DNA of 64,000 bases. Origin: Methylococcaceae bacterium (GTDB lineage Bacteria > Pseudomonadota > Gammaproteobacteria > Methylococcales > Methylomonadaceae). Positions 1-64,000 of the stretch are shown here, piece by piece. The notes beneath the pieces were generated by a model, which ran no database searches, was not told the DNA's origin, and saw only the letters and a list, made by a program, of their open reading frames with translations. The DNA lies in contig JABFSH010000015.1 of assembly GCA_013140705.1 (NCBI GenBank), positions 1 through 64,000 on the forward strand. Reading direction: 5' to 3'. Both the position numbers and the translations under genes were made by a program. Every line of letters starts with the position of its first letter. Position 1 is the first letter of the stretch.

Positions 1-380
1 ATGCCCTGATCTTTACAAAAACTGAGTTAATGGCTTAATAGTCAGTCATCTGCTCAAAAAAACCGGCTTTTCAGGAGCCTTTATTAACTTACTCCGGTTA
101 CCATTGGATAATTTTGCAAGTGGCTCTCTTTTTTAACATCAAACCTTCTTCATATCCTATTGTTGGCGATTGCACTTCGGAGTTTAATACGCCTTCTTTT
201 GAATCGGCAAGTGCTTCGGGAATTTTTTGCCGGATACTGTTTGCGGCATAAGATAGCAATTAGCCTCAATGAAGTGTAACGGAATCGAGGGTCAGGGATA
301 GCCCTCGATTTCACTATCTTACATCGATAGGTAGAATTCGAGCCTTATCGGAATTACAAAAAAGTAAAAATGGCCCATGG
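1..380. other. Intergenic region without a recognised gene
   Basis: I see no convincing coding frame on either strand. The only structure I can point to is the 9-bp palindrome listed separately at 283-310. The region lies downstream of the leftward lipoprotein gene, so it probably holds the 3' end of that transcript. Confidence 0.5.
283..310. repeat. Short perfect inverted repeat, possible hairpin
   Basis: AATCGAGGG at 283-291 is mirrored by CCCTCGATT at 302-310, with a 10-base loop. No T tract follows on either side, so an intrinsic terminator is doubtful. It lies about 70 bases past the stop of the leftward lipoprotein gene and could stabilise the end of that mRNA. Confidence 0.35.
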
Positions 381-1205
381 CTAATGAGGCTGAGAAAAAA
401 TTTTGGTTGTTACTTGATCTGCCAAAGATAAGACTCCACGATTTATCTCATCTCTTAAGAAATCACCATTCCCACTTGCCCATTCGGAAAACTTTCTTTT
501 TTCGCTCTTATAAGAAAACTCATTATCATAAAAATTTTTACCCGTACCAATTATTCTTAAGGCAATTCTAGATCTTATATTGAGTGTTAAGTCAGGATCG
601 GCATTCCAGTCTCCCTTTAGACCGATATAGTTTATGGTGGCTGCCATTTTAGTTCCAATCCCTTTGGCGGCTAATTCAACATCAGCCACATCATCTAATG
701 TATGACAATTTGGGACTTGGATTTCTAATAGTCGGTTATTATTACTAGCTTTTGCGTTGAATAATAAATTTGCTCTAAACATGTCTTGTAACTGCATTCC
801 CGCAAATTTGAGCATGATCTCTCTATTTTGCATTTGAACCGCTTCTGGGGAGTTTGCTTCGAGTGCTCCCACAACCGACCCTGTAACGCCGCCGATAACT
901 CCCATCGTTGCAGCAAGGCCAAGCAATAAAACCAGCGCTGCTCCGCAATATTGTCCAGAACATGATCCACTAGATAACCCCATTAGTCCCATTCCAAAGG
1001 ATTGCATCCCCCAATTCATTCCTTGTCTAAAGGCCCCGGCTGGCCTACCTTCAGCCGGCTTGTCAATATCAAACTCTGGCAAGGTGTTTATCGAAACAAG
1101 ACCGATATTGCCGAGTAATAATTGTTCCCGATGGCTCAGAATCAGTTGATCATGTGAGCACCCAAGGCTGAAAAATATTAGAATAAACCAAGTGATTATT
1201 TTCAT
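381..1205 (-). CDS. Predicted lipoprotein of unknown function
   Basis: I do not recognise a family. The 274-residue product begins with a hydrophobic signal ending in a lipobox (Phe-Ser-Leu-Gly-Cys, Cys16), so it is expected to be lipid-anchored in the envelope. Residues of about 60-115 are rich in Gly, Ala and Met and contain a glycine-zipper-like hydrophobic stretch that could insert into a membrane. The C-terminal half is a mixed soluble region that might be a beta-rich domain. It lies 108 bases downstream of pntB on the same strand, but a strong palindrome separates them, so it is probably not part of the pnt operon. Confidence 0.75.
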   Translation of the reverse strand: MKIITWFILIFFSLGCSHDQLILSHREQLLLGNIGLVSINTLPEFDIDKPAEGRPAGAFRQGMNWGMQSFGMGLMGLSSGSCSGQYCGAALVLLLGLAATMGVIGGVTGSVVGALEANSPEAVQMQNREIMLKFAGMQLQDMFRANLLFNAKASNNNRLLEIQVPNCHTLDDVADVELAAKGIGTKMAATINYIGLKGDWNADPDLTLNIRSRIALRIIGTGKNFYDNEFSYKSEKRKFSEWASGNGDFLRDEINRGVLSLADQVTTKIFSQPH

Positions 1206-1250
1206 TAGTTTATCTTATAAAAAATAGGGCCATAGAATGTTCTGATGCAC

Positions 1251-1280
1251 GAAGCGCATCAATCGCGAACGATGCGCTTC
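1251..1280. repeat. REP-like palindrome / possible terminator after pntB
   Basis: GAAGCGCATC at 1251-1260 and GATGCGCTTC at 1271-1280 form a perfect 10-bp inverted repeat with a 10-base loop. It lies directly downstream of pntB. The GATGCGCTTC core and the nearby CGCATCCTACGG resemble dispersed extragenic palindromes common in gammaproteobacteria. There is no clear T tract, so any termination role is a guess. Confidence 0.45.
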
Positions 1281-1313
1281 TCTTTGTTCAAACGCATCCT
1301 ACGGATATAAAAC

Positions 1314-2705
1314 CTAGCCCTTCAACGCCTTCAAAACTTCCTGCAACATCTTATTCGCATCACCAAACAGCATGCGGGTGTTGTCCTTTACAAACAACGG
1401 ATTACCTACACCGGCATAACCGGAGGCCATGCTTCTTTTCATAACGATAGTGGTATCGCCTTTCCAGCATTCCAGTACCGGCATACCGGCGATGGGGCTA
1501 TTGGGGTCGTCCAGTGCGGATGGATTGACGATGTCGTTTGCGCCGATAACGATGGAAATGTCCACATCTCCCCACTCTTCATTGATCTCATCCATTTCAA
1601 ACACGATATCGTAAGGGACTTTGGCTTCGGCCAGCAAAACGTTCATGTGGCCGGGCATACGGCCTGCAACCGGGTGGATACCGAAACCGACCCTTTTGCC
1701 TTTATCTCTAAGCAGTTTGGTAATTTCGTTGACTGTGTGCTGAGCCTGAGCAACGGCCATGCCGTAGCCTGGGATGATGATGATGTTTTTTGCAGCTAGC
1801 AGGAGCTGCGCGGTTTCTTCGGCTTCAATAGGGTGAACGTCACCTTCAATGACAGCCGCTTCGCCACCTGAACCGGTACCGAAGCCGCCGGCGATAACGC
1901 TGAGAAAATGCCGGTTCATGGCGCGGCACATGATGTAACTCAGAATGGCACCGCTACTACCGACGAGGGCGCCGGTTACAATCAACAAATCGTTGCTCAA
2001 CATGAAACCCGTCGCTGCGGCGGCCCATCCGGAATAGCTGTTCAACATCGAAACAACCACTGGCATGTCGGCACCGCCGATTGCCATTACCATGTGGACA
2101 CCAAATGCCAGCGCAACCACAGTCATCAATAATAAGGGAGCGAGACCGCCGCCGCTTTCTGCCTGGGATAAAAACATTTGGCCCAGACCGATTGCCATCA
2201 CTAACAATGCCAGATTCAACCAATGGCGTGCCGGTAATAATAACGGTTTGCCGGTGATTCTTTCGCTGAGTTTGCCAAAAGCAATGACAGAGCCCGAAAA
2301 AGTGACAGCGCCTATCAGAATGCCGACATAGATTTCGACTTCATGAATGGTTTTTTCAACACCACTGATTGTGCTGGAGTCATCCATAAAATTGGCATAA
2401 CCGACCAAAACGGCCGCCATACCCACAAGGCTGTGCATGATGGCAACCAGTTCGGGCATTTGCGTCATTTCAACTTTTAATGCCGCCTTTACACCGATGG
2501 AGCCTCCGATTAACAGAGCCAGAATCAAAACAACATAAGAGTTGACTGTGTCGCTCAACGATGTTGCGACAATGGCTATGGTCATGCCCAGCATGCCGAA
2601 ATAGTTGCCTCGACGCGCGGTCTCCTGATTACTTAAGCCGCTGAGGCTGAGAATGAACAGAATGGTGGCTACGATGTAAGACATCGTGACTAAACTTTGT
2701 GACAT
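1314..2705 (-). CDS. pntB: NAD(P) transhydrogenase beta subunit PntB
   Basis: This is the beta subunit of the proton-translocating transhydrogenase, which uses the proton motive force to reduce NADP+ with NADH in the cytoplasmic membrane. The 463-residue length matches the family. The first ~260 residues are a series of hydrophobic helices (membrane domain II). The C-terminal ~190 residues form the NADP(H)-binding domain III, visible as the [10 protein letters not shown] nucleotide-binding loop, followed by GVGNPLF and the FGDANKM end typical of PntB. The gene starts 14 bases after the pntA stop, so the two are co-transcribed. Nothing is missing. Confidence 0.95.
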
Positions 2706-2719
2706 TATTTTCTCCGTAT

Positions 2720-4285
2720 TTATTTTCTGAACATTTCCAACATGCGGCGAGTGACTAAAAAGCCACCGGCGATATTGATGGATGCAATGAGAATGGACAA
2801 TCCCGCAAGTACGCTGATGGCTGTGCCGGGCGAAGAAATCTGCACCAATGCGCCGATGACAATAATGCCGCTAATGGCGTTGGTTACGCTCATTAAAGGG
2901 GTATGCAGCGAAGCAGTTACATTCCAGATCACCTGATAGCCAATAAAGCAGGCGAGAACGAAGACAGTAAAATGTGACATGAATGAAGCGGGAGCCACTG
3001 AGCCGATACCAAACAAAGCGAGGCCACCGATGATCAAAGGCAGGAATTGCTTGATGGATTCCGGAATGATCGGCTTTTTTTGTTGAGCCACTACTGCTGG
3101 ATAAGCCGGGGCTTCAGTCTGAGGTGGCGGCGCTACCTTGAGGGTCGGAGGTGGTGGTGGCCAAGTGATTTTTCCTTCTTTTATGACAGTACTGCCGCGT
3201 ATCATTTCATCGTCCATATTGACGTTGATAACACCATTTTTTTCAGGGCAAAGCTCAGTTAATAAATGTCTCAAGTTAGTTGCGTAAAGCTGACTAGCCT
3301 GATTGGCAAGGCGGCTAGGCAGGTTGGTGTAACCAATCAGGGTGACACCATGTTTTACTACAACCTTGTCTTTTTCGGTCAATTCGCAGTTGCCGCCTTG
3401 TTCGGCCGCCAGGTCAACGATGACACTGCCGGGTTTCATGGAGGTCACCATGGCTTGCGTGATCAATTTTGGCGCCGGTTTACCGGGAATCAGGGCTGTG
3501 GTGACGATGATGTCCACTTCCATGGCTTGTCTGGCAAACAAGGCCATTTCGGCTTCGATAAATTCCTTGGACATGGTTTTGGCATAGCCGCCCACGCCAG
3601 AGCCTTCTTCCTTGAAGTCCAGCATCAAAAACTCAGCATCCATGCTTTCGATTTGTTCTTTGACTTCCGGTCGTGTATCAAACGCTCTGACAATCGCGCC
3701 CATGCTTTTGGCAGCGCCGATGGCAGCCAGGCCGGCAACTCCGGCGCCAATGACTAAAACCTTGGCGGGCGGAATTTTTCCGGCAGCGGTAATTTGGCCG
3801 GTGAAAAAACGTCCGAAATGTTGGGCCGCTTCAACAATGGCGCGATAACCGGCAATATTGGCCATGGAACTTAAAGCATCCAGTTTTTGCGCTCTGGATA
3901 TGCGCGGCACGCTATCCATTGCCAGCACGGTTGCTTCTTTGGCAGCCAGTTTTTGCATTAAATCTTCATTTTGGGCCGGCCAGATAAAACTGATTAAATG
4001 ACCGCCTTGGGACAGCATGTCAATTTCATCGATTGCTAATTCGGGATGTTGTTCCGGAGCGCGCACTTTCATGACGATATCGGATTTTTTCCATAATGAT
4101 TTGACACTTTTTACGATTTCAACACCGGCTTCTTTGTAGGCTTCGTCGGAAATATCGGCGCCTAAACCTGCGCCGCTTTCGATACATACCGAAAATCCCA
4201 GTTTTATTAGTTGTTCGGCAGCTTCGGGTGTCGTCGCCACACGTTTTTCACCTTGGTGAATTTCTTTCGGTATACCAATCTTCAT
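2720..4285 (-). CDS. pntA: NAD(P) transhydrogenase alpha subunit PntA
   Basis: This is the NAD(H)-binding alpha subunit of the membrane transhydrogenase. I place the start at 4285, where the protein reads [15 protein letters not shown], the usual PntA N-terminus. An AGGAG ribosome site lies just upstream, and the frame's ~69-codon upstream extension has no family similarity. The resulting 521 residues comprise the alanine-dehydrogenase-like domain I (with [20 protein letters not shown] as the Rossmann loop), a Pro-rich linker near residues 380-400, and four hydrophobic helices at the C-terminus. It is therefore the one-chain enterobacterial form, not the split PntAA/PntAB. It is first in the operon with pntB. 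Confidence 0.95.
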
Positions 4286-4739
4286 ACGGTCTCCTGTGGT
4301 TGTTATAGTCAAGCAAGTTAGGGGTACAACGATTTTTAACCTAAATCGCTGAGGATAGGGGAATAAGCCTAAACTTTCAATAAAAAAAGCAGATTGTTCA
4401 AAGATGAACTTATTGAATTCGACCTGTAACAGCGGATGAACGAAATGGCAATGTAAGGCGATACATTGAGTATGCTCTGGATTTACCTTCATGAGTCATC
4501 ACTAAACAACGGCTAGTTACGCGACTCATATTGGATGACTGCAATAATGTTTAATTGGATTTTAAATTTAGCGGATAATGTTGATAATGGACTTAAAGAA
4601 GAGCGTCAAAACGGAAATTGTCGGAAACGTGATGATGCTGATAAGAGTATTCAATAATTTTCTAACAGGCAGGATCAGTGATATCAGTCCTTTTCGACAG
4701 TTTTTCCATAACGAGTTTTTCGGCGGGAATTAGTATTCA
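4286..4739. other. Divergent intergenic region upstream of pntA
   Basis: These 454 bases separate leftward pntA from a rightward unknown gene, so promoters for both must lie here. I cannot assign -35/-10 boxes with confidence. The only site I would name is the AGGAG ribosome-binding site immediately before pntA at about 4289-4296. No repeat or RNA gene is apparent. Confidence 0.4.
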
Positions 4740-5603
4740 GTGCGATCGCTACTAGAAGGTTCTTGCTGTCCGGATCGGTTTAAATCATCCAGGGACAGAC
4801 TTAAAATCCGTTGGGCGCTTTTGCTTTTTATAGGGTGCTGTCTTGTTGTACTGCCTGCCGTGGCTCATGCGGCGTCTGTTTTGAATGTTGATCTGATTAG
4901 TCCGGATCAGGAACAAGCTAAACCCGCTTCGATGGAAGTAAATTCCTACCAATCCAGTTATCTGCGTGAAGTTAAAAAGCTTTCAAAACAAGATAAAAAT
5001 AGTTCGCTGTCTGCCCAACAGCGTTATGCCAGTATTTATCGAATCATTCAAGACAATCAATCAAAGACCACTAATTTTTTAAACCAATCGGGATTACTCA
5101 AAATCAGCCCTTTTGAAGCCGATAATCAGGACAGTCTGGGCAAAAACGATGTGGTGTTGGACGATATAAAGACTTCATTAAAAGATCTGAATGCGCAGTG
5201 GAATAGCATCGAAAGTTCATTAAATCAATATCTAGAGGATGCAGGCATCATCAGCAGCTCCTCCGCTCTGGCAACAGATCAAACAGATTTACTGGCCTAC
5301 ATCAATCAGCGAAGCCCCTCCATTGACTCTCAAATCGACAATTTAGCGATCATCAAGGATAGCCAAGAATTAGCGCTGGAACCTCCGTTAGAAGAGCAAC
5401 CAGTGATGAATCGCCTCTTATTTTTTATCAGCATACCTCACCTGTTGCACCTGCTGTCTGATAACCTGGGAAGCCTGATAGCGGTATTGATGGTCTGGCT
5501 ATTCATCAAAGGAACGATCCAATTTCTACTCTGGAAAATGCATAACAGAAAGAGACGACGGATCAAAAGAAATCGAACTATTGATGGTATCAGGAAATTC
5601 TGA
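4740..5603 (+). CDS. Exported/membrane protein of unknown function
   Basis: I do not recognise the family. The GTG start gives a basic N-terminus, a hydrophobic segment (about residues 24-44) and an Ala-His-Ala cleavage-like site, suggesting export. The middle is hydrophilic, rich in Ser, Asn, Gln and Asp, with heptad-like helical stretches (residues ~60-215). A second hydrophobic region (about 228-265) followed by a very basic tail (KMHNRKRRRIKRNR) suggests a C-terminal membrane anchor with a cytoplasmic basic end. The start is uncertain because the GGGA motif upstream is about 13 bases away. It stands alone, with a dispersed repeat just downstream. Confidence 0.65.
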   Translation: MRSLLEGSCCPDRFKSSRDRLKIRWALLLFIGCCLVVLPAVAHAASVLNVDLISPDQEQAKPASMEVNSYQSSYLREVKKLSKQDKNSSLSAQQRYASIYRIIQDNQSKTTNFLNQSGLLKISPFEADNQDSLGKNDVVLDDIKTSLKDLNAQWNSIESSLNQYLEDAGIISSSSALATDQTDLLAYINQRSPSIDSQIDNLAIIKDSQELALEPPLEEQPVMNRLLFFISIPHLLHLLSDNLGSLIAVLMVWLFIKGTIQFLLWKMHNRKRRRIKRNRTIDGIRKF

Positions 5604-5657
5604 CGGCGCTTTCGCCATGGTTTGTGAACCGAATCAGGTATAATTCCAATTGCTTTT

Positions 5658-5905
5658 GGGAACCTCTAAAAATTGCACTTCGACAAGCTCTCAAGAAACA
5701 GCTTTTTTGTATTTGTAATATCAATGACTTGCAAAGATATGAAAACACACAAAAGTACGTCGAACAGCGACTGTTTCATGGTAACGCCATGTCTCCGAAG
5801 GGAGGCTTATTTTACTCAGTGCGAACGGATATTTTGTAAAATCAGTTACCTATCCGTTCATGCTGAGCTTGTCGAAGCATGATCGAATAATTTTTAGAGG
5901 CTCCC
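5658..5905. repeat. Dispersed intergenic element, copy 1 (MITE-like, terminal inverted repeats)
   Basis: The left end at 5658 (GGGAACCTCTAAAAATTG, then CTTCGACAAGCTC) is mirrored by the right end at 5865-5905 (GAGCTTGTCGAAG, then ATTTTTAGAGGCTCCC), giving imperfect terminal inverted repeats. The ~150-base interior (5680-5833) is nearly identical to 11580-11731. It contains the small hairpins CATGG-taacg-CCATG and CTCC-gaa-GGAG. Short frames inside it look accidental. It could be a non-autonomous mobile repeat, or carry a structured RNA. Confidence 0.7.
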
Positions 5906-6078
5906 TTAAGACTTAATTGGCCGTCCTGAGCCTGACGAATGTGGCACAGTTTTCCGTACATGGCTCGCAAGGCACTCTGGGCGAAGCCGAAAGTGATCCC
6001 ACCACGAACGCCTTAATTTAGCGACATTGGGTATAATTCCCGGCCTTATAACAGCTTTTCTGACAGCAAACACCTCAC

Positions 6079-7557
6079 ATGGGAATTTTATCAAAACTGG
6101 TCTCGCAAACGGCGATCTATGGAATCAGCAGTATTTTTGGGCGCTTCCTGAATTACCTGTTGGTTCCGCTTTATACGTACCATTTTTCGGCTGCTGAGTA
6201 TGGCGTAGTCTCTGAGTTTTATGCTTATGCCGGCTTCTTTTCGGTTGTTTTGCTGTTTGGCTTTGAAACCGGCTATTTTCGTTTTCGCAACAAGGAGCAA
6301 CTACAGCGGGATACCGCCTATTCTTCGGCCTTGCTGTTTGTCATTCTGCTCAATCTGCTCTTTTTCCTGGGCATTTTGTTGCTTAACCAACGCTTGTCGG
6401 GTGCGTTGAATTATGCCGATCATCCGGAATATGTCCTGTATTTTACGTTGATCCTGACGCTGGATGCCGTGGCGTCGATTCCCTTCGCACGTTTACGTGC
6501 CGAGGATAAAGCCTTGCGTTTTGCCGGCATCAAGTTTATCGAGATATTTATCACCATCATCCTGAGTGTTTTTTTTATCGCCTATTGCCCCAAGATTTAT
6601 GCCGAAAACCCGCAATCCTGGGTCGCCAGGTTATACAATCCCACCATAGGCATCAGCTATATTTTCATTGCCAATCTGATTGCCAGTTTTTTTAAGTTTA
6701 TGTTGTTGGCGCCCCAATTGAAGGGTTTGGGAGCGGGATTTGATCAAGCCTTGTTTTTGCGCATGCTTCGCTATTCTGCGCCGATGGTGGTCATCGGTTT
6801 TGCCGGAATTATCAACGAGATGCTGGATCGCGCATTACTTAAGCATTTGTTACCCTATGATAGTCAGACCAACCTGAAAATGCTGGGGATTTATAGTGCC
6901 TGCTACAAACTATCTATTCTGATGTCATTGTTTATTCAGGCGTTTCGTTACGCCGCTGAACCGTTTTTTTTTGCGCATGCCAATAATAATGATGCCCGTA
7001 AAATTTATGCGGATGTACTCAAATACTTTGTTATTTTCTGTGTCTTTATCTTTTTATTGGTGACGCTTTTCATCGACTTCTTTAAGTATTTTGTCGGTGC
7101 AGAATTTCGTGCCGGATTGGATGTCGTTCCGATATTATTAATGGCCAATCTCTGTTTGGGCATCTATGTCAATCTATCCATATGGTATAAGTTGACTGAT
7201 AGAACCTTGACCGGTGCCATGGTGTCGCTATTTGGGGCTGCACTGACGGTTATATTAAACATTGAGTGGATACCGACACTTGGTTATCGGGGGTCGGCTT
7301 GGGCGACTTTGATTTGTTATGCCAGCATGGCGTTGTTATCGTATGGTCTGGGGAGAAAATATTATCCGGTGGCTTACGATGTCAAACGTGTAATGGGGTA
7401 TATTGGACTGGGCGTCGGCTTGTATTATATGCAGCAACATTTGATACATATCCACCACTATAATCTCTGGCTCTTATCATCTGAATTATTGCTGTTTTAT
7501 ATGTTGGTCGCCGTGCTTTTTGAAAAGCGACAACTAACATTGAGAATAAGGCGTTAA
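6079..7557 (+). CDS. Polysaccharide flippase (oligosaccharide/Wzx-type, MATE-like)
   Basis: The product is a 492-residue polytopic membrane protein with about 12-14 hydrophobic helices. The N-terminus (residues 1-45, including the GRFLNYLLVPLYTYHFS and AAEYGVVSE motifs) is characteristic of the Polysacc_synt/Wzx export family. Members flip lipid-linked oligosaccharides across the inner membrane for capsule, exopolysaccharide or O-antigen assembly. No glycosyltransferases flank it, so its substrate cannot be read from context. The sugar-nucleotide genes manC and galU are 50 kb away. The ATG start follows the dispersed repeat by about 170 bases. Confidence 0.85.
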   Translation: MGILSKLVSQTAIYGISSIFGRFLNYLLVPLYTYHFSAAEYGVVSEFYAYAGFFSVVLLFGFETGYFRFRNKEQLQRDTAYSSALLFVILLNLLFFLGILLLNQRLSGALNYADHPEYVLYFTLILTLDAVASIPFARLRAEDKALRFAGIKFIEIFITIILSVFFIAYCPKIYAENPQSWVARLYNPTIGISYIFIANLIASFFKFMLLAPQLKGLGAGFDQALFLRMLRYSAPMVVIGFAGIINEMLDRALLKHLLPYDSQTNLKMLGIYSACYKLSILMSLFIQAFRYAAEPFFFAHANNNDARKIYADVLKYFVIFCVFIFLLVTLFIDFFKYFVGAEFRAGLDVVPILLMANLCLGIYVNLSIWYKLTDRTLTGAMVSLFGAALTVILNIEWIPTLGYRGSAWATLICYASMALLSYGLGRKYYPVAYDVKRVMGYIGLGVGLYYMQQHLIHIHHYNLWLLSSELLLFYMLVAVLFEKRQLTLRIRR

Positions 7558-7602
7558 AGTGGTTCAATCTTATAGTTTTTTATCTTGCTTAAAGGCTAAG
7601 TT

Positions 7603-8109
7603 ATGTTAGAAATAATAAAATTTAATCCCAGAATCTGGTTTTTTTTAGGCTTTCTGGGCTGTACAGGTTTGTTGGCGGCAGGAGCTTATTTTCAGTTTGT
7701 CGATGGATTGCAGCCTTGCCCGTTATGTATTTCGCAACGGATTGCCATTTTTTTGACGGGTCTGTGCTTTTTAGTGGCTGGCATACATAACCCGGGACGC
7801 GTCGGGATTAACCGTTATGCGGTCTTGGGCGCTGTGATTGCGTTGGCCGGAGGCAGCATATCAACGCGGCATGTCTGGATACAGCATTTACCGCCTGATC
7901 AGGTCCCGGAATGCGGTCCAGGAATCGAGTATATGTTTCAAAACTTCCCCCTGTTTGAAACGCTTAAATTAATGCTCAGTGGTACGGGCGATTGTGCGAA
8001 AGTGGATTGGACATTCATGACATTAAGCATGCCGGCCTGGACATTGATTGCCTTTTTAATGCTGGCAACACTCAGCATTCTCCAAATTTGGAACAAACCA
8101 CAACAATAG
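7603..8109 (+). CDS. dsbB: Disulfide bond formation protein DsbB
   Basis: DsbB reoxidises periplasmic DsbA and passes electrons to membrane quinone. The 168-residue product has four hydrophobic helices. The first redox pair is visible as Cys39-Pro-Leu-Cys42 in the first periplasmic loop, and the second as Cys104 and Cys131 in the second loop (PECGPG and GTGDCAKVDW). A conserved Arg follows the first pair in the SQRIAIF segment. Length and cysteine spacing match the family. It begins 45 bases after the flippase gene, with a methyltransferase-like gene 15 bases downstream, so the latter two may form a transcription unit. Confidence 0.93.
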   Translation: MLEIIKFNPRIWFFLGFLGCTGLLAAGAYFQFVDGLQPCPLCISQRIAIFLTGLCFLVAGIHNPGRVGINRYAVLGAVIALAGGSISTRHVWIQHLPPDQVPECGPGIEYMFQNFPLFETLKLMLSGTGDCAKVDWTFMTLSMPAWTLIAFLMLATLSILQIWNKPQQ

Positions 8110-8124
8110 GTCTTTGAAATACTC

Positions 8125-8931
8125 ATGAATAAATTTTTTCCGGCATTTTTGCTGGTGCTCAGTTCGTTTGCTACCCAGGCGGCCGACGATTTTGACAGGT
8201 TACGACACGTCCTTGATGGCAAACAACGCTCAGCAGAACATAAGGCCAGGGATAAATATCGGCATCCGCAGCAAACGCTGGAGTTTTTCGACGTCAGGGA
8301 CAACATGACTGTTGTCGAGATTTGGCCGGGTGAAGGTTGGTATACGGAAATTATGGCACCCTATTTGCGGAAACATGGCAAATTATATGCCGCCCATTTT
8401 TCTCGACAGGCGGACAACGACTACTTTAAAAGCAGCCGGGCTCATTTTGAAAACAAGCTGAAAAAATCTCCCAAGATCTATGATAAGGTCAAGCTAACGG
8501 TACTACAGCCGCCTGAACACGTACTGATTGCGCCCGATGGTTCTGCGGATCGGGTTTTAACGTTTCGAAATGTGCACAACTGGATGAAAAACGATCAGGC
8601 CCCTGTTGTTTTTAAGGCTATGTTTAATGCCTTGAAACCCGGTGGTATTTTGGGCATCGTGGAACACCGGAACTCGACGGCAAAGCCCCAGGATCCCAAA
8701 GCGATGTCCGGTTATGTGACTGAAGATTATCTGATTGCCTTGGCAAGAAATACCGGTTTTGAGTTTTTGGCTAAATCTGAAGTCAATGCCAATAGCAAAG
8801 ATACCAAAGACTATCCTGACGGAGTTTGGACGCTGCCACCAACGTTAAGGCTTAATGAGAAAGATCGAAAAAAATATCTTAAAATTGGTGAAAGCGATCG
8901 GATGACGATTAAATTTATCAAACCAAAGTGA
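8125..8931 (+). CDS. Exported class I SAM-methyltransferase-like protein
   Basis: The 268-residue product starts with a typical Sec signal (MNKFFPAF... ending near Thr-Gln-Ala-Ala, residues 18-21). A Rossmann-type methyltransferase domain follows. The motif I region reads VVEIWPGEGWYTEIMAPYL (about residues 60-79), and the later LKPGGILGIVEH (about 171-182) corresponds to the post-motif III strand. This is the 'predicted methyltransferase' family often found with signal peptides. The location is odd for a SAM-dependent enzyme because SAM is cytoplasmic, so activity is uncertain. It lies 15 bases after dsbB and is likely co-transcribed. Confidence 0.8.
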   Translation: MNKFFPAFLLVLSSFATQAADDFDRLRHVLDGKQRSAEHKARDKYRHPQQTLEFFDVRDNMTVVEIWPGEGWYTEIMAPYLRKHGKLYAAHFSRQADNDYFKSSRAHFENKLKKSPKIYDKVKLTVLQPPEHVLIAPDGSADRVLTFRNVHNWMKNDQAPVVFKAMFNALKPGGILGIVEHRNSTAKPQDPKAMSGYVTEDYLIALARNTGFEFLAKSEVNANSKDTKDYPDGVWTLPPTLRLNEKDRKKYLKIGESDRMTIKFIKPK

Positions 8932-9188
8932 TGCCCGACTGGCATAAAGCCATTGCTATAAGCCCTAAATTTTAAGCAGCGATGATTATGTGGTGCACTG
9001 TATTGGTGCTAATTATGCACATTTTTACAAACACTCAAAACAAACGATGAAAATATTGGCAAGCGTTGGATTCGATCAGCATAAAATAAATAAGTCATTG
9101 AAAAATATATTAAATAATAGTTGGCTAAAATCTGACCAAGTTAACAAAACTGTAATAAAAACCGACAGTAATGACGTTAAAATACCGA

Positions 9189-9223
9189 TTGTCCACAGAG
9201 TTATCCACAGGTTTTGTGAATAA
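9189..9223. promoter_or_regulatory. Cluster of three DnaA-box-like 9-mers upstream of priA
   Basis: TTGTCCACA (9189-9197, one mismatch), TTATCCACA (9201-9209, perfect) and TGTGAATAA (9215-9223, a perfect TTATTCACA on the other strand) match the DnaA box TTATNCACA. They lie within 35 bases, beside an AT-rich stretch at about 9040-9180. The cluster is 62 bases before the priA start. It may mediate DnaA control of priA or be part of an initiation or titration site. The rest of 8932-9284 shows no gene that I believe. Confidence 0.6.
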
Positions 9224-9284
9224 CTCAAATAATGTTTTTGCGCTAATGACTTAGCGTCGAAACATTATCAACCATTCAAATTTA

Positions 9285-11513
9285 ATGCATAAATTGCATC
9301 ATGGGAATGCGCAGGTTTTTAGAGTCGCCATATCTGTTCCCGTATTTCGATTATTTGATTATCTTCCGCCTGAAAATAGTCGAGCGGAGTTTGCCAGGCC
9401 GGGTGTTCGATTGGAAGTGCCATTCGGGAAGGGCAACAAAATTGGATTTTTAGTTGAAATCAGCGAATCCAGTGAACTGGATAGCAGTCAATTAAAGCGG
9501 ATTGTGCGAATTCTGGATGATCGGCCGCTGATCAGTGCAAAAGACCTGAAATTGTTACATTGGGCCAGCGCATATTATCACCACCCATTGGGCGATGTCA
9601 TCAGTACCGCTTTTCCTGCAGGTTTACGTCAGGGTAAGCCGGCAACTGTGCAAACAGAAAAGTGCTATACGCTGACTGCATTGGGTAAAACAATAGCTAT
9701 TGATCTGCTAAATCGTTCACCGAAGCAGAAAAGCGTGTTGGAAAAACTGCGTTACCCGGATGTTAGTTTGTCGGCGTCGGAACGGGCAACCTGGTGTAAA
9801 AGTGTTCGACCCGTGCTCAAGCAACTGATCGATAAACAACTGATTCAGATTGAATCGGCGATAAACGCAACAATACAACCATCAACACTTATAAAGCAAG
9901 CGGCTTTGCCAGGTAATTCCCAGCAACAAGCGGCAATCAATGCGGTCTGTGCAAGTTTGGGACGGTTTGATGTTTTTTTGTTGGAGGGCGTTACCGGGAG
10001 CGGCAAAACGGAAGTGTATATGCAGATTATTCACGCTGTATTGAAGCGTGGACAGCAGGTTTTGGTGTTATTACCGGAAATAACCCTGACCCCCCAGCTT
10101 GAAGAGCGCTTCCGGCAGCGGTTTGCCGTCAATCTAACGGTTTCACATTCTAAATTAACCGATATGCAGCGGCAAAGTGCCTGGCTTGTTATGCAGCAAG
10201 GCACCTGTTCAATTATGCTGGGTACACGCTCGACTTTGTTTACGCCATTAAAAAATCCCGGCCTCATCATTCTCGATGAAGAGCATGATGCGTCTTTCAA
10301 GCAACAGGAAGGCTTTCGTTTTTCTGCGCGGGATGTGGCTGTGATGCGCGGCAAGCTGTTGAGCATACCCGTTCTGTTGGGTTCCGCAACGCCTTCCCTG
10401 GAAAGTCTGTACAACATCGAAAACAAGCGATACCGATTATTACAACTTCCGGAACGGGCCGGCAGGGCACTGGCACCCACGTTACAGTTGCTGGATATTC
10501 GTAATAAGAGAATGCAGGAAGGTCTTTCAGAGCCTCTGATTATTGAAATCCAAAGGACCTTGGCTAAACAGGAACAGGTTTTACTGTTTTTGAACAGACG
10601 GGGATTTGCGCCGACCCTGATTTGTCATGGGTGCGGATGGACTGCACGCTGTCAAAGGTGTGACGCCAATCTCGTCATTCACTATGATGAAAACTTGCTG
10701 AGATGCCATCATTGCGGCAGGGAACAGCGGATGCTGAATCAATGTCCAGCCTGCAAAACCGGCGCATTAACGCCGTTAGGTCTCGGCACTGAACGTGTTG
10801 AAAAAATGTTGGCGGAGTTCTTTGCCGATAAGGTTATTGTGCGTCTGGATCGCGATTCGACCCAGCGTAAAGGTACGCTGGAAAATTTTCTGGAGCAGAT
10901 TAATCAGGGACAAGTCGACATTATTCTGGGCACGCAAATGCTGGCAAAAGGTCATCACTTCCCCAATGTGACCCTGGTTGTGATTCTGGACGCGGATAGC
11001 GGATTATTCAGCATCGATTTTCATGCGTCTGAAAAATTGGCACAACTCATTGTGCAAGTTTCCGGTCGTGCCGGACGCGCGGAAAAGCCTGGCAGGGTTA
11101 TTTTGCAAACTCGAAGACCGGAACATCCATTGCTGACTACGCTGATCACGCAAGGCTATAAGCAATTTGCCAAACAGGCGTTGGCAGAGCGTAAGGAGGC
11201 CAATTTGCCACCCTTCAGCTATCAGGCATTATTAAGGGCTCAGGCGGTAGATGCCGAGACACCGCAATGGTTTCTTCATGCCATTAGCCAACTGGCGCGG
11301 GAATATTGCCGCCCAGGAACACAGATTTTAGGTCCGGTTTCAGCGCCTATGGCCAGACGCGCGGGCCTTTATCGTTTTCAATTGCTGTTTCAAAACACGA
11401 AACGACAAGAATTGCATGCATTGCTGGATTGGTTGATGCCCAAAATAGAGCAACTAAAGCAGTCAAGAAAAGTCCGATGGTCCCTGGATGTTGATCCGGT
11501 GGATTTATATTGA
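9285..11513 (+). CDS. priA: Replication restart primosomal helicase PriA
   Basis: PriA recognises stalled forks and D-loops and reloads the replicative helicase. The 742-residue length is normal. The N-terminal DNA-binding domain (residues ~10-110) is followed by the helicase core, with Walker A GVTGSGKT (about 243-250) and a DEEH box. The zinc-binding insertion shows paired cysteines (CHGCGW, CQRC, CHHCG, CPAC). Motif LGTERVEKML and the RAGRAEKPG motif VI follow. All key residues appear present. It has its own upstream region with a cluster of DnaA-box-like sites. A dispersed repeat follows the stop. Confidence 0.95.
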   Translation: MHKLHHGNAQVFRVAISVPVFRLFDYLPPENSRAEFARPGVRLEVPFGKGNKIGFLVEISESSELDSSQLKRIVRILDDRPLISAKDLKLLHWASAYYHHPLGDVISTAFPAGLRQGKPATVQTEKCYTLTALGKTIAIDLLNRSPKQKSVLEKLRYPDVSLSASERATWCKSVRPVLKQLIDKQLIQIESAINATIQPSTLIKQAALPGNSQQQAAINAVCASLGRFDVFLLEGVTGSGKTEVYMQIIHAVLKRGQQVLVLLPEITLTPQLEERFRQRFAVNLTVSHSKLTDMQRQSAWLVMQQGTCSIMLGTRSTLFTPLKNPGLIILDEEHDASFKQQEGFRFSARDVAVMRGKLLSIPVLLGSATPSLESLYNIENKRYRLLQLPERAGRALAPTLQLLDIRNKRMQEGLSEPLIIEIQRTLAKQEQVLLFLNRRGFAPTLICHGCGWTARCQRCDANLVIHYDENLLRCHHCGREQRMLNQCPACKTGALTPLGLGTERVEKMLAEFFADKVIVRLDRDSTQRKGTLENFLEQINQGQVDIILGTQMLAKGHHFPNVTLVVILDADSGLFSIDFHASEKLAQLIVQVSGRAGRAEKPGRVILQTRRPEHPLLTTLITQGYKQFAKQALAERKEANLPPFSYQALLRAQAVDAETPQWFLHAISQLAREYCRPGTQILGPVSAPMARRAGLYRFQLLFQNTKRQELHALLDWLMPKIEQLKQSRKVRWSLDVDPVDLY

Positions 11514-11540
11514 TCGACGAAATTCGTATGAATGAATTGT

Positions 11541-11750
11541 CTTGAACCTAAAAAATCAGTTGAAAATGGGATTCGTTCATGCTTCGACAAGCTCTCAAGA
11601 AACAGCTTTTTTGTATTTGTAAAATCAATGACTTGCAAAGATATGAAAACACAAAAAAGTACGTCGAACAGCGACTGTTTCATGGTAACGCCATGCCTCC
11701 GAGGGGGGCTTATTTTGCTCAGCATGAACGGAAAAATTGTAGAGGTTCCC
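11541..11750. repeat. Dispersed intergenic element, copy 2
   Basis: The interior 11580-11731 matches 5680-5833 with only scattered differences. The right end AGAGGTTCCC (11741-11750) corresponds to the terminal repeat of copy 1. The left end is degenerate (TTGAACCTAAAAAATC). A CTCC/GGAG-type hairpin is kept in both copies (here CCTCC-gag-GGGGG), which may hint at RNA structure. It lies between the ends of priA and a leftward BON gene. Confidence 0.7.
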
Positions 11751-11776
11751 TGAAAACGGAGACAGATAAATTGGGG

Positions 11777-12091
11777 TTATTTCACAATCAAACTATTATT
11801 GACCGATTTAACGCCCTTAATTTTTCTGGTCAGCTCTACCGCTCTTTCCACGGCGCCGGGAGAGTCCACAAAACCACTGAGCTGGACGACGCCTTTGTAA
11901 GATTTAACATTAATCTGAAACACCTTGAGTTTGGAATCGCCTAATATAGTTGCTTTAACTTTTGTGGTGAGCGCTGAGTTGTCGAAATATTCTCCCGTGC
12001 TTTCGTGGGTTTTGCCACCGGCACAACCTGCAACTGAGGTCACCAGTGCAAGGGTCAATAGAATGCGTAGCATCAAATTTAATTTACTCAT
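11777..12091 (-). CDS. BON-domain lipoprotein
   Basis: The 104-residue product has a lipoprotein signal ending in Val-Ala-Gly-Cys (Cys23). One BON domain follows (residues ~38-104), with the typical pattern of a tested-helix region (SALTTKVKATILGD), a beta hairpin (VVQLSGFVDSPGAVERA) and a final strand (GVKSVNNSLIVK). BON domains bind phospholipid surfaces. In the OsmY/DolP family they act in envelope maintenance under stress. The gene is monocistronic and points toward the end of priA. The family assignment is solid, but a specific orthologue is not. Confidence 0.88.
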   Translation of the reverse strand: MSKLNLMLRILLTLALVTSVAGCAGGKTHESTGEYFDNSALTTKVKATILGDSKLKVFQINVKSYKGVVQLSGFVDSPGAVERAVELTRKIKGVKSVNNSLIVK

Positions 12092-12381
12092 AATATTTTT
12101 AATTGAAAGTCATCTGAAAGATGGTGAACAAAGGAAATAGACTATGCCCAGTCTGTCATTAATTTCTTAATCCTAAATTAAGTCAAATTAGGCAGATACA
12201 GGACATAGTTAATTTAATAACATAGCATTCAAATAATACAACAATATCGAAAGGATGTAATCAATTAGGATTTTGAGTGCGTTGCTAATGAAGGAAGTCT
12301 GATGATAAGTCCGTCAAAACGCTCAACCAAAAACTAAATGCAATGCGGCAATTGGAAGTCCATCATTGCATCTTGGGTTAT
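12092..12381. other. AT-rich intergenic region upstream of BON gene
   Basis: This stretch must contain the promoter of the leftward BON lipoprotein gene. I see AT-rich sequence but no boxes I would assign, no coding frame and no RNA gene. It ends at the degenerate copy of the dispersed element at 12382. Confidence 0.4.
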
Positions 12382-12478
12382 GGGAACCTCTAAAAATAGC
12401 GCTAAGACAAGCTCAGTGCGAATGGGTCTCCAGTTTAATCAGTAACTTATCTGTTCGAGCCTGTCGAAGCGTGAGTGG
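12382..12478. repeat. Dispersed intergenic element, copy 3 (internally deleted)
   Basis: The left end GGGAACCTCTAAAAAT (12382-12397) equals that of copy 1. ATCAGTAACTTATCTGTTCGAGCCTGTCGAAGC near 12438-12470 corresponds to the right part of copy 1 (5840-5878). The conserved ~150-base interior is missing. It is therefore a deletion derivative with eroded ends. Confidence 0.5.
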
Positions 12479-12624
12479 GAATTACTAACCGGTGAGTGTC
12501 TCAGATTTTGATAATGCCTGCCACAAGTGTTGCCTAAGATCAAGCGAGCGGAGTTAAAAATATACAGGGCCAAATTTATGGGTGTTTTTACTTTAGGCGC
12601 AAAATACTTTGTTGGACTTTTTTA

Positions 12625-12649
12625 TGGTGCCCCAAGGCGGATTCGAACC
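12625..12649. repeat. Distal attachment site (tRNA 3' end duplicate)
   Basis: These 25 bases (beginning TGGTGCCCCAAGG) are identical to 19696-19720, the CCA end and T-arm part of tRNA-Arg. Identity stops abruptly at 12650, so this is the duplicated core left by site-specific integration. Confidence 0.9.
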
Positions 12650-12701
12650 TTACACTGTGTGCCGCTAATAGTGCGACTTCTTGGTTTTTAATTTTTGAAT
12701 A

Positions 12702-12721
12702 TACCGTCAAATGTACCGTCA
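12702..12721. promoter_or_regulatory. Putative integrase arm-type sites, distal end
   Basis: TACCGTCA occurs at 12702-12709 and 12714-12721, spaced 12 bases apart. The same 8-mer occurs four times at the integrase end (19523-19584). Repeats shared only by the two ends of the element are what arm-binding sites of a tyrosine integrase look like. Confidence 0.65.
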
Positions 12722-12820
12722 TTTATTCAATGTGCCTGTCGCTTGGTCACTATATATGGATAGCCAGGCAATGCAGGTGACTGCTTCATTCAGTAAACAA
12801 TACGAATCAGCCACCTGCAG

Positions 12821-13060
12821 TCACTCAACCAGGTGGTATGACGTCACGTCAACCGTAGGGGGCCCGTTTACACGATGCCCTCGTATAACGCCGTCACGCC
12901 CTAAATTGATTGCAGCGGATGATAAGCACGTCAATGCCTCACACAGCAACAGAAACGCTTGGTGGTGCCTTCTATCCTGATCAACACCATCTCTTAGCCA
13001 GGCATTGCGGACACACTCGGCCAATGCGTGTAAGCACTCAATGTCAGTAGCAATGCACAT
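12821..13060 (-). CDS. Small protein of unknown function in the element
   Basis: I do not recognise it. I chose the ATG at 13060 because it lies four bases past the stop of the preceding gene, whereas the longer frame would overlap that gene by 65 bases. The 79-residue product begins MCIATDIECLHALAEC and is mostly helical, with Ala, Leu and Cys in the first 55 residues and a basic, Gly/Pro-containing tail. It is the last gene of the coupled cargo block and ends about 170 bases before the distal attachment site. Confidence 0.5.
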   Translation of the reverse strand: MCIATDIECLHALAECVRNAWLRDGVDQDRRHHQAFLLLCEALTCLSSAAINLGRDGVIRGHRVNGPPTVDVTSYHLVE

Positions 13061-13064
13061 GGCA

Positions 13065-13802
13065 TCACCGTTTTGCAGCGTTGTTAGGCATGATGCCCGT
13101 TTTCTTCCTGTTTGCAGATTCAACATCAATGATCTCCTCGTCGTTTACTCCAGCCTGGCTAGAAGCTGACAATAACGTATTTATCGAACGTTCGACGATA
13201 CTTAATTGCGTGTCTACATCCTGTATGTCGTCAATCAGGCCAGCACGTCCTTTAGCGTCAAGAGATACATCGGATTTCGCTTTAATCAATTCTCTTTTTG
13301 ATTCTATTAACTTCCCATATTTTAATTTCAAGAAGTCGTATTGCTTCCCTGCCGTTTTACTCATGGTCGGCTTCTTCGCCTCATCAATCTTTAACTGATT
13401 AAGCTCATGAGTTTGCCGTCTACCTTCATAATCGGTCGTATCGTGATACGTTGCTTTGTCTTTGGCGGCTGCCATGTCTGCAGCCTGTTGAATCTCAATC
13501 GGTGAGCGTTCATCGGCATAGGCATCAGTTAACGTCTTCTTCTGCAGCTCCGCTTCAGCGACCTTACTGACATTGGTCGGGTCTGTTGTGAACTCAAGGT
13601 TAGAGGTTAACTGATCCTTTCGAGCTTGAGCCGTGCGACCTTCCTGCCGTATAAACGCTTCTTCGATACGTCGTTCTTTATCGATCTGACCTTGATTGTC
13701 ACGGGCTTCCTTTGCAAGCTTCTCGTTATTTTCAATTATCAGATCCGACCCCTCACGCAAACCTTTTCCAAATCCAGTCAATGCACCTGCTAATATGCCC
13801 AT
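13065..13802 (-). CDS. Coiled-coil protein with glycine-rich hydrophobic N-terminus, unknown
   Basis: No family is recognised. The ATG at 13802 overlaps the stop of the preceding gene by one base (TGATG), implying translational coupling. The 245-residue product opens with a Gly/Ala/Leu amphipathic segment (MGILAGALTGFGKGLREG). A long charged region rich in Lys, Glu, Gln and Asp follows, predicted mostly helical (about residues 20-215). This layout resembles DNA-pilot or internal virion proteins of small phages, but the resemblance is of composition only. A membrane-active or virion-associated role is a hypothesis. It belongs to a four-gene coupled block of the integrated element. Confidence 0.7.
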   Translation of the reverse strand: MGILAGALTGFGKGLREGSDLIIENNEKLAKEARDNQGQIDKERRIEEAFIRQEGRTAQARKDQLTSNLEFTTDPTNVSKVAEAELQKKTLTDAYADERSPIEIQQAADMAAAKDKATYHDTTDYEGRRQTHELNQLKIDEAKKPTMSKTAGKQYDFLKLKYGKLIESKRELIKAKSDVSLDAKGRAGLIDDIQDVDTQLSIVERSINTLLSASSQAGVNDEEIIDVESANRKKTGIMPNNAAKR

Positions 13803-14008
13803 CACACACCCCCATTCGTTATGAACCGATAAGCCTCTTCAGGTGTCATCGTGCATTTACTATTGTTAGCCGTTGACCTACGTCGTGGCGGTGTTCGATT
13901 GATCAGTATCATGTATTGCTCCTGAGCACTAAGGCCTTCGGGCATTACCTCATCGATGTCGGTGCCGAATGTATCTTCCAGCCTGGCTATGCGTTGTTCA
14001 ATGTTCAT
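13802..14008 (-). CDS. Small coupled protein of unknown function in the element
   Basis: The 68-residue product starts MNIEQRIARLEDTFGT, a short heptad-like helix, followed by a basic Pro/Arg stretch (TPPRRRSTANNS) and an acidic end. Its ATG overlaps the stop of the upstream DUF5681-like gene by four bases (ATGA). Its own stop overlaps the next start, so it is locked into the operon. I do not recognise a family. The two-sided overlap is the main evidence that it is real. Confidence 0.65.
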   Translation of the reverse strand: MNIEQRIARLEDTFGTDIDEVMPEGLSAQEQYMILINRTPPRRRSTANNSKCTMTPEEAYRFITNGGV

Positions 14009-14400
14009 TTTGCTTGCTCCTCTAATTTTTCAATACGTGTAATAAGCTCTGTTGATTCGATAAGTTTTGACTGGCCTGCCAATGTAGTAAGGATCAGTGC
14101 CGCTGCATCCGGTTGCAATTCACCCCGGCTAACAGATTCAATGATACTCTGACCAACATTAGCCAGGCTGTCGTTGACTGCTATATCAAACCGGACCGGC
14201 TCTGCTTGTGGCTTCAATGCTGGCAATGCTCGTTCGAGTAATAACCGCGCCGCCATCACGTCACCACACATAGCTTGTGCGATCAGCGTCCTGATAATCT
14301 CAGGCAATGCATGGGCGATCTGATCACGCAAGGGTTGAATCTTGGCAGACCCTTTGGGCTTGCCTGCCGGATTCCCGGAGATACCTTTTTTAAATGCCAT
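14005..14400 (-). CDS. DUF5681-like phage/element protein
   Basis: I place the start at 14400, where an AAGGA site precedes MAFKKGISGNPAGKPKGSAK. This Gly/Pro/Lys-rich opening is the hallmark of DUF5681-type proteins found in phages and mobile elements. The rest of the 131 residues is helical, with an Ala-rich segment (QAMCGDVMAARLLLERALP) and a C-terminal Glu/Lys coiled-coil-like end. Some members lie near terminase genes, but I cannot show a packaging role here. It heads the coupled cargo block. Confidence 0.7.
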   Translation of the reverse strand: MAFKKGISGNPAGKPKGSAKIQPLRDQIAHALPEIIRTLIAQAMCGDVMAARLLLERALPALKPQAEPVRFDIAVNDSLANVGQSIIESVSRGELQPDAAALILTTLAGQSKLIESTELITRIEKLEEQAK

Positions 14401-14420
14401 GTTGAAATTTCCTTGATATA

Positions 14421-14721
14421 TCAAATTGGGTCTTCAACCAAAACCGAGAAATAAGGAAACCGTTTTGTCGGATGAAGACCATGGAATGCGATTGCAATCA
14501 GATCACCCGGCTTGGCGTATTGATCCACCAATTGCCTATCAACATCCTGTGCCAATTCGACCTTAACGATTTCAGCATTGTCGGTTTCTACATACTACAG
14601 CCACAAACATAAGATCGATTTTGGCAATCGTGCCGGTTAAAATTTCGCCGGGCTTGGGTGCCCAAAATCGATATGCGTTGTTTTCAAGTTGCTCTCTCAT
14701 TTTCATCAATGTAGTTTTCAT
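14421..14721 (-). pseudogene. Frameshifted small gene of the element (~100 codons)
   Basis: Starting at the ATG at 14721, preceded by a GAGG site, the frame reads MKTTLMKMREQLENN..., then ILTGTIAKIDLMFVAVV, and stops early. In a second frame the sequence continues as YVETDNAEIVKVELAQ, then a GDLIAIAFHG stretch, and ends ...VEDPI at 14421. The total of 301 bases is 100 codons plus one, consistent with a single inserted base near 14590-14600. The beta-rich pattern is OB-fold-like, but I name no function. It could also be a programmed frameshift or a sequencing error. It lies between the origin region and the cargo block. Confidence 0.65.
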
Positions 14722-14875
14722 TTTTGTATCCTCGTTTCAAATACTGTTTTTTCTGAAAAAGCCTATACCATGAACTGACAAAACTGACTAAATGGGGTTT
14801 AGCTGGTTCTGCTCAGAATATTGCTGCCGGTAAATTTTTTTAATTCTGATTTCATTTTTACATTCCTAAAATCTT

Positions 14876-15150
14876 TTTTTAGAAAAGGTTGTGTTTGAAA
14901 GTGCAGAAGTGCAGGAATCTTCTACAGACCGCGCCGTTCGTGGCTTTACGGGCTGCACTTGTGCCTATCAAAAGTGCAGCAAAAGTGCAGCACAAGTGCA
15001 GGGTTAAGATTAGAAAAATAATTCCTGCACTTCTAATGCACTTCTAATGCACTTTTGAACACCAAAAGTGCAGCCTTAAAGTTAAATACTATCAATGACT
15101 TAAAGCCATTCCTGCACTTATGCACTTTTGTTTACAACCTTTTCTAAAAA
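14876..15150. repeat. Iteron-rich palindromic region, putative replication origin of the element
   Basis: A 43-base arm at 14876-14918 is mirrored with few mismatches by 15108-15150. Both contain TTTTTAGAAAAGGTTGT and AAGTGCAGGAAT. Between and within the arms, the core AGTGCA(G/T) occurs 12 times on both strands: near 14900, 14908, 14953, 14973, 14984, 14995, 15025, 15036, 15047, 15067, 15112 and 15120. It abuts the 3' end of the primase/helicase gene, the place where P4-like replicons carry cis-acting repeats. An origin recognised by that protein is the simplest reading. The interval from 14722 to the left arm shows no clear gene. Confidence 0.75.
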
Positions 15151-17735
15151 TAATGTTTTTCTAAAACAATACCTTTATCAACCTTCCGTTTTTCGAACCC
15201 CAATGCCTCCATACGCTTAGAAAAGTTGCTACGTCCCAACGGTTTATGACCGGCGTCAATGCAGAAGATTTTGTAGTTTAAGTGCGCTAGTTTCACTGTT
15301 GATACATATATAGAATGAGGTGAAGATTCTCTCAAATCCTCCTCAAACATTGCCACTGAATCAGCCTCTTTCAAAAATTGCTGCTTGAAGTTTTCGCACT
15401 CACGAGAGATAAAAATGTCGCGATTTTTTATTACCTGTTCTGCTCCTTCAATTATCCAGTTAAGAACCCCCGCCTTATCATTGAGTATTTTTTTGTGTAA
15501 ATCCCTATCCTGCAAACCATCTGGGATCATCACATTAAATGGGATAATTAAGAGCCTCCGGTAAAAGCCGTGAGTATGTTCAATGTTTGCTGATTCCATT
15601 CTGTTAATATTGAAAATCAACTTGGCATAATCGGTCATCAGAAACGGATCGCGATACGGGAGCCGGGCTTCGACAGGTTCCCCAGATGCCAGCGTCTTGA
15701 ACATACCCGCGTCAATACGCGTAAGACGTATGTCGGTACCGTAGTTTACAATTTTGTCCTTGATCATCGCGCGATGATATCCCTTATCATCGGTCAACGA
15801 TTCAAGGGAATAATTAGAAATGTTGTCAGACCCAACAACACCATTAAGCACTTCAAAAAATACTGACTTACCATTAGCGCCGGTTCCAAATAAGAAGAAG
15901 ATTTTCTCCATTTTTAGACCTTTAACAAACAGGTAACCAGCAACCTGCTGTAATGTTTTTCTGGTGTCTGCATCGGGCAAAACCTGGGTCAAATAATCGA
16001 GAAAAACAGAATTAACCGCTGAAGCGTCGTAAGCGAAATCAAGCTGATGTGTCAAAAAATCCTGACACTCAAATGGCTTTAAGGTCACGCCTTTTTCACT
16101 CAATACTAATGATCCGTTTTTCAGATTAATGATCGACTGTTTATTAACGGAGCTTTCTATAAAGAAACCGTCCTGCAACGTTTGTTTGAACAAGGTATCC
16201 ACAAAACCGCAATGTCTACACTCGATTTCAGTGTAACTCATCCGAATTGCGGCCTCCTTTAGTAACTGCTTCACTTCTCCATCAACTAATGAAACCCAAT
16301 GTGCACCGTTGTATATGTAGAAGAATCCAGCATTGTGAATCAGATTCCAGTTGTTCCGGCGTGCTGTCTCAATCAGCACGTGGATTATTGCAACGACGTA
16401 ATGTTTGACGCGAGGCAAATCGCCAGATGTACCTTGTTGCCAGCCCAGCGCAATGCAGATGTCGATTAAAGGTACTGGCTGGATGTTTGCAAGCAGCATC
16501 GCGACTGCAGTAGTCTTGACTTGATCGTTCTGGTTAACAAGGCTAGTAACCTGCTTAGCTTGCTTGGGTATTGCGTGTAGGAAATACTTACAGCCACCGT
16601 GAGCCATTGAATTTATGTAAGGTTTGATGCCATTATTCCAGTAAAATTTAGCCGTCGTTGCACCGTACTCGACACCTTCCACCGGATCAGCAAGCGCTCG
16701 ACCATCGTATGCTTCAGGGTTCGCCAGCACGTCAGCAACGGTTACAGTACCAGTCGTAAACTGTAACGGTTGCTGACCATATAAGTCGCGGCAATCGCTC
16801 GATACCATCGCATCAACAGCCGCACGAGCGGCACCGGTATCGACGCCTGCTGCAACCATATTGCTAACCTTGGCATCAGCCCAGGTCAAACACTTAGCCG
16901 TACTCAATGGTTTTGCGGCTTGGATGGCGCCAGCTTGTAACCACTCAAGCCATTGCTGCACAACCTCTGACAAGTTGAGCAGCATAGTCGTGTCGAGCGC
17001 ATTACCTTCGGTGTATTGGGTCTCAGGAGCTGTATACGACAAGCCAGTTCCGTCTATTATCGGAGGGGCTACAAAATCAAGACGCTCTGGACTGAACACA
17101 GCCCCATCGATAGGGCTGCGAATCAATGCTGAACCGTTGGCCGCCAATGCGATGTAGCCGTGGCCACTAAGCCACAACCGATCGAACAGCGTTCGCCCGT
17201 AGCGGGGAATGTCAGCAGCATTTTGAACGGGAATGTAAAAATGAAAACCTCCGTCTAGCTTAGGCACCCCGCCTTCACGATGCACGCCCGCCGACACGCT
17301 GCCTCGAACGACCCGGGCTGCCTGCCCGATTGCTGGATCAATGCCGATCAGTGTGTTGATTAATTCATCAGGCGTAAACGACTTGCCGTACTCGCTGGGA
17401 TCGCGATCCAGCATCAGAATGCCTGGCTCGTTTTGATATTGAAAGAACCTCTTCGACCGCGATACGATGCCGACCTCTGGTTGTTCCTTTCCACTTGTTG
17501 TGATGGTGACCTGCCGAGGCAATTTAGGGATAGGAACACCATAACCAAATGCTACATTAGAAGGAGCGTCATCGAGCGATTCTGCAAACTTCTCGAATGT
17601 CGTGTTTACGTGTTTGGCCACGCCGCTTGTCATTTGCGCGGCAGGTGTTTTAACGATGGTCCCGTCTGTACTCAGCGAATAACGTTTTGTAAGCGGCGTT
17701 GAGCTTTGAAATGTAGTGAAATTAATATCAGCCAT
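15144..17735 (-). CDS. Primase-polymerase / SF3 helicase replication protein
   Basis: This is the likely replication initiator of the element. The N-terminal third looks like an archaeo-eukaryotic primase domain, with an acidic pair in LMLDRD (about residues 107-112 from the chosen start), a His in the GGFHFYI motif and a later Asp in RSPIDG. The C-terminal half is a D5-type superfamily 3 helicase with Walker A GTGANGKS (about 617-624) and downstream arginine-containing segments (FYRRLLIIPF). The ATG at 17735 overlaps the previous small ORF by eight bases, and the upstream GTG is an alternative. A CxxC motif pair (CRHCG) lies mid-protein. The gene ends inside the right arm of the iteron palindrome. 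Residue assignments in the primase part are by pattern only. Confidence 0.88.
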   Translation of the reverse strand: MADINFTTFQSSTPLTKRYSLSTDGTIVKTPAAQMTSGVAKHVNTTFEKFAESLDDAPSNVAFGYGVPIPKLPRQVTITTSGKEQPEVGIVSRSKRFFQYQNEPGILMLDRDPSEYGKSFTPDELINTLIGIDPAIGQAARVVRGSVSAGVHREGGVPKLDGGFHFYIPVQNAADIPRYGRTLFDRLWLSGHGYIALAANGSALIRSPIDGAVFSPERLDFVAPPIIDGTGLSYTAPETQYTEGNALDTTMLLNLSEVVQQWLEWLQAGAIQAAKPLSTAKCLTWADAKVSNMVAAGVDTGAARAAVDAMVSSDCRDLYGQQPLQFTTGTVTVADVLANPEAYDGRALADPVEGVEYGATTAKFYWNNGIKPYINSMAHGGCKYFLHAIPKQAKQVTSLVNQNDQVKTTAVAMLLANIQPVPLIDICIALGWQQGTSGDLPRVKHYVVAIIHVLIETARRNNWNLIHNAGFFYIYNGAHWVSLVDGEVKQLLKEAAIRMSYTEIECRHCGFVDTLFKQTLQDGFFIESSVNKQSIINLKNGSLVLSEKGVTLKPFECQDFLTHQLDFAYDASAVNSVFLDYLTQVLPDADTRKTLQQVAGYLFVKGLKMEKIFFLFGTGANGKSVFFEVLNGVVGSDNISNYSLESLTDDKGYHRAMIKDKIVNYGTDIRLTRIDAGMFKTLASGEPVEARLPYRDPFLMTDYAKLIFNINRMESANIEHTHGFYRRLLIIPFNVMIPDGLQDRDLHKKILNDKAGVLNWIIEGAEQVIKNRDIFISRECENFKQQFLKEADSVAMFEEDLRESSPHSIYVSTVKLAHLNYKIFCIDAGHKPLGRSNFSKRMEALGFEKRKVDKGIVLEKHYF

Positions 17736-17913
17736 GACGAACACCGTGTAGCGATTTCAATCGCGCGATTAATTCCAGTTGGCGTTGTACGTTGGCTTCG
17801 AGAATCGTTATAACACATTGATAACCGGATGATTTCGTGTTAATCTGACATTGCTGTTCTGTATTTGTTCTGCCCCGATTCGTACTCGGGGCGGGCGATA
17901 TCGGATGGCTCAT
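17728..17913 (-). CDS. Small coupled protein between alpA and primase
   Basis: The 61-residue product is unrecognised. The ATG at 17913 shares one base with the alpA stop (TGATG), and the 3' end overlaps the primase start by eight bases, so the three genes form one coupled operon. The first ~30 residues are polar and disordered-looking. The second half (VITILEANVQRQLELIARLKSLHG) is a likely amphipathic helix. Its position suggests a small accessory of replication or regulation. The double overlap is the main evidence. Confidence 0.55.
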   Translation of the reverse strand: MSHPISPAPSTNRGRTNTEQQCQINTKSSGYQCVITILEANVQRQLELIARLKSLHGVRHG

Positions 17914-18116
17914 CACACATTCTCCCCACCACGATCTTCAGCACGACGCGCAATCCATTGATCAATTTCGGACTCCAAAAAACCTATAGTCCTAAGCGAG
18001 AGACGAACGCGCTTTGGAAATTCACCACGATCGAGAAGATTGTAGATGGATGACCTGGATAGACCCGTTTTGGAAATTACAGCGCGTAAACGTAAGATTT
18101 TGTTCTGATCCGACAT
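17913..18116 (-). CDS. AlpA-family excisionase/transcription regulator
   Basis: AlpA-type proteins are small winged-helix DNA binders that activate integrase genes or act as excision factors in P4-like elements. I place the start at 18116 (MSDQNKILRLRAV), with a GGAG site 7-8 bases upstream. The longer frame is unlikely. The 67 residues show the MerR-like fold signature: ISKTGLSRSSIYNLLDRGEFP as helix-turn-helix, then VRLSLRTIGFLESEIDQWIA. It is the first gene of the operon with the small ORF and the primase. A palindrome at 18140-18170 lies 24 bases ahead. Confidence 0.85.
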   Translation of the reverse strand: MSDQNKILRLRAVISKTGLSRSSIYNLLDRGEFPKRVRLSLRTIGFLESEIDQWIARRAEDRGGENV

Positions 18117-18139
18117 AAAAAACTCCATACTGGAATAGA

Positions 18140-18170
18140 CTATGTCGGTATTTTGATAGGCGCGACATAG
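18140..18170. promoter_or_regulatory. Putative operator upstream of the alpA-like gene
   Basis: CTATGTCG (18140-18147) and CGACATAG (18163-18170) are perfect inverted 8-mers separated by 15 bases. The pair sits 24-54 bases before the alpA-like start. A dimeric regulator site controlling this leftward operon is plausible. I found no convincing promoter boxes to anchor it. Confidence 0.45.
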
Positions 18171-18317
18171 CAAACGATGGGCTATTAACCCGTTTCGTCT
18201 ACGTACATCGGCCAGCAAGTCGGTGTTTTATATCGTAGTCAGTGTGATCCGGCCACGAAAAAATAAACACCTGCAGTCTAATTTAAATAAAATTGGACGT
18301 CAATAAAAATTTCTACA

Positions 18318-19523
18318 TCATATAGTGTGTCGATTAAACGGAATAATCACAGCGCCAGCCTTCAAGCCGTCCAGGTAATCCGCCCAGGCTTGCATCATTC
18401 GTCTACGCTCTTCCAGGTGTGCTGTCCGGTTGTAAGCACGCCCGTTCGGGTCTCGAACGGCATGTGCTAATTGATGCTCGATAAAATCAACGCGGAAGCC
18501 TAACACTTCATCAAGAATGGTTCGAGCCATTGCGCGGAAGCCGTGGGCTGTCATTTCATCCTTACCATAACCAAGTCGTTTAAGCGCACCGTTCAGCGTG
18601 TTCTCACTGATGCATCGTGAACCGTTGGGTGTTCTCTCACTTGGGAATACATAACGACCATGCCCGGTAAGCGGCCTTAATTCCTGCAATATCTCAACAA
18701 CCTGACTGGCTAATGGAACGATATGTTGCACTTGTGTTTTAGTAACGAAGTAACGCCATTCTTTAGTTGCAAAGTCAATGTGTGTCCATTCCATTGCGCG
18801 TAGTTCTCCAGGCCGTTGAAACAACATTGGTGCCAACTTCAACGCACACGCAACCGGGAACGATCCGCTATAGCCATCAATTGCGCGCAACAGTTCACCA
18901 GCCTTGACCGGCTCTGTGATTGCTGCAAAATGTTTTTTTGTATGAACTGATAAAGCGCCTTTTAAACTTACTGTAATATCACCCTCACATCGTGCAGTTG
19001 CCGCGCCATAACAAAAAACATTTGAATAGACTCGCAATGCACGCTTTGCGCTATAAACCGATCCGGTCGATTCGATGTGAGTTAAACATTTCAGTAAGTC
19101 TATGGGCTTAATCTCATCAATGTTCTTGCTCCCGATGCATTTAAATGCATAGCTAAGCAATCTTAATGGCCGATCGCTTTTATCATTACACTTCTTAGCC
19201 AGCCATTCGCGCGCTATCACTTCGAAGCTATTGGCTGAAGCTTCAGCTTTAGATTGCTTAACGGCCTTTCGGTTTTCGCCTGGATCAATGCCATCGGATA
19301 CTTGTTTTCGCGCTTCGTCACGCCGCTCTCTAGCTTGCTTCAGAGTGATGTCTGGATAGGTTCCCAATGCTAGTGTCTTGCGTTTACCTTCAAAACGATA
19401 ATCGAATCGAAAGTACTTTCCACCATTGTTGTGGATCAATAAAAACATACCCTTATCATCAGGCAATTTATAAGGCTTACCCTTTGATTTTGCTGCCTTG
19501 CAGGTGGTATCAGATAGTGACAT
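18318..19523 (-). CDS. int: Tyrosine integrase (DUF4102/P4 type)
   Basis: This site-specific recombinase integrates the element into the tRNA-Arg gene. The N-terminal ~85 residues are the DUF4102 arm-binding domain (KGMFLLI, FRFDYRFEGKRKTLALGTYPDITLKQAR). Catalytic residues are visible: Arg237 in QRPGELR, His327-x-x-Arg330 (HGFR), His354 (QLAH) and the nucleophile Tyr364 (RAYNR). The 401-residue length is standard and the site looks intact. It is the gene nearest the intact tRNA and reads away from it. A TACCGTCA repeat overlaps its start codon, so the protein may repress its own synthesis. Confidence 0.95.
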   Translation of the reverse strand: MSLSDTTCKAAKSKGKPYKLPDDKGMFLLIHNNGGKYFRFDYRFEGKRKTLALGTYPDITLKQARERRDEARKQVSDGIDPGENRKAVKQSKAEASANSFEVIAREWLAKKCNDKSDRPLRLLSYAFKCIGSKNIDEIKPIDLLKCLTHIESTGSVYSAKRALRVYSNVFCYGAATARCEGDITVSLKGALSVHTKKHFAAITEPVKAGELLRAIDGYSGSFPVACALKLAPMLFQRPGELRAMEWTHIDFATKEWRYFVTKTQVQHIVPLASQVVEILQELRPLTGHGRYVFPSERTPNGSRCISENTLNGALKRLGYGKDEMTAHGFRAMARTILDEVLGFRVDFIEHQLAHAVRDPNGRAYNRTAHLEERRRMMQAWADYLDGLKAGAVIIPFNRHTI

Positions 19524-19584
19524 GACGGTACATTGTCCGGGTGAGTTGAATGTACCGTCAAATATACCGTCAAATTTGACGGTA
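19523..19584. promoter_or_regulatory. Putative integrase arm-type sites, integrase end
   Basis: The 8-mer TACCGTCA occurs at 19553-19560 and 19565-19572, and inverted at 19523-19530 and 19577-19584. The last two direct and inverted copies form a near-palindrome. One copy overlaps the int start codon. Matching copies at the far end (12702-12721) support a role in integration and excision. Confidence 0.65.
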
Positions 19585-19626
19585 TGTCAAAGAATCTTAC
19601 TGTACTTTAATGAACACTAAACCCAT

Positions 19627-19658
19627 AAAAAAACCCGCTAGACTAGGTAATCTGCGGG
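19627..19658 (-). terminator. Intrinsic terminator between tRNA-Arg and int
   Basis: On the leftward strand, a stem formed by CCCGCTAGA (19634-19642) and TCTGCGGG (19651-19658, one bulge) is followed by seven T's (19627-19633 read in complement). It sits inside the element, 38 bases past the tRNA 3' end. It would stop tRNA transcription from running into int. Confidence 0.75.
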
Positions 19659-19695
19659 CTTAATGGGCTTCGTTGAATCTTAAAAAATGTACAGT

Positions 19696-19772
19696 TGGTG
19701 CCCCAAGGCGGATTCGAACCGCCGACCTGTCCCTTAGGAGGGGACCGCTCTATCCTGCTGAGCTACCGGGGC
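19696..19772 (-). tRNA. tRNA-Arg, anticodon CCT
   Basis: The leftward gene begins GCCCCGGTAGCTCAGC and ends GGGGCACCA with the CCA encoded. The acceptor stem pairs GCCCCGG with its partner near the 3' end. The anticodon stem GTCCC/GGGAC encloses the 7-base loop CTCCTAA with anticodon CCT, decoding AGG. The T-loop GTTCGAATC is intact. The 3' 25 bases (19696-19720) are the integrase-proximal attachment site of the inserted element, and the gene stays whole after insertion. Confidence 0.95.
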
Positions 19773-19804
19773 AATCAGTTGGCAATTCTACCATAACAGC
19801 GAAT

Positions 19805-20578
19805 TTAATTTTTTCGTTTTCTGATTTGCTGCCTTTCCAACGCACTTATGGCTCTATCCAGCTTATGCTGCATTTGTGGCGTCAAACCATTAAAGAATCC
19901 GCCTGCCATTCTTTGCAGGTTATTAAGGCTACTTTTTCGAACGGATCGCAGCGATAAATCGAATGCAAACGTGTATTCGTCGGGGAGATGAATTAGGCAG
20001 CTTGTTAATTTGTCGCCACTTTGAACATTGTTTCCACTCCTTGAAAAATTAACACAAAGTCCGGTTCGGGAAATATCAAAAACGTAACCTTTAAGTGGTA
20101 TTCCGGTATTTCTTGATACACCATGGAAACTTATTGTGTTTAAGTCTGTTTGGATTCTTGGGGATGAACGTCGTTGCGGATAGTAGATATTTTGGGGAAG
20201 TAATGCCTGGTAAACCGTCTGACTGAATAAGCGTTCGGTGGTAACTTCTTGCAGAAGGAATGATAAATGTACGCCATTGATAAACGTTGATAATTTAAGT
20301 GCGTCGATTTGATTGAGCAATTTGTTGCCATGTTGTGGCATCAGTGAATCAAAGATAAGCACGCCTTTTTCTGGGCGAATTTCAAGAATTGATGTAAAAA
20401 AAGCGGTATTACAGTTTGGAATCGATACCGTACATAGGGGCGGGGACTCAATAATTTGTTGTATCAAGGTAACTATTTTATTTGGATCAGTAATGAAGTT
20501 CGGGTTATCTTTCTCTGCTAGGTATGAGTTTTCCTGATCGGTTTCGGGAATAAAAACTTTGCGGAGTGTGCCAAACAT
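19805..20578 (-). CDS. ycgR: Flagellar brake protein YcgR (PilZ domain)
   Basis: YcgR binds cyclic di-GMP and slows the flagellar motor by contacting stator or switch proteins. The 257-residue product has an N-terminal YcgR domain (residues ~25-125) and a C-terminal PilZ domain. The c-di-GMP motifs are visible as RRSSPR (RxxxR) and DISRTG (DxSxxG). The length fits. It starts two bases after the flgN stop and is the last gene of the flgM-flgN-ycgR unit, so it is probably co-regulated with late flagellar genes. The tRNA-Arg gene follows on the same strand. Confidence 0.9.
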   Translation of the reverse strand: MFGTLRKVFIPETDQENSYLAEKDNPNFITDPNKIVTLIQQIIESPPLCTVSIPNCNTAFFTSILEIRPEKGVLIFDSLMPQHGNKLLNQIDALKLSTFINGVHLSFLLQEVTTERLFSQTVYQALLPQNIYYPQRRSSPRIQTDLNTISFHGVSRNTGIPLKGYVFDISRTGLCVNFSRSGNNVQSGDKLTSCLIHLPDEYTFAFDLSLRSVRKSSLNNLQRMAGGFFNGLTPQMQHKLDRAISALERQQIRKRKN

Positions 20579-20580
20579 TT

Positions 20581-21081
20581 TTAAGCCACTACCAGAGATC
20601 GTCTGTAAGAATCGTTTTTGGTAATGCCATCTCGTCCATAAGTATTGGCAAAAAGTGATTTGCCTTTCAGAATCTGCAGGGAGCGTGTGGTATGCCGAGC
20701 CAAAAGGTCGAGGCTGGCGCCATTTTGTTCATTCAGGATTTTGCTTTCAACTGAAATACGCTTGATGGATTCCCAATTATTTTTTGCATCCAGCGTTGTC
20801 AGGTTGGCCATTTCAGCCCGTTGAAAATAATCGGCAATGCCTTGGCGGCTGTTGGGTAAGTTTTCAGTAGCCAATACACGACCTAGGTGATCGCTGAATT
20901 GCTCTAGCTTGCAAACCAGTTGTTTTTTATATGCAGCAATGACGATGATCGTTTCAGGTTGCTGCGGTTTTTTTAGCGCATGGGCTTCCTGATGAAGCTG
21001 TTCGTTGAGCTGTTGTGCTAAAAGCAAAGCATCAAAAATAAGTTTCTCGGCTATAGGGTATGTTTTTTCTATCATGTTCAT
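20581..21081 (-). CDS. flgN: FlgN-family flagellar export chaperone
   Basis: FlgN chaperones the hook-filament junction proteins FlgK and FlgL, whose genes are present in this window. The 166-residue product is all-helical with the FlgN pattern: a long N-terminal helix (YPIAEKLIFDALLLAQQLNEQLHQEAHAL as residues ~7-35) and a C-terminal region with LQILKGKS. Sequence conservation in this family is weak. The call rests on length, helical pattern and the position directly after flgM, with overlapping stop and start codons (ATGA). Confidence 0.85.
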   Translation of the reverse strand: MNMIEKTYPIAEKLIFDALLLAQQLNEQLHQEAHALKKPQQPETIIVIAAYKKQLVCKLEQFSDHLGRVLATENLPNSRQGIADYFQRAEMANLTTLDAKNNWESIKRISVESKILNEQNGASLDLLARHTTRSLQILKGKSLFANTYGRDGITKNDSYRRSLVVA

Positions 21082-21389
21082 GTGCTATTGTCCTGAGGCA
21101 TTAGTTTTTCAAACTGGATCAATTTTTCGGCTACTTTTTCGGCATTAATGGTGTAGCTTCCATCCGCAAGGGCTTTTTTGACAGCGGCAACGCGATCAAA
21201 GTCGATAGCGGAAGATGCTGACGACGATTCGAATGCTCGATGAATTTCCTTCGCAATGGCCGTGATTGCGATGCTGTCAATTTTTTCTGCAGTACTTGCA
21301 GTAATTTTTGCCGTATCAACTTCAACTTTGGCTGTTGATTTCAAGGTTGTGGCGGCAAGCGGCTTGCCTGTAACTGAGTTAATGGTCAT
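21078..21389 (-). CDS. flgM: Anti-sigma-28 factor FlgM
   Basis: FlgM holds sigma-28 (FliA) inactive until it is exported through the finished hook-basal body. I start it at 21389 (MTINSVTGKPLAATT), preceded by AAGGAA; the longer frame lacks a ribosome site. The 103 residues match FlgM in size. The N-terminus is disordered and Thr/Lys-rich, and the sigma-binding C-terminal helices include FDRVAAVKKALADGSYTINAEKVAEKLIQFE. The motif VAAVKKAL...GSYTIN is typical. A strong sigma-28 promoter match lies 43-69 bases upstream, fitting autoregulation. Confidence 0.92.
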   Translation of the reverse strand: MTINSVTGKPLAATTLKSTAKVEVDTAKITASTAEKIDSIAITAIAKEIHRAFESSSASSAIDFDRVAAVKKALADGSYTINAEKVAEKLIQFEKLMPQDNST

Positions 21390-21431
21390 GGCTATTCCTT
21401 GATTGTTAAGTATTGGGAACATCTGTGACTA

Positions 21432-21458
21432 TAGTCGGCAGTGTTTGAAAAAACTTTA
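21432..21458 (-). promoter_or_regulatory. Sigma-28 (FliA) promoter of flgMN-ycgR
   Basis: On the leftward strand, TAAAGTTT (21458-21451), an 11-base spacer and GCCGACTA (21439-21432) match the FliA consensus TAAAGTTT-N11-GCCGATAA at 14 of 16 positions. Predicted transcription would start about 35 bases before the flgM ATG. Confidence 0.8.
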
Positions 21459-21561
21459 AATTTTATTCCTACTTATTGCACTGCAAGGTTGCCAAAAACT
21501 TAATAAAATTAGGGGGCATCCGATTAATTCCGCCATTTGCATCGATAGTTTCCTCTCCTAA

Positions 21562-22263
21562 TCATTGATCGACCGACACTAACCCCGGTTCAACGACTGT
21601 TGCGTTAATAATTCGGCCCGAACTCTGGTTTTTAATCCTGATATTTTGTCCTTTAACACCGTCCATCATGGCTGTGCCATTCATGCGAATGGCGAAGTCC
21701 GGCCGGGCTGAGCTGATCACGATATTATCGCCACGCTTAATAACCTTTGGCTCTGCGATGTTTCTTGAGCTCAGTAAGGAGCCGCTAGGCAAAGGTCGGC
21801 TAGCTTGTTTGTTTAAAACATCCTCTATCTGGGTGACGTAATCCCCCCTAAGTCCCGAAATATCACGTCTCTCCATCGATAAATGTTGTCGGGTCAAGGT
21901 CTCTCCACGTTGCAATGGCCTTGTTAAGATCAACACATTTTGATAAGTCTTAATAGAAGCCGAAGTAAATATCGACCACTTGTTGTTTGTGTTGCAGCGG
22001 ACGCCGATCGAATTTCTACCTGGTTTTATCAAATCGTTGGGGATAAAAATATCCAGCGGCATAGGACAAGCCGGTAACTTTAACTGGTTATCGAGCTGCA
22101 TCAGATTCGTTTCGTAATCAACAGCGTCAATATGTCCAGCAATATAGTTTCTGACAGCCGAATAAATGCTTTCGTGAGATTGAAAGGCTTGCTCTTGCTG
22201 AGCATGGGCCGTCAGGGAGAATCCCAGCGCAAACACAATGATGTTCAGGTGTTGTTTTTTCAT
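21562..22263 (-). CDS. flgA: Flagellar P-ring assembly chaperone FlgA
   Basis: FlgA is a periplasmic chaperone that assists FlgI in building the P ring. The 233-residue product has a Sec signal ending in Thr-Ala-His-Ala (residues ~19-22). A SAF-type domain sits in the C-terminal half (RPLQRGETLTRQHLSMERRDI, then ASRPLPSGSLL), and the last segment VVEPGLVSVDQ is typical. It is transcribed away from flgB from a shared intergenic region. A sigma-54 promoter match lies just upstream. flgM has its own promoter beyond the flgA stop. Confidence 0.92.
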   Translation of the reverse strand: MKKQHLNIIVFALGFSLTAHAQQEQAFQSHESIYSAVRNYIAGHIDAVDYETNLMQLDNQLKLPACPMPLDIFIPNDLIKPGRNSIGVRCNTNNKWSIFTSASIKTYQNVLILTRPLQRGETLTRQHLSMERRDISGLRGDYVTQIEDVLNKQASRPLPSGSLLSSRNIAEPKVIKRGDNIVISSARPDFAIRMNGTAMMDGVKGQNIRIKNQSSGRIINATVVEPGLVSVDQ

Positions 22264-22296
22264 CGATATGCCAATTTTATGACTTTACCCATACCG

Positions 22297-22314
22297 CAGC
22301 ATAAATGGTGCCAA
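22297..22314 (-). promoter_or_regulatory. Sigma-54 promoter of flgA
   Basis: The leftward strand reads TTGGCACCATTTATGCTG, with the invariant GG and GC separated by ten bases, as in the sigma-54 consensus TGGCACG-N4-TTGCA. It would start transcription about 20 bases before the flgA ATG. Confidence 0.7.
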
Positions 22315-22530
22315 TTATAGGGGGCGCTGCAAAACAAGTTCGTGATGACATCTATAGCTGCATGGAGTTTAGGTAGCGGCAAAATGTTGACACTCTACCG
22401 CTATCAGCATTCCGATGGCCATTATTACGGCCAACTATTGCCGGTTTTTTACGCACCTGACGATTCATCGTTGGTTAAATGAGTATGATAATTTATTTAT
22501 CTTCATGAATTTTATAATTTAATATTTTTA

Positions 22531-22546
22531 TGGCATGTGCTGTGCA
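22531..22546 (+). promoter_or_regulatory. Sigma-54 promoter of flgB operon
   Basis: TGGCATGTGCTGTGCA has the GG-N10-GC spacing and near-consensus -24 and -12 elements of sigma-54. It lies 34 bases before the flgB ATG. Together with the flgA match, it implies FlrC/FleQ-type enhancer control. I could not pin down the activator sites in the AT-rich region upstream. Confidence 0.75.
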
Positions 22547-22579
22547 TTTATTTTTGTACAGAAATATGAGGTAACCACT

Positions 22580-22975
22580 ATGGCTATTAATTTTGATACC
22601 GCTCTTAAAATACATCCCCAAGCGTTAATTTTGCGGGAAAAAAGGAGTGAAATTCTGGCGGCAAATTTGGCAAATGCTGACACGCCAAATTATAAGGCTC
22701 GCGATCTGGATTTTGCATCCGTGTTAAAACAGAGTCTGCCCTCCAACACGATCATGGAGAGGACTGCTGCCGGACATATGGTGCCCCCGCATGAACAATT
22801 GCTGGGTTCGCAACTGATGTATCGTAACCCCAATCAGGTTTCTTTAGATGGGAATACGGTTGAATCTCAAATCGAACAAGCCAAGTATGCTGAAAATGCC
22901 GTGCAATACCAGGCCAGTTTGCAGTTTATTAACGATGATTTAGCAGGGCTTATGATTGCCCTGAAAGGACAATGA
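22580..22975 (+). CDS. flgB: Flagellar basal-body rod protein FlgB
   Basis: FlgB is the proximal rod subunit. I start it at 22580 (MAINFDTALKIHPQAL), with GAGGTAA upstream; the earlier in-frame ATG lies inside the promoter region. The 131 residues show the rod N-terminal motif (REKRSEILAANLANADTPNYKARDLDF) and the helical C-terminus (ENAVQYQASLQFINDDLAGLMIALKG). It is the first gene of the flgB-flgL run and overlaps flgC by four bases. Confidence 0.95.
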   Translation: MAINFDTALKIHPQALILREKRSEILAANLANADTPNYKARDLDFASVLKQSLPSNTIMERTAAGHMVPPHEQLLGSQLMYRNPNQVSLDGNTVESQIEQAKYAENAVQYQASLQFINDDLAGLMIALKGQ

Positions 22976-23394
22976 TTATGTCTTCAATGAATATTTTCGA
23001 TATAGCCGGCAGCGGCATGAATGCTCAAAATCTAAGGCTCAATCTGGTGGCAAGTAATATTTCCAATGCCAACAGTGTCAGCAGTAGCTTGAGTCAGGTC
23101 TATAAATCAAGGCAGCCGGTTTTTGCCGCTGAATTGAAAAGCATCATGGATCAGCAAGATGCGACCAGTAAAGTGAACGTGTTGGGCGTCGTGGAAAGTC
23201 AGGCACCCGCCGTGATGGAATATGCGCCCAATCATCCGATGGCAGATAAGGACGGTTATATCTTTAAACCGAATGTGAATACGGTAGAGGAAATGGCCAA
23301 TATGATGTCAGCTTCACGTTCTTATCAAAACAATGTGGAAGTTCTGAACACGGCCAAGCAAATGATGCTGCAGACTTTAAAACTGGGCAGGTAA
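22972..23394 (+). CDS. flgC: Flagellar basal-body rod protein FlgC
   Basis: FlgC is a proximal rod subunit stacked on FlgB. The 140-residue product carries the rod motif (GSGMNAQNLRLNLVASNISNANS, about residues 12-34) and the C-terminal helix ending with NTAKQMMLQTLKLGR. Its ATG overlaps the flgB stop (ATGA), so the two are translationally coupled. An ATG two codons in, or one at codon 6, could also serve as start. Confidence 0.95.
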   Translation: MIMSSMNIFDIAGSGMNAQNLRLNLVASNISNANSVSSSLSQVYKSRQPVFAAELKSIMDQQDATSKVNVLGVVESQAPAVMEYAPNHPMADKDGYIFKPNVNTVEEMANMMSASRSYQNNVEVLNTAKQMMLQTLKLGR

Positions 23395-23406
23395 GGAGTC
23401 AATGAC

Positions 23407-24081
23407 ATGAGTACCGTAAATCCATACAGTGGTTTGGGCGTTGCAACTCTTGATGCAGCGAGTACTGCAAAAAAGACGTCATTAGGACAGGCAGATTTTT
23501 TAAAATTGATGACCACGCAATTGACGCATCAGGACCCGACTAAACCTATGCAAAACGGCGAGTTTCTTTCGCAAATGGCGCAATTTGGCACCGTGTCGGG
23601 TATTCAGGATTTGCAACAGGCTTTTAAGGACTTTTCGACTTCAATCAGTTCCGGTCAAACATTGCAAGCGGCCAGTTTGGTAGGTCGATCCGTTTCATCA
23701 CCGTCAAATTCGGCGTTGCTGGAGTCTGGCGGCGATATTAAGGGCAGCATTGATCTGCCTGAAAGCGCGTCCAATGTCAATGTCAAAATAATGGATGCAG
23801 GTACCGGCGATGTTGTGAAAAGTCTTAACTTGGGTGGGCCTCATCGGGCCGGATCCGTAACTTTCGATTGGGATGGCTTGAAGGACAATAACGTACCTGC
23901 GGCGCCAGGAACCTATAAAGTTCAGGTCAACGCCAATATGGGCGGCGTTAATACAGAGTTAACACCGAATATTGAATCGAGAGTTGAAAGTGTTTCTATT
24001 GGCAGTGGCTCTAATGGCATACAGGTCAATTTAAAAGGTCTGAATTCGATCAATTTTAATCAAGTTAAACAGATTCTATAA
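23407..24081 (+). CDS. flgD: Flagellar hook-assembly scaffold FlgD
   Basis: FlgD caps the growing hook and is later replaced by FlgK. The 224-residue product has the conserved N-terminal region (LGQADFLKLMTTQLTHQDPTKPMQNGEFLSQMAQF, about residues 22-56). FlgD Tudor-like and Ig-like domains follow (FDWDGLKDNNVPAAPGTYKVQV, residues ~157-178). It lies 12 bases after flgC in the flg operon. Length and motifs are complete. Confidence 0.95.
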   Translation: MSTVNPYSGLGVATLDAASTAKKTSLGQADFLKLMTTQLTHQDPTKPMQNGEFLSQMAQFGTVSGIQDLQQAFKDFSTSISSGQTLQAASLVGRSVSSPSNSALLESGGDIKGSIDLPESASNVNVKIMDAGTGDVVKSLNLGGPHRAGSVTFDWDGLKDNNVPAAPGTYKVQVNANMGGVNTELTPNIESRVESVSIGSGSNGIQVNLKGLNSINFNQVKQIL

Positions 24082-24096
24082 ATTTGGAGAATTATC

Positions 24097-25416
24097 ATGA
24101 GTTTTACAACAGCATTAAGCGGATTGAACGCGGCATCAAATAACCTGTCGGTCACGGGCAATAATATTGCCAACGCAAACACCACAGGTTTCAAAAAATC
24201 TCGTTCCGAGTTTGTTGATGTGTATGCCAGCAGTATCGGCGGTGTCAGTAAGACTCAGCCGGGCTCTGGGGTTAGGGTATCTGAAGTTGCACAACAGTTT
24301 AATCAGGGTAATCTGGATTTTACTGAAAACAGCCTGGATTTGGCGATTAGTGGTGATGGCTTTTTTACCTTGGCATCGAATCCAACCGATCTTAAGTCTA
24401 TGATTTATAGTCGATCTGGCGCATTTCGGGTCAACAAGGATGGTCTGGTAACCAATACGCAGGGACAGGCGTTACTGGCTTATTCGCCCAACGGTAAAAC
24501 GGTAGCGGATGGTTTCAGTCAAGGGGTGTTAAAAACGGTATCGTTAAACACCGGTGCTGGATTGCCGGTATCTACAACAAAAGTGGATCTGCAGGTGAAT
24601 CTGGATAGCAATAGTCCAGAGCCGCCGGTCGGAACGTTCGATCCATTGGACAGCAACTCCTATACCAAACAATCGTCAGTATCCGTCTTTGACTCATTGG
24701 GAGTATCCCATACTCTCACGACCTATTTTGTTGCAGGCCCGGTGACGGCAGGCCCTACAAGGGATTGGCAAGCATTTCATTATATTACGGATAATCCTCA
24801 ACTCCCGGTGCCTTTGGACCCGGGTGGGGTCAACCCACAAATAGGCCCTCCTGTAGTGGCTGGGACTCCGGGAACAGCAGGAATTTTGACATTTGACTCA
24901 TCGGGCAAACTGGTTGCTCCTGTCGATGCAAAGGTGGATCTGATTCCCTACGTGACAGGGACTTCGGCTGCAGATGTTGATGTAACGATGAGTTATCTGG
25001 GATCTACCCAGCTGTCTGCGGCCTTCAGCGTGGATGCCTTAAAGCAGGATGGCTTGCCGGCCGGACGTTTGACGGGAGTGTCGATTGATGATGAGGGGGT
25101 AATTTTTGCCCGCTTCAGCAATGGGGGCGCCACGCCACTCGGTAAAGTGGCTTTGACACGCTTTCCCAATCCGCAAGGCTTATCCAAATTAGGCAATACC
25201 AATTGGGCGCAAAGTGCCAATTCAGGTGAACCCATTCCTGGAGAAGCCGGTACCGGTAATTTCGGGGTTATTCAGTCCGGTGCCCTTGAACAATCCAATG
25301 TCGATTTGTCGGCACAACTGGTCAATTTGATCGTGGCGCAACAGGCCTATCAGGCCAATTCTCAGACTATTTCGACCGAGAATACCATCGTGCAGGCGAT
25401 TCTAAATATTCGTTAA
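24097..25416 (+). CDS. flgE: Flagellar hook protein FlgE
   Basis: FlgE polymerises into the universal joint between rod and filament. The 439-residue product has the N-terminal axial motif (ALSGLNAASNNLSVTGNNIANANTTGFKKSRSEF), central D1/D2 beta domains (DSLGVSHTLTTYF; GRLTGVSIDDEGVIFARFSNG) and the C-terminal axial helix (QLVNLIVAQQAYQANSQTISTEN). An AGGAG-like GGAGA site precedes the ATG. The central domain has a Pro/Gly-rich insertion around residues 225-265. Confidence 0.95.
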   Translation: MSFTTALSGLNAASNNLSVTGNNIANANTTGFKKSRSEFVDVYASSIGGVSKTQPGSGVRVSEVAQQFNQGNLDFTENSLDLAISGDGFFTLASNPTDLKSMIYSRSGAFRVNKDGLVTNTQGQALLAYSPNGKTVADGFSQGVLKTVSLNTGAGLPVSTTKVDLQVNLDSNSPEPPVGTFDPLDSNSYTKQSSVSVFDSLGVSHTLTTYFVAGPVTAGPTRDWQAFHYITDNPQLPVPLDPGGVNPQIGPPVVAGTPGTAGILTFDSSGKLVAPVDAKVDLIPYVTGTSAADVDVTMSYLGSTQLSAAFSVDALKQDGLPAGRLTGVSIDDEGVIFARFSNGGATPLGKVALTRFPNPQGLSKLGNTNWAQSANSGEPIPGEAGTGNFGVIQSGALEQSNVDLSAQLVNLIVAQQAYQANSQTISTENTIVQAILNIR

Positions 25417-25440
25417 CAGCTTTAAAGTAGGAGAGTTGCC

Positions 25441-26184
25441 ATGGATCGAAGTTTATATATAGCGATGAGTGGCGCCAAGCAAACCTTGTTGGCGCAAACC
25501 ACAAACGCCAATAATCTGGCGAATACGCAAACAACCGGTTTCAAAGCCGATCTGGAGCAATTTCGCAGCATGCCGGTGTTTGGCGCGGGCTATCCTACTC
25601 GAGTGTATGCCATGACCGAAAGGCCGGGTGTCAATCTGGCGCATGGCGCCATGCAGACAACGGGACGAGATCTCGATGTTGCCATCGATGGCGAGGGTTA
25701 TATTGCCGTGCAAGGTGCCGATGGCAAAGAGGTTTATAGCCGAGCCGGTGATTTACGTGTGACTCCAGAGGGCTTTTTGCAAACGGGAGATGGATTACAG
25801 GTCTTGGGTGAAGGCGGGCCGATCAGCATTCCACCTTCTGAACAATTGATGATAGGAACGGATGGCACGATTAGCAATATTCCATTAGGCTCTGGAAATG
25901 CAACGGCGTTAGTGGAGGTTGGCCGGATTAAATTGGTTAATCCCGCGCTGGATAATCTGGAAAAGCAGAATGACGGTTTATTACATACCCGAGACGGTCA
26001 AGCGGCGGCAACCGATGCTAATGTCAAATTAACGTCGGGTGTGTTGGAAGGCAGCAATGTCAATGCGATTAACGCGATGGTCGACATGATTGAATTAGCT
26101 AGAAATTTTGAATTACAGACCAAGGTAATGAAAAACGTCGATCAAAATTCAGCAGCCAGCGCCAAGTTGATGCAAATGGTATAA
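25441..26184 (+). CDS. flgF: Flagellar rod protein FlgF
   Basis: FlgF is a rod subunit between FlgC and FlgG. The 247-residue product begins MDRSLYIAMSGAKQTLLAQ, the usual FlgF opening. It carries the axial motif (NANNLANTQTTGFKADLEQF), the DLDVAIDGEGYIAVQ segment and a C-terminal axial helix (NAMVDMIELARNFELQTKVMK). It is in operon order between flgE and flgG, with an AGGAG site before the ATG. Confidence 0.95.
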   Translation: MDRSLYIAMSGAKQTLLAQTTNANNLANTQTTGFKADLEQFRSMPVFGAGYPTRVYAMTERPGVNLAHGAMQTTGRDLDVAIDGEGYIAVQGADGKEVYSRAGDLRVTPEGFLQTGDGLQVLGEGGPISIPPSEQLMIGTDGTISNIPLGSGNATALVEVGRIKLVNPALDNLEKQNDGLLHTRDGQAAATDANVKLTSGVLEGSNVNAINAMVDMIELARNFELQTKVMKNVDQNSAASAKLMQMV

Positions 26185-26244
26185 AAAATGCAATTAATCT
26201 AATTGAATCGAGTACGGCAATAAATTGGCACTAAGGAGACTAAC

Positions 26245-27033
26245 ATGACAGAACGCGCATTATGGGTGGCTAAATCCGGACTGGATGCCCAACAAACACG
26301 AATGGCGGTAATTTCGAATAACCTGGCAAACGTTAATACGACAGGATTTAAAAAGGGTCGGGCGATATTCGATGATTTGATGTACCAGAATATTCGGCAG
26401 GTAGGGGCGCAATCCACGCAAAATAACCAGTTACCCACCGGATTGCAATTAGGAACCGGTGTCAGGACTGTCGCCACTGAAAAAATACATACCCAGGGTA
26501 ATGTTCAGCAAACGGAAAATGCGTTGGATTTAGCTATCAACGGCCGCGGATTTTTGCAAATCCTGACGCCGAACGGCGATATCAATTTTACCCGGGATGG
26601 GTCTTTGAAATTAGATTCCACGGGACAAATCGTGACGGCTGGCGGTTTGCCGCTGGAGCCGTCTATTACCGTGCCCCAAGACGCAACCAGTATCACCATT
26701 GGAACTGATGGTACGGTGTCTGCGGCTCAACCAGGCAATGCGACACCGGTTCAAGTAGGACAAATTCAGACGGCCAACTTCATTAATACGGCTGGTTTGG
26801 AGGCTATTGGTGACAACCTGTATCGTGAATCGGCGGCCAGTGGCGCGCCGATACTGGGTACACCCGGCGAGGCAGAATACGGCACGTTGGTTCAAGGTGC
26901 TCTGGAAACATCGAATGTCAATGTGGTTGAGGAATTGGTCAACATGATTGAAACGCAACGGGCGTACGAAATGAATTCCAAAGCCATTTCAACAACTGAT
27001 CAGATGCTGTCCTTTGTAACGCAGCAATTATAG
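26245..27033 (+). CDS. flgG: Flagellar distal rod protein FlgG
   Basis: FlgG forms the distal rod that passes through the P and L rings. The 262 residues match the family closely: the N-terminal axial motif ([21 protein letters not shown]), [14 protein letters not shown], and the C-terminal [31 protein letters not shown] good AAGGAG site precedes the ATG. It lies 60 bases after flgF. Confidence 0.96.
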
Positions 27034-27043
27034 TGGGTGACGT

Positions 27044-27820
27044 ATGATTGCGCACAAACACCATTTTGTAACTACAGCCGGGAACCGTTACTTGCGCTGC
27101 TTTCGGCAACCGTTTCGAGCATTGCTTTATTTACATCATTTGGGCGGACGTGGTTTCTACATGGCCGCCCTTGTGCTGGTCATGATTCTACTTGAAGCCT
27201 GCACACCATTACCACAACGGGATCCTGCCTTCGCTCCGGTGGCGCCCGCCGATTTGAGACCACCGGCACAAAGCAGTGGCTCAATTTATCAGTCCGGTTA
27301 CGACATGCGGCTGTTTGAAGATAATAAGGCCATGCGGGTCGGCGATATTCTGACGATTACGTTACAGGAAAAAACTCAGGCTAAAAAAGCGGACGATCTT
27401 AACACTAATAAAGACACTGAAATGGCTGTTTCGGCGCCGACATTATTCAGCATGGCAGCCCATGTGCTGACCTCCAGTGATTTAGAAACAAAACTGTCAT
27501 CAACCAAAAAATTTAAAGGCACGGGTGCTGCCGATCAAAGCAACAGTTTAAGCGGCAACATTTCGGTTACCGTCGTTGAGTTACTGCCGAATGGCAATTT
27601 AAGAGTGCGTGGCGAGAAGCGTGTCACGTTGAATCAGGGGGATGAGTATGTGAGACTGTCAGGTATTGTGAGACCTGTCGACATCGATCCATCCAATACG
27701 GTTACTTCCGATAAGGTTGCTGATGCCACAATTATGTACACAGGCAACGGCGCTCTGGCTGATGCAAGCAAGATGGGATGGCTGTCAAGAATTGTTCAAA
27801 GCCCCTGGTTCCCATTTTAA
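27044..27820 (+). CDS. flgH: Flagellar L-ring lipoprotein FlgH
   Basis: FlgH forms the outer-membrane L ring. The lipobox Leu-Leu-Glu-Ala-Cys (Cys53 in this frame) marks lipid attachment. The mature part has SIYQSGYDMRLFEDNKAMRVGDILTI and VTVVELLPNGNLRVRGEKRVTLNQGDEYVRLSGIVRP, typical of FlgH. The start is uncertain: the ATG at 27044 gives a long 258-residue form, while the ATG at 27161 gives a short signal with no positive charge. A start in between is possible. It follows flgG by ten bases. Confidence 0.93.
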   Translation: MIAHKHHFVTTAGNRYLRCFRQPFRALLYLHHLGGRGFYMAALVLVMILLEACTPLPQRDPAFAPVAPADLRPPAQSSGSIYQSGYDMRLFEDNKAMRVGDILTITLQEKTQAKKADDLNTNKDTEMAVSAPTLFSMAAHVLTSSDLETKLSSTKKFKGTGAADQSNSLSGNISVTVVELLPNGNLRVRGEKRVTLNQGDEYVRLSGIVRPVDIDPSNTVTSDKVADATIMYTGNGALADASKMGWLSRIVQSPWFPF

Positions 27821-27835
27821 TGAAAGGATTGAATC

Positions 27836-28936
27836 ATGAACACGTCGCATAACTATTTATCGATTCTGTTGGCACTGATTGCCTTCTCTGGGTCGGTGGG
27901 TGCGGAACGCATCAAGGACATCGCCTCCATTGAAGGGGTTAGAACCAATCAATTGGTCGGATATGGTCTGGTCGTGGGTTTGGTTCAATCTGGCGATAAA
28001 ACCCGGTTCACCGGACAAAGCTTGCGCAGCATGGTCGGGCGCCTGGGTTTGACGTTGCCGCCCGGGATTGACCCCAAGTCAAAAAATATTGCGGCAGTTT
28101 CGATACAGGCCGAATTGCCGGCATTTGCCAAGCCGGGTCAACAGATTGATGTAACCGTATCATCTTTGGGTGATGCCAAAAGTCTTCGTGGCGGCACTCT
28201 TTTGATGAGTCCCTTAAAAGGTGCTGATGGACAGGTATACGCCGTCGCGCAAGGCAGTCTGGTGGTCAGTGGTCTCAGTGCATCCGGCCAGGATGGTTCC
28301 AGTATTACTGTCAATAATCCCAATGTCGGCCGCATTCCCAGTGGTGCCACCGTGGAGCGAACGGTGAACTCACCCTTCGCGGCAGGCAATTTCCTGGTGT
28401 TTAATCTGCATACCTCCGATTTTACTACGGCCAATCGGATGGCAGAGTCCATTAATAGTGTCATGGGTCCTAATACCGCGAAGCCGCTCGATGCAACGTC
28501 TGTCAAAGTGAATGCACCGGTAGATACCGGGCAAAAGGTAACCTTTGCGTCGATGATCGAGAATATGGAAGTCCTTCCCGACGACGCACCAGCAAAAATC
28601 ATCGTTAATTCTCGTACCGGTACGGTGGTGATCAATAGCAAAGTTCGAGTGCAACCGGCGGCGGTATCGCATGGCAGCCTGACAGTCACTATTAGTGAAA
28701 ATCCACAAGTCAGCCAGCCGGCTCCATTCTCCAACGGACAAACCGTGGTTACTCCACAATCCGATGTGAAGGTCCAGGAAGAGAAAAATCATATGTTCGT
28801 CTTTAATCCAGGTGTTTCGCTCGATGAAATTGTTCAGGCAGTGAATAACGTCGGCGCGGCTCCCAGTGATTTGGTTGCGATTTTGGAAGCGCTGAAATCG
28901 GCCGGTGCTTTGCGGGCTGAGTTAATTGTAATCTAG
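27836..28936 (+). CDS. flgI: Flagellar P-ring protein FlgI
   Basis: FlgI builds the periplasmic P ring around the rod. The 366-residue product has a Sec signal ending near Ser-Val-Gly-Ala (residues ~20-23). Near-invariant motifs follow: [63 protein letters not shown], and the C-terminal [24 protein letters not shown]. It is complete and in the usual place between flgH and flgJ. Its chaperone FlgA is encoded divergently upstream. Confidence 0.96.
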
Positions 28937-28959
28937 TGTTGTACTGGTAGAAGGTCGCC

Positions 28960-29997
28960 ATGTTAAATGTACAAAATGCAGATGTTTATACCGATTTTAA
29001 CGGGTTGGCCAATTTAAAAACCCAGGCCAAAAATGATCCGAAAGGTTCATTGCAACAAGTAGCCAAGCAGTTTGAATCCATTTTTATAAACAATGTTTTA
29101 AAAAGCATGCGTGAAGCAAAACTGGCTGACGGTGCGATGGATAATGATCAAAGCCAGTTTTACAAAGAAATGTATGACCAGCAACTGGCCATCCATTTAT
29201 CCGGCAAGCCAGGTGTCGGTTTGGCCGATTTAATAGTCAGGCAACTGGGGAATGATAATCCAGAAGACCATAAAAAGTTGGCGCTGGAAGATTATTTGAA
29301 TCGTTCCTCCGGCTCAGTCAAAGCGGTGGCGCATCGTTCACAAGACAGCGTTCGTCGTTTAACGCCGCATCACGATGGGGTTATGACGATCAAACCGTAC
29401 GAGGGTGATTACAGCAAATTACCAGCGATATCGGTCATACCGTTAAAGAATGAAGATCCTGCGCCGATACGTTCAGCAGAGGATTTTGTTAAGCAGTTGC
29501 ATCCTTTTGCTGAAGAAGCTGCCCGCCAGCTAGGAGTGGAACCCAAAGTGATAATCGCTCAGGCTGCGCTGGAAACCGGCTGGGGTCGGTCGTTGCTAAA
29601 AAACAGCGATGGCAGTAGCAGCTTTAACCTGTTTAATATCAAGGCAGGTAAATCCTGGCAAGGTAAACAGGCGCAAGCATCGGCACTCGAAGTTGATCAG
29701 GGAATTGCCAAAAAGGTTAATGCTGGATTCAGATCCTATGGTTCTTTCCAGGAAAGCCTTCAGGATTATGTACGATTTATCAAATCGAATCCGCGTTATG
29801 GCGATGCGCTAAAACAGGCGGGAAATGCAGAGCAATATACGCGCGAGTTACAACAGGCAGGTTATGCCACCGATCCAGACTATGCGGACAAAATTATGAG
29901 CATTTATCACAGTGATGCAATATCCGAATTTAAACCGGATTTAATCGCGTCGATGACGCCAGTCCAGGATAAATTCCCTCTGAAACCCGTGAGCTGA
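28960..29997 (+). CDS. flgJ: Flagellar rod cap / muramidase FlgJ
   Basis: FlgJ caps the growing rod and digests peptidoglycan to let it through. The 345-residue product has the N-terminal rod-binding domain (QVAKQFESIFINNVLKSMREAKLADG, about residues 27-52) and a C-terminal glucosaminidase domain. The catalytic Glu lies in AQAALETGWGRS, and FNLFNIKAGKSW follows. It is therefore the dual-domain form seen in most gammaproteobacteria. Confidence 0.95.
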   Translation: MLNVQNADVYTDFNGLANLKTQAKNDPKGSLQQVAKQFESIFINNVLKSMREAKLADGAMDNDQSQFYKEMYDQQLAIHLSGKPGVGLADLIVRQLGNDNPEDHKKLALEDYLNRSSGSVKAVAHRSQDSVRRLTPHHDGVMTIKPYEGDYSKLPAISVIPLKNEDPAPIRSAEDFVKQLHPFAEEAARQLGVEPKVIIAQAALETGWGRSLLKNSDGSSSFNLFNIKAGKSWQGKQAQASALEVDQGIAKKVNAGFRSYGSFQESLQDYVRFIKSNPRYGDALKQAGNAEQYTRELQQAGYATDPDYADKIMSIYHSDAISEFKPDLIASMTPVQDKFPLKPVS

Positions 29998-30005
29998 GAA
30001 CTATT

Positions 30006-31649
30006 ATGTCAAACCTTTTAGGTATTTCGCTTTCCGGACTTAATGCAGCCCAACTGTCGCTGGAAACAGCGAGTAACAATATTACCAACGCTAATACGGA
30101 AGGTTACAGTCGCCAACGGGTCGAATTGGGTACCAGGCCCTCTGAATTCACAGGAGTGGGTTATATTGGTAATGGTGTTAATGTTGAAACTGTTGCACGT
30201 AGTTATGATCAGTTTATTACAAACCAGTTGATATCCAGTAATTCGGCTTATTCGGAATCCAATGTGCTTTCGAGCTTGGCTTCCCAGGTTGATAACATTG
30301 TTGCGAATGAATCGACCGGTTTGTCGCCAGTGTTAAAATCATTTTTTAATGCCGTGAATGAGGTAGCCAATGATCCCTCTTCAATACCGGTCAGGCAAGT
30401 CATGGTTTCTGAAGCGAACGCTTTAGCACAGCAGTTTAATACCCTGTCTGTTCAGTTTGACAGTTTACTGGCCCAGACTAATTCTCGTTTGCAGAGCAAT
30501 CTTGATGATATTAATAACTATGCCAAAAATGTTGCTGAGTTGAATGCACAGCTCGCTTATGGCTCTAATCGCAGTGGCGTTGAACAATTTGCAAATGAAT
30601 TATTGGATAAGCGTGACACGCTTATCGCAAAAATCGCAGAAAAAGTGAGTGTTAGCACGATTCCTCAGACTGATGGCTCGATGAGCGTATTTTTTGGTAG
30701 CGGGTATCCACTCGTCTTGGGGGCAAAGGCGGCTTCACTGACTTTGGCAGGCACCGCCAGTGACTTTAGCCACAAAGACATACTCTTTAATGGATTGAAA
30801 ATCACCAATCAAATATCCGGTGGCGAATTGTCGGGCACGATAAAATTCCGTGACCAGATTCTGGAGCCCTCCAAACAGCAACTCGGATTGTTGGCGGCCG
30901 GATTTGCGATTGAATTTAATGAATTGCATGGGACGGGATTCGATTTGAATGGTGTAGCAGGGAACCCCTTGTTTGGTTTGGGTACATCGGTTACGGATGT
31001 TCCGGTAATTCCAGATCCGAGTGCTGCGGGCATTGTTTCTGCTGCTTATGATCCAACGACGACGGGACAACTGTATCCTAGTGATTACGAGTTAAGTTAT
31101 GACGGTACGGATTACACTTTGACTCGGTTGAGTGATAATTCTTTGACTACGTTTAGCGCATTACCGTCAACAACAACGATTGCCGGACCCGGATTTACGA
31201 TAACAACAACAGGTACGGTAGCCGGCGACAGTTTTTTGATCAGGCCCACGTATGACGCGGCCAGTAAAATAACGACACTGATTTCCAGGCCCGAAGAAAT
31301 TGCTGCAGCGGGTGCCAATACAGCTATACCCGGCGATAATACTATAGCTCTAGGCTTGGCCAGACTTGAAAATCAGCCCATATTGCTTAATGGTAAGACG
31401 ACATTCAGTGATGCTTACGGACAGCTGGTGTCCAAGGTGGGGACTTTGACGAATGAGGCAAAAACCAACGCTTCTGCTCAGGAAGTGTTATTCAATCAGG
31501 CGAAACAGTCACAACAAAGTCTGGCAGGTGTTAATTTGGATGAAGAGGCGGCAAATCTGATTAAATATCAAAATTCATATCAGGCGGCCGCTCAGGCAAT
31601 TTCTGTGGCCCGATCGCTATTTGATACGCTGATTGGTGCTGTACGTTAA
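30006..31649 (+). CDS. flgK: Hook-filament junction protein FlgK
   Basis: FlgK (HAP1) joins hook and filament. The 547-residue product has the axial motif at the N-terminus (LNAAQLSLETASNNITNANTEGYSRQRVEL) and a matching C-terminal helix (NLDEEAANLIKYQNSYQAAAQAISVARSLFDTLI). The centre contains variable beta domains (about residues 310-430). It starts eight bases after flgJ and is followed closely by flgL. Its likely chaperone FlgN is encoded at 20.6-21.1 kb. Confidence 0.95.
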   Translation: MSNLLGISLSGLNAAQLSLETASNNITNANTEGYSRQRVELGTRPSEFTGVGYIGNGVNVETVARSYDQFITNQLISSNSAYSESNVLSSLASQVDNIVANESTGLSPVLKSFFNAVNEVANDPSSIPVRQVMVSEANALAQQFNTLSVQFDSLLAQTNSRLQSNLDDINNYAKNVAELNAQLAYGSNRSGVEQFANELLDKRDTLIAKIAEKVSVSTIPQTDGSMSVFFGSGYPLVLGAKAASLTLAGTASDFSHKDILFNGLKITNQISGGELSGTIKFRDQILEPSKQQLGLLAAGFAIEFNELHGTGFDLNGVAGNPLFGLGTSVTDVPVIPDPSAAGIVSAAYDPTTTGQLYPSDYELSYDGTDYTLTRLSDNSLTTFSALPSTTTIAGPGFTITTTGTVAGDSFLIRPTYDAASKITTLISRPEEIAAAGANTAIPGDNTIALGLARLENQPILLNGKTTFSDAYGQLVSKVGTLTNEAKTNASAQEVLFNQAKQSQQSLAGVNLDEEAANLIKYQNSYQAAAQAISVARSLFDTLIGAVR

Positions 31650-31659
31650 GGAGATTAAA

Positions 31660-32592
31660 ATGCGCATTTCGACTTCATGGACTCAACAATTGAGTGTCAA
31701 CACAATGCTGGATCAGCAAGCGAAGCTCAGCAATCTTCAGATGCAGTTGTCCACGCAAAAAAAGATTTTAACGCCTTCCGATAACCCGGCGGGAGCTGCA
31801 CGGGTCATCGATCTTAATCAGGGGATTCAGCAAACCGAGCAATATCAAAGCAATATTAATTCGGCCAGACAGCGGCTAACAATAGAAGACGGTGTTTTAC
31901 AGGGTTCAGTGGATATATTGGATAGAATTAGAGAGTTGGGCTTGCAGGGTTTAAATGCAACCTATTCGCCAGAGGATAGGAAAATCATTGCTACGGAAAT
32001 GCTGGAGCTAAAAGATGAGTTGTTGGGCTTGGCCAATACGCGCAACGCGAATAACGAGTATCTTTTTTCTGGATACAAGAGCGATGTCCAGTCATTCACA
32101 AAAAATGCCTTAACGGGCGGTTATGATTATGGAGGCGATTTAAATCAGAGAAACATACAGATTTCAACCAATCAACAAGTTGCAGATGGTAATCCCGGAG
32201 TTGATGTATTTGGTACACCTACTGGTTTAGGTCCGGCTGCTTTGGTTGCTGGCAGCATTGATAATGTCTTCGAAGCAATTGATAAATTCGCAACCAATTT
32301 CTCTTCCACTCCGAATGTAATCGATCCGGCATCGCTGGATGATATTTCAAAAGCGTTGAATAGAATTTCAACGATACAGTCGTCAGTAGGTGTCCGGTTA
32401 AACACCTTGGACAGGCTGGACAGCTTTCATACCGATGGGGTACTGAGTTTAAAGACTATGTTATCTGAAACGGAAGATGTGGATATTGCAGATGCAATCA
32501 GTAAATTCACTTTACAAAAGAATTCGTTAGATGCCGCACAACAGGCGTTTGGTACGGTGAAAAATTTATCTTTGTTTAATTATTTACGCTAA
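31660..32592 (+). CDS. flgL: Hook-filament junction protein FlgL
   Basis: FlgL (HAP3) links FlgK to the flagellin filament. I start it at 31660 (MRISTSWTQQLSVNTMLDQQ), which has AAGGAGA upstream; the earlier frame start overlaps flgK. The 310 residues show the flagellin-like N-terminal coil (LQMQLSTQKKILTPSDNPAGAARVIDL) and C-terminal coil (DVDIADAISKFTLQKNSLDAAQQAFG). It ends the flg operon here. No flagellin gene follows within the window. Confidence 0.94.
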   Translation: MRISTSWTQQLSVNTMLDQQAKLSNLQMQLSTQKKILTPSDNPAGAARVIDLNQGIQQTEQYQSNINSARQRLTIEDGVLQGSVDILDRIRELGLQGLNATYSPEDRKIIATEMLELKDELLGLANTRNANNEYLFSGYKSDVQSFTKNALTGGYDYGGDLNQRNIQISTNQQVADGNPGVDVFGTPTGLGPAALVAGSIDNVFEAIDKFATNFSSTPNVIDPASLDDISKALNRISTIQSSVGVRLNTLDRLDSFHTDGVLSLKTMLSETEDVDIADAISKFTLQKNSLDAAQQAFGTVKNLSLFNYLR

Positions 32593-32857
32593 TCGATTTT
32601 CTAGCTTGTTCTGCTTTGTCAGAGTGGGCAAATGTTCGTGATACTCGTCGGGAAGCAGGTATCCTGTCCATGCTCGCTGGTGCGCAAGTGGGAGGCGGCT
32701 CAAATCCATAAAGACCGGACTCACCTCGCGCTCTATCCGGATGGATCCTCACCAATGACGATCCTGGAAAGTAGCAAACATGTAATTTGACAAAGTAGAG
32801 CTATGAGAGCCTTTGATTTGCGGGGGAAGGGTGTTTGCAAAACTTAAACGACCTAAT

Positions 32858-34087
32858 TTACGAAACCCGGTCGATTTGGCTGACGATTTCAGCAGATGCT
32901 AACTCCAGACCATTTTTAAAGCATTGACTGGCTCTGTCTTTTTCACCTTGGGCATACAGTAAGTCGCCAAGCAGTTGATAGGCTTGAACGGTTGGTTCGA
33001 TGCTAATGCTTCGGGTTAAATAGTCTTCTGCCTTTTGGGCATCCTGGTTTTTACTGCTGAGTTTCCCCAATACCGTCAAAAGCACGGCGTGGTCAGGTTG
33101 AGACGAGAGCCATTGTTCAGCTGTTTCAAGCTGTTTTGCAGTATTAGTAGACTGAATGCTTCCAAATAATACCAGCAAGGTTTCATCCAGGTTTACCGAT
33201 AAAATATCGGCCAAATCATTTTCAATTAGAGCGCCGGCCCCAGCATCAATCATGGCGGCAAAATAGATTGCAGAGATACCTTGCATGCGCCTGACATAAT
33301 CTGGAATATCGGCCCATAATTGTTGAATATCCTCAGCACTGCCTTTTACAGCAGTTTGTTTTAGTAACTGGCTGAATGCCTGGCTTTCCAATAGTTTTAT
33401 CTCCGCTTCCATGAGGACTTTATGGGTATTAAGTGACGGAATCAGTTTTCGCAGGCCTTCCCAATCACCTATATGTTGATAGGTTTGATGAAGCAACTTT
33501 AAGACGGTGGCATGGGATGGGTCTATGGAATGTAATTTGGTCAGTGTTTCCAGGGCCTGCTCAAACTGATTTCCAGATAAATGCAACTCCGCTTGAGTTA
33601 GACCAATGGCTACATCAGAGCCGGGGGCTTGGTCAGCCGCTTTTTTCAGATACTCATCGCGTTTATCAAATGCGCCACGAGACTGCGCAGCACGGGCGGC
33701 TGTCAAATAATGAATCAAAGGCGCACCGCTATGTGAGGCATGCTTGATCAAAACTTTTTCGGCTTTTTCCCAGTTACCTTCCGCGGTATCAACCAATCCG
33801 GCGATCAACGCCTCTTGAGATCGATTGAATTTTACATGGGTTCCCCGCCGCTTAATTTGGCCGGGTAACCTCAGTAACCAACCCAGCAGTCTGAAAAACA
33901 TATAAAAAACAAAAAAAGCCATGATCAGACCAACCGTAAAAACCACGAGAGAGGTTTCCAGTGACCAGTGTCCGATGCCGATTAATACATAACCTGGATT
34001 GTCAAAGGCTTGCAGCCAGTGATGAATAAAAAATGCTGCTGCAATTGCCAGTGTCAATGAGCCTAGAAAATAAAACAGTGATTTCAT
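32858..34087 (-). CDS. hemY: HemY-type haem-biosynthesis-associated TPR protein
   Basis: HemY is an inner-membrane protein with a cytoplasmic or periplasmic TPR region, encoded after hemC-hemD-hemX. Its exact role in the haem pathway is unsettled. The 409-residue product has two N-terminal membrane segments (about residues 4-22 and 44-68) and the HemY_N region (RSQEALIAGLVDTAEGNWEKAEKVLIKH). TPR-like helices follow (AELHLSGNQFEQALETLTKLH; YLTRSISIEPTVQAYQLLGDLLYAQGEKDRASQCFKNGLEL). It lies 14 bases after hemX and ends the operon. Confidence 0.9.
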   Translation of the reverse strand: MKSLFYFLGSLTLAIAAAFFIHHWLQAFDNPGYVLIGIGHWSLETSLVVFTVGLIMAFFVFYMFFRLLGWLLRLPGQIKRRGTHVKFNRSQEALIAGLVDTAEGNWEKAEKVLIKHASHSGAPLIHYLTAARAAQSRGAFDKRDEYLKKAADQAPGSDVAIGLTQAELHLSGNQFEQALETLTKLHSIDPSHATVLKLLHQTYQHIGDWEGLRKLIPSLNTHKVLMEAEIKLLESQAFSQLLKQTAVKGSAEDIQQLWADIPDYVRRMQGISAIYFAAMIDAGAGALIENDLADILSVNLDETLLVLFGSIQSTNTAKQLETAEQWLSSQPDHAVLLTVLGKLSSKNQDAQKAEDYLTRSISIEPTVQAYQLLGDLLYAQGEKDRASQCFKNGLELASAEIVSQIDRVS

Positions 34088-34101
34088 TATGTGCTCTTGA
34101 G

Positions 34102-35391
34102 CTATTGTTTTTCTGGTGCTGTTGCAGCGGGATTAACAGCGTCAACGGTTTTTTTTGTGGTTTCAGCCGGTTTCGTAGATAAATCGGGCTGAATGGTTTC
34201 AACCGGTTTCGAAGTGAGATCGGACTTGACGTCTTCGGCTGGTTCCGAAGTTAAATCGGCTGGATTGACCTCAACGGGTTTCATGGCTTTGTCTGTTTCA
34301 ATCCGGAGCTTGGTAATATCACGCAGCATTTTTAAGGACATGCTGATATCAGGGAACTGATTACGGATTTTAATGGCAGCCAACCTATTGAGTTCATCGG
34401 CCAGATTATTGGCTTCTGAATTTTGATTAAAGTGCTGTTCCAGCCATTTTTTAGCATCAGTTATACTGGACTGAAATATGGAATCATTGTGCTGTACCAA
34501 AGCAATTTTTATTATTTCCAGTTTAACGCGTAACTGCTCACGAATAAATCGAGCTTCTTCGGGCGTTAAAACAGCTTTGATGGGTTGATCGGTTCGCCTG
34601 ATGGTAACTATACCTTCTATTTCAGACATGGCTGAATCGAGTAAATTATTTGCTTTTTTGCTCTTGTCTTTTTCACCGAGAACATCATCCTTTGCAGGAG
34701 TTACTGTCCTGCCAGAATAAGGCAGTAACAGAGAAAGTTTTTCGACTTCGTCTTCCAGTGTTTGAATCGATGAATACATCCCAACTATGTCAGGGAGGGT
34801 AATGGTGCGAAGCGCGGCAATTTCCTTGGAAATTTGCTCGCGCACTTTGAATGCTGCGGCATCGCCGCTTTCTCTGAGGCGTTGATCGGCCGCTTCCAAG
34901 GCTTCACGAGTTGTGTTGACGTCACCGATCAAATGCAATCTTTCGTTTGCGATGCTGAGCAGGTATTCGGCGTCGGCAATTAACCAGTCGCCACGGGTCT
35001 TGCCCAGTTGGCGTTGAACTTGTTGTATGGCGTCAGTTAATTCCTTATGTGTGGCATCCAGTTTTTGATTATGTAATTGCGAGAAGTCGGCGAGAGTTTT
35101 AGTGAAATGGCTGTCCTTACCCGCGATATCGGTTTCCAGGGCGGCCAGCTGCGATTGGATTGCCACCAATTGAGATTGATAATCACCGATCTTTTTTGAC
35201 AGCTCTCCTTTAACTTCACCGCCTAATCCTGTTTGCTGATCTCGTAATTGCTGGAAAAGATAAAAACCTATACCTGCCAAGGTAAAGACAATGACAAGAA
35301 TAATTATGCCAAACCAGAATCCGCTACGCGAGCGATGGGCTTTTTTAGTATCGCCCATTTCTATTTCTTGTTGTTCACTCACTTCGGCCAC
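34102..35391 (-). CDS. hemX: HemX-family membrane protein
   Basis: HemX is the uroporphyrinogen-III C-methyltransferase-like partner of HemY in proteobacterial hem operons. Despite its old name, no methyltransferase domain is present. The 429-residue product has one membrane segment (about residues 25-47), then a long coiled coil (QQLRDQQTGLGGEVKGELSKKIG through ITLPDIVGMYS) and the conserved ADAEYLLSIANERLHLIGDV motif. The last ~60 residues are repeats of a Pro/Glu/Lys unit built around KPVE or SEPAE, likely disordered. It starts two bases after hemD. Confidence 0.88.
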   Translation of the reverse strand: MAEVSEQQEIEMGDTKKAHRSRSGFWFGIIILVIVFTLAGIGFYLFQQLRDQQTGLGGEVKGELSKKIGDYQSQLVAIQSQLAALETDIAGKDSHFTKTLADFSQLHNQKLDATHKELTDAIQQVQRQLGKTRGDWLIADAEYLLSIANERLHLIGDVNTTREALEAADQRLRESGDAAAFKVREQISKEIAALRTITLPDIVGMYSSIQTLEDEVEKLSLLLPYSGRTVTPAKDDVLGEKDKSKKANNLLDSAMSEIEGIVTIRRTDQPIKAVLTPEEARFIREQLRVKLEIIKIALVQHNDSIFQSSITDAKKWLEQHFNQNSEANNLADELNRLAAIKIRNQFPDISMSLKMLRDITKLRIETDKAMKPVEVNPADLTSEPAEDVKSDLTSKPVETIQPDLSTKPAETTKKTVDAVNPAATAPEKQ

Positions 35392-35392
35392 T

Positions 35393-36175
35393 TTATTCCT
35401 CGTTAATTAACGTTATTATTGTATTTAGAATTGCTTCGTCAGAAGGATTATCGGTCACCGCAATTCGTTTGAACCCCAATTGCCTGGCTATACTTTTAAT
35501 TCTTTCACTGACCACTACTAAGGGAATGTCAAATAATTGGTAGTGATATTCTTTACCGAGCATGTTCAATAAATTGTGCAATGCTTCGCCGCTAGTGATG
35601 GTGATGATATTCAGTTCATTGCGTATCAGCAACGAGATCACGGGCAAACTGTCGATATCGGGAATTACGCGTTGATAGGTTTCCAGATATTCAACCAGAA
35701 TTCCTTTACCTTTCAATGCATCAGCCAATTCTTCCCGGCCATCTCGGCCGCGTACAATCAAACAGCGGTGTCCTAAGCACAACTGCAATTGCGGCATGGC
35801 TTGTAAGGCCTCACTAGTAAAACCATTGGCCGGCGTGAGATCGACCGGTATTCCGGCGTTTTCCAGTGCTTGTGCCGTTGCGTGGCCAATAGCGGCAATT
35901 CTGGTTGACTTATGGGGTTCTATTTTGCCACCATTCGCCTGTAGAGCAAAATTTACTGCATTTGCGCTAATAAAAATAACCCAATGAAATCTGTCCAGAT
36001 TAGCCAGGACATTTTGGATAGTGCCCGAATCACCGTATTTTACAATTTCCAGACTTGGAAAAGGAACGGCTATGTAGCCGCGCTGAGCGATGAGTTGGCA
36101 CAGGTTGTCTGCCTGATGAACTGGACGGGTCACCAGTATGTGCGGGGCTTTTAACGTATCAGCCAAACAGCTCAT
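35393..36175 (-). CDS. hemD: Uroporphyrinogen-III synthase HemD
   Basis: HemD cyclises hydroxymethylbilane to uroporphyrinogen III. The 260-residue product shows the two-domain HemD pattern: [22 protein letters not shown] near the N-terminus, the [14 protein letters not shown] strand-turn, [15 protein letters not shown], and the C-terminal [15 protein letters not shown] and [21 protein letters not shown]. Sequence is weakly conserved in this family, but the context is decisive. It overlaps the end of hemC by 17 bases and is followed by hemX. Confidence 0.93.
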
Positions 36176-37085
36176 TGAGAATTTTATCGGCGCCTAGCAC
36201 TATTAGGTCTTCCGCAACGTTTCGTCCGATAGCTTCAGCCTGTTCTAAATCGCCTGAATATTCTGTTCGATATATTACACGGCCATCAGGACTGCCGACT
36301 AAACCGCGCATAAAAAGTTTATTGCCTTTGCGCTGGGCAAAGCCGGCGATAGGTACCTGACAGCCACCATTCAGGCGTGCATTCATGGCTCTTTCGGCAG
36401 TTATGCACAAGCCGGTTTCCCAGTCATGCAAGACGCTGAGTAGTTCATTGATTTCAGGGTCATTGATACGGCATTCTATACCGATAGCGCCTTGCCCAAT
36501 AGCGGGTAAACTGATGTTGGTATCAAGAGCTTCAATAATGCGTTCAGACATGCCTAATCGTTTCAAGCCGGCCGATGCCAGGATGATTGCGTCGTATTCA
36601 CCTGCATCCAGTTTGGCAAGGCGAGTATTCACGTTACCCCTGAGTGGCAGTATCTCTGCGCCTGGAAATTTTTCCTTAATTTGGCATTGTCTTCGTAAAC
36701 TGGAGGTGCCTATTCTGGCATTGGCAGGTAGTTCTGCTAACGACTTAAAGTGATTGGCAACAAAGGCATCCGTTGGATCTTCTCGAATTAATATGGCCGC
36801 GAGGTGCAAGCCTTCAGGAAACTCCACGGGTACATCTTTCATTGAATGTACGGCGATGTCCGCCAGATCATCCAGAAGGCCTTGCTCTAATTCTTTAACG
36901 AAAAGACCCTTGCCTCCGACTTTGGCTAGTGGAGCGTCCAAAATTTTATCACCCCGCGTAATCATTTTAACAAGTTGCGTTTTAACGTCTGGAAATGTCA
37001 ACTCCAGAAGGTTAGCGACGTGTTGTGCCTGCCATAAGGCGAGTGGACTTTGCCGGGTGGCGATTCGAATGAGTTTGTCGGCCAA
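36159..37085 (-). CDS. hemC: Porphobilinogen deaminase HemC
   Basis: HemC polymerises four porphobilinogens into hydroxymethylbilane. The 308 residues include [21 protein letters not shown], the active-site region [44 protein letters not shown] and the dipyrromethane-cofactor cysteine in [13 protein letters not shown]. The protein is complete. It is first of hemC-hemD-hemX-hemY, with 97 bases separating it from a leftward MBL-fold gene. Confidence 0.96.
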
Positions 37086-37182
37086 AAGATATTACCTTCA
37101 TTTTAAAATCAATATTCTTATTGTAACTCTACAAATGACAGTAGGGATCAGAAATATTGTCACGACCTGTGTTCAGGATTGG

Positions 37183-37782
37183 TTAAAGGGATCTTGCCAG
37201 TCGATGCAGGGCTTCACCTCCGTGCGTAAATAATGGCCATCCGTCACCTGGAAGCACTGCCTTAATTCCAGGCAGATTGGCAATGCGTTTAACGGATTGA
37301 ATGGCTTCGTTACGGTCGGTCAGTTTTACATCGGGAAGAAGGCATAGTTCACCGGCAACATGGCAGCGGATTAAATCGCCGGTAATTAATGTGTTGTGGT
37401 CCAATAGCAGGGCGAGTTCTCCTGGGGTTTTAGAGCCATTAAGTTGGTAAGCGACTAACCCGGGTACAATTTCCTCATTGTCTTCAAGCCAGTATTTACA
37501 GGTGATGGGAAAACAATCTTCTTCTGCGGCGGGACCATAAATCAGTGCACCAGTAACATTGGAAATGTGCTCAGCATCCCTGCAATGATCACTGTTAGTA
37601 ATGACTATAAAATGTACGCCACCTAAACGTTGCAGATGGCTGTGATCATGGTCCGAAAGGGGTAATGGATCGATTAAAACGTTACCACCGTCACGGAGCC
37701 AGAGTACGCTGTGAAAATCCAAATTGCGCGCTTCATCAAATTTTGACCAGCCGAATAAATCTCTTCTGTGTAATTGTTTCAT
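37183..37782 (-). CDS. Metallo-beta-lactamase-fold protein, metal site altered
   Basis: I start this at 37782 (MKQLHRRDLFGW), with AAGGAGA upstream. The 199-residue product has the MBL-fold layout: NVLIDPLPLS, then VHFIVITNSDHCRDAE where the canonical HxHxDH would be, then TLITGDLIRCH and VLPGDGWPLF. Only the Asp-His of the usual metal-ligand motif is kept at the first site and several His ligands are missing. Metal binding or hydrolase activity is therefore uncertain. It sits just upstream of hemC on the same strand. Confidence 0.75.
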   Translation of the reverse strand: MKQLHRRDLFGWSKFDEARNLDFHSVLWLRDGGNVLIDPLPLSDHDHSHLQRLGGVHFIVITNSDHCRDAEHISNVTGALIYGPAAEEDCFPITCKYWLEDNEEIVPGLVAYQLNGSKTPGELALLLDHNTLITGDLIRCHVAGELCLLPDVKLTDRNEAIQSVKRIANLPGIKAVLPGDGWPLFTHGGEALHRLARSL

Positions 37783-37815
37783 TGAAAGTCTCCTTCCGAT
37801 CATTATACCTATTAT

Positions 37816-38037
37816 TCAGCTGGAAAAGTTGCTGGATCTGGAGAGTTTAAGGCTTGCGAGGTGGTTTTGCCGGCGTTGATTAGCATTCGCTAAATACTGT
37901 TTTCGGGTTTTTTCATCTGCATTTGTCCAGTTTGTAATTTCATGTAATGAACGAAAACAACCTAGACAGATATCGTTATTATCGAGACAACAATTTCTGA
38001 TACAGGGTGAGGATATTGAATGGTGATTGCGTGTCAT
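37816..38037 (-). CDS. DUF1289 small cysteine protein
   Basis: The 73-residue product carries the DUF1289 signature: SSPCIRNCCLDNNDICLGCFRSLHEITNW, with four cysteines spaced as in a metal or Fe-S site. The family has no established function and is often next to metabolic or redox genes. It is the first gene of the leftward group ahead of the MBL-fold gene (13 bases from its promoter-side end), and divergent from cheY. Confidence 0.85.
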   Translation of the reverse strand: MTRNHHSISSPCIRNCCLDNNDICLGCFRSLHEITNWTNADEKTRKQYLANANQRRQNHLASLKLSRSSNFSS

Positions 38038-38296
38038 AGAGCGATAGCGGGTAGATATATGACTATATGGGAGCGCGTAACTATACTTAATAGAATGAGA
38101 CTTAGTCGAGCCTGCCCAACATTGAAAATAGACGCTTCTGCCTGAAGAATTTAGTTTAAATTCAATAAACAGCAGGCACTAAATTCTTTTACAAGAATAC
38201 GACACAAAAAAATTCTTTAACTATACTTTCAAAAAACGATTATTAGATCACATCAAACAGTCGTTTTTGCTTAAAAATACAACAATGGAGAAAACA

Positions 38297-38659
38297 ATGG
38301 CAAGTATTCTTGCAGTTGACGATTCAGCGTCGATGAGAAAAATGGTTACCTTTACTCTCAAAGGTGCTGGTTATGACGTCGAAGAGGCAGTAGATGGGGT
38401 TGATGCATTAACCAAAGCGCAATTCAGGCAATTTGATTGCATTGTTACTGATGTCAATATGCCCAATAAGGATGGTATTACTCTGATTAGAGATTTACGA
38501 TCACTGCCAGAATACAAATATATTCCTATGCTGATGTTGACTACTGAGTCAGGAATGGAAAAAAAACAGGAAGGTAAAGCGGCTGGCGCTACGGGTTGGA
38601 TAGTTAAGCCTTTTGACCCCGATCAGTTATTAAAGACCTTAAAGAAGGTTTTAGGTTAA
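38297..38659 (+). CDS. cheY: Chemotaxis response regulator CheY
   Basis: CheY is phosphorylated by CheA and binds the flagellar switch. I start it at 38297 (MASILAVDDSASMRKMV), with GGAGAA upstream. The 120 residues are a single receiver domain. The acidic pair lies in VDDS, the phosphoacceptor Asp in CIVTDVNMPNKDG, Thr in MLMLTTES, and Lys in WIVKPF. The pattern is of the Pseudomonas/Rhizobium-type TDVNMP CheY in a cluster headed by cheY-cheA-cheW. It is first in the chemotaxis operon. Confidence 0.94.
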   Translation: MASILAVDDSASMRKMVTFTLKGAGYDVEEAVDGVDALTKAQFRQFDCIVTDVNMPNKDGITLIRDLRSLPEYKYIPMLMLTTESGMEKKQEGKAAGATGWIVKPFDPDQLLKTLKKVLG

Positions 38660-38699
38660 TAACATCAATATATTTTGTTAGGGATATTCGGGTAAGTTT

Positions 38700-40817
38700 A
38701 TGTCTATCGATATGTCACAATTTCACCAAGTCTTTTTCGAAGAGTGTTTCGAGGGACTGGAAGCGATGGAGTCCGGGCTTTTAAATCTTGATACTGGAGA
38801 TATTGATTCAGAGGTTATCAATACCATTTTTAGAGGAGCTCATTCCATAAAAGGAGGTAGCGGAACCTTTGGTTTCAATGAAGTCGCTGACTTTACTCAT
38901 ATCATGGAAACCCTTCTCGACGAAATGCGAGATGGACGCAGAAAAGTGACTCAACCCGCGATTGATGTTTTATTGGGATCTGTTGATTGTCTCAGATCCA
39001 TGTTAACTTCAATTCAAGCCGAAGAAAAAATCGATACCGCTACGGTTAAGAAACATAAAACAGCGCTGGAAATTGAGCTGAATGGTTCTGCTAAACAATC
39101 AGATTCCACTCCTGCAACTGAGCAAGAGAGAGAAATTGAAATGGAAACTGCAAGCTCAACTGAAACCGTTGTAAAAGAAGATTTCGAATTGACGACTCAA
39201 GGATGGAAGATCGCATTTTGCCCGTATTTAGATCTACTAAAAACGGGTAATGATCCGGTCAGAATGTTTCGTGAACTTGCTGAATTGGGTGAGTTTAAGG
39301 CATCTGTCAATATTCAAGACATACCCGATTTTTATGAATTGGATCCGGAGGAATGCAACTTATCCTGGGATCTTAAAGTTCTTGGTGATATTCCGCTGAA
39401 AGAAATTCAGGAAATTTTTAATTGGGTTGAGGGTGATTGTGAACTCGAAATCCGACCTTTAGAAAAAAAAACAGCTAAATCAACGCCAGTTGAAAAAAAA
39501 ATAGGAACTGAACCTTCATTGACAAATACAGATTTTGACGAATCAGAATCAGTTGTTAAAGAAGTGAAAGCCAAATTAAATAGCGATACCACCGTAAAAT
39601 CAGAAACACAACAGTCTGACAGTGATCCCTCCAAGACATCTGTCAAAGCCTCAAGCTCAATCCGAGTAGACACAGCTAAAATTGATGCATTGATCAACAT
39701 GGTCGGCGAGGTGGTTATTACTCAGTCGATGTTGGGATTGATTGGTGAAAATTTTGTCATGGACCAGCTGGCTCAGCTAAAAAGAGGTTTGTCTCAGCTT
39801 GAGCGTCACACGCGTGATTTGCAACAAAGCGTCATGAATATTCGGATGTTGCCGATCAGTTTTGTATTTAGTCGATTTCCTCGTTTGGTACATGATATCA
39901 GCGGTAAATTGGGCAAAAAAATTGAAATGAAGCTGGTAGGGGAAAACACTGAAGTTGATAAAGCTGTTGTTGAATTAATTAATGATCCCTTGGTACACCT
40001 TATTCGTAACAGCCTTGATCATGGTATTGAGATGCCCACTGAACGAGTAGCGGCAGGTAAGCCTGAAACAGGCACTATAGAGTTAAAAGCCTATCACCGT
40101 GGTGGTCACATCGTTATAGAAATTATTGATGATGGGCGAGGTCTGGACCGGAAAAAGTTAATCGCAAAAGCAATAGAAAAAGGACTCATTGATGAAAACA
40201 TCGTATTAAGCGACAAACAAGCCTTTGAGTTAATTTTTATGCCTGGTTTCTCAACGGCTGAAAGTATTACGGATATCTCTGGTCGAGGTGTTGGCATGGA
40301 TGTCGTTAGAAGAAATATTCAAGCGTTAGGCGGGAATATAGAAATTATTTCGGATTTCGGTAAAGGAACCACGATATCAATTCACCTGCCATTAACTTTG
40401 GCAATTCTCGATGGCCAATCAGTTGCTGTTGGTGACGAAACTTACATTGTGCCCCTAGTTTCAATAATCGAATCAATTAACATTACTGAGAAAATGCTTA
40501 ATAAAGTGGCAGGTAAAGGTGAGACTTTTCGCTTGCGCAATCAATACATACCCATCATAAGGATGCACGAAATTTTTAATGTGCAGCCGCAAAATAAATC
40601 TAAATCGGCGGAAGGTGTCGTTGTCGTGGTCGAGGGGCAGGGCGCTCTTTGTGGTTTGTTTGTAGATGACCTGCTAGGACAGCAACAAGTGGTAATCAAA
40701 TCACTAGAGGCCAATTATCGGCGAGTGGAAGGTGTTTCTGGCGCGACCATTCTAGGCGATGGGTCTGTTGCCCTGATTCTTGACGTTCCGGGCTTAGTCA
40801 GGTTCTCAAATCGCTAA
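38700..40817 (+). CDS. cheA: Chemotaxis histidine kinase CheA
   Basis: CheA phosphorylates CheY and CheB in response to receptor state. The 705-residue product has an N-terminal Hpt domain with His48 in the AHSIKGG motif. A linker domain follows at ~165-255 (WKIAFCPYLDLLKTGNDPVRMFRELAELG), then a dimerisation region (~320-400). The kinase ATP site has the N box HLIRNSLDHGIE, DDGRGLD and GRGVGMDVV. The C-terminal CheW-like domain starts near residue 575. All key motifs are intact. It lies 40 bases after cheY. Confidence 0.96.
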   Translation: MSIDMSQFHQVFFEECFEGLEAMESGLLNLDTGDIDSEVINTIFRGAHSIKGGSGTFGFNEVADFTHIMETLLDEMRDGRRKVTQPAIDVLLGSVDCLRSMLTSIQAEEKIDTATVKKHKTALEIELNGSAKQSDSTPATEQEREIEMETASSTETVVKEDFELTTQGWKIAFCPYLDLLKTGNDPVRMFRELAELGEFKASVNIQDIPDFYELDPEECNLSWDLKVLGDIPLKEIQEIFNWVEGDCELEIRPLEKKTAKSTPVEKKIGTEPSLTNTDFDESESVVKEVKAKLNSDTTVKSETQQSDSDPSKTSVKASSSIRVDTAKIDALINMVGEVVITQSMLGLIGENFVMDQLAQLKRGLSQLERHTRDLQQSVMNIRMLPISFVFSRFPRLVHDISGKLGKKIEMKLVGENTEVDKAVVELINDPLVHLIRNSLDHGIEMPTERVAAGKPETGTIELKAYHRGGHIVIEIIDDGRGLDRKKLIAKAIEKGLIDENIVLSDKQAFELIFMPGFSTAESITDISGRGVGMDVVRRNIQALGGNIEIISDFGKGTTISIHLPLTLAILDGQSVAVGDETYIVPLVSIIESINITEKMLNKVAGKGETFRLRNQYIPIIRMHEIFNVQPQNKSKSAEGVVVVVEGQGALCGLFVDDLLGQQQVVIKSLEANYRRVEGVSGATILGDGSVALILDVPGLVRFSNR

Positions 40818-40841
40818 TAAGCATCCAATGTTGGTATAACC

Positions 40842-41369
40842 ATGAAAGCTACTATGACTCAAGAATCTGAAACCAAAGACAGTGATCAAAATCGATACAA
40901 CAAAAAACTCGATAATGCGGCTCAATATTTGAGTTTTGCACTTGGTAGAGAAGAATACGGCGTTGATATATTACGTGTTCAGGAAATTCGGAGTTGGGAA
41001 CCCGTATCAAGAATTCCTAATGTTCCTTTTTATGAAAAAGGTGTGGTTAATTTGCGTGGCTCTATCGTGCCGATTATTGATTTAAGAGAACGATTTCGTT
41101 TGAAATTTGCAGAATATACGCCTTTGACAGTTGTCGTTGTTTTACAAACCAGTGATAGCAATAAAACCAGAACCATGGGCGTCGTAGTGGATTCTGTGTC
41201 CGATGTTATTACTGTCGACAAAACCAAAATTCAGGATGCGCCAGATTTTGGCACCAAAGTCAGTAATGAATTTATTAGTGGTCTTGTCTCAGTCAATGAG
41301 CGCATGGTCATGTTGCTTGATGTAGACAAGTTACTCAAGCTGGAAGATCTGGAGTTGAGTGAAAATTGA
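40842..41369 (+). CDS. cheW: Chemotaxis coupling protein CheW (first copy)
   Basis: CheW couples receptors to CheA. The 175-residue product has a ~30-residue polar N-terminal extension and a CheW domain with the usual LSFALGREEYGVDILRVQEIRSWE opening, VVNLRGSIVPIIDLRERF and the closing MVMLLDVDKLL. It follows cheA by 24 bases. A paralogue lies 1.0 kb downstream, beyond the PAS gene. Confidence 0.95.
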   Translation: MKATMTQESETKDSDQNRYNKKLDNAAQYLSFALGREEYGVDILRVQEIRSWEPVSRIPNVPFYEKGVVNLRGSIVPIIDLRERFRLKFAEYTPLTVVVVLQTSDSNKTRTMGVVVDSVSDVITVDKTKIQDAPDFGTKVSNEFISGLVSVNERMVMLLDVDKLLKLEDLELSEN

Positions 41370-41432
41370 TGTGCACTAATTTTCTTTGTGCAAAACAGAA
41401 TGCAGAGACGTTTGTAGTTTGGAGACTGCAAA

Positions 41433-42230
41433 ATGAAACCTGATTTCCCCGTAAGTAACCCTGAAATTCTGATGCAAAAGAGCCAAATATTAGTTATGAA
41501 AACCGACTTATCAGGCAAAATTACTTACGGCAATGATACATTTCTGGAGTTGACAGGCATTACCCGTCATGAGCTCATGGGAGCTGCCCACAGCATCATT
41601 CGGCATCCCGATATACCAACAGAAGTTTATATAGACATTGGTGAGTCATTAAGTGCTCTGAAACCTTGGACTGGAATTTTAAAAGGCAAAACCAAGAAAG
41701 GAAGTTTTTTCTGGTTTGAATCCAATGCAATTCCATTATTTAAAAATGGCAAAGTGTGTGATCACTTGCTTGTAAGGTATAAACCGACACCAGAACAAAT
41801 TGAAATAGCAAAAACGTTATACCTGAAAATTAATCAAAAAAAGGCAACATTAATGCCAGTCGGATTTTCCCTTTTGTTTAAAGCTATTCGTGAAATAACG
41901 ATCTGGAAAAAAATGGCACTTGCGACATCGCTATTTTTGTTACCACTCGTTTTATTTATGTATAAATTATTTGTAGTTCACGATTTTGTTGTTTGGGGTG
42001 GAGTTTTTTCATTGGCAGCTTTTGCGACAGCCCTAATTGCGAGTTTGACATTGCTTGTTCGCAACTCCTTGGAAAACAGTGCATTTATTCTCTATTCCAT
42101 GGCAAATGGCCAATTCAGAAACAAAATAGATCTGAATCGAAATGATCAGTTAGGCGACTTTTTTCGGGGAATTTATTCAACACAAGTAAAAATGAATTCT
42201 CATATGCGCACAATCCACAAAAAACGATGA
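41433..42230 (+). CDS. Aer-like PAS receptor without signalling domain
   Basis: The 265-residue product has an Aer-type PAS domain (residues ~15-125). Its Aer-like features are SIIRHPDIPTEVYIDI and WTGILKGKTKKGSFFWFESNAIP, where Aer binds FAD. Two membrane segments follow (about 161-181 and 186-209), and then a HAMP-like stretch (SMANGQFRNKIDLNRNDQLGDFFRGIYSTQVK). It stops at 265. The ~250-residue methyl-accepting signalling hairpin of Aer is absent, and the same frame past the stop does not restore it. It lies between two cheW genes where such clusters encode a receptor. FAD binding is inferred from motif similarity. Confidence 0.85.
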   Translation: MKPDFPVSNPEILMQKSQILVMKTDLSGKITYGNDTFLELTGITRHELMGAAHSIIRHPDIPTEVYIDIGESLSALKPWTGILKGKTKKGSFFWFESNAIPLFKNGKVCDHLLVRYKPTPEQIEIAKTLYLKINQKKATLMPVGFSLLFKAIREITIWKKMALATSLFLLPLVLFMYKLFVVHDFVVWGGVFSLAAFATALIASLTLLVRNSLENSAFILYSMANGQFRNKIDLNRNDQLGDFFRGIYSTQVKMNSHMRTIHKKR

Positions 42231-42400
42231 TAAACAAACTCAAGGCATCAATCACGAAAACAACACCACAAATTAGTAAGGACATGACTAATCCAGCGCA
42301 ATATCTGGAAAAATATCCGTTAATAATAACGAGTGGGAAGAGTTTTGATCTTGAATGGTAACGGAATGGTCGGGACAGTTAATATGCAGGAAATTTAAAT

Positions 42401-42892
42401 ATGACAACCAAATCACAGCTTAATGATAATCGGATAGAACAATTTCTTACCTTCCAGCTTGCTGGTGAAGCCTATGGCGTAGAAATTTTAAAAGTCCAGG
42501 AAATTCGAGGATGGGAAGCCGTTCGTGTCATGCCTAATACGCCTAAATTTATTAAAGGTGTTTTGAACCTTCGCGGTTCGGTGGTGCCTATTATTGATTT
42601 ACGCGAGCGATTTTCTCTGGAACGCTCAGACTATTCGTCAAAGACCGTCGTAATTGTTCTTTGCGTTGAACATGGTAATAGTCCATTTGTGATGGGTATC
42701 GTTGCTGATGCCGTTTCTGATGTACTGGATATTAAAATCGACGAAATAAAAAAATCGCCTAATTTAGGGTCAAAAATTAATACACGTTATATGAGAGGCA
42801 TGCATGTTTATAAACAAAACATGATCATGCTGCTTGATGTTGATAAATTACTCAACCCAGATGAGGTTGAGGGTCTTGATGCTATAGGCTGA
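42401..42892 (+). CDS. cheW: Chemotaxis coupling protein CheW (second copy)
   Basis: The 163-residue CheW is closely related to the first copy: FLTFQLAGEAYGVEILKVQEIRGWE, VLNLRGSVVPIIDLRERFSL, and the closing MIMLLDVDKLLN. It lacks the long N-terminal extension. Upstream, 42231-42400 carries no gene that I recognise. It is followed three bases later by a ParA-type ATPase gene, a pairing known from array-positioning modules (ParC with a CheW-like partner). The two cheW genes suggest coupling to two receptor types or a mixed ring. Confidence 0.93.
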   Translation: MTTKSQLNDNRIEQFLTFQLAGEAYGVEILKVQEIRGWEAVRVMPNTPKFIKGVLNLRGSVVPIIDLRERFSLERSDYSSKTVVIVLCVEHGNSPFVMGIVADAVSDVLDIKIDEIKKSPNLGSKINTRYMRGMHVYKQNMIMLLDVDKLLNPDEVEGLDAIG

Positions 42893-42895
42893 TCA

Positions 42896-43666
42896 GTGAG
42901 AGTAGTGACTGTTATAAACCAGAAGGGAGGGGTTGGTAAAACTACCACTACAGTGAACTTATGTCACGCTCTAGCTCAATTAGGAAAAAAAATTACAGCA
43001 ATTGACCTTGATCCTCAGGGCCATTTGGCCATCTCCTTTGGTGTCCATTCACAACACCAAGGCGGCATTGGGGAAGTGTTGCTTAAAGAAAAAACTATCA
43101 AGCAGCAAATAGTAAATGTTAGAAATAATCTTCAATTAATTACGGCGGGTTCAAGGTTGAAGGATATTGAGCAGTTGACGGGAAATGATACGCCGCGAGG
43201 AGTTTTATTGAAAAATGCCATAAAAGGGAGTTTCGATGATCAGGATTTTGTCTTCATTGATTGCCCACCTTCGTCAGGCCTATTGATTGCAAATGCATTA
43301 ATTGCAACGGATGATATTTTGATTCCTATGACGGGTGACTTTCTCTCCCTGCAAGGCCTCTCTCATTTGATGGCTACAGTAAAACGGTTCGAAAAGTCTT
43401 TAAAGAAAGAATACAAATCATTATTGGTCATTTCGCGTTTTGCTCAAACCAGAAGGATTTCTACGCAAGTGCTCACCAGTTTGCGCTCTTATTTTCCGGG
43501 CAAAATCCTGGCGACGATTATTAGGGAAGCAGCCGTTCTAGCAGAGTGTCCAAGTTTCGGTAAAACAATTTTTGAATATAGTCCAAAAAGTCGTTCAGCC
43601 AGTGATTTTCTGAGTTTGGCTAACGACTTTCTTGAAGGTAGGGTGATGTATGGTAACGAGCGATAA
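42896..43666 (+). CDS. ParA/ParC-type ATPase of the chemotaxis cluster
   Basis: ParA-like ATPases in chemotaxis operons (ParC, PpfA) place receptor arrays at poles or partition them. The 256-residue product starts with a GTG (MRVVTVINQKGGVGKTTTTVN) and has the deviant Walker A KGGVGKTT, DLDPQGHL, and the Walker B VFIDCPPSSG. The length fits ParA without an N-terminal DNA-binding helix. It begins three bases after the second cheW stop and overlaps the STAS gene by 17 bases. Confidence 0.92.
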   Translation: MRVVTVINQKGGVGKTTTTVNLCHALAQLGKKITAIDLDPQGHLAISFGVHSQHQGGIGEVLLKEKTIKQQIVNVRNNLQLITAGSRLKDIEQLTGNDTPRGVLLKNAIKGSFDDQDFVFIDCPPSSGLLIANALIATDDILIPMTGDFLSLQGLSHLMATVKRFEKSLKKEYKSLLVISRFAQTRRISTQVLTSLRSYFPGKILATIIREAAVLAECPSFGKTIFEYSPKSRSASDFLSLANDFLEGRVMYGNER

Positions 43667-44201
43667 AAAAAAATTAATGGGTTACGATCCACTAGCCTGG
43701 ATGGGTGAGGATACTGAAGGTGCGGTTCTAGAAGAATTGATTGAGGCAGCTGAGGCGGTTAAAGAACAACTTATTGATTCTGAAGGCGAAATTAATGCTG
43801 ATTTTGATACGGAGAATCTAAGTCATGATAAGCATTCAGAGACTGAATACAGTGAGATCGATATGAACACAACAGTAGATTTACCTAAAGATGATGTCTC
43901 GGAGCAATCCTTTGTTAAAGATGTTGTTGAGTCGATTATAAAGTTGGAGGCAACATTAACCATTCAACATGTCGTTAAATTGCATGAAAAACTTAAGCAA
44001 ACTTATACTGCGCATGATGTAATTGAAATCAATGCTGGTCAGGTGTCATCTATAGACACAGCGACGTTGCAATTACTAGTTGCATTAAAAAAAGATGCTG
44101 CAAAGCAACAGAAATCGGTTGTTTTTGCTGAGCCATCAAGCCGGTTTATCGAATCGGCGGAATTGCTTGGATTGCTTGAGGTGTTTGACATTGATTCTTG
44201 A
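43650..44201 (+). CDS. STAS-domain protein of the chemotaxis cluster
   Basis: The 183-residue product has a short conserved-looking head (KKLMGYDPLAWMGEDTEG), a long acidic linker (residues ~20-85) and a C-terminal STAS domain (~87-183). The STAS region contains LHEKLKQTYTAHDVIEINAGQVSSIDTATLQLLVALKKDA, with the usual Asp-Thr/Ser site (IDTAT). STAS domains can be switched by phosphorylation, but no cognate kinase is visible here. It overlaps the ParA gene, so a link to array positioning or CheA assembly is possible but not shown. Confidence 0.85.
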   Translation: MVTSDKKKLMGYDPLAWMGEDTEGAVLEELIEAAEAVKEQLIDSEGEINADFDTENLSHDKHSETEYSEIDMNTTVDLPKDDVSEQSFVKDVVESIIKLEATLTIQHVVKLHEKLKQTYTAHDVIEINAGQVSSIDTATLQLLVALKKDAAKQQKSVVFAEPSSRFIESAELLGLLEVFDIDS

Positions 44202-44235
44202 AAATCTGGTAACCCAGCAGAAAGAAATTTAGCAT

Positions 44236-45075
44236 ATGGCTGTTCAAGAGAAAGAACGTGAATTTAAATTTACTGTTGATGATTTCAATTTTTTGAGGAA
44301 ATTATCTAACGAACACTCAGGCATACAAGTCCCTGATGAACGTTTTGATATGTTTTATTCGCGGTTGTCCAAACGAGTCAGGAAATTGGGTCTCAGCAAT
44401 TTTCAAGAATATTGCCAATACCTAGGACAGGATCCAGATCATGAATTTACCGAGTTTATAAATGCCATTACGACAAATTTAACGGCTTTTTTTAGGGAGA
44501 ATCACCATTTTGAATATTTGCGTGACGTGGTTATACCAGAACTTATGCAGAGAAATAAATCATCACGTCAAATTAAGATATGGTCTGCCGGATGCTCAAC
44601 GGGAGAAGAACCTTACTCTATAGCTATTACGATGCTGGAGAATGTTCCCGCCGACTGGGATATAAAAATATTGGCAACTGATCTTGATACTAACGTTCTA
44701 CAAACGGCATCAGATGGTGTTTATAGTGAAGAGCGCGTGAGTGGTGTTTCAGAGCAAAGATTGAAGCGTTGGTTTATGAGAGGTAAATCTTCGCAAATGG
44801 GTCAAGTAAAAGTTAGATCAGAGCTACAACAGTTGATCCAGTTCAAACAGTTGAATTTGATGAAGGAATGGCCAATGAAGTGCCAGTTTGATGTTATTTT
44901 TTGCCGCAATGTTCTGATATATTTTGATCGAGAAACCAAAGCTATGCTCGCTAGAAAATATGCAGACATGTTGGCCAGCCATTCTTGGTTATTTATAGGA
45001 CATTCAGAATCCTTGAATCAACTTTCATCTGATTTCTCATTGGTTGCATGCACTACTTACAGGAAAAATAAGTAA
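44236..45075 (+). CDS. cheR: Chemotaxis methyltransferase CheR
   Basis: CheR methylates glutamates of chemoreceptors using SAM. The 279 residues contain the N-terminal alpha domain (about 10-85) and the catalytic domain with IKIWSAGCSTGEEPYSIAI, ILATDLDTNVL and FDVIFCRNVLIYFDRE, all characteristic of CheR. No C-terminal TPR is attached. It is followed seven bases later by cheD, implying co-translation of adaptation enzymes. The lone PAS receptor lacks the methylation helices, so its substrates must be other receptors. Confidence 0.95.
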   Translation: MAVQEKEREFKFTVDDFNFLRKLSNEHSGIQVPDERFDMFYSRLSKRVRKLGLSNFQEYCQYLGQDPDHEFTEFINAITTNLTAFFRENHHFEYLRDVVIPELMQRNKSSRQIKIWSAGCSTGEEPYSIAITMLENVPADWDIKILATDLDTNVLQTASDGVYSEERVSGVSEQRLKRWFMRGKSSQMGQVKVRSELQQLIQFKQLNLMKEWPMKCQFDVIFCRNVLIYFDRETKAMLARKYADMLASHSWLFIGHSESLNQLSSDFSLVACTTYRKNK

Positions 45076-45081
45076 TTCACA

Positions 45082-45726
45082 ATGAACAGTAATAGCAGCG
45101 TTAAAATCAATAGGCCATCGGTAGCCGGATTTGAACATGTCAATCGATATTGGGATCGAGAGCATGAAATCGTAGCAGCCAAAATTTTACCTGGCGAATA
45201 CTACGTAACCCAGGAGAATGAATTGATTACGACAGTTTTGGGTTCTTGTATCTCTGCTTGTATCAGGGACAAAGAAACTGGTGTGGGAGGGATGAATCAT
45301 TTTATGTTACCTGAAACCAATGCCAGCAGGTTGAAACAAGGCAGTGAGGCAATCGTTGGGAATGCGACTCGATATGGAAACTATGCCATGGAGCATTTAA
45401 TCAATAGTATTTTGAGCAATGGTGGAAAAAGAAAAAATTTGGAAGTGAAGGTATTTGGCGGAGGCAAGATCATACCGACATTAACTGACGTTGGTATGAA
45501 AAACATAGACTTTGTGTTGGACTATATAGATCAGGAAGGACTAAAACTCTTATCACAGGATCTTGGCGATATTTATCCGAGAAAAGTCATTTATTTTCCG
45601 AGTACAGGAAAAGTGGGGATGAAGAAAATTCAAGATTTACATAACGATACGATTGCACAGAGAGAAAAGCAATATTTCAACAGTCTTAAAAATGCTCCTG
45701 TTGAAGGCGATGTTGAACTTTTTTAA
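45082..45726 (+). CDS. cheD: Chemoreceptor glutamine deamidase CheD
   Basis: CheD deamidates receptor glutamines or interacts with CheC/CheX-type partners. The 214-residue product has the catalytic Cys in TTVLGSCISACIRD and the catalytic His in GGMNHFMLPE, with a conserved VKVFGGGKI motif. A ~35-residue N-terminal extension precedes the core. It sits between cheR and the cheB-like genes, as in F7-like clusters. Confidence 0.94.
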   Translation: MNSNSSVKINRPSVAGFEHVNRYWDREHEIVAAKILPGEYYVTQENELITTVLGSCISACIRDKETGVGGMNHFMLPETNASRLKQGSEAIVGNATRYGNYAMEHLINSILSNGGKRKNLEVKVFGGGKIIPTLTDVGMKNIDFVLDYIDQEGLKLLSQDLGDIYPRKVIYFPSTGKVGMKKIQDLHNDTIAQREKQYFNSLKNAPVEGDVELF

Positions 45727-45744
45727 TGTAGGTTAGAGTCGTTC

Positions 45745-46164
45745 ATGAATAGAATTCGGGTTTTAGTTGTTGATGATTCACCTTTGATAAGAGAAGTTTT
45801 GACAGAGATATTAAACTCTTCGCCGGCCATTGAAGTTGTAGGGGCGGCAGAAGATCCCCTGATTGCCAGAGAAATGATTAAACAATTAAACCCGGATGTG
45901 TTGACGCTGGATATCGAAATGCCACGTATGGATGGCATTACGTTTTTGCGAAATTTGATGCGCTTAAGGCCAATGCCAGTTGTCATGATTTCAGCGTTGA
46001 CTGAGCACAATGCTGAAGCCACTTTAACAGCTCTGTCTTTGGGAGCCGTGGATTTTATAGCGAAACCGGTTAGTGAAACTGAAAACACAATGAATGACTA
46101 TGCCGAAGAAATAATTGCTAAAGTTATTATGGCATCGAAGGCTAATTTCAAAAATACTGATTAA
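45745..46164 (+). CDS. Receiver-only CheB paralogue
   Basis: The 139-residue product is a single receiver domain that is nearly the same as the first 139 residues of the following cheB. It shares [25 protein letters not shown] (phosphoacceptor Asp56), [15 protein letters not shown] and GAVDFIAKP, and has the full acidic pair and Lys. The methylesterase domain is missing. It therefore looks like a tandem duplication of cheB that kept only the receiver. It could act as a phosphate sink or alternate output. Co-linear neighbours are cheD and cheB. Confidence 0.9.
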
Positions 46165-46246
46165 GTAAACTGTAAGATTGCTTATAACGCGATGGCATAT
46201 GCTACGAATGAGAATTTGGTGATGTTGACATTTTTAAGAGAAGCTC

Positions 46247-47317
46247 ATGAATAAAATACGGGTATTAATCATTGATGACTCAGTATTAATCAGAAAAATA
46301 TTAACTGAAATTTTAAATTCATCACCTGATATAGAGGTGATAGGTGCGGCAGCGGATCCACTGATTGCTAGAGAAATGATTAAACAACTGCATCCTGATG
46401 TACTGACACTGGACATTGAGATGCCGCATATGGACGGCATTACGTTTTTAAGAAATTTAATGCGATTGCGTCCAACTCCCGTTGTGATGATTTCAACACT
46501 TACCGAAAAAGGGGCAGAAGTTACTTTAGAAGCCTTAACTTTGGGAGCGGTTGATTTTATCGCCAAGCCTAAAGTTGATGTTGCCAGTACGCTCAATAAT
46601 TATGCGGATGAAATTATTGGTAAAGTAAAAGTTGCCGCTCGAGCCAATGTCAATAGTACCAGTAACCGGATGTCCAAAAATAGAGAGCCTGATAAGTTAC
46701 ACCAGGAAGCTACATTGAGGTCTGTTCCTGAAAAATTGCGTTCATCAGGCAATCATAAAATTATCGCACTAGGAGCTTCCACGGGAGGTACTGAAGCAAT
46801 TAAAACGGTGGCAAAATCTTTGCCTGCTGACTCTCCGGCTGTCGTCATTACACAGCATTTGCCCGCAGCATTCAGTGAATCATTTGTTCGCCATATTGAT
46901 CTGATCACCGCCATGACTGCGTGCATTCCAAAAAATGGTCAACTTGTTAAAGATGGCCATATTTATCTCGCTCCGGGTGATCGACACATGATGATTGTTA
47001 AAGAAGGTGGCGGATACGTCATTCAATTGCATGATAGCGAACCTGTAAACCGACACAAACCTTCTGTCGATGTCATGTTTCATTCAGTAGCGAAAAATGT
47101 TGGTTCCAATGCAATAGCGGTTTTATTGACTGGTATGGGGGCAGACGGAGCGGCCGGCATGAAAGAGATGCATGATGTAGGAGCCAAAACGGTCATTCAG
47201 GATGAACAAAGCAGTGTTGTATGGGGAATGCCGGGTGCGGCCTATAAATTGGGCTGCGCAGACTATGTTCTCCCGTTAGATGATGTGGCAAATAAAATCA
47301 TATCCTTACTTAAATAA
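46247..47317 (+). CDS. cheB: Chemoreceptor methylesterase CheB
   Basis: CheB removes methyl groups from receptors when phosphorylated by CheA. The 356-residue product has a receiver domain (Asp56) and a C-terminal methylesterase domain. The catalytic triad region reads ALGASTGGTEAI (Ser), ITQHLPAAFSESF (His) and LLTGMGADGAAGM (Asp). The linker around 125-165 is basic and polar. It is complete, unlike the preceding receiver-only copy. Confidence 0.96.
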   Translation: MNKIRVLIIDDSVLIRKILTEILNSSPDIEVIGAAADPLIAREMIKQLHPDVLTLDIEMPHMDGITFLRNLMRLRPTPVVMISTLTEKGAEVTLEALTLGAVDFIAKPKVDVASTLNNYADEIIGKVKVAARANVNSTSNRMSKNREPDKLHQEATLRSVPEKLRSSGNHKIIALGASTGGTEAIKTVAKSLPADSPAVVITQHLPAAFSESFVRHIDLITAMTACIPKNGQLVKDGHIYLAPGDRHMMIVKEGGGYVIQLHDSEPVNRHKPSVDVMFHSVAKNVGSNAIAVLLTGMGADGAAGMKEMHDVGAKTVIQDEQSSVVWGMPGAAYKLGCADYVLPLDDVANKIISLLK

Positions 47318-47467
47318 AGCACCGGACAATACCTAAGTCAGCTTTATTAACTATACTGGCTATTTAGGAAGTGCAAAACGATAAATTCCACATCTAAGAA
47401 CTGAAAAATAGAGGTCAAATCAAAACCGATGATTTTCAAGTGTTTATTTCATATATCGTGACTCAAG

Positions 47468-48076
47468 ATGAATAATCAAACTAAAGCGCAATTTATTGCA
47501 GTGGCTTCAATCACGTCAGAGTTGAGCGCAGTTATGGTAATTGCCAAAGAAATTTCATTGGCAGCGGCTAACGCCAAAGCTATTGCATTTCGTGCCGGTG
47601 ATAAGGCAAAAGGTTTTCAACCCATTACAGACTTTATCAACGAGTTGGCCAAAGAAACTATTGAGAGAGTTGATACTATAAACAAATTAGCCATTTTGTT
47701 ATATCAAGTAACAGTGACTGAATTCCGGAAAACTCTATCGTTTCATAGATTTGAGTTAGTGGTAAAAATGTCTGGTTCGGCAGTTTATGCTGACTCCATG
47801 CTCGGACCTTTGGAAGAAGCAAAGAACGAAATGATGGATTGCCGGCGGCAATTTAAGCGGGATGTTGCCCTACTTTTAGCTCAGTTGGAAGCAGTCATGC
47901 ATCATGCCCGAGCAGCACGAGTAATTGCAGCAAACTCACGAATTGAGGCTTCTCAAGCTGGCGAATATTTGCAAAGTCTACAGACGGTTGCTGAAAGTGT
48001 CGATAACGCGGCACATACTATCCATGATAATGTGCAGCGCTGCAGAATGGCATTATCTCTTTTTCGTAATAGCTAA
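47468..48076 (+). CDS. Soluble helical protein with two chemoreceptor-tip-like motifs
   Basis: The 202-residue product has no membrane segment and reads as long helices. Residues 23-61 (IAKEISLAAANAKAIAFRAG, then KGFQPITDFINELA) align by eye with the receptor tip pattern IA-x2-TNLLALNAAIEAARAGE-x-GRGFAVVA. Residues 150-182 (IAANSRIEASQAGEYLQSLQ) repeat the pattern, so an internal duplication is likely. No full receptor signalling domain is present. It lies 150 bases past cheB and before the ODP-like gene. It may be a soluble partner that restores a signalling function to the truncated PAS receptor, but this is a guess. Confidence 0.7.
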   Translation: MNNQTKAQFIAVASITSELSAVMVIAKEISLAAANAKAIAFRAGDKAKGFQPITDFINELAKETIERVDTINKLAILLYQVTVTEFRKTLSFHRFELVVKMSGSAVYADSMLGPLEEAKNEMMDCRRQFKRDVALLLAQLEAVMHHARAARVIAANSRIEASQAGEYLQSLQTVAESVDNAAHTIHDNVQRCRMALSLFRNS

Positions 48077-48114
48077 ATCATCAAATACCTAGTTGAAACA
48101 GGAGTCATTCGTTC

Positions 48115-48843
48115 ATGAAATCGACAAAAATTTATGAGGGATCGCATCAATGGATTATGTTTGGAAGGGATGAGAATAAACCTAATTACATTGTAGATTC
48201 CAATCAATATATTGTACGTACACAGAAGCGTTGCCTTCTTCTTGATCCCGGCGGTTTTGAGCTATTTGCTCCAATGATGGCGGCCGTGTTGCATCATGCG
48301 CCAGTTGAACAGATCACTGATTTGTTTGCGTCACATCAAGACCCCGATGTGATTTCATCCTTGAGTCTGTGGGATCAGGCGCTGACCAATGCCAAGCTGC
48401 ATGCGCCAGAAATTTGGGAAGGTTTTTTACGCCATTATGGCTGTGAATCCATAGAATATGTACCGATTCCAGATAACGGCGGAACGATAAAGTTGGATTC
48501 ATTAGAGTTGCAGATTATTCCAGCTCACTACTTGCATTCCTCGGGTAACTTTCATATTTACGATCCGCAAGCAAAGATATTAATGTCAGGTGACGTGGGT
48601 GCGGCATTGGAAGCGCCAGGTGCGCCGATGTTTGTCGATAAATTTGATGCACATACAGAAAAAATGCGCTATTTCCATCAGCGTTGGATGCCATCCAACC
48701 AAGCCAAAAGAGCTTGGATCGAACGGGTAAGAAATCTTGATATTGATATATTGGCTCCACAACATGGACGCATATTCAAAGGTGATGATGTCAAGCGCTT
48801 TTTGGACTGGTTTGATGCCCTGCAGGTGGGTATCGCCGTTTAA
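48115..48843 (+). CDS. ODP-like diiron/MBL-fold oxygen sensor candidate
   Basis: The 242-residue product has the metallo-beta-lactamase/flavodiiron fold without a flavodoxin domain. Ligands are visible as His74-x-Asp76-x-Asp78 (SHQDPD), His141 in the LHSSGN motif, Asp160 in MSGD, and His217 in APQHGRIF. This fits the oxygen-binding diiron proteins (ODP) known from bacterial chemotaxis in Treponema, where iron and oxygen state is read out through receptors. Position 79 (Val) lacks one His of classic flavodiiron enzymes. It is the last gene of the che cluster. Confidence 0.82.
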   Translation: MKSTKIYEGSHQWIMFGRDENKPNYIVDSNQYIVRTQKRCLLLDPGGFELFAPMMAAVLHHAPVEQITDLFASHQDPDVISSLSLWDQALTNAKLHAPEIWEGFLRHYGCESIEYVPIPDNGGTIKLDSLELQIIPAHYLHSSGNFHIYDPQAKILMSGDVGAALEAPGAPMFVDKFDAHTEKMRYFHQRWMPSNQAKRAWIERVRNLDIDILAPQHGRIFKGDDVKRFLDWFDALQVGIAV

Positions 48844-49745
48844 TCCGAACTTTTTTCCTCATTGGTAATGCCGTGGGGCACGTGCGCTGAAGCTACATGC
48901 TCGGCTGCAGATTGACAGTGTCCCTTTTGGTCGTCAAAGAAAATATCAGCTCCGAATGCTTTTAAAAAAGCGCCTTTCGACATCCCCCCTAAAAACAAGG
49001 CCTCATCAATTCGTATACCCCAAGCTCTTAAGGTGCGAACCACCCGTTCGTGTGCGGGCGCTGCTCGTGCAGTCACTAATGCGGTTCGAATCGGTGATGC
49101 GCTGGAGTCGAACTGTGTTTGTATGTGATGCAGTGCCCTCAAAAAGTCTTTAAATGGGCCTCCCGGCAATGGGGTCTTCGCCTCATTGCGTTCATTTTCT
49201 GTAAATACCACCAAGCCACTTTTTTGATAAATTCGTTCCGATTCATCCGAAAATATAACTGCATCTCCATCAAAAGCGATCCGCAGTTGCCCGGATTGAT
49301 TGGCTATTGTTGGGCCACTGAGAATCGTAGCGGCGGCAAATCCGGCGCTGAGAGCTTTGGAGACGTCGTCTGCATTGCTCGATAAAAAAAGATGCGCACC
49401 GAATGCTGATATATAGCTATAAGGTGATGCGCCGCTAGTGAAGGCTGCACGTGAGATATTTAATCCGTGGTGGGCTATTGAGTTGAAAATTCTCAACCCG
49501 GTATCGGCGCTATTTTGTGACAGCAAAATTATTTCGGCTAAGGGCTTTTCAGGACAATGGTTATTCAGACTTAAAATTTTTTTTACTAGAGAGAAGCCGT
49601 AGCCAGGCGCAAGAACTTCATCTTCGTGTTCTATTTGATATCGGCAAAACGCTTCTTTACCCAGTGTTTCAAAAATCGAATGAGATTCGTCCAGGTCAAA
49701 TAAGGCTCTAGAAGAAACTGCGACAACAAGCTTTTGCTTATTCAT
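48840..49745 (-). CDS. Cytosolic 5'-nucleotidase (type I family)
   Basis: The 301-residue protein belongs to the 5'-nucleotidase (cN-I) family, which dephosphorylates nucleoside monophosphates. Features are the N-terminal VVAVSSRALFDLDESHSIFE, NSADTGLRIFNSI, SGASPYSYISAFGAHLFLSSNADDVSKAL, the DGDAVIFSDES acidic loop, and FFDDQKGHC near the end. It is oriented against the che operon and overlaps the end of the ODP-like gene by four bases. The SPOR gene lies upstream on the same strand, 29 bases away. Confidence 0.88.
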   Translation of the reverse strand: MNKQKLVVAVSSRALFDLDESHSIFETLGKEAFCRYQIEHEDEVLAPGYGFSLVKKILSLNNHCPEKPLAEIILLSQNSADTGLRIFNSIAHHGLNISRAAFTSGASPYSYISAFGAHLFLSSNADDVSKALSAGFAAATILSGPTIANQSGQLRIAFDGDAVIFSDESERIYQKSGLVVFTENERNEAKTPLPGGPFKDFLRALHHIQTQFDSSASPIRTALVTARAAPAHERVVRTLRAWGIRIDEALFLGGMSKGAFLKAFGADIFFDDQKGHCQSAAEHVASAHVPHGITNEEKSSD

Positions 49746-49774
49746 TGGTTTTTCAAATCCATTTTTATTGGCGT

Positions 49775-51829
49775 TTATTTATTTCCCACCCAAACCGAAT
49801 TCAAGTTAAGTGCTTTTTTGACTCTGCCTGCATAGGCAGAGGCATCATTCTTGTCATTAAAGCCGCCCACACGTAATCGATACCACGTTACCTTATTAAG
49901 CGTGACTGGCACTATATCTACCGGAATACCTTTTTTTTTGAATTCATCGGCTTTACTGTTGGCATACCATTGTTGCTTGTAAGCAATGAGATTCACGGAC
50001 CAGTCTGATGTTGCTGTTGTCGTGACTTTGGCCGTGTTTTGTTTGTGTTTAAGCGCGGCTTTTTTCGTCGTTGAGGTTGTTACCTTTTTCTTTTCAATTA
50101 GCGCCTGTTTTGGAATATCTTCATCTAACGGCTTTTGATGTGCTATTTGCGATTGTTCGGGTTTTGGCGGGGCCTGGTTTTTGGGTGTATCAATCGGCAA
50201 TGGCGAAGGATCAGCTTGAACAGCTATTTTTTCTGATGATTTGCTCGTTTCGTTGTGATGCTGTTCTTCCGGTTTATTTTCAGTTTCATGGGAGACTATA
50301 GTCTGTGCTGGCGATTCTGTTTTTACCGATTCGTTGGAACTGTGTTCTTTTTCTGCTGCAGAAACCAAGCTTTTTGATTCTTCTTTCTGATCAGCTTCCT
50401 TATGTTCGGTTTCGTGTGAAGCATTATTCGATGCCGAGGCAGAATCTGGCTTTACTTCAGTACTATGTATGTCTGGATTGCCATGTAAAACCATATCCTT
50501 TTCAACCAGTGCTGGATCTATTGGTGTATTTTCAAGGTTCTGCTCATGATGCGCAAGATTGGTGGCGGTGATTCTGCTTAGATCCTCATGTAGCGTGGTT
50601 ACTAATCCTGTTAATTGTGCCACTTCTGATTTTGAACGAAAAAACATCACACTCATGACAACAGCAGTAATTAGTGATGTAACGCCAAAACCCAGCGCGA
50701 TATAAGCCATCACCGATGACTTTTTGGCCTGTGTTTCAATGTCAGTCATCTGCTTTTTGTTTTTTTTGTTAAAGTTTTCCTGGTCTGACTTGAATTGCAT
50801 CAAACTTGAAATGCCGATAGATTCGGAGAGTTGAGCGATGATGTCAGGGGAAAGTTCTGGAGACGAGTTGGTGACATCACCAGCAGTTGGTGTTTCGGCA
50901 GGAATGTCTGCCAATTCGCTGTGCTGTAATAGTTGATCTTCCTGATCCAGAGTATTGATTAAATCGTCGTCAATTCCCGCAGTGATATCAAAATCATCAG
51001 GGCTGATTGCATTATCGGGTTCTTGGGTGTTGTTCACGTCCTCGTTGTGGAATTGACTACTTTCCTCGATTGAGGAATCAGTGGATGGCAATGCTGAATA
51101 AATATTGTTGTTTTCATCAAAGTCATCAGCAAATTCATCATATTCGACAGCCTCATCAATTGCGGCCAGTTCCGTAACATCATCAATTAAACCGATTTCC
51201 TTCAAATTGATGTCTGAAGTCATCTCTATGGGTTCAATGATTTCGTGCTGAACGGCTTCGATAGATAAATCGGTATCAGACTCTCCATCCTCAACTATTT
51301 CAGGTTGCTGAAAATCCTGGAAGTCATTGAATTCATCAAAATCTGAAAAATCGTCGAGCTTCTCAGTCAATCCGGTATCGTCAAAGAGGGGGGGCATTTC
51401 ATCTTCAACGGTATCGTCAAAGAGGGGGGGCATTTCATCTTCAACGGTATCTAAAGGCACAACCGTTACTTCTTTTTTGTCAGGATCAGCAAACATCTTG
51501 TCATTAATACCGGGTGTTAAGGCGATTGTGTCCAGAAAATCCAACGGGAAATTATCATGTATATCAAGTTCAACAGACGGATTAATGCCAGTACCGATAG
51601 AGTGAGCATTGGTTTCAATATCTACCAAATCAAAATCATCGTCCATGCCAGCAGACAAATCAGAACCATCGATGTCTTGATCAAGCAATAATTTATCGAT
51701 GATGTCCTCTTCAGTTTCATAAGTATCCAAGGCAGTAATCGATAACTCTGCCTCATCCAACAAGGTATCGAGTTCAGCATCAAGTTGGTTCAGCTTTATT
51801 TTTGAATTTAAATTTGTTGAATCTGCCAT
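49775..51829 (-). CDS. SPOR-domain membrane protein with acidic N-terminal region
   Basis: The 684-residue product ends in a SPOR domain (about residues 608-684: DWSVNLIAYKQQWYANSKADEFKKKG, YRLRVGGFNDKNDASAYAGRVKKAL), which binds denuded septal peptidoglycan. One membrane helix lies near residues 372-397 (MAYIALGFGVTSLITAVVMS). The N-terminal ~360 residues are extremely Asp/Glu-rich and cytoplasmic, and 430-600 is a low-complexity periplasmic linker. An exact 36-base tandem repeat at 51375-51446 duplicates 12 residues (TVEDEMPPLFDD). No specific orthologue is claimed. Confidence 0.85.
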   Translation of the reverse strand: MADSTNLNSKIKLNQLDAELDTLLDEAELSITALDTYETEEDIIDKLLLDQDIDGSDLSAGMDDDFDLVDIETNAHSIGTGINPSVELDIHDNFPLDFLDTIALTPGINDKMFADPDKKEVTVVPLDTVEDEMPPLFDDTVEDEMPPLFDDTGLTEKLDDFSDFDEFNDFQDFQQPEIVEDGESDTDLSIEAVQHEIIEPIEMTSDINLKEIGLIDDVTELAAIDEAVEYDEFADDFDENNNIYSALPSTDSSIEESSQFHNEDVNNTQEPDNAISPDDFDITAGIDDDLINTLDQEDQLLQHSELADIPAETPTAGDVTNSSPELSPDIIAQLSESIGISSLMQFKSDQENFNKKNKKQMTDIETQAKKSSVMAYIALGFGVTSLITAVVMSVMFFRSKSEVAQLTGLVTTLHEDLSRITATNLAHHEQNLENTPIDPALVEKDMVLHGNPDIHSTEVKPDSASASNNASHETEHKEADQKEESKSLVSAAEKEHSSNESVKTESPAQTIVSHETENKPEEQHHNETSKSSEKIAVQADPSPLPIDTPKNQAPPKPEQSQIAHQKPLDEDIPKQALIEKKKVTTSTTKKAALKHKQNTAKVTTTATSDWSVNLIAYKQQWYANSKADEFKKKGIPVDIVPVTLNKVTWYRLRVGGFNDKNDASAYAGRVKKALNLNSVWVGNK
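51375..51446. repeat. Perfect 36-bp tandem duplication inside the SPOR gene
   Basis: The units 51375-51410 and 51411-51446 are identical and in frame, duplicating 12 residues of the acidic region. The G run inside each unit (seven G's) could favour slippage. The absence of any mismatch suggests a recent event. Confidence 0.9.
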
Positions 51830-51993
51830 ATTTGCGCTCTAAGCTGAGTTATATGATAAGGGTCTTGAGATGGATGGCGATGATGTTCGCCGGATTTAAA
51901 ACTATTTTGCTTATTTTAATGTTAATAAAACTTAATGTTCATAAAGATTGATGCATTTGATGATAAACTTTCCAAAAAATAACTGAAAAGACA

Positions 51994-52518
51994 ATGCAAC
52001 TAGCTATCACCGCTTTAGGCAATAACCAACCCCGTTTTCTTGCAGAAATATTACCCGCCATCCGCGATTGTAAATGTAACTTACTGGAGCTCAGGTCATC
52101 CCGTCTTGCACAGTCATCCGCAGCCTATTTGTTGGTTCAGGGTAACTGGAACCAAATTGCCAAGCTTGAAAATACCCTGGATGTCATGCAGAAGCGCATG
52201 GAGTTAAAAATTCACACGACAAGGCCGGATTCAGTCAGTAAAGTCAAGGACAGTGTTCCGTATTCATTGGAAACCATCTCGCTGGATCGTGAGAACGTCA
52301 TAGAGTCCATTATCACCTTTTTATTCGATAGAGGTATCGATATCGAAGAAGTCTCGGGTAGTTCCTATCAGGCGCCCTATATTCAAACATCGGTTTTTTC
52401 GACTAAATTTGTTTTGCTGATACCACCGGAAATTCATCTATTATCCTTGAGAGAAGAGTTTTTGGATTTTTGTGATCAATTAAATATAGACGCAATTCTT
52501 GAGCCCATAAAGCGTTAG
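51994..52518 (+). CDS. gcvR: Glycine-cleavage repressor-like ACT protein GcvR
   Basis: GcvR is a two-ACT-domain regulator that modulates GcvA at glycine-cleavage genes. The 174 residues open with MQLAITALGNNQPRFLAEILPAIRDCKCNLLELRSSRLAQSSAAYLLVQGNW, the GcvR/ACT pattern, and a second ACT-like region lies at ~90-165. It is followed eight bases later by bcp, a neighbour pairing seen in many gammaproteobacteria. The regulatory target is not in the window. Confidence 0.85.
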   Translation: MQLAITALGNNQPRFLAEILPAIRDCKCNLLELRSSRLAQSSAAYLLVQGNWNQIAKLENTLDVMQKRMELKIHTTRPDSVSKVKDSVPYSLETISLDRENVIESIITFLFDRGIDIEEVSGSSYQAPYIQTSVFSTKFVLLIPPEIHLLSLREEFLDFCDQLNIDAILEPIKR

Positions 52519-52526
52519 GAACAACA

Positions 52527-53009
52527 ATGACTACATTAAGCATAGGTGAGAACGTTCCTGAATTTGAGATGGCAGCGACGGGCGATAAAGTCGTTAAATT
52601 AAGTGATTATCGTGGGCAATATGTCGTGGTTTATTTCTATCCGAAAGACAATACGCCAGGTTGTACACTAGAAGGGCAAGCATTTCGTGACCAAAGCGAA
52701 AAATTTGCTGCACTGAATACCGTGATACTGGGGGTTTCTCGCGATAGCATCCGTTCCCACGAAGGCTTTAAGGGCAAACAGGCGTTTCCTTTTGATTTGC
52801 TGTCGGATCAGGAAGAAAAACTCTGTCAGCTTTTTGATGTGATCAAAATGAAGAACATGTACGGTAAGCAAGTGCAGGGTATTGAACGCAGTACTTTTTT
52901 AATTAACCCGCAAGGGATACTCGTCAAAGAATGGCGTAAAGTTAAAGTTAAAAATCACATCGATGAAGTTTTGCAAGCGTTGCATGAGCTGACGGCGAGC
53001 GCGCAATAA
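52527..53009 (+). CDS. bcp: Thioredoxin-dependent peroxiredoxin Bcp
   Basis: Bcp/PrxQ reduces hydroperoxides using thioredoxin. The 160-residue product has LSDYRGQYVVVYFYPKDNTPGCTLEGQAFRD, with the peroxidatic Cys in PGCT. GVSRDSIRSHEGFKGKQAFPFDLLSD follows, and then IERSTFLINPQGIL. In most PrxQ proteins the resolving Cys lies five residues after the peroxidatic one. Here that position is Gly, so this looks like a one-Cys or atypical variant. It is likely co-transcribed with gcvR. Confidence 0.92.
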   Translation: MTTLSIGENVPEFEMAATGDKVVKLSDYRGQYVVVYFYPKDNTPGCTLEGQAFRDQSEKFAALNTVILGVSRDSIRSHEGFKGKQAFPFDLLSDQEEKLCQLFDVIKMKNMYGKQVQGIERSTFLINPQGILVKEWRKVKVKNHIDEVLQALHELTASAQ

Positions 53010-53048
53010 CAAAGCTTCACGAAATTAAATTGCCAGGGACACCCGCTT

Positions 53049-54467
53049 ATGAACATAAAAACCTCACCGGATAAAAAGCTGTTTGTATTGGATACGAATA
53101 TACTCATGCATGATCCCGCTTCCATATTCCGGTTTCAGGAGCACGATATTTTTATTCCGATGGTTGTTCTCGAAGAACTGGATCATTATAAAAAAGGTGT
53201 CACTGAAGTCGCGCGAAATGTCAGGCAGGTCAGCCGATTTTTGGATGAACTCATTCGTGATGCCAATCAACAAACCATAAAGGATGGCTTGTTGTTATCA
53301 CGTATCGAGCATGGACCGAGTGCGGAAAAAACAGACGGCATTGGCCGCTTGTATTTTCAAACCAGCGCCATGACGGCAATGCTTCCGGCATCCATGCCGG
53401 GCAATCTGCCCGATAATTCGATACTCAATGTGGTTCTGGCGCTCACTAAAGAACTACCGGGCCTCAAGGTCATCCTGGTGTCCAAAGACATCAATCTTCG
53501 CATCAAGGCGGCGACACTGGAATTGCCAGCGGAAGATTATCATAATGATCAAACCCTCGATGATATTGATCTCTTATACCGAGGGGCTTCTGCGTTAGAC
53601 AGTAATTTCTGGAACGAACACGGCATCAAAATGGAATCCTGGCGCGAAAAGGATAAAACCTTTTACCGCCTGGAAGACCCGATGGTGGCGGAATGGTATC
53701 CCAACCAATACCTGTACATGGAAGATGATTCAAATTTTGAAGCGATAGTCAGAGAATGTACTGGTCAAAAAGCAATACTCGAACTGGCAAGAGATTATCG
53801 GACCAAACACAATAATGTTTGGGGCGTTATGGCCAGGAATCGCGAGCAAAATTTTGCACTGAATGTGTTGCTGGATCCCGATATTGATTTTGTCACCTTG
53901 CTGGGCACGGCGGGTACGGGTAAGACGCTGCTGGCATTGGCTGCAGGTTTGACTTTGACAATGGAACGCAAAAACTATTACGAAATCATCATGACCCGGG
54001 AGACGGTTCCCATTGGTGAGGATATTGGCTTTCTACCCGGAACAGAAGAAGAAAAAATGGCGCCCTGGATGGGGGCCCTGATGGATAATCTTGAGCTGCT
54101 AGGCAAACGCGCCGACCAGAGCGAATGGGAAAAGGGGGCCACAAACAATGTCCTGATGAGCCGAGTAAAAATAAGATCACTGAACTTTATGCGCGGCCGA
54201 ACCTTTCTAAATCGTTTTGTGATAATTGATGAAGCGCAGAACTTGACGTCCAAGCAGATGAAAACACTGATCACCCGTGCGGGTCCAGGTACAAAAATTG
54301 TTTGTATCGGCAATCTGGCTCAAATAGATACGCCGTATTTGACGGCAACTACTTCTGGCTTAACCTATGTAGTCGATCGTTTTAAAAACTGGCCCCATGC
54401 GGCGCATATCACCTTACGTCGAGGTGAACGTTCACGCCTGGCAGATTACGCTTCGGATATTTTGTAA
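53049..54467 (+). CDS. PIN-PhoH family ATPase (PhoH2-like)
   Basis: The 472-residue product joins an N-terminal PIN ribonuclease-like domain (FVLDTNILMHDPASIFRF with an early Asp, later ILVSKDINLRIKA) with a C-terminal PhoH ATPase domain. The Walker A is LLGTAGTGKTLLALAAG (around residues 283-299) and the Walker B region is FVIIDEAQNLT. PIN-PhoH proteins are reported RNA helicase/ribonucleases in other bacteria. It is oriented with bcp, 39 bases downstream. Confidence 0.9.
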   Translation: MNIKTSPDKKLFVLDTNILMHDPASIFRFQEHDIFIPMVVLEELDHYKKGVTEVARNVRQVSRFLDELIRDANQQTIKDGLLLSRIEHGPSAEKTDGIGRLYFQTSAMTAMLPASMPGNLPDNSILNVVLALTKELPGLKVILVSKDINLRIKAATLELPAEDYHNDQTLDDIDLLYRGASALDSNFWNEHGIKMESWREKDKTFYRLEDPMVAEWYPNQYLYMEDDSNFEAIVRECTGQKAILELARDYRTKHNNVWGVMARNREQNFALNVLLDPDIDFVTLLGTAGTGKTLLALAAGLTLTMERKNYYEIIMTRETVPIGEDIGFLPGTEEEKMAPWMGALMDNLELLGKRADQSEWEKGATNNVLMSRVKIRSLNFMRGRTFLNRFVIIDEAQNLTSKQMKTLITRAGPGTKIVCIGNLAQIDTPYLTATTSGLTYVVDRFKNWPHAAHITLRRGERSRLADYASDIL

Positions 54468-54571
54468 ACAGGTACAAGAAAAAAGTCGATGGGAGATTGT
54501 CGGTAGTTTTTCAAGCCTCTCCGGGTTAGCGGTACCAATATTGATATTAACAGTTTATGTTGATGCACAGT

Positions 54572-55672
54572 TTAATAGGCGATAGTTGAATCTTTATCTC
54601 CGATGCGCGGCCAAGCAGTCAAGACAGCCTTGACTACCGTCGCCAATGGAATGGCAAAAAACACCCCCCAAAATCCCCACAAACCGCCGAAAAACAATAT
54701 GGCAACAATGATGGCGATGGCGTGTAAATTGACCGCTTCGGAAAACAATATAGGTACCAGCAATACACCGTCCAAAGCCTGGATAGTAGAATAGGCAATA
54801 ACGACATACATGAAATGGTCGTCGTTCAATCCCCACTGAAAATACGCGACACTGAGCACTGGAAACGTTACCAAGGTTGCGCCTACATAGGGAATGATGA
54901 CTTGAAGCCCCATCAAAACCGCGAGCAGCATGGCGTAGTTGAGATCCATCGAGACAAACGTTACATAACTGGCCGCCCAGAGAATCAACACTTCGGCAAA
55001 CTTGCCGCGCACATAATTGCCGATTTGCACGTCGACTTCTTTCCAGACCCGGACACTTAAATGCCGGTCCTGGGGCATAAATTGCAAAAACCAGTTAATC
55101 AATAATTCTTTGTCCTTCAGGAAGAAAAAAACCATCATGGGAACCAGGAACAAATAAATTAAGGCGCTAACCAGTCCAACGACTGAAGCTGCGGAAGCAG
55201 ACAGAACATTTTGACTATAAGTTAACAGCTCTTGTTGCACGGCATGCATCATTTCCTGAATCCTGCTTTCAGAAATAAATTGCGGGTAGGTTTCCGGCAA
55301 GCGCATGATTTCTGTTTGTACCCGGTTAATAATGGCGGGAATTTGATAAACCAGTTCCACCGCCTGTTGCGAAACGATAGGCATCAAGTAAAACATTAAA
55401 AAACCCAGACAGGTCATAAAAATTGAAAAAACCAGATACACGGCTGCCAAACGCGGCAATTTAATGGATTCAGCCTTGCTTACGAGACCTTCCAGCAGGT
55501 AAGCCAGAACGATGGATGCAAAAACCGGCATCAACAAGCTGGACAAGGAATAAATCAGGACAAAGCTGACAATCACAATGATGGCCAGCGCCACAGCCTG
55601 GGAATTAGGCAGGAAACGCCGCAAGCTGTCACTAAAAAAACGTAAATTCACTAATTGGCTTTGAGTTGTCAT
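54572..55672 (-). CDS. AI-2E/PerM family membrane protein
   Basis: The 366-residue product is a polytopic protein with about seven to eight hydrophobic segments and the PerM/AI-2E_transport pattern: VFASIVLAYLLEGLVSKAE near the N-terminus, FFLKDKELLINWFLQFMPQDRH in the middle, and VIIPYVGATLVTFPVLSVAYFQWG near residues 260-280. Members are implicated in export of signals or ions, but the substrate cannot be told. It converges with the PIN-PhoH gene. Confidence 0.88.
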   Translation of the reverse strand: MTTQSQLVNLRFFSDSLRRFLPNSQAVALAIIVIVSFVLIYSLSSLLMPVFASIVLAYLLEGLVSKAESIKLPRLAAVYLVFSIFMTCLGFLMFYLMPIVSQQAVELVYQIPAIINRVQTEIMRLPETYPQFISESRIQEMMHAVQQELLTYSQNVLSASAASVVGLVSALIYLFLVPMMVFFFLKDKELLINWFLQFMPQDRHLSVRVWKEVDVQIGNYVRGKFAEVLILWAASYVTFVSMDLNYAMLLAVLMGLQVIIPYVGATLVTFPVLSVAYFQWGLNDDHFMYVVIAYSTIQALDGVLLVPILFSEAVNLHAIAIIVAILFFGGLWGFWGVFFAIPLATVVKAVLTAWPRIGDKDSTIAY

Positions 55673-55782
55673 TGATAAGCGGGCGTTAATTGTTGTTTTA
55701 CTTACGGTATTCTACATCCAACCGGGCTAGCAATCCTAAACGGATTTTAAGCCGGTTAACTCTATTATAAAGGAACAGAATT

Positions 55783-56739
55783 ATGCAGATTGATGTCTTT
55801 AATGGCGATGCAGATGGCATTTGCGCACTCGTACAACTGCGACTTGCTGATCCGGTGGCGTCTAAACGGATTACAGGCGCTAAACGCGACATTCAGCTTT
55901 TGGAGCAAGTGACGGTAGTGCCTGACGATCAAGTAACCGTTCTGGATATTTCATTGGAAAGAAATTGTCAGGCCCTGGACAGAATACTGGAACAGGGTGC
56001 CCATGTTTTTTATGTTGACCATCATCAAGCCGGAGTCATTCCTCATCATCCCCACCTGACAACACTTATTAACACGGATGCAAGCCAGTGCACCAGCCTA
56101 TTGGTAAACGATTTTTTACATGGGAAATACCGCGCATGGGCGGTTACAGCTGCATTTGGGGATAATCTGGTGGATAGTGCCGAACGTACGGCGGAGCCTT
56201 TGACATTATCGAGCTCTGAACTTGCGCAATTGAAGAAGTTGGGCACCTGTATCAACTATAACGGTTATGGTAACAGCATCGATGATTTACATTTCGCTCC
56301 GGATGATCTCTATCTCGAACTGGTTAGTCACGTCTCGCCTTTTGAATTTATTGCCGAGAATCGCTTTGTCTACGAAAAACTGTTAGCCGGCTATACGGAT
56401 GATATGGCTCTGGCATTCAATACACAGGCAGAATACAGCACTGCGGCTACCGCCGTTTATATTTTGCCCGATGCGGCGTGGGCCAGGCGTGTTAGTGGTG
56501 TATTTGGCAATGAGCTTGCCAACCAGCATCCTGCTCAAGCTCATGCTGTTTTAACCTACAACGCCGAAGGTGGTTTTCAGGTGAGTGTCAGGGCGCCTCT
56601 GATGAATAAAACAGGGGCAGATGTTTTATGCTCGTTATTTCCGTCGGGTGGGGGACGTAAAAGTGCTGCGGGGATTAACCATCTGCCTGTCAGTCAATTA
56701 TCCACATTTATTACAGCATTTGAAGAAAAATATCGTTAG
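55783..56739 (+). CDS. DHH-family phosphoesterase-like protein
   Basis: The 318-residue product shows DHH-superfamily motifs: FNGDADGICALVQL at the start, VTVLDIS, VFYVDHHQAG (DHH motif), AFGDNLVDS, and a C-terminal GGGRKSAAGI corresponding to the GGGH of DHHA1. DHH proteins cleave phosphodiester or phosphoanhydride bonds (RecJ, nanoRNases, c-di-AMP enzymes). Substrate is unknown. It is divergent from the AI-2E gene and about 120 bases before manC. Confidence 0.85.
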   Translation: MQIDVFNGDADGICALVQLRLADPVASKRITGAKRDIQLLEQVTVVPDDQVTVLDISLERNCQALDRILEQGAHVFYVDHHQAGVIPHHPHLTTLINTDASQCTSLLVNDFLHGKYRAWAVTAAFGDNLVDSAERTAEPLTLSSSELAQLKKLGTCINYNGYGNSIDDLHFAPDDLYLELVSHVSPFEFIAENRFVYEKLLAGYTDDMALAFNTQAEYSTAATAVYILPDAAWARRVSGVFGNELANQHPAQAHAVLTYNAEGGFQVSVRAPLMNKTGADVLCSLFPSGGGRKSAAGINHLPVSQLSTFITAFEEKYR

Positions 56740-56862
56740 AATTACCAGGACATATCAAGTCATCGAAGAGCATCTGAAGTCTAATTACCGAGTGCAGATC
56801 GGAGCTTTTATCAGGTGATTAACATTTTTGGAACACAAAACTCAGTCTAAGGAAATAACATT

Positions 56863-58263
56863 ATGATTCCCGTCATTTTATCGGGTGGTTCCGGTACACG
56901 GCTTTGGCCTTTATCCCGAGGCCAATATCCCAAACAGTTTCTGCCGCTGGTTTCCAGTCACACCATGCTGCAGGAAACCGTGCGCCGATTGGCAGGCGTA
57001 GCCAATTTAAAATCACCAATAGCCGTATGCAACGAAGATCATCGGTTTATGATGGCCGAGCAATTGTGGGAAATCGGTGTAAAGCCATCGGCCATCATTC
57101 TGGAACCCGTTGGCAAAAATACGGCTCCTGCCGTGGCGATGGCGGCATTGTCGGCGTTGTCCGAAGAGGATGTCCTATTGGTTCTGCCGGCAGATCATGT
57201 CATTGGTGATCTGATGGCATTTCATCAAGCGATAGAACAGGCTGCAACGCTGGCAGAACAGGGATTTTTGGTAACCTTTGGCATCGTTCCGAACGCCCCC
57301 GAGACCGGCTATGGCTATATCAAACGCGACACCGTGCAGTTAGGAGAAGCCTATCGAGTGGCGTCCTTTGTAGAAAAGCCGGATCTGGAAACAGCCAAGC
57401 GTTATCTGGAAAGCGGCGATTATTTCTGGAATAGCGGCATGTTTGCCTTTACCGCCGGTATTTTTTTGAAGGAACTTGAAAAATTTAACCCTCAGATGCT
57501 TGCCGTTTGTCGACAGGCATTGAAATCGGCGAAAGTTGACATGGATTTTGTGCGTCTTGACAAAACCATTTTTTCGGCCTGTCCCTCCGATTCCATCGAT
57601 TACACCATTATGGAAAAAACCGACAAGGCGGTCGTCATACCGCTGGATGCCGACTGGAATGATGTGGGTTCGTGGTCGGCGTTATGGGATGTGACCGACA
57701 AAGATAGCTTTGGCAATGCCGTCAGTGGGGATGTACTGACCGTGGATACTAAAAACTCCTATATTTATTCAGAAAATAAACTGGTTGCGGTCATTGGTGT
57801 TGAAGATCTGATTGTGGTCGAAACCAAAGATGCGGTGATGATTGCCGCAAAAGACAGAGTTCAGGAAGTAAAACAAGTCGTTGATCAGCTAAAAAAACTT
57901 GGCCGAAGTGAAGCGGATATTCACAGAAAAGTCTATCGGCCTTGGGGTCACTATGATTCGGTCGATAGCGGTGAACGCCATCAAACCAAACGTATCGTCG
58001 TGAAACCGGGCGCAAAATTGTCTGTACAAAAACATCATCACCGCGCTGAACATTGGGTTGTCGTAAAAGGCACTGCGCTGGTGGCCAAGGGTGATGAAAA
58101 AATATTAATTACGGAAAATGAGTCCATTTATATTCCATTGGGTGTTGTCCACTGCCTGGAAAATCCAGGTGTTATCCCGCTGGAAATCGTTGAAGTTCAA
58201 TCAGGAAGTTATCTTGGAGAGGATGATATTGTCCGTTATGGCGATCAGTATGGCCGTGTTTAG
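56863..58263 (+). CDS. manC: Mannose-1-P guanylyltransferase / mannose-6-P isomerase (ManC/AlgA type)
   Basis: The enzyme makes GDP-mannose for surface polysaccharides. The 466-residue product has the nucleotidyltransferase motif VILSGGSGTRLWPLSRGQYPKQFLPL, LVLPADHVI and FVEKPDLETAKRYL. The C-terminal cupin PMI-like region contains RPWGHYDSVDSGERHQTKRIVVKPGAKLSVQKHHHRAEHWVVVKGTA. It is the fused AlgA-like form. It is followed 51 bases later by galU, so both provide sugar nucleotides from one locus. Confidence 0.95.
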   Translation: MIPVILSGGSGTRLWPLSRGQYPKQFLPLVSSHTMLQETVRRLAGVANLKSPIAVCNEDHRFMMAEQLWEIGVKPSAIILEPVGKNTAPAVAMAALSALSEEDVLLVLPADHVIGDLMAFHQAIEQAATLAEQGFLVTFGIVPNAPETGYGYIKRDTVQLGEAYRVASFVEKPDLETAKRYLESGDYFWNSGMFAFTAGIFLKELEKFNPQMLAVCRQALKSAKVDMDFVRLDKTIFSACPSDSIDYTIMEKTDKAVVIPLDADWNDVGSWSALWDVTDKDSFGNAVSGDVLTVDTKNSYIYSENKLVAVIGVEDLIVVETKDAVMIAAKDRVQEVKQVVDQLKKLGRSEADIHRKVYRPWGHYDSVDSGERHQTKRIVVKPGAKLSVQKHHHRAEHWVVVKGTALVAKGDEKILITENESIYIPLGVVHCLENPGVIPLEIVEVQSGSYLGEDDIVRYGDQYGRV

Positions 58264-58314
58264 CCTTGCAAGCCCCAGCTATTAATTTGAATAATAATCA
58301 AAGGAAACTATTTA

Positions 58315-59202
58315 ATGAGTAGAAAAATTACCAAAGCCGTTTTCCCGGTTGCCGGTTTAGGCACCCGATTTTTGCCTGCAACCAAAGCCAGTCCAAAAGA
58401 GATGCTGCCCATCGTTGATAAGCCGCTGATCCAATACGCAGTCGAAGAAGCCATTGCTGCCGGCATCGACACCATGGTGTTTGTCACCGGACGTAATAAA
58501 AACGCCATACCGGATCATTTTGACAAGGCCTATGAGCTGGAAAAAGAGCTGGAGGCCAAAGGCAAGACGGAAACACTGAAACTGTTACAGGATATTTTAC
58601 CGCCGCATGTGTCCTGTGTTTTTATTCGCCAGCCTGAAGCTCTGGGCTTGGGACACGCAGTCTATTGTGCCCGGCCCATCATTGGTAATGAACCGTTTGC
58701 CGTGATACTGGCAGACGATTTGATTGAAGATGCCGGGCGCGGTTGTATGGCCCAGATGGTCAAACTCTACGAACAAAAGCATTGTTCGATATTGGGTGTT
58801 GAGCGGGTGAATCCTTCTGAAACGGATAAATACGGCATCGTGCGGACTGCCGAATACACGGGATCATCAGGTCCAGTAGAAGTAATTGTAGAAAAACCAA
58901 AACCCGATGTTGCGCCTTCCAATTTGGCGGTCGTGGGTCGCTATATTTTGACGCCCACCATTTTTGAGAAGATCAAAAAAACCGGACGTGGTGCGGGCGG
59001 CGAAATTCAATTGACCGATGCGATTGCTGACTTATTGAATGACGAACAGGTGCTGGCCTATGAATTTGAAGGCAAACGCTATGATTGCGGATCCAAATTG
59101 GGCTTCCTGATCGCCACCGTTGAGCATGGACTTTTACACAAAGAGCTAAAAGGCGACTTTTTGGCTTATCTGAAGGAGTTAACCAAAAACCACAAAATCT
59201 AG
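58315..59202 (+). CDS. galU: UTP-glucose-1-phosphate uridylyltransferase GalU
   Basis: GalU makes UDP-glucose for polysaccharides and osmoadaptation. The 295 residues include [73 protein letters not shown] and [16 protein letters not shown], the standard GalU set. It starts 51 bases after manC with an AAGGAAA site. A perfect inverted repeat at 59268-59303 lies downstream. Confidence 0.96.
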
Positions 59203-59326
59203 TTATAAAAGCAAGCGCTGAATCGTTGCACTTTTGGTTTTCAGACGTTATAAAGAGACAGGAATACGGCAGGGGCGGGGGTATAAGGAATGTCTCCCCT
59301 GCCACCTGAGAAATCGGAATATAAAT
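59203..59326. other. Intergenic region after galU
   Basis: No gene is visible. GGCAGGGG (59268-59275) and CCCCTGCC (59296-59303) form a perfect inverted repeat with a 20-base loop, possibly a weak terminator or protective hairpin of the galU mRNA. No T tract follows. Confidence 0.4.
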
Positions 59327-59550
59327 CAGGTCAGAGTAGAATGGCACTTACTTAACGGATTAGTTTAAATAAAAACAGTTATTTACGAAGTTATTACGTC
59401 GACAAAAAACTTGGTGGTGGCCGCCTGAAATCGTGAAACACGTGCAGAAAATTTGGAGGATTTTCAATTGCCCTCCATTTAGGTCTGCCGCTAATAGACT
59501 GATCTTACAAATTAATCTTCTTAAGGTAAGTATCATTGTACTCTGACCTG
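59327..59550. mobile_element. 224-bp element with terminal inverted repeats (MITE or IS remnant)
   Basis: The left end CAGGTCAGAGTAGAATGG and CACTTAC (59327 on) is mirrored by the right end TAAGTATCATTGTACTCTGACCTG (to 59550), giving ~28-base imperfect inverted repeats with an identical outer 12 bases (CAGGTCAGAGTA and its complement). No transposase frame is intact. A short open frame at about 59405-59545 (with WWWPPEIVKH) may be a transposase tail, unproven. The size and ends suit a non-autonomous derivative. Confidence 0.7.
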
Positions 59551-59941
59551 GTTATTAAGTTTTACATAGTCGGTGACATGTTGGTTGATATGCGCCAATG
59601 GCTGCTTAATAAAACTTAGTTTCGCGTCTTTTAGTGTTAAAGCCTTCTATCTGTCAGCCTGATAAAAATCACTTTTATGCCAACTGGTACGAAACTCCAG
59701 AATCGTCTTTCGACGGCAAATTGTTATCGACAAATCCCACAAGCTCGATTAATTCCTTATTATGATAATTTCGATTGAATCTGGCTAAGTTCCAAGTTGT
59801 ATTTTTAATCTCCATAGCCTTTATTGTTGGGTTTCTGAGAATAGCTTATGATTGACTTTTGACGCCCGGTTGCAGGGAAGAAGTTTGCGGCGATTAATCG
59901 CTCTAACCTGCGACTACAACCCAGGATTTCCAATCGATACC
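59551..59941. other. Intergenic region before yceH
   Basis: A 44-codon leftward frame begins near 59815 (MEIKNTTWNLARFNRNYHN), but I cannot connect it to any family and it may be a decayed gene end. No RNA gene or promoter boxes can be assigned with confidence. Confidence 0.35.
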
Positions 59942-60595
59942 ATGAATATGAATCTCAGCCTTTACGAAACTCGTGTGATAGGTTGCTTGATCGAAAAAGC
60001 TATCACAACGCCTGACCAATACCCCCTTTCACTGAACGCGCTGGTAAACGCATGCAATCAGAAAAGTAATCGAGAACCCGTTTTGGAATTGAAGGAGACC
60101 ACAGTACAGGATATAGTCGACGGACTGATTAAAAAATATCTGGTGAGCCGGGTCGATGGCAGTCGCGTCACAAAATACCAACATCGCTTCTGTAACACCG
60201 AATTTGGCGTTCTGCAGCTGTCAGGAAAGGCTACAGGCATTATTTGCGAGTTGTTCCTTCGAGGCCCGCAAACGCCTGGGGAATTGCGAAATCGCACTGA
60301 ACGATTGTGCAAATTTGGCGATGTGAACGAAGTCGAAGCTGAACTTGCTGGCCTGATGGCTCGGGAAGAGCCGTTTGTAGTCAAGCTTCCCCGCGAGCCT
60401 GGAAAACGCGAATCACGTTATGCGCATCTATTCAGCGGCTTACCCCAGTCGTCTAATTTGTCGACAACGGAAAGTGACGAGATCGAAACCGAATTCACGG
60501 ACCGGGAAAGAATCGACGCTCTGGAAAGGAAAGTCTACGAGCTGCAACTGAGTCTTGATGAACTTCGGCAGAAATACGAACATCTGTCTGAATAA
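59942..60595 (+). CDS. yceH: YceH family protein (UPF0502/DUF480)
   Basis: I start at 59942 ([20 protein letters not shown]), as the frame's upstream ~30 residues look non-native. The 217 residues match Yce[37 protein letters not shown], the HRFCNTEFG segment, [25 protein letters not shown], and a C-terminal coiled-coil end. It has two winged-helix-like repeats. A function is not established. The ribosome site (CAGGA) is weak and distant. Confidence 0.88.
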
Positions 60596-60667
60596 AATGT
60601 CGAATAAACTGTAACCAATGTTCCGGTCGTTTAGGGAGTTAATTGCTGTAATTGTTTTTTTTTCTTA

Positions 60668-60784
60668 GTGGACTTTATATGGGCTTCAGTTTCGCTTCAT
60701 GCCTGGATTTTCCTATGTTCTGCAGTAGCGGCATTTTATATCCTCGGCTACTTAAAAAAAGTTAAAACAAAACCCAAGCAGTAA
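60668..60784 (+). CDS. Possible 38-residue membrane peptide
   Basis: A GTG start gives VDFIWASVSLHAWIFLCSA, then VAAFYILGYLKKVKTKPKQ: one hydrophobic helix followed by a basic tail, the shape of a small inner-membrane protein. No ribosome site lies at a good distance (AGGGAG is 30 bases away) and the family is unknown. It lies between yceH and a leftward hydrolase gene. Confidence 0.3.
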   Translation: MDFIWASVSLHAWIFLCSAVAAFYILGYLKKVKTKPKQ

Positions 60785-60811
60785 TCCCAAATAACAACTT
60801 TATGCAAGTGT

Positions 60812-61612
60812 TTATTTGTCGATAAACGCCATGGCTTCTCCCCACCATGGACTCATTGGCTCTAAAGGTAAACTGTTATGACCAGCATGCTCAAAACGCC
60901 AGAGCTTTTTTGAGCCAGATAACGCATCGAATAATGCCAGCGTGCGCCGGTTTGGGATGATTTCATCCTTTTCGGCCAATATCACCGCTATGGGGCCCTG
61001 ATAATTGCGAAGCCTGGAAACATTGTCATAGTTATCCAGTAGCAGCCAGTGAGCCAAGAAATACCAGTAATGATGTTGTGCAATTTCAGTCATGGAATCG
61101 AATGGTGTAATTAACAGCAACCCTTTCACAGGAACCTGATTTGAAGCTACGATGCCAGCAACAATCCCATTGCCCAACGATTCGCCGCAGAGAAACAAAG
61201 GCTCCTTAAATTCGTCCCAGACCTTTCTGGCGGTGGCAATACCATCCTCGATCAGCCTTTTTTCAGAAGGTGTGTCACTGCGTGCACCATAACCTGGATA
61301 TTCGGCGAGAATCACTCGATATCCTAAGCGCTGCAAGGCTTCAATATAATAAGTCCGATGTAGAGCAGCGCCCGCATTACCATGAAACACCAGCACCGTT
61401 CCCTTCACCTCATCCTGGAGACTGGTGCTCATCAGGCCTCGTAAGTCATTTAAGGATGGCCAGGGTTTTAGGTTTAGCTCTGTCATCAGAAGCGCTTGCT
61501 GTTTCTGGCTAAACTGAGCCGGAAAATAGAGCATTTTGCGCTGCAACAAAAAGACCGCCAGCAGAATCAACAGATAGATCAATAGGTAGCTCATAATACG
61601 TGGAACCTTCAT
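60812..61612 (-). CDS. Alpha/beta hydrolase (BEM46/S33-like)
   Basis: The 266-residue product has an N-terminal hydrophobic segment (about residues 8-25: LLIYLLILLAVFLLQRK) and an alpha/beta-hydrolase core. The core has HGNAGAALHRTYYIEAL (oxyanion loop), YPGYGARSDTPSE, the nucleophile elbow LCGESLGNGI (Ser in GESLG), ILAEKDEIIPN (Asp) and HAGHNSLP (His). It resembles the membrane-anchored BEM46 group of unknown substrate. It starts at 61612 with no close neighbour on its strand. Confidence 0.88.
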   Translation of the reverse strand: MKVPRIMSYLLIYLLILLAVFLLQRKMLYFPAQFSQKQQALLMTELNLKPWPSLNDLRGLMSTSLQDEVKGTVLVFHGNAGAALHRTYYIEALQRLGYRVILAEYPGYGARSDTPSEKRLIEDGIATARKVWDEFKEPLFLCGESLGNGIVAGIVASNQVPVKGLLLITPFDSMTEIAQHHYWYFLAHWLLLDNYDNVSRLRNYQGPIAVILAEKDEIIPNRRTLALFDALSGSKKLWRFEHAGHNSLPLEPMSPWWGEAMAFIDK

Positions 61613-61731
61613 GGTGATTTGCCGGTAGGGGTGCTAATCAGTCGTAAAGCCGCTCAGAAATATAAAGGAACTGATAAAGCATCGATGACAACACTGAAAA
61701 CGGTCTTTTCTCCACATGCGCAGTTCAATGA

Positions 61732-61947
61732 TCAGTTCCTGCCAGTCAGTTCTTGTTCGGTAAGATCGCCATGAGAGAAATACGCGGTAAAGTGATCTTT
61801 GACTTTTTCAACATGTGGCCCCTCCCAATAAATCTGTTGACAATCGCTGCAACGATAAAAGTTTTCATAATACTGTTTAGTTACTGAGAAAATATTCCAA
61901 TCAATTGTATTTATGTGATAAGTAATGAAGTGTATTAAAATTGACAA
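61732..61947 (-). pseudogene. Fragment of a Mut7-C-domain protein
   Basis: The 71-residue frame ends with YRCSDCQQIYWEGPHVEKVKDHF, the second zinc-ribbon pair and end of a Mut7-C (DUF82) domain. The first Cys pair and the preceding ~150-residue PIN-like body are absent, and the first ~25 residues here (MSILIHFITYHINTIDWNIF) look unrelated. It is best read as a 3' gene remnant. The flanks 61613-61731 and 61948-62071 hold no other gene. Confidence 0.6.
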
Positions 61948-62071
61948 GAATTTCTTTAGATTATGAATGCCTTGAAGACCGAAGATTACTATTTGGGAAC
62001 TTAAATATTGTAACCTGTCCTTGCGTAGGATATCTGTGAAACCAAGACTTGATCAAAACAGAGGTAATGTA

Positions 62072-64000
62072 ATGCCAAAAATTAAATTTCAATCATCAAG
62101 TATTCTATTGCGGGTATTGCTGAGTTTAATCATTTATCATATTGCATGCGTCTGTTATGCCTACACATTCGATGCGATTGAAACCCGCTTTGATGCAAAC
62201 TATCTGGCAACGCCAATATCATTAACAGGCACTGTAGTCACGCCAGCGGGGTTGCCTCTACAAAATGCCAAAATTAGCGTCATTGCATGGGGTCCATCAG
62301 GCATCAGTAATGCCAATAAAACTACAACATCCGATGCAACAGGACAATTTACACTCAGCGGCCTTGCTCGTAGAAACGTACTCCTTTCCGTTGTATTTCC
62401 TGGTCATTATTCTGAAATAGTTCCGGCTGATTTAAATCGGCCTTTGTCCGAACTAACCACAGCGACAGGTAAAATTTACGTTAAAAAAATCTTAGCCGAT
62501 CAAACCCGATTAATTTTTGGAGGCGATACCATGATCGGACGGCGTTTTGTCGACGCGGATGGTGATGGTATTGAAGGTGAGCCGGGGGATCTTGTTCGCC
62601 CAGCGACTCGCACGGAAGATACGCTGGCCCTTCTTAAATATTTGCGTGATAGTCTTTCTGCCGCTGATTACACGATAGTCAACCTTGAATCAACAATGGC
62701 ATCACAACCGATACCTTCAAACTGTAGCAAAAGTATTACTTTCTTTTCATACCCGGAAACATTGGCTGGACTGAAAGGGTCCGGTATCGACGGAGTCAAC
62801 CTGGGTAATAACCACATTTACGACTACCTTAGTTCGGGTCTTAATGAGACACTTTTCAATGTCGCTGCAGCGGGGCTTGATGCCGCCGGTGCGGGTGCCA
62901 GCAATACCGATGCGCTCAAGACAACTATTTATCACACCTTTAATAACGTATCGTTGTCAATGCTAGGCTTTAGCCAAATCGTGACAGGCGGCTTATCGGA
63001 TCGGAGTTGTTGGATTACGGCTCGGGATGGCAATTCGACTGAACCGGCTAAACCGGGCGCACTCGAGGCGTCCTCGGGAAACATTAAGCGTTTTCTTCAA
63101 AAAGAAGCCGGGCGCTTTGCTATACCTATGATTCACGGAGGAACAGAATATTCAAGTTATCCTTCGAACGCTATGAGAAGTCGCTATGTTACCAGTATTC
63201 TGAATAATGCCGGGGTGGTCATCAGTCATCATCCGCACACCACACAAGGTATAGGATTGGTCAATGATACCACCGGATCGCCACGCTTTGCCGTATTATC
63301 ACTCGGCAATTTACTGTTTGATCAAGAGGTCTTTGAGACATTCCAGTCCTACATTGTGATTGCAGATGTGGAAAAACAAGGAACAGATTATGTTGTTTCG
63401 CATCTTAAACTTGTGCCTATCCACCATGAAAACTATGTCCCTAAATTATTAACCGGTAAAGCGCTTGCGCGTTTGGGGCGCGATATTGGTCATCTTTCTA
63501 CGTATTTGCCAACATCACCCAGCGGATCTAGCACGCCTGATGGTTTGCGTGGTGCTGTTGTGTTCCCGGATGGTCATCGCGTCTACAGTTTCCGTGATGC
63601 CTCCCAGTACACAACGTTGAGTAGCGCACAAACGCTCACCGCTGCAGTTTCTGCTGTCACACAGTCGACGTCGGCAATCGAATTCAGCAGAACCAGCCCC
63701 TCTGATATGCTTTCATCGATTAAAACCAACACTGCCGCAACCACTGAATATGGGCGTGATATCTTAAAATACGGTGATTTTGAAGATAATGATGTGGATG
63801 GCGATTATAGTGAAGGGACTTCATGGTCACAAACGAATGCGCGCTATATAGAAAACAACGTAGTGAGAAGTGGAACCGGGGCTTTAGTCCTTTTACGCAA
63901 TTCAAGCAATATTACCGACACTGCCTGTAACAATCAAAATCGAATTTCCTTTCCAGCTGGCTCTAAACTCACCTTACGTGGTTGGATTCGTGGCCAAAAC
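62072..64000 (+). CDS. CapA-family (PGA_cap) protein, 3' end outside window
   Basis: The frame is open from the ATG at 62072 (GAGGTAATGTA upstream) to the window edge, so the gene is partial. A Sec-type signal (residues ~10-30, ending at Cys-Tyr-Ala) is followed by an Ig/CarboxypepD_reg-like beta domain (~50-115: LTGTVVTPAGLPLQNAKISV). The CapA domain runs from ~150 on, with LIFGGDTMIGRRF, YTIVNLESTM, GVNLGNNHIYDY, and the paired-His motif VISHHPHTTQGIGL. The family includes poly-gamma-glutamate capsule proteins and exported metallophosphatase-like enzymes. The last residues (DILKYGDFEDNDVDGDYSEG) look like an added domain with Asp-rich loops. Confidence 0.88.
   Translation, partial: MPKIKFQSSSILLRVLLSLIIYHIACVCYAYTFDAIETRFDANYLATPISLTGTVVTPAGLPLQNAKISVIAWGPSGISNANKTTTSDATGQFTLSGLARRNVLLSVVFPGHYSEIVPADLNRPLSELTTATGKIYVKKILADQTRLIFGGDTMIGRRFVDADGDGIEGEPGDLVRPATRTEDTLALLKYLRDSLSAADYTIVNLESTMASQPIPSNCSKSITFFSYPETLAGLKGSGIDGVNLGNNHIYDYLSSGLNETLFNVAAAGLDAAGAGASNTDALKTTIYHTFNNVSLSMLGFSQIVTGGLSDRSCWITARDGNSTEPAKPGALEASSGNIKRFLQKEAGRFAIPMIHGGTEYSSYPSNAMRSRYVTSILNNAGVVISHHPHTTQGIGLVNDTTGSPRFAVLSLGNLLFDQEVFETFQSYIVIADVEKQGTDYVVSHLKLVPIHHENYVPKLLTGKALARLGRDIGHLSTYLPTSPSGSSTPDGLRGAVVFPDGHRVYSFRDASQYTTLSSAQTLTAAVSAVTQSTSAIEFSRTSPSDMLSSIKTNTAATTEYGRDILKYGDFEDNDVDGDYSEGTSWSQTNARYIENNVVRSGTGALVLLRNSSNITDTACNNQNRISFPAGSKLTLRGWIRGQN

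Follow-up and report, generated by a model that had tools for sequence, protein, structure and literature searches.

Mirrored iterons in a nested palindrome: the putative replication origin of a PICI-like satellite in a Methylococcaceae genome

Organisation of the repeat cluster

Immediately beyond a primase gene of a Methylococcaceae bacterium, in the window (the whole 64,000-nucleotide stretch analysed), lies an ordered cluster of short repeats, and the question is what such a cluster is for. A sequence-only reading had described twelve AGTGCA(G/T) words on both strands within about 230 bases, framed by 43-base inverted arms, and had taken the region for an origin recognized by the adjacent replication protein. 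All twelve copies were found, at 14900–15126. AGTGCAK is not enriched over the 64-kb window as a whole (19 observed against 15.2 expected, with at least 19 in 24 of 100 shuffles) and the signal is therefore one of clustering; the remaining 7 of the 19 matches are dispersed, with at most two in any other 275-bp stretch. In 2000 dinucleotide shuffles of 14876–15150 the word occurred 0.17 times on average and three times at most, which bears out the claim that this order is unlikely by chance.

The 43-nt outer arms (14876–14918 and 15108–15150) are 86% complementary, and the right one covers the final 7 bases of the primase ORF, an overlap that had also been noticed. A second pair, missed by the earlier reading, consists of 52-nt inner arms (14951–15002 and 15024–15075) with 79% complementarity. 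Both pairs are centred on 15013, and the 275 bp thus constitute a single nested imperfect palindrome, with 91 of 137 mirrored positions complementary, or 52 of 95 when the iterons are excluded, and a mirror score of 0.64 compared to a maximum of 0.45 among 200 shuffles. The iteron map, with strands and distances in bp, is an exact mirror: + 8 + 47 - 18 + 11 + 11 + (32) - 11 - 11 - 18 + 47 - 8 -. The AT content at 15002–15024 is 78%, against 61% in the region and 56% in the window. The iterons listed below were assigned by word match.

14876–15150, no strand: putative replication origin, nested 275-bp imperfect palindrome with centre 15013 (arms, shuffles, genome search)
14900–14914, +: outer iteron pair of the left arm, 14900–14906 and 14908–14914, 8 bp apart
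14922–14943, +: weak copy of motif M, CTACAGACCGCGCCGTTCGTGG, 16/22 to CTGTAAGCCGCGCCRTTACTGG (p 0.010 against 200 shuffles)
14953–14959, -: inverted iteron of the left arm
14973–15001, +: three direct iterons of the left arm, 11 bp apart (14973, 14984, 14995)
15003–15023, no strand: AT-rich centre, candidate melting site (AT content)
15025–15053, -: three direct iterons of the right arm, 11 bp apart (15025, 15036, 15047)
15067–15073, +: inverted iteron of the right arm
15112–15126, -: outer iteron pair of the right arm, 15112–15118 and 15120–15126

The integrated element

The cluster is located in an element of about 7.1 kb that is delimited by perfect 25-bp repeats and contains the following features.

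12625–12649, +: att repeat, left end, 25 bp, identical to 19696–19720
14005–14424, -: DUF5681 protein, 139 aa (profile search)
14715–14792, no strand: remnant of another repeat region (CTGACAAAACTGAC; matches to the sibling element L188)
15144–17744, -: rep, primase-helicase, 866 aa, TIGR01613 and DUF5906 (profile search)
15147–15359, -: C-terminal winged-helix (Pox_D5) domain of Rep, residues ~796–866, proposed iteron reader (profile and model)
17728–17916, -: 62-aa ORF
17913–18218, -: AlpA-family regulator (PF05930, 76.9 bits, cut-off 21)
18318–19523, -: tyrosine integrase, 401 aa
19696–19720, +: att repeat, right end, the 3' part of tRNA-Arg(CCT) at 19696–19772 (-)

The gene order is int-alpA-rep-ori on a single strand with att repeats at a tRNA, and int, alpA, the 62-aa ORF, rep, the DUF5681 gene and the next two ORFs are all on the minus strand. 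The element shows four traits of Gram-negative PICIs, namely an integrase with its own attachment site, an AlpA-type regulator, transcription in one direction, and a pri-rep gene followed by an ori in which two iteron sets flank an AT-rich region. As for the traits of P4-like satellites, an alpha-type primase-helicase is present (TIGR01613 above cut-off), a separate ori and crr sharing an iteron word were not seen, and the names sid, delta and psu (capsid sizing and decoration) do not occur among the Pfam and PHROGs matches of the scanned ORFs. The repeats TTGAATRTACCGTCAAATRTACCGTCA are found near both ends of the element, at 12695–12721, 19546–19572 and 19558–19584, and are possibly arm sites of the integrase.

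The palindrome very probably serves as the origin from which a phage satellite of PICI-like type, inserted at tRNA-Arg(CCT), replicates, because it lies 3' of rep, has mirrored iterons, an AT-rich centre and helical spacing, and shares its layout with relatives and with a tested origin; the earlier proposal that it is read by the adjacent replication protein is, from the sequence, the best-supported one. Since the site adjoins the stop codon it might instead be an operator array or a bidirectional terminator for a convergent end of rep, which we consider highly improbable, as twelve 11-bp-phased sites on both strands would exceed the usual terminator design and the listed genes of the element all run in one direction, leaving rep without a convergent partner.

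Comparison with known satellites

The tested origin is that of the E. coli PICI EcCICFT073, where a rep-ori segment sustains a plasmid and deletion of the ori lowers the colony number, as stated in PMC6092414. We located this origin in NC_004431 by gene order. Like the window element, EcCICFT073 has int, an alpA-like regulator, pri-rep and ori on one strand and, immediately 3' of rep, a central region with a set of iterons on either side, each the mirror of the other (+ 9 + 48 - 20 + 11 + 42 - 11 - 68 - 9 -). The symmetrical design, which had been put forward as a contrast to P4, is thus present in the window but is not peculiar to it, as EcCICFT073 and other relatives are mirrored too. The iteron word of EcCICFT073, TGTCTACC, is unrelated to AGTGCAG, its Rep shows only 24% identity to the window Rep over 275 residues, and motif M (see below) is exact in EcCICFT073 but weak in the window. 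By their description in PMC6092414, SaPI origins likewise lie 3' of rep and have an AT-rich region with a set of iterons on each side, whereas Gram-positive PICIs are, according to the same text, not transcribed in one direction.

The analogy to P4 turned out to be closer than first stated. The annotated type-1 repeats of the P4 ori (X51522; + 10 + 43 - 22 + 11 + 10 +) correspond to one arm of the window origin, with six repeats in the same order and on the same strands, spaced by 10, 43, 22, 11 and 10 bp as compared to 8, 47, 18, 11 and 11. The window Rep belongs to the P4 family of TIGR01613 and shows 23% identity to P4 alpha over 261 residues. P4 has one arm and a separate crr, while the window has a pair of such arms joined head to head, with no crr observed; P4 is also without motif M (best match 12/22). 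In P4 it is the crr that is located directly 3' of alpha, the annotated ori being over 2 kb distant, and by this position the window site could be a crr-like control or incompatibility locus with the true start elsewhere in the element. We regard this as unlikely, as the crr and ori of P4 share their word, whereas AGTGCAK forms a single cluster within 12625–19720, and in EcCICFT073 the site 3' of rep is the ori tested in PMC6092414. Read as an origin, the window site would be a further origin of PICI type, one whose mirror design is unusually exact, and would extend origins tested elsewhere to methane-oxidising bacteria; greater novelty attaches to the broader regularities, namely a spacing that is kept as the words change, and motif M.

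Position and spacing in related elements

Rep matches at E 1e-20 were found in 42 of the 237 genomes of the family, some of them covering the N-terminal half only, and when the Rep alignment was searched against 369 genomes sampled from the class (E 1e-30), only the genome of origin matched (1/369). The 3' flanks were compared for 20 loci with the C-terminal half of Rep (L003, L005–L014 and L016–L024), leaving out L004 and L015, which are on the same contigs as L010 and L003, respectively. The commonest 7-mer of the flank beats all 200 shuffles in 17 of 20 relatives, the misses being L016 (a two-letter word dropped by the filter), L018 and L021, and the mirror score beats all shuffles in 11 and is not significant in the other 9. 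The words vary among the relatives and include AAGTGCAG, AACAGCAT, AGTTGCAG, AACTCCACC, TTTGTCAC, TTTGTCAG, TTCGTCAT, AAGTCCAT and others, and the viral contig L195, with a Rep of 69% identity, has twelve copies of AGTGCAG in the same layout as the window origin.

Spacing was determined in 19 origins, namely L195 and 18 of the 20 relatives (all but the truncated L017 and L018, in which no word stands out clearly). With hand-chosen words, one mismatch allowed and two intermediate one-mismatch copies passed over, the distance from the outer pair to the inverted iteron is 42–48 bp at the right end in all 19, and at the left end 43–48 bp in 13, 56–57 bp in four and 93 bp in one, with one unmeasurable. 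Members of the outer pairs are 8 bp apart in 17 of 22 cases and 9 bp in five, and of 77 same-strand neighbours no more than 25 bp from each other, 40 show a spacing of 11 bp. The left gap of 56–57 bp, seen in L008, L009, L007 and L023, is one helical turn longer than the usual one of about 46 bp.

In the Methylomonadaceae relatives position and spacing thus appear to stay while the repeat word changes. Conservation of the repeats in homologous elements, on which the sequence-only reading had staked its case, is true of the layout and not of the sequence, since homologous sites mostly carry different words. This gives a measurable rule in which spacing and strand order are constant and the word is variable. 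The length of 275 bp and the inverted ends might also suggest the remnant of a MITE or another transposon with 43-bp terminal inverted repeats, which is hardly credible, as relatives have other sequence at the same place 3' of rep; a search of the 4.28-Mb genome for further copies (E 1e-3) matched only the site itself and its own reverse.

The replication protein and proposed initiation

Rep matches TIGR01613 with 157.6 bits (cut-off 108.7) and DUF5906 with 53.1 bits (cut-off 27.6), and the D5_N match of 19.7 is under the cut-off of 22.4. By sequence, the nearest relative of solved structure is 7ola, an entry named DNA primase that corresponds to a SaPI primase-helicase. Pox_D5 (PF03288) is matched by the last 77 residues, 790–866, with 33.2 bits (cut-off 21.4), and this C-terminal domain is modelled as a winged helix with a mean pLDDT of 91.7; for the helicase core, model confidence is low. 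Foldseek with the winged helix gave nothing below E 0.001, the best of the weak matches to Cdc6/Orc1 winged helices being at E 0.066. Once L017–L019 are excluded, covariation between the whole C-terminal domain and the iteron word is not significant (r 0.10, p 0.14). The only position that tracks the word is residue 859, on the strand of the wing, with a family-wise p of 0.033 for 16 loci and 0.0017 for 19 loci, and of 0.22 with one locus per word. From the profile and the model, the C-terminal winged helix is likely the reader of the iterons.

We propose that this domain docks on the iterons of both arms, and that each arm would be compacted into a complex through its outer pair and inverted iteron, which lie 45–48 bp apart. 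Together, these two complexes could then place a pair of Rep helicase rings, pointing opposite ways, on the AT-rich DNA at the centre, and both leading strands would be started by the primase at the N-terminus, giving bidirectional theta replication following excision. Rep and the iteron word would diverge jointly as a module, and co-resident elements should therefore not fire each other's origins. The natural Rep/ori pairs make specificity change and the avoidance of cross-firing testable questions.

A sibling element with a different putative origin

The same genome contains a sibling element, L188, which shares 1104 bp with the DUF5681 region of the window at 95.2% identity. Its primase gene has a DUF3987 helicase half, and repeats of the TGACAAAA type come after the gene (L188 1916–3755), so that two Rep/ori types, AGTGCA and TGACAAAA, share a genome and have almost the same cargo stretch. 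Positions 14735–14792 of the window (58 bp) are 98% identical to 3605–3662 in the repeat region of L188, and the overlapping 14715–14775 (61 bp) shows 92% identity to L188 3409–3469. The simplest reading seems to be that the window element replaced the helicase half and the origin together, because a 58-bp piece of L188-type repeat remains beside a different origin. Replication module swapping has a published precedent in the PLE satellites of Vibrio cholerae, where, according to PMC8263062, initiator domain and origin change together with restructuring of the iterons, and a phage nuclease mimicking RepA selects for the change. The PLE origin described there has three semi-palindromic repeats of ~30 bp and a RepA_N initiator, unlike the window.

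The DUF5681 protein presumably has a terminase-small-subunit-like role. Satellites need a packaging signal, and with the DUF5681 gene about 450 bp away the palindrome might act together with that protein as a site of packaging (pac/cos) or of dimer resolution. This is very unlikely, as the sibling has different repeats despite its 95% identical DUF5681 region, the word next to rep differs from locus to locus, and repeats are found 3' of rep also where the downstream genes differ, for example SSB in EcCICFT073.

Motif M

A GC-rich motif, M (AAGCCGCGCCRTTACTG, longer form CTGTAAGCCGCGCCRTTACTGG), sits as the weak copy listed above in the iteron gap of one arm of the putative origin; its 18-base form was not found in the window with up to three mismatches. 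Relatives have sequence resembling CTGTAAGCCGCGCCRTTACTGG in the corresponding gap, and among the 20 flanks M has p ≤0.01 in 12 and 0.02 in L018, and is not significant in L003, L009, L014, L017, L019, L020 and L024; L008 fits by construction, since the consensus was written from these loci. M is exact in L195, downstream of 4611, and in EcCICFT073, 190 bases past rep. A copy is located at 44187–44204 of L036, and Rfam scans of ten loci and of L036 37800–49000 gave nothing on the M copies. A limited search found no published description of M, motif letters being rarely printed in running text. In whole genomes, M matched with up to two mismatches in 156 of 237, but many genomes match the reversed control too and no support is drawn from this.

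In a viral collection AAGCCGCGCCRTTACTG was found in at least 120 stretches, compared to 12 for the reversed control, and a degenerate form in at least 120 compared to 33. The contexts of 80 loci among the matches listed were inspected, and they reduce to 29, of which 6 are pri-rep, 10 CUS-3-O-like and 13 others. EcCICFT073-type pri-rep accounts for 21 of the 80 loci, mostly close mutual copies, with M 191–194 bases past the match. In the CUS-3-O-like contexts M is inside the matched stretch in 9 of 10, and in L094 it lies 31 bases beyond; the copy in CUS-3 itself is inexact (19/22), though exact copies occur in similar O genes. M is further found 161 bases past a VapE-like gene (L108; a phage BLAST with this locus gave no match), 67 past a DUF5906 gene (L063), 321 past a prim-pol/AAA gene (L068) and, in the degenerate set, 38 and 62 past VapE-like genes (L272 and L224). 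L049 has a P4-alpha-like gene 3.3 kb from M, and in nine other contexts among the matches listed no initiator was identified. At least five copies of a 7-mer within 250 bp are present in 13 of 28 exact and 5 of 37 degenerate contexts, and in none of 25 and none of 9 controls. Around M the gap measures about 45–47 bp in L040, L042, L059 and the lambda-O loci L043 and L047, and otherwise 35 in L108, 56–58 in L094/L096 and 64 in L063.

M thus recurs among unrelated repeats beside VapE-like, DUF5906 and prim-pol genes and inside lambda-O-type genes. Tentatively, with the balance leaning slightly against, M could be a general origin element of phages and satellites, independent of the initiator family and fixed among freely changing iterons, perhaps as the binding site of a conserved host factor or as a DNA structure that is recognised. 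If so, one grammar of iterons, M in a gap of ~45–48 bp and an AT-rich core would serve D5/DUF5906, VapE-like, prim-pol and lambda-O initiators, and M would mark an unrecognised shared step in the replication start of unrelated phages and satellites.

Additional observations in related elements

A match to the C4 antisense RNA family (RF01695) is located at 3508–3592 (-) of the related element L011, with 44.8 bits (gathering score 45) and E 2.3e-05. Over the repeat region of L011 a MIR530 match was rejected as a known RNA, being at chance level and far under the gathering score. In L009 (G061:C1, ~213380–214390) a second array follows the AGTTGCAG origin, with 14 copies of AAGTTCAG in the 760-bp flank and further M-like copies, as if two differently worded origins were placed in tandem. 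Adjoining the L009 element there is a long repeat array (L190 380–6225) with many near-identical ORFs (LARAGTQIREAFT...).
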